Made by a program: the position numbers and the translations under genes. From a virus, in the IMG/VR virus record IMGVR_UViG_3300037520_002266, positions 1 to 32,264 of that record: DNA of 32,264 nucleotides, one strand, 5' to 3'. The notes under the pieces were generated by a model, which searched no databases, had not been told where the DNA came from, and worked only from the letters and a program-made list of their open reading frames with translations. Numbering within the stretch: position 1 is the first letter of the stretch; the number at the start of each line of letters is the position of its first letter. Below, in pieces: positions 1-32,264 of the stretch.

Positions 1-170
1 GTGAATTGGCTTACCGTTTGGCTTGCAAATTTGCTTTAGACAAACCTGATTTGATTGAAAGATTATCTCAACAGAAAGAAGTTTCATTTACAAATGCTGC
101 AGAAACAGATGCGCCTTATGTAACGCTCAGAATTCAACCTGATTTCCTTGGTTTCCAAAAATATAACTGA
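1..170 (+). CDS. 3' end of a phage structural protein (partial)
   Basis: An open frame enters from the left edge (codons in phase with position 3) and ends at TGA 168-170, giving about 55 residues. The visible C-terminus reads ELAYRLACKFALDKPDL and later APYVTLRIQPDFLGF. It stops 11 bases before the ATG of the next virion gene, so it is probably in the same late operon. Position and size suggest a head or neck component upstream of the tail genes, but there is too little sequence to name a family. The existence of a coding end here is fairly sure; its function is inference from context. Confidence 0.6.
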   Translation, partial: ELAYRLACKFALDKPDLIERLSQQKEVSFTNAAETDAPYVTLRIQPDFLGFQKYN

Positions 171-181
171 GGAATGATATT

Positions 182-751
182 ATGCAGCTTACATATCGCG
201 GAAAATATACAAAATTAGATAGAAAGAATCCTAGAGGATTAGGTGTTTGTGATTATAGCGGTCTTATTGTACGCCATGCTGATTTACGTCGTCAAATGGA
301 GTACAGAGGAAGAGGATTAGTTTGGACTGGATTTTGGGTGCATTATAAGTTTCTAGATCTGCCTAATCCTCAAAAATTAACGCCTATTATTACAATGGAC
401 CCAGTCCCGTTAAAGAATCCTAGACCAGATCCTGAATTAGGAAACATTGAGGTTCCAACCGCCACTATTGATGTAAGTGGAAATGAAAACGTTACATTGT
501 CGGATGAGCAATACGATAATACGATCTTAAACTTTATAGGTGCATTAACTGGTAATATTATTGTATATATACCTGCTTTATATAATCAGTTTTATGCAAA
601 TAACTTAACTTCAGGCAATTATACGCTAAGTTTAGCTATTCCCTTACGATCGCAATTTCCTTTATTAATTCCAACGGCAAACGCTGTTACTCAAACAGGA
701 CCATTTGTAAATAATGACGGCATGTCTTTATCTATTTTACCGGGAGATTAA
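182..751 (+). CDS. Small virion protein with N-terminal CDYSG domain
   Basis: A 189-aa protein. The ribosome binding site GAGGA lies about 10 bases before the ATG. The N-terminal 75 residues carry a pattern I know from small podophage virion proteins: a C-D-x-S-G element (CDYSG, residues 23-27), a following RRQMEYRGRGLVWTG stretch, and a proline-rich end with DP and NPRPDP around residues 72-82. The last 110 residues are rich in beta-forming and polar residues (Asn, Thr, Ile) and look like a beta-sandwich of the type found on decoration or fibre-attachment proteins. It is followed after 3 bases by the large fibre gene, so it may attach or decorate that fibre. The family resemblance comes from memory of phage proteins, and the exact role is unknown. 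Confidence 0.6.
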   Translation: MQLTYRGKYTKLDRKNPRGLGVCDYSGLIVRHADLRRQMEYRGRGLVWTGFWVHYKFLDLPNPQKLTPIITMDPVPLKNPRPDPELGNIEVPTATIDVSGNENVTLSDEQYDNTILNFIGALTGNIIVYIPALYNQFYANNLTSGNYTLSLAIPLRSQFPLLIPTANAVTQTGPFVNNDGMSLSILPGD

Positions 752-754
752 GCA

Positions 755-3700
755 ATGAGTGCGCCAAATACATCAACCTATATTTTAATGACTCCCGATC
801 CCACTGATTTACCTAATTCCCAATATCTGGGTGTGGGGCCCGGCTTAACTCTAACTTCAGGAGGTTTTGGAGGTGCTTATACTATTGGTACTTCTGGCGC
901 TTTGTCTTCTCTTATTGGGTTAGGTACATCAGGGATTCTGGCTCTAAATAATACGTCAAATACGCTTTCAACTTTTTCTCTAAGTTCAGATTCCACAATT
1001 AATATTCTGAATCCAGATGGATTGGCAGGAAGCCCAACATTTAGCGTTCTCCCAGAAACATCAATTCAACGAATACAAGTTTCTGCTAACGGAGGATCTA
1101 TTGTTGGAAATTATCCTACTTTAGATTTTATTGGTGGAGGTAATACAAGTATTTCCGTTGTTGGGAATCCTGGAGCAAATCGATTTGAAATTACAATTGA
1201 AAGTACAGGTGGTGGCGGTGGAGGGAGCGGCACAGTTACGAGTATTGGTTTAGTTTCTGCTAGTGGCACAATTTCTGTTACTGGGACACCTTCGCCAATT
1301 ACGAATTCAGGTACATTTGATTTAGATTTGCCAGTACTTCTAACGGCTGGTTCTGTGACAAATGCGAATATAACATTTGATCAATATGGGCGTATAACAG
1401 CAGCCTCTAATGGTTCTGGTGGTGGTGGCGTTACATCTGTTTTAGGGACATCTGGTCAGATTGATGTTTCAACAGTAGGTGGTGTCGCTACGGTTAGTTT
1501 GCCTGCTGCAGGAATTATTTATAATCAAAATATACTTTTAAATGGTCCTTCTTCTTCTTTTGGAATCAATGACGCCACAAGTGTGTGTACAATTTTAGGT
1601 GATAGTTTTAGGTTTGGATCTTTAACTGCACGAGGAATTGATTTCAATATTACAAATTCAAATGCATTAACCTTGTATGGGGGGCTAAGCAATGAATATG
1701 CTTTTCCGACAACAGGACCTACGGCGCCTAATCAAGTTATTAAATCTCCGTCTTCAGGAACTCAATTAATTTGGGCAGACGAAACATCAGGAACTATTTC
1801 ATCTGTTTCTGGAACATTAAATGAAATTACGGCAAGTACTGTTAGTGGCGCTGTTACATTGAGTCTTCCAAGTACATTAATTGCACCTGGTACACTTCAG
1901 GCAACTACAAGCGTTACAACTCCTGTTCTTGATATAACTGGATCTTTTATTAATCCGTGGCCAACAACAACGCCAACAGATTCTTTGAGAGTCCTTGGTT
2001 GCGGATTGTCTGGTGCTTTGTCATGGGTCCCTTATGGTGGAGGTGGCGGAGGCTCTGTGGTTGCTGTTGATGGAACAATCAGTCAAATTGTTACAACAAA
2101 CGCCGGAGGCCCAACAGTTACGGTTGGATTCCCAACAACAGGATCGATAATTTTTCCAAATAATATAGAAACATCAAGTGGTTTTAATCTTGTTGCAATT
2201 GGGAAAGACGCTTTGCAGAATGTTATTCTCGGAGACGCTGACTCTGTTAATATTGTCGCAATCGGAGGATATGCGTTAGATGCTTTAACGTCCAATGGAA
2301 ATACAGAAATTGTTGCTGTTGGATATGGAGCTTTGTCAGATAATACAACAGGGAATTTTAATGTTGCTGTTGGTTCACAAGCTTTAACTGCATTTATTTC
2401 CGGAAATTCTAACACTGGAATTGGCACAAATTCTTTAGAATTTCTGCTGAATGGAAATTATAATACAGCGTTAGGTTATATTGCTGGGTCCGCTTCCCCC
2501 ATCAGCGGATTAAGCGGGGGCAGTTACAACCTTTTACTTGGCGCAAATGCATGCCCTGTCAATCTAACGGGATCTGGGCAAATTGTCCTTGGCGATTCTA
2601 ATATAACAAATTTCAGCATTCCGGGGTTGGGAATTGATTATGATATTACATCTTCTGGATTATTCACCGTACCTGGATTAAATCTATCAACAATAAAATT
2701 AGCGGTCACAAACATTGCCCCAAGTGCAACAAATGGTTTTGTGTTAACGACAGTAAATGGCGTAACTGAATGGACAAATCCCACATTTTCCGGCACAGTT
2801 ACGAGTATTGGTTTAGTTTCTGCTAGTGGCACAATTTCTGTTACTGGAACGCCTTCACCGATTACGAATTCAGGTACATTTGATGTTGATTTGCCAGTAC
2901 TTCTAACGGCTGGTTCTGTGACAAATGCGAATATAACATTTGATCAATATGGGCGTATAACAGCAGCCTCTAATGGTTCTGGCGGCGGTGGTGGTGTTAC
3001 ATCTGTTTTAGGGACATCTGGTCAGATTGACGTTTCAACAGTTAGTGGTGTCGCTACGGTTAGTTTACCTGCTGCAGGAATTACTTATAATCAAAATATA
3101 CAAGTCACATCTCCAACGGGAGGCGGGACAACTATTACAATTGGAGCAACTACGCAAGAAATTCTTGTGTCAAACTCTAACTCACCTCTTTTAAGCACAA
3201 TAATTAGAAATAGCATAATTACAACGCCTTCTTTGTTTATAAACAATGGGGCGGGTATAAATTATATATTGCCAAATACAAACGGAACATCTGGACAAGT
3301 TATGACTTGGCCAAGCAGTGGAGATCAGTTGATTTGGTCAACTCCTTCTGGCGGTGGTATTACATCTGTTTTGGGGACTACGAATCAAATCACAGCCAAT
3401 ACAGTTGGGAACGTTGTTACTCTAAGTATCCCCAATCCTTTTATTGCCGAAGTAATAGAAGCTCCATTAGCAAACATAGCGGATCTGCAAATTTCAGGAC
3501 TATCGGGGACAGCTGGACAGGTACCAACAAGACAAGCTAACGGAAGTCTTGCATGGTCAACACCTGCTGGAGGTTCTGGGATTAGTGACATTACATCTAC
3601 AGGAAACACGATCACTATAACGAATGGTTCTGGACCAACAGCGAATATTGATTTACCAACAACCAGTGTTACGGCTGGTAGTTATACAAACACCAATATA

Positions 3701-5566
3701 ACGGTAGATGCTTATGGGCGTATAACAGCAGCCTCTAATGGTTCTGGCGGCGGTGGTGGTGTTACATCTGTTTTGGCTGCAACTCCTTTGTCATCAAGTG
3801 GTGGTGTTACTCCTCAAATAAGTATAACACCAAGCAGCACGCCTTATCAGGCTCTTGTAACAACCAGCGCTTTTGCAGTTGATTGGGGGGATGTAATTAA
3901 TGGTATTAATGGAACGTCAGGAGAAATTGAGGTTTCTTCAGATACCGTAATCCCAACTCTTTCATTTCCAGCGTCTGGCCCCACAAAATTCCCTAACGGA
4001 ATTTACACAAATGCTTCAGCTTTTGCACCTGGAAATCCTTCAAATGTAGCCATTGGAATTTTTACATTAGATAATGTTTCTATTAATGTTGGATTAAATA
4101 CCGGCATTTATAATACAGGAATAGGAGCTCAGGCAGGATTATCGCTCACAACAGGCATTTCAAATACAATACTTGGATATTTAGCCGGCAGTAATATTAC
4201 AACAGGATCTAATAATATTGTTATTGGCGCAAATGCTGTGTTATCTGGAACGGGTTCAAGTAGTGGAGAAATTGTCCTTGGTGATGGGAATATAACAAAA
4301 CTTTACATTCCGGGAATAAATTTAGATTTTGGAATTACTCAAGCTGGAAAATTAACATTAAATGTAGGAGAGTCCGGGCAATATAGCTTACCCAATATAG
4401 CTGGAGCACCCGGGGATGTTTTAACATGGCCTACAATTGGTAATCAACTTATATGGCAATCAGGAGGTGGCGGAATGACAATATCATCAATTACAGGGAC
4501 TACAAATCAAATTTGGGCTAATAATGGAATAACACCAGTTAGCTCAGGAAACGCAACATTATCTTTCCCAACAGGAAGCAATGGGCTTATATTTTCTGAT
4601 AATATTGTAACGAATGGAAATTCGGGGAATTCATTTGTTGGGTTGTCTGCATTTTCTGCCCCTGGATTTTTAGGAACAAACAACGTCGGTATGGGGTCAA
4701 ATGTAGGCGTTGCTTGCGAAACAACAAGTCAAAGCAACGTTGTTATAGGTCACAATGCGGGGTCAAATTCATTTTTTAATAATAATATAATTTTAGGAGC
4801 GGGCGCAAACGTCACGGCTCCATCAACATCAAATCAAATTGTGTTAGGAGCTAACACGCACACAACTTTGTCTATTCCTGGAATGGGAATTGATTACGGT
4901 GTAACGTCTCCAAACACGTTGAGTTTAAGTGGTGATCTTGCCGTTCAAAGCGGCACTGCCAATCAATATAAGCTCCCTACTGTTGCCGGAACATCTGGAC
5001 AGGTTATGACTTGGCCAAGCAGTGGAAGTCAATTAAATTGGTCAACTCCTTCTGGCGGTGGTGTAATAACAGCAAGCGGAACATGGACGCCTACTTCTCA
5101 ATTTACAGGAACAATTTTTTATACGTTTACCAAGATTGGAAATTTAGTCAATTTAAGTCTTACTTTGGATGTCGGCTTTAGAATCGTATGTAATACAAGC
5201 GATTCAGCTATTATCGTTGGGTCTCCTGGTTCTGGACTTGATCAATTTTTTCCAACAGTAAATCCAGTTCTTGGAATTTATACAGTTTTATTAGGGACTT
5301 CTTATGTGTCTGTTTTTGACAATACAGGAACTTGGCAATATTGTTTACCGGCCGCTATTTATTGCGATATTTCAAACAATGTTCCAGGCGACATAATGAT
5401 TCAATTTGCGCCTACCGTATTTTACGGAGGAATTATTTATGAAGTGACTCAGCCTACATTTGTCGCAGGGAATGAATACGGATTTAATTCTTCGAATTTA
5501 GCAATGTTAGCAACAAATGATGCAAATAACTTTTCTGTAACCTATATTACAAATTCAATTGGTTAA
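755..5566 (+). CDS. Giant modular tail fibre/adhesin (1603 aa)
   Basis: A low-complexity Gly/Ser/Thr/Asn-rich protein of 1603 aa with no hydrophobic segment. It is built from repeated modules. A TVTSIGLVSASG-containing module occurs at residues ~159-260 and again at ~679-782. Three YadA-head-like blocks with NTAIG/NVAVG-type left-handed roll repeats lie around residues 490-640, 1095-1190 and 1295-1375, and each ends in a similar IVLGDxNIT...IPGxGIDY linker. SGQVMTWPSSG linkers recur near residues 847 and 1414. The C-terminus (from GTWTPTSQFTG, about residue 1443) resembles the beta-sandwich tips of phage fibres. The organisation points to a trimeric receptor-binding fibre on the virion surface. 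Glycine hinges (GGGGG) separate the modules. It starts three bases after the preceding stop, with GGGAG upstream. The fibre call is secure; receptor and copy number are unknown. Confidence 0.8.
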   Translation: MSAPNTSTYILMTPDPTDLPNSQYLGVGPGLTLTSGGFGGAYTIGTSGALSSLIGLGTSGILALNNTSNTLSTFSLSSDSTINILNPDGLAGSPTFSVLPETSIQRIQVSANGGSIVGNYPTLDFIGGGNTSISVVGNPGANRFEITIESTGGGGGGSGTVTSIGLVSASGTISVTGTPSPITNSGTFDLDLPVLLTAGSVTNANITFDQYGRITAASNGSGGGGVTSVLGTSGQIDVSTVGGVATVSLPAAGIIYNQNILLNGPSSSFGINDATSVCTILGDSFRFGSLTARGIDFNITNSNALTLYGGLSNEYAFPTTGPTAPNQVIKSPSSGTQLIWADETSGTISSVSGTLNEITASTVSGAVTLSLPSTLIAPGTLQATTSVTTPVLDITGSFINPWPTTTPTDSLRVLGCGLSGALSWVPYGGGGGGSVVAVDGTISQIVTTNAGGPTVTVGFPTTGSIIFPNNIETSSGFNLVAIGKDALQNVILGDADSVNIVAIGGYALDALTSNGNTEIVAVGYGALSDNTTGNFNVAVGSQALTAFISGNSNTGIGTNSLEFLLNGNYNTALGYIAGSASPISGLSGGSYNLLLGANACPVNLTGSGQIVLGDSNITNFSIPGLGIDYDITSSGLFTVPGLNLSTIKLAVTNIAPSATNGFVLTTVNGVTEWTNPTFSGTVTSIGLVSASGTISVTGTPSPITNSGTFDVDLPVLLTAGSVTNANITFDQYGRITAASNGSGGGGGVTSVLGTSGQIDVSTVSGVATVSLPAAGITYNQNIQVTSPTGGGTTITIGATTQEILVSNSNSPLLSTIIRNSIITTPSLFINNGAGINYILPNTNGTSGQVMTWPSSGDQLIWSTPSGGGITSVLGTTNQITANTVGNVVTLSIPNPFIAEVIEAPLANIADLQISGLSGTAGQVPTRQANGSLAWSTPAGGSGISDITSTGNTITITNGSGPTANIDLPTTSVTAGSYTNTNITVDAYGRITAASNGSGGGGGVTSVLAATPLSSSGGVTPQISITPSSTPYQALVTTSAFAVDWGDVINGINGTSGEIEVSSDTVIPTLSFPASGPTKFPNGIYTNASAFAPGNPSNVAIGIFTLDNVSINVGLNTGIYNTGIGAQAGLSLTTGISNTILGYLAGSNITTGSNNIVIGANAVLSGTGSSSGEIVLGDGNITKLYIPGINLDFGITQAGKLTLNVGESGQYSLPNIAGAPGDVLTWPTIGNQLIWQSGGGGMTISSITGTTNQIWANNGITPVSSGNATLSFPTGSNGLIFSDNIVTNGNSGNSFVGLSAFSAPGFLGTNNVGMGSNVGVACETTSQSNVVIGHNAGSNSFFNNNIILGAGANVTAPSTSNQIVLGANTHTTLSIPGMGIDYGVTSPNTLSLSGDLAVQSGTANQYKLPTVAGTSGQVMTWPSSGSQLNWSTPSGGGVITASGTWTPTSQFTGTIFYTFTKIGNLVNLSLTLDVGFRIVCNTSDSAIIVGSPGSGLDQFFPTVNPVLGIYTVLLGTSYVSVFDNTGTWQYCLPAAIYCDISNNVPGDIMIQFAPTVFYGGIIYEVTQPTFVAGNEYGFNSSNLAMLATNDANNFSVTYITNSIG
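1229..1534 (+). repeat. Fibre-gene module, copy 1 (direct repeat)
   Basis: About 306 bp, nearly identical to 2791-3100, beginning CGGCACAGTTACGAGTATTG and ending at ATAATCAAAATATA. Differences are a handful of substitutions and one 3-base difference in a glycine run. A shorter third piece (TATGGGCGTATAACAGCAGC and following) recurs at about 3713-3775. DNA-level identity this high inside otherwise diverged modules implies recent duplication or ongoing gene conversion. Confidence 0.85.
2791..3100 (+). repeat. Fibre-gene module, copy 2 (direct repeat)
   Basis: Second copy of the module at 1229-1534, 310 bp long, with a longer Gly codon run near 2981-2996. Both copies are in frame within the fibre gene, so recombination between them would delete about 1.56 kb while keeping the reading frame. 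Confidence 0.85.
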
Positions 5567-5568
5567 TC

Positions 5569-6204
5569 ATGGCATTTTCCCTAACATACGACACGCTTGT
5601 TGCGGAACTACAGCAATACCCATTGCGTAATGATGAGAGGTATATTGAGAATATCCCTGTTTTTATTATGCTTGGGCAAAGGCAGGTTTGTAATGATTTA
5701 AAGATTTTACAAATCAAAACTTATGTTACGGATACGTTAACAAAAACGTCAAATACATTGGCTAAACCTGCCGATTGGTTAAACACCTCTTATTTCTCAA
5801 TTGGAACAGGGCAAGGATTTACAAAAAAATTACAATTAAAGTCTCGCTCTCAATCTTATTGTGATTATTACTGGCCTGATGCAACACAAACGGGAACACC
5901 CAAGTATTTCTGTGATAATGTTTTTAACAGTTGGCAATTTTACCCAACACCTGATCAGAATTACCCTTGTTTAATAGGGTATTTTGCACAACCTCAATTA
6001 TTGAGTCCAGAGACTCAGACGAATCCTTTAACCTTAACGATTCCTCATGTTTTATTGAAGGCTTGTTTAATTCAGACAGCACCTTTCTTAAAAGATGATG
6101 ATCGGGTGCCCATGTGGAAACAAGAATATATAGATGCAAAAGCAGCCGTTACAGAGGAAGATTTAGCCAGGATTTATGATGGATACAGTAAACGCAATTT
6201 GTGA
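5569..6204 (+). CDS. Phage neck adaptor protein (SU10 adaptor-like)
   Basis: A 211-aa protein that matches, from family knowledge, the adaptor that sits between portal and nozzle in SU10-type podophages. Visible family features are the start with TYDTLVAELQQY, the IPVFIMLGQRQVCNDL helix, the TLAKPADWLNT segment, a SYCDYYWPDATQTGTPKYF stretch with the usual W-P-D...G-T-P-K/R-F/Y pattern, then WQFYPTPD, and a C-terminal helix ending PFLKDDDRVPMWKQEY. The length is typical. It begins directly after the fibre stop with only a weak ribosome binding site, suggesting translational coupling. In such phages this protein forms a 12-fold ring at the connector. The fibre gene lies unusually upstream of it. 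Confidence 0.75.
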   Translation: MAFSLTYDTLVAELQQYPLRNDERYIENIPVFIMLGQRQVCNDLKILQIKTYVTDTLTKTSNTLAKPADWLNTSYFSIGTGQGFTKKLQLKSRSQSYCDYYWPDATQTGTPKYFCDNVFNSWQFYPTPDQNYPCLIGYFAQPQLLSPETQTNPLTLTIPHVLLKACLIQTAPFLKDDDRVPMWKQEYIDAKAAVTEEDLARIYDGYSKRNL

Positions 6205-6240
6205 TAGAATAAAGAAAGTGTTTTATTGGAGTATTAAAAG

Positions 6241-6309
6241 ATGCTTGTCACAGAGTTAATTGTTTTAGCGATCGTTTCTATTGTTAGTTTTGTTGCTCTC
6301 GTGAAGTAA
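6241..6309 (+). CDS. Membrane microprotein (22 aa)
   Basis: ATG at 6241 is preceded by GGAG at an acceptable spacing, and the frame ends at TAA 6307-6309. The 22 residues (MLVTELIVLAIVSIVSFVAL plus VK) form a single hydrophobic segment long enough to span a membrane, with one acidic residue near the N-terminus and a lysine at the end. It lies between the adaptor and the next gene, in the same direction, where nothing else codes. It could be a small membrane or ejection-linked peptide. The good ribosome binding site and hydrophobic pattern support it, but ORFs of this length can occur by chance. Confidence 0.45.
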   Translation: MLVTELIVLAIVSIVSFVALVK

Positions 6310-6317
6310 TTAATAAA

Positions 6318-6512
6318 ATGCGTCCATTCCTTAATGAAGAAGAGAAAATGGAATTTGAAGAACGGGCAGCTATCATGGAGTATGACGGTGGCTTATCTAG
6401 AACTGAAGCAGAATGGAAAGCTTGGCATTACGTTACAAAGTTAAAGAACATTAAAGATAAATTCATGAAAGATAAAGTTTGGGATCAGCCCATTTCTTTT
6501 GACTTCAAGTAA
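6318..6512 (+). CDS. Small phage protein with ERAAIMEYDGG motif (64 aa)
   Basis: A 64-aa charged protein. It contains EERAAIMEYDGGLSRTEAE (residues ~14-32), a short motif I associate with small phage and plasmid proteins in Proteobacteria, often near DNA-metabolism genes; no biochemical function is known to me. The ATG at 6318 has little Shine-Dalgarno sequence, so it may be translated by coupling to the 22-aa ORF that ends 8 bases upstream. No membrane segment and no cysteines. It sits between adaptor and fibre genes, an unusual place for a non-structural protein. Confidence 0.6.
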   Translation: MRPFLNEEEKMEFEERAAIMEYDGGLSRTEAEWKAWHYVTKLKNIKDKFMKDKVWDQPISFDFK

Positions 6513-6535
6513 GTTAATTAAAAAGAAAGTAGATT

Positions 6536-8512
6536 ATGTCAATTACGTCTGTTCAGTATGGTGCCGTCCAAACAGCTTATGTAGGATCTGCAACTTATAG
6601 TTTAGATACAATAGGTCAGAATTTAATTACGTATTGGCCGCAACCTTATGTAACTGCGACGAATATTCTAGCGGCAACCACAAATATTATCTGTACAGCG
6701 ACTGGCACGTCTTTAACATTCCCAGACGCAAACCAAGTCAGTACGGGATACAATGTTTTTATTAAAAGCGGCGCCACAAGCAATCAGAATTTTAATGTTT
6801 TGGACAACGCAGGAAACTTAATACAAGCTATTTCCCCTGGTGAAATTTGGTGGATTCAATTAGATGCCTATACGACGGATACAACGGCGGGTACTTGGTC
6901 CTCTATTCAAATGGGTGTAGGTACAACGACAATTGATGTTAATACAATTAAGGGATATGGATTAGAAGTTTTACCAACTCCAGGCACTGAATTAAGCACT
7001 TATACACCTGTGAGCACAATTACAACGACAACATATACAGTTCAAGCAACAGATCAGTCTTCAATGCTATTATTGAATGATGTGTCGACTGTTGATTTGC
7101 CTACCTTAGCAACAACGCAACAAGGTGGATTTTATTTTTCATTCAATAATATAAGCGCTGTGCCGGTTACATTTAATAGTGTTGCAACAATTAATGGCTT
7201 AGATTCCCCCCCTGGATTAGTTATTTATCCGAATCAAACAGGGACATTAGTTCAAGATTCATCAGGGAATTGGTGGACATTAGGACTTGGTCAAGGCTTT
7301 ACATTTGCGCAGACTGTTCTTACTATTCCTTTGTCCGGAGCAACTGTTGATTTAACAGCGACACAACTCAGTAAATTTGTTCTGCAATTTACTGGAACTC
7401 TTACAGAAAGTCTTGTTGTTTATTTTGGAACAACTCCTAGCAATTGGTACATACAAAATGCTTGTACGACAAATCCTGGAGTTACTTTAGAAATTTGCGC
7501 AGGAAGTGCTGCGACGCCCAGTGGCGAAAATATACTTTTAGAGTCTAATCAAAATTACATTGTTTATCTTGCCCCTATCCCTAATGTTGGAACATTACAG
7601 CTTTATGAAGCACCAACCCTTGCGGCTCCTACTACGTTTGACGCCGTAGACGGAAGTGCTTCGAGCCCAAGCTTTACTTTTACAAGTGACCCTCGTTCTG
7701 GGATGTTTTTACAATCAGCGTCAAACCCTTCAATTACAGCAAATGGCATAGATGTTGTTCGTTTTAATGGATTAACGAATACAGCTGTTCAAATTTTAGC
7801 CAATCCAAATGCGACAAATGCTAGTAGGCCTACGTTCTCTTTTGTTGGGGAAACAACCACAGGTATGGGCGCGAGTGCGACTTCCACATTAGATTTATAT
7901 GCCAATAATGTGAAGGTTTTAACCTCTACGTCTACAATAGTTTCTTGTCCTGTTGCTTTAACGGTGACTGGTGAGAGTACATTAACGGGAGGTGCTGTCA
8001 TCAATACACCGTCTACTCTTTCAGGAAGCGGCAGCATTAATATCTCAGGAAACATTACAACGACTGGGTCTGGAACTTTAAACGTCGCCGGATTGTCGAC
8101 ACTTACTGGGGGATTTACGAGTGCCGCAGCTTCTACGATTACATCAGGTGGGTTAACTGTAACGGGAACAACCGTTTTAAACACGCCATTAGGAATTGCT
8201 TATGGGGGGACTGGAGCTACGACTCAACAGACGGCTGCGATTAATATTTTTCCGTCAATAACAGGAAGTGGAGCATTCTCTTGGTTTGATTCTACAAATT
8301 GGATTACAACAGCGTCTCCTAATGGGAATTCAGTTGTTCCATTCTATAATGGGACTACCTGGCAACTCTACAATCTAAGTGCCATCACACAACCTACGAT
8401 TACTCTAATTTCGACAACTGCGGGTTGGTCAAGTATTAGCTTACCTTCTGATGGTACCTATTCTCTTCGATTGGTTGTAACTGGCGGCGTTCCGACTTAT
8501 TCATGGGTATAA
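6536..8512 (+). CDS. Second tail fibre/virion appendage protein (658 aa)
   Basis: A 658-aa Thr/Ser/Asn-rich protein. The first ~360 residues read as repeated beta-rich domains (for example two units with ...TWSSIQMG and ...NWWTLGLGQG, each closing a compact domain). From ~380 on it becomes a fibre-like region with DPRSGMF and a STLTGG-type repeat around residues 480-550. Near the C-terminus is LGIAYGGTGATTQQTA, a linker very commonly found shortly before the tip domain of phage tail fibres, followed by a short terminal domain. It lies just before the nozzle gene with only 3 bases between, so a tail appendage attached to nozzle or adaptor is likely. No enzymatic motif is recognised. Confidence 0.7.
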   Translation: MSITSVQYGAVQTAYVGSATYSLDTIGQNLITYWPQPYVTATNILAATTNIICTATGTSLTFPDANQVSTGYNVFIKSGATSNQNFNVLDNAGNLIQAISPGEIWWIQLDAYTTDTTAGTWSSIQMGVGTTTIDVNTIKGYGLEVLPTPGTELSTYTPVSTITTTTYTVQATDQSSMLLLNDVSTVDLPTLATTQQGGFYFSFNNISAVPVTFNSVATINGLDSPPGLVIYPNQTGTLVQDSSGNWWTLGLGQGFTFAQTVLTIPLSGATVDLTATQLSKFVLQFTGTLTESLVVYFGTTPSNWYIQNACTTNPGVTLEICAGSAATPSGENILLESNQNYIVYLAPIPNVGTLQLYEAPTLAAPTTFDAVDGSASSPSFTFTSDPRSGMFLQSASNPSITANGIDVVRFNGLTNTAVQILANPNATNASRPTFSFVGETTTGMGASATSTLDLYANNVKVLTSTSTIVSCPVALTVTGESTLTGGAVINTPSTLSGSGSINISGNITTTGSGTLNVAGLSTLTGGFTSAAASTITSGGLTVTGTTVLNTPLGIAYGGTGATTQQTAAINIFPSITGSGAFSWFDSTNWITTASPNGNSVVPFYNGTTWQLYNLSAITQPTITLISTTAGWSSISLPSDGTYSLRLVVTGGVPTYSWV

Positions 8513-8515
8513 AAA

Positions 8516-10171
8516 ATGGCTAATGACGACCTCAATTGTTCTAAGTTATTTTCGCAGCCTGGAATTCAGAGGGATGGAACGCGTTATGATTCTGACTATT
8601 TCATAGATGGACAAGGAACCCGATTTTACAAAGGCAGAGCACGGAAAATCGGAGGTGAAACGGGAATCAATTACGGAAATTCAACTATTGTTCGTAATAT
8701 GTTTAATTTTGCGAATGATACTGTGATTGATAATTATTTAGGTCGTTACAATTCTTTAACGCATTTTACATTTCTGCCGTCAAATTTACCGCCTATTGCT
8801 TCTGTTGTTGAATTGAATAGAACACCGACAGATTTACCTTCTGGGTTTTCCGTTGATAATGTGAATAATTCTTGGAAATTTGCCTTATATGAAACGGCGC
8901 CCTCTGTCACCTATCCAAACGCACAGATTATAGCTCATTGGTGCCCAAACGCGGGAGATATCAATAATCAGCAAAATGGATATATGTATTATGGTGATAT
9001 TAAAAATAACAATATTCTAACTCCGATTCATGCGGGAGATGATGATGAAACCAAAATAGAAGTCAATGGTGGCGTTATTTTTGTTGCTCCTTTTTTAATT
9101 GGATTAAATTACAATGCAACAAATGGAAGTACAAATGGGTCTATTGTTTGGAATAACCCAAGTGCTGCAGATCCTTTAAATTTTTGGTTAGCTAATGAAG
9201 AAACGTCAATAAATGAGCTTCAGCAAGCAACTATTGCTAATACAAAGATTGTGGCCGGAGCTCCTGTTATTGGTGCACAAGTCCCAACAGCATTAATCTG
9301 GTCTTTGAATCAACTGATTAGGATTACATCTGTCACAGGAGGGGCTGCAGATGCGCCAACTTTTGAGTGGAGTAATAACCCCGTTGATGACATTACGATT
9401 ATGGCAGCAAATTCGATTGTTCGATATCAACAAACTTTTTTTTGGATTGGCACTGATAATTTTTATATGTATGACGGTGTTGTTAGAAGTATTCCAAACA
9501 CAATGAATCGTAATTGGTTTTTTGATAATGTGAACAAAGCCTATAGTAATAAAATATTTGGTGTTTTAATTTCTGCTTTTGATGAAATTTGGTGGTTTTA
9601 CCCTAGAGGGGATTCAACGGAATGTAATGCCGTTATTATTTATAACATTAAAGAACAATGGTGGGCTGATACATTTTCTCATAGATCTGCCGCAGTTCAA
9701 TCCAATAGTTTATTTCCTTATCCCATAATGGCGGATAGCCAACCTACAACCATTTTTTCGAGGACGGGACCTCAACAAATTTACCCTATTTGGCAGCATG
9801 AAATCGGAACAGATCGAGTTTTGGGTGACCTTGTTTATCCTATACAGGCTTATTACGCTCATCATTATATTGATATCTGTTCTCAACAAGGTGGGCAGAA
9901 TAATCTATTAAGAAATCGTCGATTTGAGCCAGATTTTAAACTATCTGGTGATATGACAATTGAAATCACTAATCTTATGTTCGCAAATGATCTTAATAAT
10001 GGAAAAGCTATTATTGATGGTCCTTATACATTCAACGATAAAACTCAATATATTGATTTCTCAAGTCAAGGTAGACTAACGTCTTTACGCTTTGAGAGCA
10101 ATACAATCGGAGGAAATTTCCAAAGTGGAAAAAGTTTATATGATTGGAATGTTGGAGATAAACAACAGTAA
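8516..10171 (+). CDS. Tail nozzle / hub protein (P22 gp10-like)
   Basis: A 551-aa protein resembling podophage tail nozzle proteins (P22 gp10, packaged-DNA stabilisation). The N-terminus has the arrangement R-Y/D-G-T-R-Y-D...Y-F-I-D-G-Q...R-F-Y-K-G-R-A-R-K-I-G-G-E (residues ~19-48), typical of that family, where a 'RF.. G..RKIGGY' strand opens the beta-propeller. Further WD-like strands such as PLNFWLANE, QTFFWIGTDNFYMYDG and DEIWWFYPRG match a beta-propeller fold. The position after adaptor and fibre genes fits the tail assembly. In related phages this protein closes the end of the short tail and retains DNA. Family assignment is moderately sure; it is based on pattern memory. Confidence 0.72.
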   Translation: MANDDLNCSKLFSQPGIQRDGTRYDSDYFIDGQGTRFYKGRARKIGGETGINYGNSTIVRNMFNFANDTVIDNYLGRYNSLTHFTFLPSNLPPIASVVELNRTPTDLPSGFSVDNVNNSWKFALYETAPSVTYPNAQIIAHWCPNAGDINNQQNGYMYYGDIKNNNILTPIHAGDDDETKIEVNGGVIFVAPFLIGLNYNATNGSTNGSIVWNNPSAADPLNFWLANEETSINELQQATIANTKIVAGAPVIGAQVPTALIWSLNQLIRITSVTGGAADAPTFEWSNNPVDDITIMAANSIVRYQQTFFWIGTDNFYMYDGVVRSIPNTMNRNWFFDNVNKAYSNKIFGVLISAFDEIWWFYPRGDSTECNAVIIYNIKEQWWADTFSHRSAAVQSNSLFPYPIMADSQPTTIFSRTGPQQIYPIWQHEIGTDRVLGDLVYPIQAYYAHHYIDICSQQGGQNNLLRNRRFEPDFKLSGDMTIEITNLMFANDLNNGKAIIDGPYTFNDKTQYIDFSSQGRLTSLRFESNTIGGNFQSGKSLYDWNVGDKQQ

Positions 10172-10182
10172 TTCTGAGTAAA

Positions 10183-10214
10183 TCCGGTCAAGGAAACGAG
10201 GGACAATGACCGGA
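10183..10214 (+). other. Stable intergenic hairpin
   Basis: Perfect 8-bp inverted repeat TCCGGTCA / TGACCGGA separated by 16 bases, 11 bases after the nozzle stop codon. No T-run follows on either strand, so it is not a classical terminator. It could be an mRNA processing or stability element that separates expression of the nozzle from the ejection-protein genes. The rest of 10215-10284 is A-rich, with TATAAT at 10254-10259 but no convincing -35. Confidence 0.5.
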
Positions 10215-10284
10215 CCAAAGAAAACAAAAGTAAGAAAAACTTACAAAAATTAATATAATCTTTCTTTTTTTTAAAGTCAATCAT

Positions 10285-10530
10285 ATGCCTAATATTGCCT
10301 TGCCGATGAATCTAGATTTTATGAGTTGGGCCCGTCAAATACAACAGGATTTGCCTTCTATGAATATTCCTATTCCTGAAAATGAAGAGAATTGGAGACA
10401 ATGGGCATATCAGCTTATTAATATGAATTCTATTAGTAATTTCCCCATTCCAACAGAATTAAGTTACCCAAAGAAAGAGGATTGGAGGCAATGGGCTATA
10501 TTTTTTTCTAATTGTATTATGAGCCAATGA
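10285..10530 (+). CDS. Small virion-associated protein with duplicated W-x2-WA motif
   Basis: An 81-aa protein containing an internal duplication: NEENWRQWAYQLI (around residue 34) and KKEDWRQWAIFF (around residue 63), each preceded by a short Pro-Ile-Pro segment. A related but weaker unit, FMSWARQI, is at the start. Proteins with a DW..WA helix pattern occur next to tail or fibre genes in other podophages, usually without known role. The start has no clear ribosome binding site. No membrane segment is visible. Confidence 0.6.
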   Translation: MPNIALPMNLDFMSWARQIQQDLPSMNIPIPENEENWRQWAYQLINMNSISNFPIPTELSYPKKEDWRQWAIFFSNCIMSQ

Positions 10531-10594
10531 TTATATTAGGAATAATATATATAAAAAGTTATAATTAAATATCATCTTTCAGGAGTTTTTATCC

Positions 10595-11875
10595 ATGTAC
10601 AGTTACGCATCTTTTACACCGCAACAACCAATGGGGCAAGATAAGAATTATTTTCCCCAACAACCAAATCAATCCCCTATGCTACAACAAGGAGTCCCAC
10701 AAGGCGTTCCATCTCCCATGCTAAGACAAGGAGTCCCACAAGGCGTTCCATCTCCCATGCAAAATCCACCAATGCAACGTTTTGCTCACGGAGGTCGAGT
10801 AAAAACGTCTCAATTTAAACCAGCTCACATGTCTAAAAGAGAATTGAATTTTCTTGATCATCTTCAAGGGCGCGTTGAAAGAACAAAACACGGCGTTAGA
10901 ACGTATCCTCACATTGAAGAATTGTTAAGCAACCCTCATTTGCACGCAAAAATTCACGAACATATTCAACATCATGCAAGCGGCGGAATGGCTGAAGGAG
11001 ATATGAATGATCATATGAGCCATGAAGGAATTCAACACATGATTCATAATGGCAGAAATGGTGATAACGATGTTGCGTTGCTCGGGCCAAGAACTCATCA
11101 CCTATTCCATCAAATGGCAGGTCACTCAACAATTAACCCAGATGGTCACCCCGAATATTGGTCACTTGGAAGTATTTTGGGAGGAATGAAAGGGGCTCTT
11201 GGTTCAGGCCTTGGTGCCTTGAAAAAAGGGGCGGCGTCAGCAGCTAGTGCCATTGGTCGAGGCGCTAGCGCTGCCGGCCGTGGCCTTGTGTCTGCTGGTA
11301 AGGCCGCAATGCCTCATATCGGCGCCATTGGGCAAGCTGCTTTGCCTGCCGTATCGAATATTGCTGCTCAGCATCTTGGAAGGCTAACAGGCAATGAAGA
11401 TGTCGGAAATATGCTTAGCGGCCTCGGCAGTGCTGCTGCAGGAGCTGCATTCAATAAGATGGCTGGACCAGGTGAGGCAAATCCATTAGCAACGGCTGTG
11501 GGTCAAGGTCTTGGACAATTTGCTACGGCGAAAAATGAAGGAAGATCAACCAGATCTGCTATTGGTGAAGGGTTGTCTCATGTTGGTAATCAAGCCGGCG
11601 ACAGTACTTCCGGAAATATCTTGGGCGCAGTAGGCCATGGGTTACAAAATGGATCAAGCGGATCAGATATAGGGCGCGCAATTATGCCACATGCTTTATC
11701 AGGAGGTATTGGAGCTTTAGCCGCCGCAGCAAATCAACCAGGTGGCTTTAAAGAAAGATTTAATGCCGCAGCAGATACGCTGTCCCCTGTTAATGCAATA
11801 CGACATGAATCACAGCAAAGAAACGCTCTGATGCAAGAATTACCTTTTTCCGGTGAAGACTCTATCGGTTATTAG
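10595..11875 (+). CDS. Internal virion / DNA ejection protein A (426 aa)
   Basis: A 426-aa protein with AGGAG before the ATG. It starts with a Pro/Gln/Met-rich disordered region containing two exact copies of a 13-residue unit (GVPQGVPSPM), then RFAHGGRV, a short segment common in podophage internal proteins. Residues ~73-165 contain KRELNFLDHLQG and RTYPHIEELL, which resemble the start of the next gene's product, plus a His-rich stretch. From ~195 it is an Ala/Gly-rich, weakly amphipathic region (GLGALKKGAASAAS and following) suited to membrane insertion during DNA delivery. No enzyme motif is seen. Role by analogy: one of a set of proteins packed in the capsid and ejected to form the trans-envelope channel. 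Confidence 0.65.
   Translation: MYSYASFTPQQPMGQDKNYFPQQPNQSPMLQQGVPQGVPSPMLRQGVPQGVPSPMQNPPMQRFAHGGRVKTSQFKPAHMSKRELNFLDHLQGRVERTKHGVRTYPHIEELLSNPHLHAKIHEHIQHHASGGMAEGDMNDHMSHEGIQHMIHNGRNGDNDVALLGPRTHHLFHQMAGHSTINPDGHPEYWSLGSILGGMKGALGSGLGALKKGAASAASAIGRGASAAGRGLVSAGKAAMPHIGAIGQAALPAVSNIAAQHLGRLTGNEDVGNMLSGLGSAAAGAAFNKMAGPGEANPLATAVGQGLGQFATAKNEGRSTRSAIGEGLSHVGNQAGDSTSGNILGAVGHGLQNGSSGSDIGRAIMPHALSGGIGALAAAANQPGGFKERFNAAADTLSPVNAIRHESQQRNALMQELPFSGEDSIGY
10679..10756 (+). repeat. 39-bp tandem repeat in ejection protein gene
   Basis: Two consecutive 39-bp units (10679-10717 and 10718-10756) differing at about two positions, each coding 13 residues with the GVPQGVPSPM core. It lies in the disordered N-terminus of the gene, in frame. 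Confidence 0.85.
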
Positions 11876-11918
11876 GGGTTATTTTGGGTGTTAGATAGAT
11901 AAAGCAGAGGGTTATTTT

Positions 11919-13529
11919 ATGGTTAAATCAAGAAAAGGTATGTCTTTATGTCATATGACAAGATCTGAATTAGATGGATTTGATGCCTTACAGGGCATGC
12001 CTTTAATTGATGAAAAGACAGGCTATAGAGAATATCCTTTGCTGGCTAAAATCATTGAGATACCTGGCGTTAAAGATATTTTTTATCACGTAAGGGATGA
12101 ATACTCAGAACAAGGGCATGTTTCTCCAGATCTTCATAAGATTTATAAGAAAGCTAAGGAATTTAGGCCTCCTTTTGAAAAAGCCCCCGGAGATCAAGAA
12201 GAACCTACAAAACAACTCTCTGAAGAAGGAACGCGGCCTGACGATGAGATGGCTTGGTTGCCCGACAATCTTGTCCAGTTCATGTTGGATTTAGAACAAA
12301 AAGAGCCTGATTTTAATCCAAAAGATGGGTTGTTGCAGTTTGGTTTTGGTAGATTTATTAGAAATGTAGTTTCCGCGCCTTTTAAAGCCGTTAGTAAAGT
12401 CGCAGATATTTTTACAGGTGGACGAGGAAACGAGATTGTTAGAACCGCGGGTACAATTGCAGGGGCTTTATTCGGAGGCCCAATGGGTGCTGGATTGGGA
12501 AATGCTCTTGCGAGCTATGGAACTGGAAAATCTCCCGGACAATCCTTATGGAGTGGCGTTAAGAATTATGGATTAGCAACAGGTATTCAAGGTGCTGGTC
12601 AAATGGCGGGCATGCATTCAGCAACACCTTATGCAGGAGGGTTTTTCGGTGGCAGTAATCCTTTGGTTTCTGGGGGTCATAACCTTATGCAGTCTGCTGG
12701 ACTCGCAGCATCCTCGGCGCCCACAATGGGTCAAGTCGCAGCAAATGCAGCCGGAACGGGAGCAGCGGTAGCCGGTCAAACAGCGGCCGCCCCAGGAATC
12801 TTATCAAGTTTAGCAAGTAATCCTATTCTGCCTTATGCTGCTATGGGTTTATTGTCACATCAAGCTCAGAAACAACATTATGCCCATGAAAAAGCTGAGG
12901 CTGAAAGAGAAAGAAAAGAACGAGAAGAGCATAAGCATCGGGTTGGATATTATAAGGAATGGAAAGGCCCTGATCGTAGCTTAAAAAGGAAATGGGTTGA
13001 GAATCCAAAATATACGCTTGGAGGAGATGAACCTTATTATTCTCATGCTGAATATTATAGAGAACCCGAACATTTCAAGACAGGGGGCGCTTTAAAATCA
13101 TTCACGGAGAGTACGGGAATAAAAGGACCTGGGAATGGTCAAGATGACGCTATTAGAACAGAAATGCCTGCTGGAACATATATTATTGATGCAACCAGTA
13201 CAGCCCATTTAGGAGATGGTTCTAGTGAATGTGGAATTAAGGCCCTTAAAAAAACTACGAAAGAAATACGAAAAAAATACAGCCCTTCTCTTATTAAAGA
13301 AGTCGAAAAGATGCTTAAACATAATGGAAGTAAAGTTCCCGTTTATGTGGCTAATGATGAATTCAAAATAGACCCTGTGACGGTATGTCTTCAAGGAGAA
13401 GGAAACATCAAGCAAGGTGCTAAGGACTTTAGGAAAATGGTTAAAAACATAAGAATTCATAAAGCAAGCAATGGATTGGGGCTACCTCCTGCGGCCAAAA
13501 CACCTATGCAATATTTAAATATGAAATAA
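11919..13529 (+). CDS. Internal virion / DNA ejection protein B (536 aa)
   Basis: A 536-aa protein preceded by AGAGGG. Its N-terminus (CHMTRSELDGFDALQG then GYREYPLLAKII) resembles residues ~73-105 of the preceding gene's product, so the two share a domain. The middle (residues ~160-320) is Gly/Ala rich, with amphipathic segments such as GTIAGALFGGPMGAGLGNAL. A basic/acidic helix follows (AHEKAEAERERKEREEHKHR). The C-terminus is characteristic of podophage internal proteins: GPGNGQDDAIRTEMPAGTYI, then STAHLGDGSSECGIKAL, and the final RIHKASNGLGLPPAAKTPMQ. That GxGxGQDD...GDGSS...PPKAK pattern is widespread in such phages. Likely stored in the capsid and ejected with the DNA. Confidence 0.72.
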   Translation: MVKSRKGMSLCHMTRSELDGFDALQGMPLIDEKTGYREYPLLAKIIEIPGVKDIFYHVRDEYSEQGHVSPDLHKIYKKAKEFRPPFEKAPGDQEEPTKQLSEEGTRPDDEMAWLPDNLVQFMLDLEQKEPDFNPKDGLLQFGFGRFIRNVVSAPFKAVSKVADIFTGGRGNEIVRTAGTIAGALFGGPMGAGLGNALASYGTGKSPGQSLWSGVKNYGLATGIQGAGQMAGMHSATPYAGGFFGGSNPLVSGGHNLMQSAGLAASSAPTMGQVAANAAGTGAAVAGQTAAAPGILSSLASNPILPYAAMGLLSHQAQKQHYAHEKAEAERERKEREEHKHRVGYYKEWKGPDRSLKRKWVENPKYTLGGDEPYYSHAEYYREPEHFKTGGALKSFTESTGIKGPGNGQDDAIRTEMPAGTYIIDATSTAHLGDGSSECGIKALKKTTKEIRKKYSPSLIKEVEKMLKHNGSKVPVYVANDEFKIDPVTVCLQGEGNIKQGAKDFRKMVKNIRIHKASNGLGLPPAAKTPMQYLNMK

Positions 13530-13555
13530 TCATTTAATGGATTTAGGAGTTTAAA

Positions 13556-15733
13556 ATGCCTCCCAGGAAAATATATCATGATGGTTATGGAAGCTACGAG
13601 GCTGGCAATCTTCCTTACTGGAATCAACAACGTTTTGATTTGGGAGAAAGAATTGCTGAGGAATTAGCGCAAAAGACATATCAACAATTGCCATCTGCTG
13701 TTTCTCAGAAACGAGAGCGTCACAATCGAGTAGGGACCAATCTTGATGCATTAGTAAGAGAATATGACGCAAAAAGAAAGTCTGAAAAAAATCCATATTC
13801 TATAGCACAAAAAGAAATTGGGAATTCTTTTCAGACAAAAACGCATGAAGGAATAAAGCCGGCTTTAGAAGCTGCTGGTAGATCTCCTTTCGCTCCTCAA
13901 GATTCTGAGTTTATGAATCAATTCGATCAAAGATATAATGATATTGGCAAATCTGTTCTTGATGAAATGACAGAGAATTATCTCAAAAATATCGTTCCAA
14001 AAGTTCAGGGAAATCGTATTCAGAGAGGAACGTTTAATAATACAGGGGGAACTCGTCATGAGCTTGATAGTGTTCTTCAGGGATTACATAAAGATGTGAA
14101 TAGGAATTTAACACATCTAAAAGCTCGTGGATTAGAGCATGGATTAGAAGAAGTTCATAAACATAAGATGAGAGGTTTAGAGGCGGCTCAGCTTGGATCG
14201 AATGTACAAGAAAAAGAGAAAGAATCCACCATAAGAGGGGCTCAAGCTTTACAAGAGGCGGAACGAGGGCAACATATTCATGATATCAGCGCATTAGATC
14301 AACAAAGAAAACAAGCCGCTGAAGAACAGACCCATGAAGAAGCTTTGCTCCGAGAGCAACAGGAAAGAGCAAAAGATAAACAGGAATTTGCAGTCAATAA
14401 ATTAGCGCAAGAGGCTCAATTAATAAGCGGACTTCCTGCAACGCACGTTTCTCACGTTGGCAAGATCACAGAGCCTAGACCTGCAAATCCCTATGAAACG
14501 GGAGCGGGTATAATAGGGCAAATGGTTGGTTTAATGCATAATCAAAAACCACAAACTATTAAAACGGGTGGTTCTGTTCAAGAAAAAGCATTTCATAAGT
14601 TTCAGAAACTCGTTGCAACCTCAATGGTCAGAAGAAGATGTGGCGGCTCTATTTCTAAATATGCCCCTGGGGGAGCGGTTAGTTATGAACCCAATGCAGG
14701 TATGACCCCTGAAATTGAAAAACAACTTGCTGTTCTTCAGCAAATGCAACGTTCACAAGGAACGCCTATGGGAAATGCATTTTGGAATATGGGATCTCAT
14801 ATATTATCAAAGACAGGGTCAGACGAGGGCCCTATGGCTTCTTTTGGAGAGGCGTCAAAGGTGTTTAGAGATACACTTGATACTCACGAAAACAAAGCTT
14901 TTGATATGAAAGCAAAAGAAATTAACCTTCTATCTGCCATTAATGAATCTCGCCAAAAACAACAAGAATTGGTTCGAGATCATGAATTTAAGAATAAGTC
15001 CTTAGCAGAAACCTCGAGACTTCATGATGCTCAGATTGCTCGAGAACAAGCCCATGCTAATTATTATAATCAACAGACTAAAGCACTTGGGACTCCTTCT
15101 TCTGGAAATGTAGGAGAATCAGGATATTTGCCTAAGGGATTCCATGAATCTACTGAATTAAAAGAAAGGATTAAGGGAGAAGGAAAAGCAAAAGAAAGAT
15201 ATTTAGAACAGGCAAAGGCAATTGATGAAGCACAAAACCATTTAAACATTATGAAAGATGCTTCAGAAAATTTAGGACCAACGGGGCCAGTTGCAGGGAT
15301 TTTGCCTAATAAATTAGCTACTTTTAACAATCCTGAGAAAATTGCAAACAGAAGAGTATTCGAGCAAGAGGCTGTTAGTAATGTATTAGATGCTTTGAAT
15401 AAGATGAAGGGCGTTCAATCTGATAAAGATATGGAATATATCAAGAGAACTGCTGTTTCTTTGTCTGATGATCCTGCGACAATTAAAGCGTGGTTTAAGA
15501 AAACGCAATCACTCATTGATAGAGGAAAACAAGGAAAGCAATTCATTGATGAAGCTGTTTCAAAAGGAATGTCCCGTGAAGAAGCGGAGAAATCTTATCA
15601 CGATTGGGCTATTAACAATCCTTTAGTCTATAAGGGTGCAGAAAAGACACAAAATGTCAAATCTCATCATAACAAAACTCCTCTAACGCCTGCTGAAGCA
15701 CGTATGGCACTTCAAATGGGAGCTGGGCAATGA
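13556..15733 (+). CDS. Internal virion / DNA ejection protein C, coiled-coil rich (725 aa)
   Basis: A 725-aa protein with AGGAG ahead of the ATG. Long charged helices dominate, for example residues ~180-300 (many Glu, Gln, Lys, Arg, with HKHKMRGLEAAQLGSNVQEK and QQRKQAAEEQTHEEALLREQ) and ~470-520. A central break has TIKTGGSVQEKAFHKFQKLV and CGGSISKYAPGGAVS, where the TGG/PGG turns recall the GGRV segment of the first ejection protein. The C-terminal third is a predicted helical domain ending with a short TPLTPAEARMALQMG element. No lytic transglycosylase motif was recognised. Its stop overlaps the next start (ATGA at 15730-15733), showing coupled translation of the two. Confidence 0.62.
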   Translation: MPPRKIYHDGYGSYEAGNLPYWNQQRFDLGERIAEELAQKTYQQLPSAVSQKRERHNRVGTNLDALVREYDAKRKSEKNPYSIAQKEIGNSFQTKTHEGIKPALEAAGRSPFAPQDSEFMNQFDQRYNDIGKSVLDEMTENYLKNIVPKVQGNRIQRGTFNNTGGTRHELDSVLQGLHKDVNRNLTHLKARGLEHGLEEVHKHKMRGLEAAQLGSNVQEKEKESTIRGAQALQEAERGQHIHDISALDQQRKQAAEEQTHEEALLREQQERAKDKQEFAVNKLAQEAQLISGLPATHVSHVGKITEPRPANPYETGAGIIGQMVGLMHNQKPQTIKTGGSVQEKAFHKFQKLVATSMVRRRCGGSISKYAPGGAVSYEPNAGMTPEIEKQLAVLQQMQRSQGTPMGNAFWNMGSHILSKTGSDEGPMASFGEASKVFRDTLDTHENKAFDMKAKEINLLSAINESRQKQQELVRDHEFKNKSLAETSRLHDAQIAREQAHANYYNQQTKALGTPSSGNVGESGYLPKGFHESTELKERIKGEGKAKERYLEQAKAIDEAQNHLNIMKDASENLGPTGPVAGILPNKLATFNNPEKIANRRVFEQEAVSNVLDALNKMKGVQSDKDMEYIKRTAVSLSDDPATIKAWFKKTQSLIDRGKQGKQFIDEAVSKGMSREEAEKSYHDWAINNPLVYKGAEKTQNVKSHHNKTPLTPAEARMALQMGAGQ

Positions 15734-17811
15734 GATCCCCTGAGGAAATATTACAAGCCGCTCAAGGATATACTCGAGAGCAATTAGAAGCAATTGCGGG
15801 TAATGACATATCTCAACCACAAAATAATGAAAATCAAGAAATTCTAGAGAAAGCTAAGGGATATACAAAAGAAGAGCTTGAGAGAATTGCTAATTCTGGG
15901 ACCTCTGTTTCTACATCTAAAAAACATAGATCAATTGAGGGAAATTCTAGTGAATATTTAACACCTCAAGATTTAGCAATGGGGGCTAGAAGTGCTGTTG
16001 GTGGTCTAGGTGATCTTGCTGATTTACCTATCTTAGCAGCGAATTATGGATTATCAAAAGCTGGAAGTAAGAAACAAATTCCTTACCCTGGGAATGCCAT
16101 CGCAAATAAAATTGATGAATTAACGGGAGGATATACAGCCCCTAAAACATACAATCAGCGTATTGCTGAAAGTGCGATTCGTGCCCCAGCCTCTTTGGTG
16201 GGAGGCTCTGGAATTGGTAAGGCATTAATTAAGCTACCTGGAATGATTGGAAAGATTGGGCGCGGAATATCTGCTATTAATCCAGTTACGCCAACATCTA
16301 TGGCCGCCACAAGCGCTGGTGCAGCTGGAAGTCATGCAGCGTTAGAAAATAACCCAGAAGATATTACATCGGCAATTGCATTAGGATTAGCTCCCGATAT
16401 TTTATTGAGGAGTGGAAGGGGATTAATTAATAAAAGAGTTGCGGCAAAAGCAACGTCTCTTAATCCAGATATTGTTGAGAATTTTAAGGAAATAGGTATT
16501 TCTCCTACATTAGGGCAAGCAAGTCAAAGTGGTCCTTTAAAAACAATTGAAAAGCTGTTAGAAAACACACCTATTGCAGGAAAGAAAATTAGAGAATTAC
16601 GGTCACAACAAAATAAAACAATAGGATCTGTGTTCGGGCCAGCAGCTGAAGGATTAGCTCAATCTGAATTAGAAGCCGGAAAAACTATTCATAAAGGATT
16701 TAGTGTCGCAAAAGAGAAAGCTGATCAATTAACAGGAGAATTAAAACATAAAGTTTTAGAAAAAGTAAAAACAGCCCCATCAGACTTAATTGATATTAAA
16801 GATAGTTTGAATTTCTATAAAGAGTTAGAAAAAAACAATAAAACTGCCGCAATGATGAAATTATTAGAAGATAGTCCTTTAGGGAAAGAAGCTTCTCGTT
16901 TAAAAAAGATGGCATCTCATAATAATGGAAAAGTACCTTTTGGCGATGTTGAGGGGTTTAGAACTCATTTGTTTGATGAAATTACCAAAAGAGAATTAGG
17001 GTCTATAAGTCGAGGGAGGTTAGAACATTTTCGATCTTTACTGAATCAAGATATACACCCTTATATGAATTCAATTGGTGCAGGGAAAGAATGGAATCGA
17101 TATAACAAGTTTTATTCTAATTATGCTACATATCACAAATCGAATTTACTTCAACCAAAAGAAGTTCCGATTTTAGAAGCTCATAAATTATTTGATAACA
17201 TAGGAACATCTGGAAAATTAGATCGACCTTTATTAAATACAGTTTATGGTTCTCTAGGGAAAACAGAACAAAAGAATATTATGGATTCTCTTATCCAAAA
17301 AATGGGTAAAGATGGGAATGATTGGAATGCTCATCGTTTCGCAAAAAGATTTGAGAGCCAACCAAAAGAAACAAAGGACTTATTCCTTAAGCCTTTATCT
17401 CAACCTATGAAAGAAAGATTTAAATCTGTTCTAAAATCTATTGATGCAATTAAAGAAACAAATAGTTTTTCTAATACCAGTCGTACGGCTTATACACAAA
17501 TGGCGATTGATACAGCTAAGATAGGAATTCCTGCCGGAGCTGCTATTTTAGCTGGCAATTCCCCGACAGATACAGCATGGGAAATGGCGCTCGTGTTGGC
17601 GGGTTCAAGAGCAATAGCATCAGGTATGTTTGCTAATCCAAAATTTATTAATTGGGCTTATAAGGGATCTAAATTAAAAACACCGAAATCTCAACAGCAT
17701 CATATTGCGGGAATTAAGGGTATTTTAGGACGTCCTGTTTATCAGGAAATAAAGAGCGCGCTAAGTTCACAAGATAGACTTGCTGATAATCCTTATGAGG
17801 AAACACGGTAG
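15730..17811 (+). CDS. Internal virion / DNA ejection protein D (693 aa)
   Basis: A 693-aa protein, last gene of the late operon. The N-terminus has two copies of a short unit, ILQAAQGYTREQLEAIA (residues 7-23) and ILEKAKGYTKEELERIA (about 38-54), a motif often found at the start of large phage ejection proteins. Residues ~83-225 hold several Gly/Ala-rich amphipathic or weakly hydrophobic segments (DLPILAANYGLSKAG, ALIKLPGMIGKIGRG, ITSAIALGLAPDILL) that may insert in membranes. The remainder is mostly charged helix (residues ~235-570) with a final Ala-rich segment around 590-630. Start by ATGA overlap with the previous gene. An intrinsic terminator follows at 17898. Confidence 0.65.
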   Translation: MRSPEEILQAAQGYTREQLEAIAGNDISQPQNNENQEILEKAKGYTKEELERIANSGTSVSTSKKHRSIEGNSSEYLTPQDLAMGARSAVGGLGDLADLPILAANYGLSKAGSKKQIPYPGNAIANKIDELTGGYTAPKTYNQRIAESAIRAPASLVGGSGIGKALIKLPGMIGKIGRGISAINPVTPTSMAATSAGAAGSHAALENNPEDITSAIALGLAPDILLRSGRGLINKRVAAKATSLNPDIVENFKEIGISPTLGQASQSGPLKTIEKLLENTPIAGKKIRELRSQQNKTIGSVFGPAAEGLAQSELEAGKTIHKGFSVAKEKADQLTGELKHKVLEKVKTAPSDLIDIKDSLNFYKELEKNNKTAAMMKLLEDSPLGKEASRLKKMASHNNGKVPFGDVEGFRTHLFDEITKRELGSISRGRLEHFRSLLNQDIHPYMNSIGAGKEWNRYNKFYSNYATYHKSNLLQPKEVPILEAHKLFDNIGTSGKLDRPLLNTVYGSLGKTEQKNIMDSLIQKMGKDGNDWNAHRFAKRFESQPKETKDLFLKPLSQPMKERFKSVLKSIDAIKETNSFSNTSRTAYTQMAIDTAKIGIPAGAAILAGNSPTDTAWEMALVLAGSRAIASGMFANPKFINWAYKGSKLKTPKSQQHHIAGIKGILGRPVYQEIKSALSSQDRLADNPYEETR

Positions 17812-17858
17812 ATTAAATTACAACTATTAATTTTAGGTTGCATTTGACTCTACAAAAG

Positions 17859-17890
17859 GTTGTAGTTAACTAGGAAAAAGTTGTAGTTAA
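17859..17890 (+). repeat. Paired 11-bp direct repeats, 21 bp apart
   Basis: GTTGTAGTTAA occurs at 17859-17869 and 17880-17890, exactly 21 bp (two helical turns) apart, flanked by TTGAC (17844) and GTCAA (17891) in inverted orientation. Lies in the short gap between the converging late and early arms. Could bind a dimeric protein or be part of a terminator structure. Confidence 0.5.
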
Positions 17891-17897
17891 GTCAAAC

Positions 17898-17932
17898 AAC
17901 CCAAAGAAATTGCGCGAGTCAAGGGTTTTTTT
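17898..17932 (+). terminator. Intrinsic terminator of the late operon
   Basis: Stem AACCC (17898-17902) / GGGTT (17923-17927) enclosing a 20-base loop in which TTG/CAA can pair further, followed by a run of T to 17932. It lies 87 bases after the last late gene and directly abuts the stop of the opposing gene, so it separates convergent operons. The stem is short, hence moderate confidence. Confidence 0.5.
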
Positions 17933-18319
17933 CTAATCTTTTTCTTTCTTTAAGTTCTGTTCTAGTCTTTTGTTCTTTTGATAAATTTTTTGCCTTTCCA
18001 GTCTTTTCTCTCTATTTTTTTGATAATACAATTTTGATTTTTCTAACATAGCATCTCTATTTTTTAAATAATGTATTTTCTTCTTTTTAGAAACTTCAGT
18101 TTTATTCTTATAATAATAATCTAAACTAAAGGATATTTTTGCTTCTCTATTCTTTATGTAATATTTCTTTTTATGATTCGGATTTTTCTTTTCCCATTCC
18201 TTATATAGCTTCCTGAAAAATTCAACTGTATACTCTTCTCCATATTTTTGTATTAATTCTTTTCTCAACCTCGCCCAGCGTGCTTTTCTTTGATCGTCAC
18301 TAACAAATGAATCAAACAT
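17933..18319 (-). CDS. Highly basic small protein with YYxKNRE repeats
   Basis: A 128-aa Lys/Arg/Tyr-rich protein, last gene of the - strand arm. It contains four related units: KKYYIKNREAK, IHYLKNRDAML, KLYYQKNREKR and IYQKNKR, spaced 13-30 residues apart in the second half. The N-terminal 50 residues form a normal-looking helical segment (ARWARLRKELIQKYGEEYTV). Similar YxKNRE repeats occur in small phage proteins near nucleases or as uncharacterised nucleic-acid binding tails. No HNH cysteines or histidines are present. Likely binds DNA or RNA through the basic repeats; function unknown. Confidence 0.6.
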   Translation of the reverse strand: MFDSFVSDDQRKARWARLRKELIQKYGEEYTVEFFRKLYKEWEKKNPNHKKKYYIKNREAKISFSLDYYYKNKTEVSKKKKIHYLKNRDAMLEKSKLYYQKNREKRLERQKIYQKNKRLEQNLKKEKD

Positions 18320-18321
18320 CT

Positions 18322-18624
18322 TTAATTCTCATCTATCTGTAAATTCAACGTCTCAATCAATTTACTAATTTCTATTTCTTTTTCTATTATAAGGGCATTT
18401 AAGATAGTCTTGATAATTGGTAAATACAAATAATGAGGATTATAATTATCAACATTAATTCCATTAAAATCGATTTCCAAATTTAATTTAAGAGATACTT
18501 TAAAATTGCTATTCTCAATAAATTTTGAAACATTAGACATATATGAGTTTTCTTCATGTCTTAAGAATTTCAATACGTCTTCTTTGAATTTTTTAGAGAG
18601 TTTTTCAAGAATAGGAGAATTCAT
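18322..18624 (-). CDS. Unknown small protein (100 aa)
   Basis: A 100-aa protein with no motif that I recognise. The composition is helical and mixed charge: PILEKLSKKFKEDVLKFLRH at the N-terminus and an Ile/Leu/Glu-rich C-terminus (KEIEISKLIETLNLQ) that could be a short coiled coil. Its ATG overlaps the stop of the upstream HTH gene as ATGA (18621-18624), so the two are translated together, and the downstream basic-protein gene starts 2 bases after its stop. A partner of the HTH protein is possible but unsupported beyond coupling. Confidence 0.55.
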   Translation of the reverse strand: MNSPILEKLSKKFKEDVLKFLRHEENSYMSNVSKFIENSNFKVSLKLNLEIDFNGINVDNYNPHYLYLPIIKTILNALIIEKEIEISKLIETLNLQIDEN

Positions 18625-18926
18625 TTTTTACTCTTAGGAATAAGATCTTCATAGATAACACCAATTAGATTCGTCTCATCTTTTTTGTAAGATCTTATCG
18701 GTTTATCTTTTGGATTATGATTAAGACGATAATTTACAGATCCTCTATTTTTTGATTCTTCAACGAACTTTTTTAAATCAGCTATTTTGTAATGGACTCG
18801 ACCTTCTATCTTTCTGACAGGTATTCTGTTCTTTTTACGATATCTCCATTTTTCTAATGTAAATATAGATATTCCAAACAATCTAACCGCTTCCTCGTGT
18901 CCTATTAATTTATCGTCATCATCCAT
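18621..18926 (-). CDS. Excisionase/AlpA-like helix-turn-helix protein
   Basis: A 101-aa protein whose residues 7-62 form a MerR/excisionase-type winged helix: LIGHEEAVRLFGISIFTLEK (helix-turn-helix) followed by W-R-x-R-K-K-x-R-I-P-V-R-K-I-E-G-R-V-H-Y-K wing and an ADLKKFVEE helix. This matches the common pattern of DNA-bending excisionases or small phage regulators, in which the helix-turn-helix is followed by 'I.....G..yyr..dL..fl'. The C-terminal 35 residues are basic and probably extended. It could be a directionality factor for a missing integrase or a transcriptional regulator; the sequence does not decide. Confidence 0.65.
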   Translation of the reverse strand: MDDDDKLIGHEEAVRLFGISIFTLEKWRYRKKNRIPVRKIEGRVHYKIADLKKFVEESKNRGSVNYRLNHNPKDKPIRSYKKDETNLIGVIYEDLIPKSKK

Positions 18927-18956
18927 AATTAATTAAAAATCTCATTTTTTTATAAT

Positions 18957-19337
18957 TTAGTTAATATAGAAAACATCTCTAAATTTCCTTATGAAACCTT
19001 CATTTCTTTTTGAGGTTGGCATATGATCTACATGCGAACATAGGTAATATAATCCTTGTCTAAAATAAGGTAATTCCAACAATTCAAAATGATTAAAAAC
19101 TAAATTAATCAATTTAACTTGGTTTGGGTGACTCTTAACGGCCATAGTATATTCAACCACATATTTTATAGGAGTGTCTAAATCGTAGGCAAGTAATTCC
19201 TGCATTAAATGATGTTTTTCAATAATCGCATTGTATTTAGGTAAATTTGTTTGTTTTAACTCATCAAGAGTTTGAGACATTAAGACGCTAAAGCTTGATA
19301 TGCTTAGAAAGCTTATTGTTAATAATTTCTTAATCAT
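18957..19337 (-). CDS. Exported protein with signal peptide (126 aa)
   Basis: A 126-aa protein beginning MIKKLLTISFLSISSFSVLM, a textbook signal peptide with two lysines, a 16-residue hydrophobic core and a likely cleavage near MSQ-TL around residue 21. There is no lipobox cysteine. The mature part is about 105 residues, has one cysteine (in LYYLCSHVDHMP) and no recognised fold. ATG overlaps the ProQ gene stop (ATGA at 19334-19337) and AAGGAT precedes it, so it is co-translated with the RNA-binding protein. A periplasmic phage-encoded factor, perhaps acting in superinfection or envelope modification, is a guess. Confidence 0.6.
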   Translation of the reverse strand: MIKKLLTISFLSISSFSVLMSQTLDELKQTNLPKYNAIIEKHHLMQELLAYDLDTPIKYVVEYTMAVKSHPNQVKLINLVFNHFELLELPYFRQGLYYLCSHVDHMPTSKRNEGFIRKFRDVFYIN

Positions 19338-19921
19338 TTTTTATCCTTTTCTTTAATAATATCCATCAACAATTGTGCATGCTCTTTTTCTGTTGTGGTT
19401 ATTTCCATGCATTTATTGCCTTGAAGATCAAATCTATGAGAGACTTTTATGATGTTCTCTAAATACATATGTCCATTACAATAAAACTTAATTGCTTGTT
19501 TAATATTTTTCTTCCATTCTTGAATACTTTTCTCAGTTAACTTTGGAAAATGAGTTAATAAATCATTAAAGATATCCTCAGCAATTCCAACCTTTAAAGG
19601 TTTCTTTCTCAATAGCTTATTAAACAAATTAGGGTAAGTTTTACACAACCAATTCAAAGTCGATTTTTTAGGATCTTTTGACTTTTCTTTTATTAACTTC
19701 TTTTTCGGTTTCTCAACTTTTATAGGAGAATTCTCAACGATGGTTTTCCGTTCATTTGTCTTTTTTTCTAAAATCTCTTTTAGTTTGTCTGAGGATAAGC
19801 TTAATTTTAGCGTCCCTTCTTTTATAGGAATTTTCGGCTTGCTCATTAGAGCGTTATTATATTTTAACAGAACAGATCTTGATTTATGTTCAATTTGAAG
19901 AAAAGTTTTTCTATGTTTCAT
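19334..19921 (-). CDS. ProQ/FinO-domain RNA-binding protein
   Basis: A 195-aa protein. Residues ~88-186 fit the ProQ/FinO domain: LNWLCKTYPNLF, then KPLKVGIAEDIF (107-118, the signature K-P-L-K-x-G-I), YCNGHMYLENII, and HRFDLQGN (162-169), followed by EITTTEKEHAQLLM. In known members (ProQ, FinO, RocC, NMB1681) this domain binds the base of a 3' terminator hairpin plus U-tail and acts as an RNA chaperone. The N-terminal ~87 residues are basic and Lys-rich (PKKKLIKEKSKDPKK), like the flexible RNA-binding extensions of FinO. It lies in a chain of overlapping genes (ATGA on both sides). The family call is strong; targets are unknown, but two predicted terminator-ended RNAs exist in this window. 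Confidence 0.85.
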   Translation of the reverse strand: MKHRKTFLQIEHKSRSVLLKYNNALMSKPKIPIKEGTLKLSLSSDKLKEILEKKTNERKTIVENSPIKVEKPKKKLIKEKSKDPKKSTLNWLCKTYPNLFNKLLRKKPLKVGIAEDIFNDLLTHFPKLTEKSIQEWKKNIKQAIKFYCNGHMYLENIIKVSHRFDLQGNKCMEITTTEKEHAQLLMDIIKEKDKK

Positions 19922-20103
19922 GAATGAATTTCTTCCTTTCGAAATGGCATATTTTCAAAGCCTTCTGTAAAATATCGAATGCGATTCTTCCTATTTTCTT
20001 CCGACAGAATATAATTATATGTTTTCGGGATATTCAAAGTTTCTTTCATTTTTTTCTGCAAATTTCTAACCTTTCGATTATAGACTTTTTTACAAACTTT
20101 CAT
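19918..20103 (-). CDS. Basic small protein (61 aa)
   Basis: A 61-aa Lys/Arg/Asn-rich protein coupled on both sides: its ATG is shared with the upstream stop (TAATG at 20101-20105) and its stop overlaps the ProQ-like gene's ATG (19918-19921). No motif is recognised. The N-terminal half (KVYNRKVRNLQKKMKE) is a positively charged helix, and the C-terminal half contains RKNRIRYF. Being between two conserved genes with tight coupling, it is probably real. Confidence 0.5.
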   Translation of the reverse strand: MKVCKKVYNRKVRNLQKKMKETLNIPKTYNYILSEENRKNRIRYFTEGFENMPFRKEEIHS

Positions 20104-20345
20104 TATATAGTTTCCTCTTCATCTGGCATTAATCTTAATATCCCTAATGAATGATATCTTATATAGCCGCAATTAAGGCAAAGAAGCATAACTGCGGGAA
20201 TGGTAGTTCCTTTCAGGAATTTTCTTTCCAAATTAAAAATACTATCTAGCATTGTAAACTTATTATGATCGCATGCAGGACACTGCATAATGGCGTCTTT
20301 TGACTTTAAAGTTTTAATAACATTTCTAAAAAATTCTTCTTTCAT
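20103..20345 (-). CDS. Zinc-ribbon protein (80 aa)
   Basis: An 80-aa protein with two CxxC pairs (C22/C25 in QCPACD and C56/C59 in LCLNCGY) 30 residues apart, forming a zinc ribbon. The segment IPAVMLLCLNCGYIRYHSLG is hydrophobic and typical of a family of small phage/bacterial zinc ribbons that carry 'P.v...C.nCGy...h....lg'. No enzyme domain is attached. Its ATG overlaps the stop of the 37-aa ORF upstream (20342-20345). Role unknown; such proteins often bind partners or nucleic acids. Confidence 0.6.
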   Translation of the reverse strand: MKEEFFRNVIKTLKSKDAIMQCPACDHNKFTMLDSIFNLERKFLKGTTIPAVMLLCLNCGYIRYHSLGILRLMPDEEETI

Positions 20346-20455
20346 CGTTTATCCTCAAAATTCTCAGCGATATCTTGCGTGATATTAGAAAAAGAAAGAT
20401 AAAGTCCAGGAAGAATTGCAAAGCAAATTGTAATAAAGCATAAAAAGTAGATCAT
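20342..20455 (-). CDS. Membrane microprotein (37 aa)
   Basis: ATG at 20455 is preceded by AAGGAA and the frame ends with TGA overlapping the next gene's ATG (ATGA). The product begins MIYFLCFITICFAILPGLYL, one transmembrane segment, followed by a polar tail of about 17 residues (SFSNITQDIAENFEDKR). The good ribosome binding site plus overlap support it. Function unknown. Confidence 0.6.
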   Translation of the reverse strand: MIYFLCFITICFAILPGLYLSFSNITQDIAENFEDKR

Positions 20456-20482
20456 TTTTTTGTTTCCTTACATAATTAAAAT

Positions 20483-20531
20483 CGAATTCGGCTTTCGTTA
20501 AACCGAATTCGGCTTTCGTTAAACCGAATTC
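20483..20531 (-). repeat. 21-bp tandem repeat with palindromic core
   Basis: The 21-bp unit CGAATTCGGCTTTCGTTAAAC stands at 20483-20503 and 20504-20524, with a third start (CGAATTC) at 20525-20531. The junctions form the perfect palindrome CCGAATTCGG. Read on the - strand, GAATTCGG and CCGAATTC can pair across an 11-base loop, giving a repeated hairpin immediately downstream of the zinc-finger gene stop at 20534. Possible transcript-end, processing or protein-binding site. Confidence 0.75.
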
Positions 20532-20533
20532 AC

Positions 20534-20863
20534 TTATTCGGTAACACTAGATAAAACTCCAGAATCTAAATCTTTTTTTATTTTCTTTTTCTTTTTCTCA
20601 TAAAATGTTCTAACTGGCTTATTGGAATTCATCATTTCATAAATCCTTATATATTCCTTTCGAAAGTCTCCAGACGGCCAACTAATACATATTTTGCAAT
20701 GAGGGCATGTATAGCCTTGATTATAATACATTGAATAAGGTTTAATTTCTATCCAACCACAAGCAATGCATTGAAGCTTATTGGCATTCTTTTCTGGGAA
20801 ATCATCTACATATAAATTATCGATTAACATTCTTCCACATCCTTTAATTTCAGTTGGTGACAA
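20534..20863 (-). CDS. Zinc-ribbon protein (109 aa)
   Basis: A 109-aa protein with cysteines at residues 9, 32, 35, 53, 56 and 59: a clear pair of CxxC knuckles (CIACGWIEI and CPHCKIC, 18 residues apart) form a rubredoxin/ribbon-type zinc site. The C-terminus is strongly basic (FYEKKKKKIKKDLDSG), suggesting contact with nucleic acid. No family name recognised. It lies after the lipoprotein gene, 11 bases apart, and is followed by the 21-bp repeat hairpins. Confidence 0.6.
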   Translation of the reverse strand: MSPTEIKGCGRMLIDNLYVDDFPEKNANKLQCIACGWIEIKPYSMYYNQGYTCPHCKICISWPSGDFRKEYIRIYEMMNSNKPVRTFYEKKKKKIKKDLDSGVLSSVTE

Positions 20864-20874
20864 ATTGTCACCGT

Positions 20875-21054
20875 CTAATTCAAAACATTAATGATATCTT
20901 GTTCAACTTCTAAAATTTTTTCTGAGAGGTCTTTCACATCTTCTAACGTCTCTTCTACTTCCTCCAATGTTTCTTCTACTTTTTTTTCATCGCACCCCAA
21001 TAAAATACAGCCAACAAAAATGCCTAAGAGAAAGAATTTATTTGTTTTTTTCAT
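20875..21054 (-). CDS. Small acidic lipoprotein, possible o-spanin
   Basis: A 59-aa ORF, ATG at 21054 with AGAGGA upstream, ending TAG at 20875-20877. It begins MKKTNKFFLLGIFVGCILLG followed by C21-D-E: a short signal sequence with a good lipobox (LLGC), so the mature protein would be a ~39-residue lipoprotein. The mature part is an acidic heptad-like helix (VEETLEEVEETLEDVKDLSE). Outer-membrane spanin subunits of phages are small lipoproteins next to lysis genes, and the endolysin gene is only one gene upstream here; however o-spanins are usually proline rich and this is not. The start overlaps the end of the upstream gene by 17 bases. Confidence 0.7.
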   Translation of the reverse strand: MKKTNKFFLLGIFVGCILLGCDEKKVEETLEEVEETLEDVKDLSEKILEVEQDIINVLN

Positions 21055-21400
21055 TTTTCAAATCCTCTAATACAATCCATTTACTTACAGGAGGATATTG
21101 AAGCCTGTGTTGATAAACAATCCCAATTTTACGAAATATTCCACACAGTCCCTTATATGATAACTTTAATTTTTTCGCTCTTTTATGGAGTCCTTCATAC
21201 GGATGCAATCTCACATCTTCTTTTATCATGTTATAATCTTTAGGTTTCGGACCAGTTTTCTTATAGATAGGATTTATGCTCCATCTTTTTGCCGTTGTTT
21301 TATCTATTTCAAATATCTTACTTGCATCCACTAAAGATAGATTTTCTTCTTTTATTCTTTTCATAACATTTTCACGAAATTCAAGACTATATTTTGTCAT
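21038..21400 (-). CDS. Transposase-type helix-turn-helix protein (120 aa)
   Basis: A 120-aa protein starting MTKYSLEFRENVMKRIKEEN; GAGG lies just upstream of this ATG, so it is preferred to the longer start at 21421. Residues 4-40 (with ENLSLVDASKIFEIDKTTAK) form the helix-turn-helix found at the N-terminus of IS630/mariner-type transposases, followed by KTGPKPKD and a second helical DNA-binding unit (LKLSYKGLCGIFRKIGI). The DDE catalytic domain is absent and no inverted repeats are seen, so this is either a domesticated HTH regulator or a decayed remnant. It overlaps the endolysin by 14 bases. Confidence 0.6.
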   Translation of the reverse strand: MTKYSLEFRENVMKRIKEENLSLVDASKIFEIDKTTAKRWSINPIYKKTGPKPKDYNMIKEDVRLHPYEGLHKRAKKLKLSYKGLCGIFRKIGIVYQHRLQYPPVSKWIVLEDLKNEKNK

Positions 21401-21926
21401 TTTTAACCTCAAAATGATCATTGATTTCTTTAAGTGTTAAGACATTATTAACGGAACTGCTATTGACCTGGATATGACCGCTATCTTTATGTGCCCACGA
21501 ATAACCCGTTATAAGCTTTCCTGACATGACGGCTTTCTCTTTAAGATATCCATAAGCAGGATGAGAACCATCCCAGATATATTCAATCTTAGTGCGTCTA
21601 GGGTCTGTATAAACAACGTCAAGGGCTTTCCCCCAGTTATGCCAGGATAGGCCAGGGATTGTATTTGTAGCCCATCTCGCCATCGGTTGAGGCCCTACTT
21701 TATCGATAATAGAAGCCAGATAATGACAGCCTAGATTCTTTAGATGTTTCATCTCTGCAGCTATCTCTGTTGCATGCCTTGATTGCCGCCAAAGCTTAGC
21801 TTGCGTTTCTAGATCTCTTAACCCTTGAATCGGAACAAACTTATATCCATCTTTTTCACAAACCTCTAAAAGCTCTTGAACATCTTTTGAAAATTCTGGG
21901 TCTAATAAGTTAAAATCTACGGTCAT
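21387..21926 (-). CDS. Endolysin, M15 family zinc peptidase
   Basis: Start chosen at 21926 (MTVDFNLL), which has AAAGGA at good spacing; an in-frame ATG at 21977 has none. The 179-aa product is a peptidoglycan peptidase of the M15 family (L-Ala-D-Glu or D-Ala-D-Ala type, as in phage T5 endolysin). Signature SWHNWGKALD (residues 94-103) supplies zinc ligands H96 and D103, and SGHIQ (H151) gives the third. R37 in GLRD is the usual upstream arginine. No signal peptide, so it would need a holin for release; the tiny membrane ORFs upstream are candidates. It cleaves the host cell wall for lysis. Confidence 0.85.
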   Translation of the reverse strand: MTVDFNLLDPEFSKDVQELLEVCEKDGYKFVPIQGLRDLETQAKLWRQSRHATEIAAEMKHLKNLGCHYLASIIDKVGPQPMARWATNTIPGLSWHNWGKALDVVYTDPRRTKIEYIWDGSHPAYGYLKEKAVMSGKLITGYSWAHKDSGHIQVNSSSVNNVLTLKEINDHFEVKNDKI

Positions 21927-22012
21927 TTTTCGTCCTTTTATAGTCGTTTCATTATATATTGTAGAGAGAGTATGCATATTGCGCTGAGTATGAAATATAT
22001 TAAGAAGTTCAT

Positions 22013-22102
22013 TTATTTAAGTCTTCTCTGTATGAATTCAAACATAAAAATAAGGGATACTGAAGCAAAAGTGCATACCATGATATAAGAAAGAAAACTC
22101 AT
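22013..22102 (-). CDS. Membrane microprotein (29 aa) next to endolysin
   Basis: ATG at 22102 has AAGGAC upstream, and overlaps the stop of the preceding gene as ATGA (22099-22102). The 29 residues, MSFLSYIMVCTFASVSLIFM and then FEFIQRRLK, form one transmembrane helix with a positively charged cytoplasmic-like end. It lies directly upstream of the endolysin, where a holin or pinholin-like peptide might be expected, although it is shorter than any holin I know. The ORF is convincing from signals, and its role is inference. Confidence 0.6.
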   Translation of the reverse strand: MSFLSYIMVCTFASVSLIFMFEFIQRRLK

Positions 22103-22443
22103 TTAATGTCCTTATTTTGTTTCGTGATTAGATTAGCTAGCCATGTTTCTTCCATTAATAGTCCCGTTAACTCTCCTATTCCTTTTTTCTCTTTTTCTGT
22201 TAAATAATTCTCAGCTGAAAAATGTTGATCCTCTAAATAAGTTTCTTTGAATTTATCTTCACATAATTTTATTTCATATAAATGATCACTAAATGTTTCT
22301 TCATCCCACATATCTGAATTAAACAACTCATCTTTTTTATTTTTCCATATTAAAGTTAATGCAGGGTTATATGATCTGACATTCTTATGATCATTAATAA
22401 TAATTTTCTGTAATTGATAATAATCTTTATCTGTTTTCTTCAT
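22099..22443 (-). CDS. Unknown charged protein (114 aa)
   Basis: A 114-aa soluble protein rich in Lys, Asp, Glu and Tyr; no domain is recognised. Features include KLIWKNKKDELFNSD-like charged segments (ALTLIWKNKKDELF), and a C-terminal hydrophobic patch GLLMEETWLANLI. AGGA precedes its ATG. Overlaps the 29-aa membrane ORF downstream by ATGA, so the two are likely co-translated. No cysteine pairs and no signal peptide. Confidence 0.55.
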   Translation of the reverse strand: MKKTDKDYYQLQKIIINDHKNVRSYNPALTLIWKNKKDELFNSDMWDEETFSDHLYEIKLCEDKFKETYLEDQHFSAENYLTEKEKKGIGELTGLLMEETWLANLITKQNKDIK

Positions 22444-22447
22444 TTAT

Positions 22448-22537
22448 TTAATGTCCTGTACGTCTTACTATTTCGGAGACAACAACAATGATTATTCCAC
22501 AAAAAGTGAATACACATACCCAAAATATAAACTTCAT
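22448..22537 (-). CDS. Membrane microprotein (29 aa)
   Basis: ATG at 22537 with AGAAG about 7 bases before it, ending TAA at 22448-22450. MKFIFWVCVFTFCGIIIVVV followed by SEIVRRTGH is a single hydrophobic helix with basic C-terminus, the same layout as the 29-aa ORF at 22013 but with different sequence. Stops five bases before the next gene's ATG. Function unknown; could be a small lysis- or superinfection-related peptide. Confidence 0.5.
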   Translation of the reverse strand: MKFIFWVCVFTFCGIIIVVVSEIVRRTGH

Positions 22538-22556
22538 TATCTTCTTATTTCCAACT

Positions 22557-22808
22557 TCACAAACAAACACGGCTACCAGGGATAGACAAAGCGTGCTCTA
22601 GTAAAATCTTATCTAATTTCTCATGAATACGCGTCTGATCATTTAAAATACGGTTTAGCTTGATCTGAATCTGATCTTCTTTTGAATCATGAATGTGTGT
22701 TTCTTCTTGTTTATCTAATATTTCTCTAATTGGCGAATAATCTCTTGCTAGTGTTTCTGACAAAACAGAGGATTCTATAATTGTTTTTTCATTATTTGAA
22801 TTATTCAT
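22557..22808 (-). CDS. Unknown helical protein (83 aa)
   Basis: An 83-aa acidic protein. Residues ~30-72 form a predicted coiled coil (DQIQIKLNRILNDQTRIHEK). AAGGAAAC lies at good spacing before the ATG, which overlaps the end of the upstream gene by 8 bases. It ends in IPGSRVCL; a cysteine near the C-terminus is present but no lipid motif is recognised. No family assigned. Confidence 0.5.
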   Translation of the reverse strand: MNNSNNEKTIIESSVLSETLARDYSPIREILDKQEETHIHDSKEDQIQIKLNRILNDQTRIHEKLDKILLEHALSIPGSRVCL

Positions 22809-23082
22809 TTTCTTGTTTCCTTATACATTGATCTAGGTGATAAAGCGCATTAATAAGAGCTCTTCTACCTTCATGAAAATCATTCATAACTATTTTTTCG
22901 TGATATTTGTTCTTTAAATCATTCGGCGTTACGGAAAAGAGATTCTCTGTGCTTTCTGCTAAGAGAGTATAAGTCGCATTTTTTAGATTATCAAATACAC
23001 TTAAGTAATGTTGAAAATCAGTTTTTTCTGTGCTTATAGATCTTTTTCGAATTTCTTTTATTGCATCTTTAGTATAATTCAT
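22801..23082 (-). CDS. Unknown protein, paralogue of the 23132 gene (93 aa)
   Basis: A 93-aa helical protein with AAGGAAAG before the ATG. Its C-terminal segment EGRRALINALYHLDQCI resembles DVRTALINVLWYVDKYL in the next gene upstream (23132-23455); both place it about 70 residues from the start after a similar run of helical residues. This suggests a duplicated small gene family in the recombination operon. No function known. Confidence 0.55.
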   Translation of the reverse strand: MNYTKDAIKEIRKRSISTEKTDFQHYLSVFDNLKNATYTLLAESTENLFSVTPNDLKNKYHEKIVMNDFHEGRRALINALYHLDQCIRKQENE

Positions 23083-23131
23083 TATCTTTCCTTATAAAAT
23101 CGTTTACATCTTTCGCAACATGTAAACAGTT

Positions 23132-23455
23132 TTATGAATCAGTTTCTTCTTCATCTAACGTTTCCAATTCCGGATTATATGTTGGATCAAGCCAATCATT
23201 AATATCCCTGTTTAAATATTTATCCACATACCAGAGAACATTAATCAAAGCTGTTCTAACGTCCGAGATATCTTTCCTTGAAACATGTCTTGAAGAATTG
23301 TAACTTCTTTCTTCAGCTGTCCCATGTATCCTCGCTAATAAAGGCGCGGCCTCATCCAATAACAAAAGAAGAATATCTTTTACACTGTCAACGATACAAA
23401 CATATTCAGTTGGCGTTAAGGGACAGGGGGGTAAAGGTTTTTTAAAATCTGTCAT
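23132..23455 (-). CDS. Unknown protein next to RecT (107 aa)
   Basis: A 107-aa acidic protein. I prefer the ATG at 23455 (MTDFKKPLPPCPLTPTEYVC), which follows GGGGTGAGAG; a GTG three codons earlier overlaps the RecT stop. It has a proline-rich start, a central hydrophobic helix (DSVKDILLLLLDEAAPLLAR), and the ALIN-LWYVDKYL segment shared with the 22801 gene. The acidic tail ends EELTDS-like (LETLDEEETDS). Tight spacing to RecT suggests a role around recombination or replication, but that is context only. Confidence 0.55.
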   Translation of the reverse strand: MTDFKKPLPPCPLTPTEYVCIVDSVKDILLLLLDEAAPLLARIHGTAEERSYNSSRHVSRKDISDVRTALINVLWYVDKYLNRDINDWLDPTYNPELETLDEEETDS

Positions 23456-23460
23456 CTCTC

Positions 23461-24225
23461 TCACCCCAACTTCTCTAATATTTGATCTTCAGTTGATTGT
23501 GGCTCAATAACTTCTCCGTCTACTGTAAAGGCCGTTGAGTTATCCTGCATACCGATCTCTGCCTTTTCATCTAAGGAAATAGCTTCTTGAAGAAGATCAT
23601 TGTTGCTGAATTGGGGGAGAAGCTTACAGATGCGTCTAATAACAGTCTTTTTGCCCATTTCCTCTTCATGGGTATACCAAGGAGAATGCTTTGAGTTAGC
23701 ACTTCTTGATGAGTTCTTAATCTTATCAATATCATCTAAAGTGAGCATCTCGAGGATCTTTGTCCCATCCTTCAAAGTAGCAATTCCATAGTAACAGTCA
23801 ACTTTTCCTCTGTTCTTTGTCACAGGACGATGAATAAGACGTTGCTCTAATCCATACTCTAGATCGAAATGATCATTCTCATAAACCACACGGGCTTCTA
23901 TAGAGCTAACTAATCCTGTCTTAAAGGCCAATTCCTTAAGGCCCTTATAGCCGATAATGAACTGGCAGGTATCTCCGTAGGGCAGAAGGTATGTATGGCC
24001 TAGAGTGCCCCCTATTTCGAGCCCTAGACGTGCCGCTTGTCCAATGGCATCAACAACGCTTTCTGGCTTGCATTTTAAAAGAGCAGGAATATTCCTGATT
24101 TCATTAAAACAAATTTGCAAGAAACGATTTATGTTTGTATTCGGCGGTAAGAGTCTTTGCAATTTTCCTTTTGTTGTTTTTTCATTCAAAAGTGTCAGTG
24201 CGTTCGTTTGTTTAATTTGTGTCAT
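23461..24225 (-). CDS. recT: RecT single-strand annealing protein
   Basis: A 254-aa RecT-family recombinase. Recognised features are LLPPNTNINRFLQICFNEIR near the start, then KPESVVDAIGQAARLGLEIG (the conserved 'A..LGLEpg' stretch, residues ~57-76), GDTCQFIIGYKGLKELAFKT, and DGTKILEML... to SPWYTHEEEMGKKTVIRRIC (the 'Y..em..Ktv.r.l.k.lP' motif). Length is within the family's normal range. Anneals complementary single strands exposed by an exonuclease; the partner here is the YqaJ-family nuclease two genes away. AAGGGAC is at ideal spacing before the ATG. The last residues are acidic and disordered. Function is likely recombination-dependent replication or repair of phage DNA. Confidence 0.92.
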   Translation of the reverse strand: MTQIKQTNALTLLNEKTTKGKLQRLLPPNTNINRFLQICFNEIRNIPALLKCKPESVVDAIGQAARLGLEIGGTLGHTYLLPYGDTCQFIIGYKGLKELAFKTGLVSSIEARVVYENDHFDLEYGLEQRLIHRPVTKNRGKVDCYYGIATLKDGTKILEMLTLDDIDKIKNSSRSANSKHSPWYTHEEEMGKKTVIRRICKLLPQFSNNDLLQEAISLDEKAEIGMQDNSTAFTVDGEVIEPQSTEDQILEKLG

Positions 24226-24571
24226 TTTTAAGTCCCTTTGTTAAATTAAAGAAGTTCTGTTCCTGTTCTTGTACTTTTTTCTGTGCTTCTAATTTTATAC
24301 AATCTTCCAATGAATAAGACATATAGGGTTCATGCACATGTGGCACAAAAGGTATTTTCTCATTATGTATAAGATCGTTGAGTCTTAATCTTATTTGTTC
24401 TCGAATGTCTTTCGATTTGGAATGTGAGTAATCAGCCAATTCATATAATTTCATCAATTCATCTTTATCTTCTACGTTCTTAATAAACCCTATCAATTCT
24501 TCTTTTTTATGCATCGTAAAGAAGTTATGAATTTCATTGCCAACATCAATCAATTTTAAGTTTTTCCTCAT
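24212..24571 (-). CDS. Unknown helical protein (119 aa)
   Basis: A 119-aa charged helical protein between RecT and other small genes. No domain is recognised; the mid part KELIGFIKNVEDKDELMKLY is a hydrophobic/charged helix, and the C-terminus VQEQEQNFFNLTKGLKN is polar. Start is uncertain: ATG 24571 has little Shine-Dalgarno, while an in-frame TTG at about 24553 has GAGGA upstream and overlaps the upstream stop in the same way as the neighbouring TTG start. It overlaps RecT by 14 bases. Confidence 0.5.
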   Translation of the reverse strand: MRKNLKLIDVGNEIHNFFTMHKKEELIGFIKNVEDKDELMKLYELADYSHSKSKDIREQIRLRLNDLIHNEKIPFVPHVHEPYMSYSLEDCIKLEAQKKVQEQEQNFFNLTKGLKNDTN

Positions 24572-24758
24572 CTTCTAAGTGTTCTGCATAACATTCAAAA
24601 TAATCCGAGGCTTCTCTCAACCAACGCCTCATATTTCTTATTTCCTGTCTATTCCAGTTATCTTTTTCATCAAATTTTTCTTCAAGAAGAAATTCAATTC
24701 TCTCGTAAAATTCTTTATAAAATTTCCTTGCGATTTCTTTATTTGCTGATTTATACAA
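24546..24758 (-). CDS. Unknown small acidic protein, TTG start (70 aa)
   Basis: A 70-aa protein whose likely start is TTG at 24758 with AAGGA about 9 bases upstream; no ATG is available at the right place. It is rich in Glu, Arg and aromatic residues (FYKEFYERIEFLLEEKF; RNMRRWLREASDYF). It looks like a compact helical protein of two or three helices. No family recognised. It overlaps the upstream gene by 8 bases, consistent with the operon style. Confidence 0.5.
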   Translation of the reverse strand: MYKSANKEIARKFYKEFYERIEFLLEEKFDEKDNWNRQEIRNMRRWLREASDYFECYAEHLEDEEKLKID

Positions 24759-25248
24759 TTTTAAGTTCCTTTTTTAACTTTTCAAATTTATTCAAGAGAT
24801 CATTATACTTCTTCTTTAAATTCTCTTTCTCTGATAAATTTTGAGCCATTTCATGAAGAACACGCTCATGCGTTTCTCTTTGCCAAACCATGTTTCTTAA
24901 TATTGGAATAAAATTTTCAATAATGGATATATAAGTTTTTTGATTGAAATATGGGTCCAAATCATCCATTTTTTCATGTGTTACCATATTTATATGAACA
25001 AATGCATCTTTATATTTCTTAGGATCTATCATTCCTAATAACATAGGAAGAAGGGTTTGTCCGATCTGGACAAGAATCATATTTTCAGCATACATCTCCT
25101 TGGATAAAGATTCGCAATAAACATCATAATCTTCAGGCCTAACATGTAAATTCCTATTAGGGTTCACTAAATTACGAAACTGATCGGTATGTAGTTTTTC
25201 GTGTTCTTCTGGAGTTAATTCTCGTAATCTTCCTATATCTTCTATCAT
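24751..25248 (-). CDS. Unknown protein with C-terminal coiled coil (165 aa)
   Basis: A 165-aa protein between the YqaJ exonuclease and RecT. Residues ~1-120 are mixed helical (GQTLLPMLLGMIDPKKYKDA is a short hydrophobic segment), and residues ~128-165 form a clear coiled coil (AQNLSEKENLKKKYNDLLNK). No catalytic or cysteine motif. Its ATG overlaps the exonuclease stop (ATGA), so the two are co-translated, suggesting a subunit or accessory factor of the exonuclease-annealase pair. No family known to me. Confidence 0.55.
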   Translation of the reverse strand: MIEDIGRLRELTPEEHEKLHTDQFRNLVNPNRNLHVRPEDYDVYCESLSKEMYAENMILVQIGQTLLPMLLGMIDPKKYKDAFVHINMVTHEKMDDLDPYFNQKTYISIIENFIPILRNMVWQRETHERVLHEMAQNLSEKENLKKKYNDLLNKFEKLKKELKIV

Positions 25249-26153
25249 TTTATTTTTAAAACTCTCTCTGTTGATGTTTCTCTTAAATATTGCTCATATA
25301 ATGTTTTTTCTTTTGCCTTGAAAAGATTGGTGTCAAATCGCAATGAAGATTGTTTTTTCCAAGTTGCCATTATTTTTCCATCAGGGCCCATTAATAATTC
25401 ATTATCTTGCATATGCTTACAAATAATTGTTTTGATTTGATCAATTTCTTTTTCAATTTCTTTTATCAATTTGTTTTTATCATGATATTGATTAATATAC
25501 AGTTGAATCTCTTCTGTTGATTCAATTTGACTCTCAGGAATCATCTCCCGCCATAGTTTCCTAGCATCCTCATAGGACTCAACATCTGGAGGAGTTTGCG
25601 TGAGTACATGATTCTGCCAAAAACTGATACATTTTTCTTTTATTTTCTCTTCAATAATTTTATTTCGTTTATATTCATAAATCCGAAAATCTGCGCCCCC
25701 AAAATAAGCAACAATAATTCCTCTTGGCGCATCTAAAATACGAACATAATGAGCAACTTGTAGATAATATTCGATGGGGATTTTGTCGGACCCCGATTCA
25801 CCCCATTTGATCTTCGAAAAGTGCCCAACATTCTTTGCTTCTAAAACCGATTTATCCTCTAGAATACCATCTACATTCCCAAGTAAAAAAGGATATTCTT
25901 TATCGTAAGTTGTATCTGGATAGGATATTTGTTGCGGATACAAAAATAAGAATCTCTTAATGACGAAAGGTTCAATTTCTTTTCCAAACCAAAGATGATC
26001 ATTGTCAGTCTCCTGAAATGGGTTGTCTTGTAATACTTTTTCTAAATACACATCGACAGCTGTCTTATAAGGATTTAACCCACAGATAGCCGCTACATCC
26101 GACCCGCCAATACCAAGCCTTCTTTTTTCTAATTGTTCAGGCGTCAGAGTCAT
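25245..26153 (-). CDS. YqaJ-family exonuclease (lambda-exonuclease fold)
   Basis: Start set at 26153 (MTLTPEQLEK): it overlaps the upstream stop as ATGA, whereas an upstream in-frame start at 26222 reads through another gene. The 302-aa product has the YqaJ viral recombinase signature: R-x-L-G-I-G-G-S-D-V-A-A-I-C-G-L-N-P-Y (residues 12-29), GKEIEP (58-62), GNVDGIL (catalytic D95), VLEAKN (E105, K107) and QVAHY (Q132). These form the PD-(D/E)xK active site. The enzyme digests one strand from DNA ends and loads RecT. The C-terminal ~100 residues include a coiled coil (INQYHDKNKLIKEIEKEIDQ). Confidence 0.9.
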   Translation of the reverse strand: MTLTPEQLEKRRLGIGGSDVAAICGLNPYKTAVDVYLEKVLQDNPFQETDNDHLWFGKEIEPFVIKRFLFLYPQQISYPDTTYDKEYPFLLGNVDGILEDKSVLEAKNVGHFSKIKWGESGSDKIPIEYYLQVAHYVRILDAPRGIIVAYFGGADFRIYEYKRNKIIEEKIKEKCISFWQNHVLTQTPPDVESYEDARKLWREMIPESQIESTEEIQLYINQYHDKNKLIKEIEKEIDQIKTIICKHMQDNELLMGPDGKIMATWKKQSSLRFDTNLFKAKEKTLYEQYLRETSTERVLKIK

Positions 26154-26341
26154 TTCTTTTTTAATTCCTCTACTTCTTTTCTTAATGCCTTTAATTCTTC
26201 CACCATCTGATACAGGGTACATCCGGTTACATTCATATCAAATCTATGAATATCCTGTTTGTTTAAGTCAGGATTACATAAATTCTTTATTATAAAATTT
26301 TTGAGTTTTTTAAATTTCTTATCGAGTTCAGTATCTATCAT
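26150..26341 (-). CDS. Small coiled-coil protein (63 aa)
   Basis: Start chosen at ATG 26341 (MIDTEL...) which has AGAGGA upstream; a GTG at 26362 is in frame but has no ribosome binding site. The product is basic at first (ELDKKFKKLKNFIIKNL) and ends in a charged coiled coil (ELKALRKEVEELKKK). It has one cysteine pair 26 residues apart and no known motif. Directly coupled to the exonuclease gene downstream. Confidence 0.5.
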   Translation of the reverse strand: MIDTELDKKFKKLKNFIIKNLCNPDLNKQDIHRFDMNVTGCTLYQMVEELKALRKEVEELKKK

Positions 26342-26418
26342 TTTAAATTTCCTCTTCGTCACTTAAAATAAAACAAAAAAAACAAGGGTTATGAAAAAAA
26401 AGAAAAAAAGAATCATTT

Positions 26419-26709
26419 TTAATTTCCTACATAAACAAATTCAAAAACATTGCAATAAGGAGAATATCCAAAGAAAAACAATTTATTTTCTTTAATATGA
26501 AAATAAGGAAAAATTTGATTTCTTACATCTTTGAAGAAAGAATCATACTTTTCCAATTCTTCGTGGTTTAAATTTGAAAGTGCAATATTTTTATAAAAAG
26601 TTTTATCAATAACAGTAATAATTTTTTTAGTATCTTCAGGAATGTTTATATAATTCTCTTCTGAGAAGCCATAATTATTTTCCATATAAAAAGTTCTAAA
26701 TTTAATCAT
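26419..26709 (-). CDS. Unknown protein (96 aa)
   Basis: A 96-aa protein rich in Phe, Tyr and Asn (YMENNYGFSEENYINIPEDT). The pattern of alternating polar and aromatic residues suggests a small alpha/beta fold, but I recognise no family. It is separated from its downstream neighbour by about 77 bases containing an A-rich stretch, and overlaps the 39-aa membrane ORF upstream by 8 bases. Confidence 0.45.
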   Translation of the reverse strand: MIKFRTFYMENNYGFSEENYINIPEDTKKIITVIDKTFYKNIALSNLNHEELEKYDSFFKDVRNQIFPYFHIKENKLFFFGYSPYCNVFEFVYVGN

Positions 26710-26821
26710 TTAAATTGTCCCAAGCATCTTTTATCAGTGCAAATATCCATAAAGAAATAAGAATGCTACCCCCTAGTAAAATGGGTCCAAAGATAAAAAA
26801 TAACATGATTGAGGGAAGCAT
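26702..26821 (-). CDS. Membrane microprotein (39 aa)
   Basis: ATG at 26821, TAA at 26702-26704, between two other small ORFs with 1-base and -8-base junctions. MLPSIMLFFIFGPILLGGSI begins a hydrophobic stretch of nearly 30 residues followed by a short acidic tail (IKDAWDNLND). The ribosome binding site is weak, so translation may depend on coupling with the 20-aa ORF upstream. Could span the membrane once, perhaps as a hairpin around the Gly-Gly. Confidence 0.45.
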   Translation of the reverse strand: MLPSIMLFFIFGPILLGGSILISLWIFALIKDAWDNLND

Positions 26822-26822
26822 T

Positions 26823-26885
26823 TTATATTGACTCTATAATTTCAATCAAGAGAAGGGTCATAAAGAAAAAAAAGATAAATGTCAT
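26823..26885 (-). CDS. Membrane micropeptide (20 aa)
   Basis: ATG at 26885 to TAA at 26823-26825 gives MTFIFFFFMTLLLIEIIESI, 20 residues that are almost all hydrophobic. It lies in a row of membrane ORFs with a one-base gap to the next. The ribosome binding site is poor and the length is small enough for chance in this AT-rich DNA, so support is only positional. Confidence 0.3.
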   Translation of the reverse strand: MTFIFFFFMTLLLIEIIESI

Positions 26886-26896
26886 TAAAGTTTCTT

Positions 26897-27124
26897 TTAT
26901 CGTACAGTTACAATCGGGAGTTCTTCTTCTTCCGTTGTTAAGTTTTGAAGATCTTCATGAAGCACTCTTATATCTTGTTTCAAATGATTGATTTGGAATT
27001 TTAAATTATCAAGATCTTCTTGTTTTGCATCAGCGCTAAACATTAGACAGGCAAGCGTTATAATACATATCAATATCAATATCGGCGTTATAATAAGATT
27101 GAAAACTTCTTGTTTAGTCATCAT
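26897..27124 (-). CDS. Membrane-anchored coiled-coil protein (75 aa)
   Basis: A 75-aa protein with a short cytoplasmic start, a transmembrane segment (residues ~9-30, FNLIITPILILICIITLACL), then a coiled coil (QEDLDNLKFQINHLKQDIRV) and an acidic end. This is the architecture of i-spanins or other signal-anchor proteins, but it is shorter than typical i-spanins and lies far from the endolysin. Two ATGs at 27124 and 27121 are adjacent; either may be used. Function unknown. Confidence 0.55.
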   Translation of the reverse strand: MMTKQEVFNLIITPILILICIITLACLMFSADAKQEDLDNLKFQINHLKQDIRVLHEDLQNLTTEEEELPIVTVR

Positions 27125-27194
27125 GATTTTTAAGGTCTCTCAAATTATTTTAATAGGTTTTATTCTATTGATTTTAGAAAAGATATGCGAAAGT

Positions 27195-27551
27195 TTAATT
27201 ATTTTTCTTATCTTTATTTTTTACATCAGGGGATAGCTCTTTGATTTTAGAAGAAAGCTCTCGTTTCCGACTTTTCAAATCTTTTATATGAAAATCTCTG
27301 AATTCTTTTATTTCGTTTAATTCTTCGATTCCCATAAATTGGAAATCCCACTCTAAATCATATTCTGAACCAATATCTTCCTCATGAATTCCTATAGTAT
27401 AAAATTCCCTCATAAAAGGAGAGGTAATTTTTATTTGGTTTAAAATACATCGAAAGGAAGCTGGACGATTCTCATTAGTTACTTCCGAAAATCTTAACAT
27501 AGCAATTTCAAGCAATCTTATAAGGACATCTTCATCAAGAAATAATTTCAC
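27195..27551 (-). CDS. Unknown acidic protein coupled to VRR-NUC (118 aa)
   Basis: A 118-aa soluble protein. It begins MKLFLDEDVLIRLLEIAML, has an amphipathic first helix, a mid segment with alternating hydrophobics (RCILNQIKITSPFMREFYTI), and a basic C-terminal helix (IKEFRDFHIKDLKSRKREL). No domain recognised. ATG overlaps the VRR-NUC stop (27548-27551). The pairing suggests a nuclease partner, but nothing in the sequence shows it. Confidence 0.5.
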   Translation of the reverse strand: MKLFLDEDVLIRLLEIAMLRFSEVTNENRPASFRCILNQIKITSPFMREFYTIGIHEEDIGSEYDLEWDFQFMGIEELNEIKEFRDFHIKDLKSRKRELSSKIKELSPDVKNKDKKNN

Positions 27552-27973
27552 AACAACACTTTCCAGTCTTTTAAAGTTCTTTCAACTTCTTTTAATGAGC
27601 GACATATAACATACGGAATATTAAATTCACAGCACCATTTTTTAAAAGTTTCTTGTTCTTCTGTTAATCTTCCTTTTGAACTTTTTAATTCAATACAACC
27701 ACTTCCCTTGTCCCATAGAAAGATAAGATCAGGAACTCCAGGAAGCTTCCCCATCATCTTTAAAAGCATTCCCCAGCCTGTATCCCCCTTCTTAAGGGTT
27801 TCATTGGCAGGGTGGAACCAGAGGGCTTTTAGCTCACCAGAGACGGCCCAACTCTTCATATGATTGATACACTCTAGATGAAGCTTTGTCTCGCCTTTAT
27901 GATTGCTTAGATTGGGATTGGGAATAGAGAATAAATATTGATAAAGATGCCGTTGCTCTATGGAATTCCACAT
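27548..27973 (-). CDS. VRR-NUC domain nuclease
   Basis: A 141-aa stand-alone VRR-NUC (PD-(D/E)xK) nuclease. Key elements: HLECINHMKSW then ALWFHPANETLKKGDTGWGM (the family's N-terminal 'H..ne' part), VPDLIFLW with D82 in the PD motif, IELKSSKGRLTEEQ with E95 and K97, and Q107 followed by the W/C-rich segment. Phage members of this family act as structure-specific endonucleases that resolve replication or recombination intermediates. Length is typical. The presumed promoter is at 28013-28039 and this is the first gene after a long gene-free region. Confidence 0.88.
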   Translation of the reverse strand: MWNSIEQRHLYQYLFSIPNPNLSNHKGETKLHLECINHMKSWAVSGELKALWFHPANETLKKGDTGWGMLLKMMGKLPGVPDLIFLWDKGSGCIELKSSKGRLTEEQETFKKWCCEFNIPYVICRSLKEVERTLKDWKVLL

Positions 27974-28012
27974 ACAAGTCTAATAACTTATTTTGGTTAA
28001 TATAATAATAAC

Positions 28013-28039
28013 ATTATGACAGATCGTTGCTAATTTCAA
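28013..28039 (-). promoter_or_regulatory. Candidate sigma70 promoter for the recombination operon
   Basis: On the - strand TTGAAA (28034-28039) and CATAAT (28013-28018) stand 15 bases apart, 5 of 6 matches to each consensus hexamer; the start point would be about 30 bases before the VRR-NUC gene. The spacer is short, so support is modest. Confidence 0.35.
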
Positions 28040-28278
28040 ATAGACGATTTGCATAACAAGCATGATTGTATGTTGATAGGGCGATAGCCACCACATGGAA
28101 TTTACTCTAGAAATATAAGGATGAAAGTTTTAGGGAAAAATTAATAGCCTCAAATCAATATCTTGCTTAATCCAAGGCTATCAATTCTCGTACGCCTAAA
28201 ACCTTAATAAATATAGGATATTCAAGGATTTAAGTAAAGATAAATATGAGTTAGTGGCTTTTGTCCCAATGAATTAGA

Positions 28279-28317
28279 ATAAGGGTTTAACCCAAAGATA
28301 AATAAGGGTTTAACCCA
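28279..28317. promoter_or_regulatory. Twin palindromes GGGTTTAACCC (operator or iteron-like)
   Basis: A 16-bp sequence with core GGGTTTAACCC (GGGTT-T-AACCC) occurs at 28279-28294 and 28302-28317; core-to-core distance 23 bp. It is in the gene-free stretch upstream of the VRR-NUC operon. Paired palindromes of this kind commonly bind a dimeric repressor or replication protein. The remainder of 28040-28278 holds only weak inverted repeats, such as ATAGCCT/AGGCTAT around 28144 and 28182. Confidence 0.55.
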
Positions 28318-28368
28318 TTGAAAAAATTTAATTGATTTTAAGAGGAAATAAATTGTATGGTCTTACTC

Positions 28369-28433
28369 GAGAGACTGGAAAAATAATTTATAATATTAAT
28401 CATTATGTTTTGTTGACTCTAAGCCAGTCTCTC
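28369..28433 (+). other. Long-range hairpin ahead of the tRNA-Gly-like piece
   Basis: GAGAGACTGG (28369-28378) and CCAGTCTCTC (28424-28433) are perfectly complementary over 10 bp, across an AT-rich 45-base loop. Its end is close to the T-arm-like sequence at 28451. Could be part of a + strand RNA or a DNA recombination site. Confidence 0.55.
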
Positions 28434-28445
28434 ACTTCAATGTTA

Positions 28446-28478
28446 AAGATGTCAGTTCGATTCTGTCTTCCCGCTCCA
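28446..28478 (+). other. tRNA-Gly 3' end fragment (possible attachment site)
   Basis: The segment reads like the 3' end of a bacterial tRNA-Gly: a T-arm with loop TTCGATT flanked by GTCAG/CTGTC (one mismatch), then the acceptor strand TTCCCGC, discriminator T and CCA (28476-28478). The matching 5' acceptor GCGGGAA is nowhere upstream, so this is not a whole tRNA gene. Phages that integrate in tRNA genes carry just such a 3' piece as attP or leave it as attL/attR. No integrase is seen in the window, so the att interpretation is inference. Confidence 0.4.
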
Positions 28479-28502
28479 TTATCAACAACTTAAAAAACCC
28501 CA

Positions 28503-28531
28503 TTGACAACAATTCCTATTTTAGATTAAAT
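28503..28531 (+). promoter_or_regulatory. Candidate sigma70 promoter for + strand small RNA
   Basis: A perfect -35 TTGACA at 28503-28508, 17 bases, then TTAAAT at 28526-28531 (4 of 6). Points + strand into the structured stretch 28537-28666. The weak -10 reduces confidence. Confidence 0.4.
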
Positions 28532-28536
28532 AAATA

Positions 28537-28666
28537 TTGAGATTTCCAAGGTCTCATGAGGGATAAATGCCTAAAAAACATTTTCCCTCGTTCAGAGTCG
28601 AATATTAAAGTAATAATTTCCTATTTACGCAGCGCCCCTTTTCAATCCTTAGAGGGGCGTTCTTTT
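28537..28666 (+). ncRNA. Predicted structured small RNA (~130 nt)
   Basis: Between the candidate promoter and an intrinsic terminator, the sequence can form three hairpins: GAGAT/GTCTC (28539-28555); an 11-bp stem pairing GAGGGATAAATG (28558-28569, with one bulged T) with CATTTTCCCTC (28579-28589); and the terminator stem at 28631-28661. No ORF of note lies here. The antisense strand would be transcribed by the - strand operon, so this RNA would be an independent + strand transcript. The terminator hairpin plus T tail is the kind of 3' end that ProQ/FinO proteins bind. Confidence 0.5.
28631..28666 (+). terminator. Intrinsic terminator before the tRNA-like pair
   Basis: CGCCCCT (28633-28639) pairs with AGGGGCG (28653-28659), extendable by two weaker pairs to about 9 bp, with a T-rich tail TTCTTTT at 28660-28666. 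Works only in the + direction. Confidence 0.7.
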
Positions 28667-28667
28667 A

Positions 28668-28742
28668 TGGGGCGTAGTTTAAAGGTTAAAACCCTATACA
28701 TTTAGGTGTATAGATATATCGGGTTCGATTCCCGCCGCTCCA
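28668..28742 (+). tRNA. tRNA-like gene 1 with expanded anticodon arm
   Basis: A cloverleaf is visible. Acceptor TGGGGCG (28668-28674) pairs with CGCTCCA (28736-28742), including one G-T pair; T8-A9; D-arm GTTT/AAAC with loop AAAGGTTA (28677-28692); T-arm with loop TTCGATT between CGGG and CCCG (28720-28734). The anticodon arm CTATA...TATAG (28694-28713) is 20 nt instead of 17. It can be read as 5 bp with a 10-nt loop, as TATAC/GTATA with an 8-nt loop ATTTAGGT, or as 7 bp with a 6-nt loop TTTAGG. The identity is therefore ambiguous (UAG, Leu, or AGG, Pro, are readable). CCA as a tail is not clearly separate from the acceptor. Confidence 0.5.
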
Positions 28743-28751
28743 CTTTTTTAT

Positions 28752-28824
28752 GTAGGTATAGTTTAACGTTAAAACACTGTATATTTCGGTATATAGAGAT
28801 TCGGGAGAATCCCCCGTTGCCTAC
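28752..28824 (+). tRNA. tRNA-like gene 2 with expanded anticodon arm
   Basis: Acceptor GTAGGTA (28752-28758) pairs with TGCCTAC (28818-28824) over 7 bp, followed by GCC. D-arm GTTT/AAAC (28761-28775) lacks the usual GG in its loop. The anticodon arm CTGTA...TATAG (28777-28796) is again 20 nt, with central TTTCGG, paralleling TTTAGG in the first copy. The T-arm is abnormal: the TTCGATT loop is replaced, and GATTC/GAATC can form a competing hairpin. A degenerate or specialised tRNA; the acceptor, D and anticodon similarities to the neighbour suggest they are tandem relatives. Confidence 0.4.
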
Positions 28825-28847
28825 GCCTATTATCTAATGAATCCATT

Positions 28848-29123
28848 TTAATTGTTTGATTGTGTTGATGTAAGATCTTTCAGTAAATTTTTGTGATAAG
28901 TAGCAACGCTAGTGTATTTGCTTGTCATTTTTAACATATCTTCAATTTTTGCAAGATCACGTAACCTGTCCATCATTTCGTAGTAATATTTTATTAAAAG
29001 ATTTCTTGCCGGGCACGGACTATCATCTTCTAAGGCAGGATTAAAATTTTCTTCCTCTGAAATTTTTTCTATTAACTTATCAAATTCATCTGTCAAATAA
29101 TGATAATAATCTTCTAAATTCAT
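28848..29123 (-). CDS. Unknown acidic helical protein (91 aa)
   Basis: A 91-aa protein with GAGGAG ahead of the ATG, a very strong ribosome binding site. It consists of helices with many Asp/Glu in the first half (YYHYLTDEFDKLIEKISEEE), one cysteine, and a polar tail ending LTSTQSNN. No family recognised. It is the last gene before the gene-free RNA-rich region 27974-28847. Confidence 0.55.
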   Translation of the reverse strand: MNLEDYYHYLTDEFDKLIEKISEEENFNPALEDDSPCPARNLLIKYYYEMMDRLRDLAKIEDMLKMTSKYTSVATYHKNLLKDLTSTQSNN

Positions 29124-29170
29124 TCAATTCTCCTCTGTGGTTTGTTTTGTTCTAAAATTTAATGAATTCA

Positions 29171-29476
29171 TCATTCACCCTTTATATAATTTATTTCGGC
29201 ATTGATTATATCAATGAGATTAGTAATATCTTCTCTGATGAAAGCTAATTTTTCATCTAAAGGTTTAATGGGTTCAAACCTCCATAGAATTTGATAATAG
29301 TCTAAAGTTTCTTTGTTGGTTAATTGTTCAAGATAATTGACGATATCAGTTAAAACACAAATCATAATGTTTGTTTTTAATTCCTCTCTATCTTCTTTTC
29401 GTTCTTTTTTCAAAGTGCTTTGAGAGGGAAATTTTATGATTTTTCCCGTTTTAGATATCTTGATTTGTTCAGTCAT
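29171..29476 (-). CDS. Unknown protein (101 aa)
   Basis: A 101-aa protein with GGAGGAA at good spacing before the ATG. It starts with a basic stretch (TGKIIKFPSQSTLKKERKED) and ends with helices (EDITNLIDIINAEINYIKGE). No recognised domain. It overlaps the zinc-knuckle gene by 8 bases, indicating coupling in the early operon. Confidence 0.55.
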   Translation of the reverse strand: MTEQIKISKTGKIIKFPSQSTLKKERKEDREELKTNIMICVLTDIVNYLEQLTNKETLDYYQILWRFEPIKPLDEKLAFIREDITNLIDIINAEINYIKGE

Positions 29477-29927
29477 TTTTCTTCAATTCCTCCAAACAAG
29501 TGTGCTTTTTAGAATGATATTGAAGATGAACTAATCGTTCTTCAACTTTATATCTTGATTTCAAAGCAATTCTGATTTTTTTTCTGAAATCATCATCCCC
29601 GGCATCCAATTCTTCTTTACTCCAATCGATTATACGCAACTCTTCTTCATACCTCGAGCGGTACAATTCTAATAAATATTCTGCTTTTCCAGAAAAAGAG
29701 TAATATTGTGCCTCTCCCTCCATCAATGCTCTTTTGCATTCTCTACACGTAGGGTCATTGTCCTTTATCCGTTTGTAGACAGCAGCTCCACAAAATTTAC
29801 AATCATAGCGTTTTCCATTATGATAATTATGCCTGCACTGGGGAGTACAAAACGTTTGAAACCACCTTTTTGGTATAAATAACCCCTCACAAGTTAAGCA
29901 GTTTTTCTCTTCTGTTTTTTTCTTCAT
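29469..29927 (-). CDS. Double zinc-knuckle protein (152 aa)
   Basis: A 152-aa protein whose N-terminal 65 residues hold two four-cysteine sites: C10/C13/C27/C31 (NCLTCEG ... FCTPQCRH) and C43/C46/C61/C64 (DCKFCGA ... TCRECKR). FCTPQCRHNYHNG resembles the zinc-finger of many phage/HNH-associated small proteins (F-C-S-x-x-C-R...Y-N-..G-K). No HNH catalytic motif follows; the second half is a charged helix bundle (GKAEYLLELYRSRYEEELRI). It is the gene immediately downstream of the replication initiator, so a DNA- or RNA-binding role in replication or regulation is plausible. Confidence 0.6.
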   Translation of the reverse strand: MKKKTEEKNCLTCEGLFIPKRWFQTFCTPQCRHNYHNGKRYDCKFCGAAVYKRIKDNDPTCRECKRALMEGEAQYYSFSGKAEYLLELYRSRYEEELRIIDWSKEELDAGDDDFRKKIRIALKSRYKVEERLVHLQYHSKKHTCLEELKKND

Positions 29928-30026
29928 CCTAAAATCCTCATTTAAATGCGCGTATAACGAATAACACGGTTCTTGTATAGATGTCTATGCCCTACCCCCC
30001 TAAAATGCCCTATACGTGCAAAATTT

Positions 30027-30037
30027 CGCTATTAGCG
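30027..30037. other. Palindrome in the gap after the initiator gene
   Basis: CGCTATTAGCG is a perfect 11-base palindrome in the ~130-base gap between the zinc-knuckle gene and the initiator. A second pair, GCGCGTATA near 29949 and TATACGTGC near 30011, can nearly pair. No T-run follows, so a protein site or a structured leader of the downstream gene is more likely than a terminator. Confidence 0.35.
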
Positions 30038-30057
30038 ACCCCTAAGAACCATAAACT

Positions 30058-31227
30058 TTATCCTCCAAGTGCAAAATCCACGATTTCACACCCAAAAGCC
30101 TTCGAAATTGCAGACTTGAAATGATTGTCCAAATAATCTCGAACAAAATAGCTTGGACAATACACCATAAGCTCATCTCCAGAACGCTTGAAAATAATCC
30201 GATAATCAATAAACCAGGATTTGTACTTCGCATCACCAATGATTCGATGCAATATCCTGCGCTCTTCTTCTGCAGGAATAGGGACTGAAATAGGCTCCGG
30301 CTCGGGAGGAGGTGTTTGTTTCTTAAACGCAGCAACAGGCTGTGAACGAACCTCAGACGTCGTCCAATAGACCTTATCGTGATTGATCTTCCGAAGTAAA
30401 CTTCCCTTCCAGGAAAGAATCACGTTCTTCGGATAGTTCCCAGAGTCCTTCCAGTAGTCACAGGTCTCTCGATAAGCTTCTTGTATTTTGCTTGGATGAA
30501 AATTCATCGCAAATGCAATTTCCTGCATCTCGTTCGTTAGTGAAAAATCTTCCTGCAATTCACCGGCTGTTTTAGTCAAAATTTTATTTTGAGAATTAGT
30601 AGTAGTAATAGCTAGGGCATTTTGATCAGAAGTAGCGTGTGATGAAATTTTAGGCACAGCCTCGCGCGCACACGCACTAGTAGTATATTTATAGGTACTA
30701 TATAGGTTATGCGTAGCTATTACATATGTTTGAGGCGAAAATGACATATGTTTTTTTATTACATCTGTAGCTATTACATCTGTTTTATCGTTAACATCTG
30801 TAGCTATTACATCTGTTTTATCGTTAACATCTGTAGCTATTACATCTGTTTTATCGTTAACATCTGTAGCTATTACATCTGTATTTTGTTCTATCTTTTT
30901 AGATCTTTTGGATTTTTTTGAGAGATATTCTTTGCTTGATTTTTCCCATTCATCAAGTAAGGGGACATTCAAATCATATACGCTTGTTTTCCTGATTGCG
31001 TAATTGTCTTGAACCTTAATAATAATTCCTGTCTTTATAAGTGACTTAAGGGATATTGATACGCCTTTTAAGGAAATTTCAGTAACTTCATGCATTGTTA
31101 ATGTACTAGCATAAATGTTCTTTCCTGTTTTGAAATCTGCTTTGCCTGCAAGGAAACTTAATAAAACTTTATCATTTCTTGAAAGTTGGCTCATTTTTAT
31201 TTGTGATATTTTATGCGTCCAGCTCAT
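30058..31227 (-). CDS. Replication initiator with DnaA-N-like C-terminal domain
   Basis: A 389-aa protein with GGAG just before ATG (31227). Residues ~14-90 look like a winged helix (SRNDKVLLSFLAGKA, then TMHEVTEISLKGVSISLKSL, GIIIKVQDNYAIRK) as in phage initiators. A basic linker (SKKSKRSKKIEQ) is followed by residues 116-158, an exact 11-residue tandem repeat TDVIATDVNDK. The C-terminal ~70 residues (RRILHRIIGDAKYKSWFIDY, then ELMVYCPSYFVRDYLDNHF) match the DnaA N-terminal domain, known for contacting DnaB helicase. Domain order (DNA binding, linker, helicase contact) is that of lambda O-type initiators. The linker DNA is itself repetitive (see 30722-30882). An Ala/Pro stretch VAAFKKQTPPPEPEPISVPI precedes the last domain. 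Confidence 0.75.
   Translation of the reverse strand: MSWTHKISQIKMSQLSRNDKVLLSFLAGKADFKTGKNIYASTLTMHEVTEISLKGVSISLKSLIKTGIIIKVQDNYAIRKTSVYDLNVPLLDEWEKSSKEYLSKKSKRSKKIEQNTDVIATDVNDKTDVIATDVNDKTDVIATDVNDKTDVIATDVIKKHMSFSPQTYVIATHNLYSTYKYTTSACAREAVPKISSHATSDQNALAITTTNSQNKILTKTAGELQEDFSLTNEMQEIAFAMNFHPSKIQEAYRETCDYWKDSGNYPKNVILSWKGSLLRKINHDKVYWTTSEVRSQPVAAFKKQTPPPEPEPISVPIPAEEERRILHRIIGDAKYKSWFIDYRIIFKRSGDELMVYCPSYFVRDYLDNHFKSAISKAFGCEIVDFALGG
30722..30882. repeat. Iteron-like array inside the initiator gene
   Basis: The octamer ACATCTGT occurs eight times on the + strand, starting at 30761, 30776, 30794, 30809, 30827, 30842, 30860 and 30875, with spacings of 15 and 18 bp alternating (33-bp period). 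Two related palindromic ACATATGT sites start at 30722 and 30744. The period equals 11 codons, so the protein repeat TDVIATDVNDK follows from it. An array of identical sites inside an initiator gene is the layout of the lambda origin, so this is a good origin candidate. Confidence 0.7.
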
Positions 31228-31378
31228 ATATACTCCGTAGTGTTACGCTGAAGTGTCTTTATAAGTCCTTACTTTCATTTGTTTTCTTTTTGATAAATTA
31301 AATTATCCTTCTTCCGTTGATTCCATTCGCTTTTACTCTTTCAAGATGTTAGAATTTTCATTCTTTAAAAATTACTGG

Positions 31379-31405
31379 TTGACATACTTCTTTTTTTTAT
31401 ATAAT
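31379..31405 (+). promoter_or_regulatory. Consensus sigma70 promoter for + strand transcript
   Basis: TTGACA at 31379-31384 and TATAAT at 31400-31405, both exact consensus hexamers, separated by 15 bases. Transcription would start near 31412 and run away from the initiator gene toward the terminator at 31542. The short spacer is the only weakness. Confidence 0.6.
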
Positions 31406-31448
31406 TTAAAAAAAGAAAAGGGGATGGATTAATTCTTCTTTTTTAAAG

Positions 31449-31472
31449 GTTAAAGTTAAAGTTAAAGTTAAA
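31449..31472 (+). repeat. GTTAAA hexamer tandem repeat (4 copies)
   Basis: GTTAAA repeated four times without interruption at 31449-31472, within the predicted small RNA and 220 bases upstream of the initiator start. Could be a binding array or an unstructured single-stranded stretch in the RNA. Confidence 0.8.
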
Positions 31473-31541
31473 TTTTATCCTTATTCATATAAATCTCTTA
31501 TGATTTATTCGTTGAAATTTTTGTTATTATTCTAAAGAAAT

Positions 31542-31568
31542 CCAGCACCTAAAAAATGCTGGTTTTTT
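31542..31568 (+). terminator. Intrinsic terminator
   Basis: CCAGCA (31542-31547) pairs with TGCTGG (31557-31562) across a 9-base loop, followed by six T (31563-31568). A strong + strand terminator; on the - strand the tail ATTTCTTT is only moderately T-rich, so it might also weakly end the 31650 gene. Confidence 0.8.
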
Positions 31569-31649
31569 ATTTATGTAAGGAAAGTGTAGAGAGAAAATTG
31601 AGGGAATTCAAGGGCTTTTTGGTAAAATTTTAAAGATTTTGAGAAAAAC

Positions 31650-32054
31650 TTAACTGTTTGTTTCTTCTATTTCTTTTAATTTAGAATAAATCGATTTTAA
31701 ATTATCTGTGATTAAATGAGTGTAAACCCATTCTTTTGTTGAATTGAAAAACGCGTCGTCATATTCTTTTAATTTGTTTTTTGAAATACAACTCACAGCA
31801 ATAACAATCTGTATACTTTCCGCTTTCTCTTTGTGAAAAGGATTCGGTAGCCCATTCGATATAAACTTTGTGGTGAACTTCTCGAAAGTACGAATTAAAA
31901 GCGTATCATAAGGTTTATCTTCTGTTAAATCTCCAGGAAAAAGCAATATATGCCACTTCGGGAATTCTTTCTCTAATACATCTTTTAAAGAAATAACAAA
32001 TGTTTCTTTTGTAACAAGTTGCTCATCTTCGATCTTCTTTTTGAATATTGCCAT
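31650..32054 (-). CDS. Unknown protein (134 aa)
   Basis: A 134-aa soluble protein: a charged N-terminus (MAIFKKKIEDEQLVTKETF), a beta-like central part (WHILLFPGDLTEDKPYDTLL), then helices including VIAVSCISKNKLKEYDDAFF and a final charged helix (IYSKLKEIEETN). No family recognised. There is no ribosome binding site before its ATG, and TATAAT overlaps the start codon, so either leaderless translation or a different upstream start is possible. It is the gene on the far side of the small-RNA region from the initiator. Confidence 0.5.
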   Translation of the reverse strand: MAIFKKKIEDEQLVTKETFVISLKDVLEKEFPKWHILLFPGDLTEDKPYDTLLIRTFEKFTTKFISNGLPNPFHKEKAESIQIVIAVSCISKNKLKEYDDAFFNSTKEWVYTHLITDNLKSIYSKLKEIEETNS

Positions 32055-32090
32055 TATAGGTAATTGCTTTCATTTTGGTTGAATTTCAGA

Positions 32091-32109
32091 TGTACGGAAA
32101 AATCGTACA
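32091..32109. promoter_or_regulatory. Inverted repeat between two - strand genes
   Basis: TGTACG (32091-32096) and CGTACA (32104-32109) separated by 7 bases, 37-55 bases upstream of the 31650-32054 gene and 6 bases past the stop of the preceding gene. No T-run, so an operator is more likely than a terminator. Confidence 0.45.
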
Positions 32110-32114
32110 ACTGA

Positions 32115-32264
32115 TTAATGTAATATATTATCAAGATTAATATTACTGACCTCTCTTAAATGATCTTCGTTCATATCATCAATCAGGCGTCTCATGTTAA
32201 TTACAAGAAAATCATAACATAAGGTAGGATCATAATTGATTAGAATATCAAATAAAGCCGAAAT
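32115..32264 (-). CDS. C-terminal end of an unknown gene (partial)
   Basis: An open frame enters from the right edge and ends at TAA 32115-32117, giving 49 visible residues (ISALFDILINYDPTLCYDFL then VINMRRLIDDMNEDH...). It is helical and acidic, and no family can be named from this piece. The frame remains open to the end of the window, so the gene starts outside. Confidence 0.5.
   Translation of the reverse strand: MSALFDILINYDPTLCYDFLVINMRRLIDDMNEDHLREVSNINLDNILH

What the first reader, a model, noticed from the sequence alone, without database searches (positions are those of the whole stretch)
19334..19921. Phage-encoded ProQ/FinO RNA chaperone
Residues 88-186 fit the ProQ/FinO domain with the KPLKVGI and RFDLQG signatures, with a Lys-rich N-terminal extension as in FinO. 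Such proteins bind sRNA/mRNA 3' hairpins and control conjugation or competence in bacteria, but a copy in a phage early operon, coupled to an exported protein, is unusual. It implies RNA-level control by the phage, possibly over its own small RNAs or over host ProQ targets.
Basis: partly seen in the sequence, partly recalled or inferred. Interest (0 to 1): 0.75.

Follow-up and report, generated by a model that had tools for sequence, protein, structure and literature searches.

The report
Phage-borne FinO-type RNA-binding protein
[quoted passage not shown] dozens of phage records already carry such genes, so the find is real but mostly ordinary, except for one lengthened helix that may change which RNA hairpins it reads.

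Summary
Window 19334-19921 encodes a 195-aa basic protein whose residues 84-194 match Pfam ProQ/FinO (PF04352, E 3.6e-21, 75.6 bits against a cut-off of 27). AlphaFold models residues 81-195 at pLDDT of about 90-98 and matches RocC, FinO and NMB1681 (Z 11.6-14.3). The 3'-nucleotide pocket (RocC G52, Y87, R97) is intact. It is neither FinO proper nor ProQ proper, and lacks a C-terminal Tudor domain.

"Unusual in a phage" is not supported: Sodalis, Aeromonas, Erwinia, Shewanella, Rhizobium, Sinorhizobium, Salmonella and Cronobacter phages carry such genes, and a 2023 review names a phage-containing branch. The nearest relatives found lie in 18 of 42 Holosporales-type alphaproteobacterial genomes, several beside relaxase, Rep or Par genes.

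Likely role (inferred): a narrow-target terminator binder that stabilises or pairs one or few RNAs, as plasmid FinO-like proteins do. No ligand was identified. One new detail: the RNA-contact helix is about seven residues longer at its N-terminus than in RocC, so the N-cap that grips the hairpin is displaced (Ser replaced by Trp), predicting altered tail-length or stem preference. New member of a known kind.

The parts
19334..19921 (-). ProQ/FinO-domain protein gene, 195 aa; FinO domain is residues 84-194, Lys-rich N-terminal extension residues 1-83
   Evidence: PF04352 E 3.6e-21; AlphaFold and PDB matches
19478..19534 (-). Codons for residues 130-148: the lengthened RNA-contact helix (approximate; residue n ends at 19921-3n+1)
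   Evidence: Helix 130-148 in the model against 71-82 in the RocC orthologue control; spacer length 45 against 34-42 in nearly all relatives
18957..19337 (-). Signal-peptide-like 126-aa ORF, overlapping the ProQ/FinO gene by 4 nt; no family match
19918..20103 (-). 61-aa ORF directly upstream, 4-nt overlap with the ProQ/FinO start
20103..20345 (-). 80-aa zinc-ribbon-like ORF of the same cluster
   Evidence: CPAC/CLNC motifs in the translation; weak sub-cut-off PF21349 hit
20342..20455 (-). 37-aa hydrophobic ORF, first of the overlapping cluster
20483..20531 (-). Two perfect 21-nt repeats plus a partial third, forming a 12-bp hairpin with an AU-rich tail at the head of the cluster: candidate ligand or attenuator, unproven
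   Evidence: 0 expected by chance; z -4.8
18621..18926 (-). HTH (HTH_17/excisionase-like) protein downstream
   Evidence: below the Pfam cut-off
21387..21977 (-). VanY-type peptidase, endolysin-like, upstream on the same strand
   Evidence: PF02557 E 3.2e-11; PHROG 465

Best explanation
The gene encodes a true ProQ/FinO-domain RNA-binding protein of the heterogeneous mobile-element branch of the family, most like FinO-type proteins of conjugative and plasmid-like elements of Holosporales-type Alphaproteobacteria. SHOWN (sequence and model): domain, fold and 3'-end pocket residues. INFERRED: it binds the base and 3' single-stranded tail of terminator hairpins and, like FinO, FopA, PcnR and RocC, stabilises one or few RNAs and speeds antisense pairing, with the Lys-rich N-terminal extension supplying chaperone activity. 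The target is probably an RNA of the phage itself or of a co-resident element rather than the host transcriptome at large. SPECULATIVE: the paired hairpins at 20483-20531, at the head of its own gene cluster, are a ligand and give autoregulation.
For: PF04352 E 3.6e-21; PDB sequence matches; model pLDDT 90-98 over the domain and Z 11.6-14.3 to FinO, NMB1681 and RocC; G112, Y153, R163 and K141 at the RocC G52, Y87, R97 and R75 positions, the pocket invariant in 44 relatives. Nearest relatives found in 18 of 42 Holosporales-type genomes, several copies beside relaxase, coupling-protein, Rep or Par genes. Plasmid-borne family members have narrow targets and act on their own element (PMC9977716).
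Against: No ligand known; no RNA binding tested. R75/R58 is Lys and the N-cap Ser is Trp with a displaced helix start, which could weaken duplex gripping. The tree does not firmly group the window with the plasmid-type copies. The gene is absent from the 17 virus records checked that share other genes with the window, many of them fragments, so conservation within a phage lineage is not shown.
Confidence: 0.6

Rival explanations
1. A broad ProQ-like regulator that acts on host mRNAs and sRNAs during infection, stabilising them or displacing them from host ProQ or Hfq.
For: FinO domains largely read shape rather than sequence (PMC9977716), and minimal members such as NMB1681 are global binders; the model matches NMB1681.
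Against: Nearest relatives are mobile-element copies, and known mobile-element members have narrow targets. A long Lys-rich N-terminal extension is typical of restricted FinO-like proteins.
Confidence: 0.15
2. A weapon against competing mobile elements: it binds antisense RNAs or replication-control RNAs of co-resident plasmids or phages and blocks their transfer or replication.
For: Putative hosts carry up to five FinO-type genes on conjugative or plasmid-like elements; FinO can act on a cohabiting plasmid and a plasmid sRNA can use host RocC to ward off other elements (PMC9977716).
Against: Host unassigned; no target identified; no defence-type neighbours recognised.
Confidence: 0.15
3. A recently acquired accessory gene with no conserved role in this phage.
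For: It lies in an AT-rich stretch (gene 28.2% GC, window 35.8%) and is absent from the searched records sharing other genes.
Against: Intact frame, conserved pocket residues, and start and stop that overlap both neighbours; the neighbouring small genes are equally AT-rich.
Confidence: 0.1

Closest known systems
FinO-type proteins on conjugative and plasmid-like elements of Holosporales-type Alphaproteobacteria (for example L186, L190, L194)
   Same: Highest similarity found (33-39% identity, best E 2.5e-17 in one genome), similar size, Lys-rich N-terminal extension, same branch by distance
   Different: They lie beside relaxase, Rep or Par genes rather than phage genes, and keep the usual helix start; the window protein has a longer contact helix
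RocC (Legionella pneumophila competence repressor; PDB 7RGU with the RocR terminator)
   Same: Best solved structure: Z 14.3, same pocket residues G52/Y87/R97
   Different: 26-29% identity; RocC has a C-terminal extension and Ser70 N-cap; the window protein has an N-terminal extension, Trp at the N-cap position and a helix about 7 residues longer
FinO of F-like plasmids (PDB 1DVO)
   Same: FinO-domain fold (Z 11.6) and a basic N-terminal extension
   Different: 22% identity, far below the NCBIfam FinO cut-off; no FinP or traJ counterpart recognised
Phage-encoded ProQ/FinO proteins: Sodalis phiSG1, Aeromonas LAh_8, Erwinia Hena2, Shewanella KASIA_p031, Rhizobium RHph_N34, Sinorhizobium phiM9
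   Same: Same domain, carried by phages, functions unknown
   Different: Mostly large enterobacterial, Aeromonas or Shewanella phages whose proteins group apart from the window in the tree; different gene context
Enterobacterial ProQ
   Same: FinO domain with key residues R58/Y70/R80 as K141/Y153/R163
   Different: No linker or Tudor domain; below the NCBIfam ProQ cut-off (45.7 against 127 bits)

Membership tests
ProQ/FinO family (PF04352) | Profile match above the curated cut-off | tested here: met
   75.6 bits against 27, E 3.6e-21
ProQ/FinO family (PF04352) | FinO-domain fold (helices and a two-stranded sheet forming a concave face) | tested here: met
   Model pLDDT 90-98 over the domain; PDB hits all FinO-domain, Z up to 14.3
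ProQ/FinO family (PF04352) | Conserved 3'-nucleotide pocket (RocC G52, Y87, R97) | tested here: met
   G112, Y153, R163; invariant in 44 relatives
ProQ/FinO family (PF04352) | N-cap motif (RocC S70-K71-S72 with R75) at the conserved helix start | tested here: not met
   W136-K137-K138 with K141; modelled helix starts about 7 residues earlier than in the RocC control. A deviation in one motif; the profile, fold and pocket still place it in the family
ProQ/FinO family (PF04352) | Small basic protein of 14-27 kDa | tested here: met
   23.0 kDa, pI 9.9
ProQ/FinO family (PF04352) | Binds hairpin-plus-3'-tail RNA | not testable with these tools
   Needs purified protein
FinO proper (F-plasmid fertility inhibition protein) | NCBIfam NF010317 cut-off | tested here: not met
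   23.6 bits against 136
Enterobacterial-type chromosomal ProQ | NCBIfam NF003434 cut-off and a C-terminal Tudor domain | tested here: not met
   45.7 bits against 127; the protein ends one residue after the PF04352 match, so there is no room for a C-terminal domain

The most novel reading that the evidence does not exclude
A FinO-domain protein in which the terminator-gripping helix is extended by about two turns, moving the N-cap away from the 3'-end pocket, so that it reads hairpins with a longer 3' tail (or loses duplex reading): a shifted ruler for RNA tails, used by a phage on its own or its host's transcripts.
Probability: 0.25. Interest if true: 0.5.

Novelty: new member of a known kind. 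Interest (0 to 1): 0.3.

Why it matters
It adds a phage-borne member from a lineage unlike the enterobacterial phage copies and points to a possible flow of FinO-like regulators between plasmids and phages in Holosporales-type Alphaproteobacteria. No study of the ligands of a phage-encoded FinO-domain protein turned up in the literature searched here, so the general question of what phages do with them looks open. The lengthened contact helix gives a natural variant with which to test how this family measures the 3' tail of terminators.

Tried and rejected
Single-sequence scans of viral contigs with the ProQ, RecE and exported proteins found no relatives. The phage structural protein was not found in 42 Holosporales-type or 143 Legionellales genomes, so the host stays unassigned (nearest isolates are Caulobacter phages, 32% identity over 98% of the length). 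The Rep-like protein shares a C-terminal DnaA_N domain with Holosporales plasmid Rep proteins, but only a short 52-residue match; a shared plasmid origin was not supported. The exported protein has no relatives in the Holosporales-type genomes. Rfam gave nothing apart from the tRNA-like gene and one sub-threshold hit. Terminator-like sites are not clearly enriched. A chance motif match was rejected (E 3.6e-21). Membership of FinO proper or ProQ proper was rejected.

Full report
CHECK OF THE OBSERVATION. The interval 19334-19921 is an open frame on the minus strand, 195 aa, ATG start. hmmscan gives PF04352 ProQ/FINO at E 3.6e-21, 75.6 bits against a curated cut-off of 27, residues 84-194, far beyond chance. 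By sequence it matches solved FinO-domain proteins: RocC (1.5e-10), the L. pneumophila ProQ homologue 6S10 (1e-7) and E. coli ProQ (1e-6). AlphaFold on a 44-sequence alignment gives block-mean pLDDT of 90-98 over residues 81-195, and about 52-76 over the N-terminal 80. Foldseek's first 27 PDB hits are all FinO-domain chains; VIA-align gives Z 14.3 (RocC, rmsd 2.5, 103 aligned), 12.4 (NMB1681, rmsd 9.3, 108 aligned), 11.6 (FinO, rmsd 2.6, 102 aligned) and 10.9 (6S10, rmsd 3.4, 109 aligned). The protein is 23.0 kDa with pI 9.9.

RNA-BINDING RESIDUES. Structural and mutational work on RocC identifies a pocket for the 3' nucleotide (G52, Y87, R97) and an N-cap (S70, K71, S72, with R75) that grips the hairpin strand (PMC9674577); in E. 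coli ProQ, R58, Y70 and R80 are essential (PMC10578477). In the window protein the RocC positions G52, Y87, R97 and R75 are G112, Y153, R163 and K141. Nine positions, including the pocket, are invariant in 44 relatives. The N-cap, however, is W136-K137-K138. The spacing from PLK to the pocket Tyr is 45 residues here, against 34-42 in nearly all of about 100 relatives. One other (L116) has 47, but it keeps a T-K-T N-cap, so its insert lies in the loop before the helix. The model makes one helix of 130-148. The same pipeline run on a Legionella norrlandica RocC orthologue starts that helix at 71, directly after Ser70, which agrees with the published N-cap. So the helix is lengthened by about 7 residues (about two turns) and the N-cap is displaced. 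This rests on a prediction, from an alignment in which no other row has the insert. Because tail-length specificity differs between FinO domains (PMC9674577), an altered tail or stem preference is a reasonable, untested prediction.

CONTEXT. The gene lies in a run of overlapping minus-strand ORFs: 20455-20342 (37 aa, hydrophobic), 20345-20103 (zinc-ribbon-like), 20103-19918, ProQ/FinO 19921-19334, and 19337-18957 (signal-peptide-like); after a 30-nt gap follow 18926-18621 (HTH), 18624-18322 and 18319-17933. Upstream on the same strand are a VanY-type peptidase (PF02557 3.2e-11), RecT, RecE, a resolvase-like nuclease and a replication protein. Hence 'early operon' is plausible only in the sense of same strand; expression timing was not tested. 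Directly before this cluster two perfect 21-nt repeats and a partial third form a 12-bp hairpin followed by AUUUUAAUU (z -4.8) with a mutually exclusive alternative pairing (the exclusivity is read directly from the sequence). This is the best local candidate for a FinO-type ligand or attenuator, but only a candidate: terminator-like sites overall are 11 against 6.6 +/- 3.1 expected.

RELATIVES AND ORIGIN. The window is a 32,264-base virus record. Its structural genes look podovirus-like (inference), the nearest isolates for one of them being Caulobacter phages (32% over 98%). ProQ/FinO is absent from 17 virus records that share its structural, RecT or VanY genes, many of them fragments. The best ProQ relatives found are in the order of the genome holding L103 (Candidatus Finniella; Holosporales-type Alphaproteobacteria): 18 of 42 genomes, up to five copies, best E 2.5e-17. 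In the fetched neighbourhoods several copies lie beside MobA/MobL relaxase genes or near TrwB-type coupling proteins (L190, L192, L194), and others lie on contigs with HU, Rep and ParA/ParB (L186-L188). A tree of 49 domains places the window nearest by path length to these, and apart from the enterobacterial/Aeromonas/Shewanella phage set, but without strong support. The phage's structural gene was not found in those genomes, so the host is not assigned.

IS IT UNUSUAL IN A PHAGE? No. tblastn and fold searches find ProQ/FinO genes in Sodalis phiSG1, Aeromonas LAh_6/8/9, 4_4572 and BUCT695 and 18 Erwinia phage records, Rhizobium RHph_N34 and Cronobacter JK004, Shewanella KASIA (discussed in PMC8541194), and Sinorhizobium phiM9, Salmonella 7-11 and Escherichia SU7. 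The 2023 family review describes a branch that groups chromosomal, plasmid and phage-encoded members (PMC9977716). Several PHROG families of 'unknown function' (21591, 18901, 35316 and others) match these proteins.

MECHANISM. Shown: domain, fold and pocket. From established knowledge of the family (PMC9977716): such domains hold the 3' tail of terminator hairpins and protect the RNA; extensions supply chaperoning; plasmid-borne members have narrow targets and usually repress their own element. Inferred: the phage protein does the same for one or few RNAs of phage or co-resident-element origin. The rivals (broad host RNA control, interference with competing elements, recently acquired accessory gene) are weighed in their own section; none is excluded.

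VERDICT. Observation confirmed with the strand corrected; interpretation partly supported; new member of a known kind; interest 0.3, with one testable structural peculiarity.

Noticed in passing
window 28668-28743 (+), and about 28430-28476 (+): tRNA-like gene with an 8-nt anticodon loop (ARAGORN 'ttag', type unassigned; Rfam tRNA 40.1 bits) on the strand opposite to its neighbours, and, by eye, a second tRNA 3'-half remnant nearby. Possibly a four-base-anticodon or decayed tRNA.
   Followed up: no
window 30058-31227 (-): Replication-type protein with a C-terminal DnaA_N domain (PF11638, 1.9e-7) and a 33-bp in-frame tandem repeat at 30728-30918; Holosporales plasmid Rep proteins share the C-terminal DnaA_N layout.
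   Followed up: partly
loci L186-L197 (order of G016): Holosporales-type genomes carry up to five ProQ/FinO copies each, several beside relaxase, coupling-protein, Rep or Par genes: a little-described FinO-like expansion in these bacteria (no paper in the library held both ProQ and Holosporales).
   Followed up: partly
PHROGs 21591, 18752, 18901, 35316, 30855: Phage protein families labelled 'unknown function' that match ProQ/FinO proteins and could be relabelled.
   Followed up: partly
window 21038-21421 (-): Small protein with only the HTH part of an IS630-type transposase (PF01710, 2.7e-6).
   Followed up: no
window 20875-21054 (-), 22013-22102 (-), 22448-22537 (-): Small lipoprotein-like and single-transmembrane-like ORFs flanking the VanY-type gene: a possible lysis cassette (holin or spanin candidates).
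   Followed up: no
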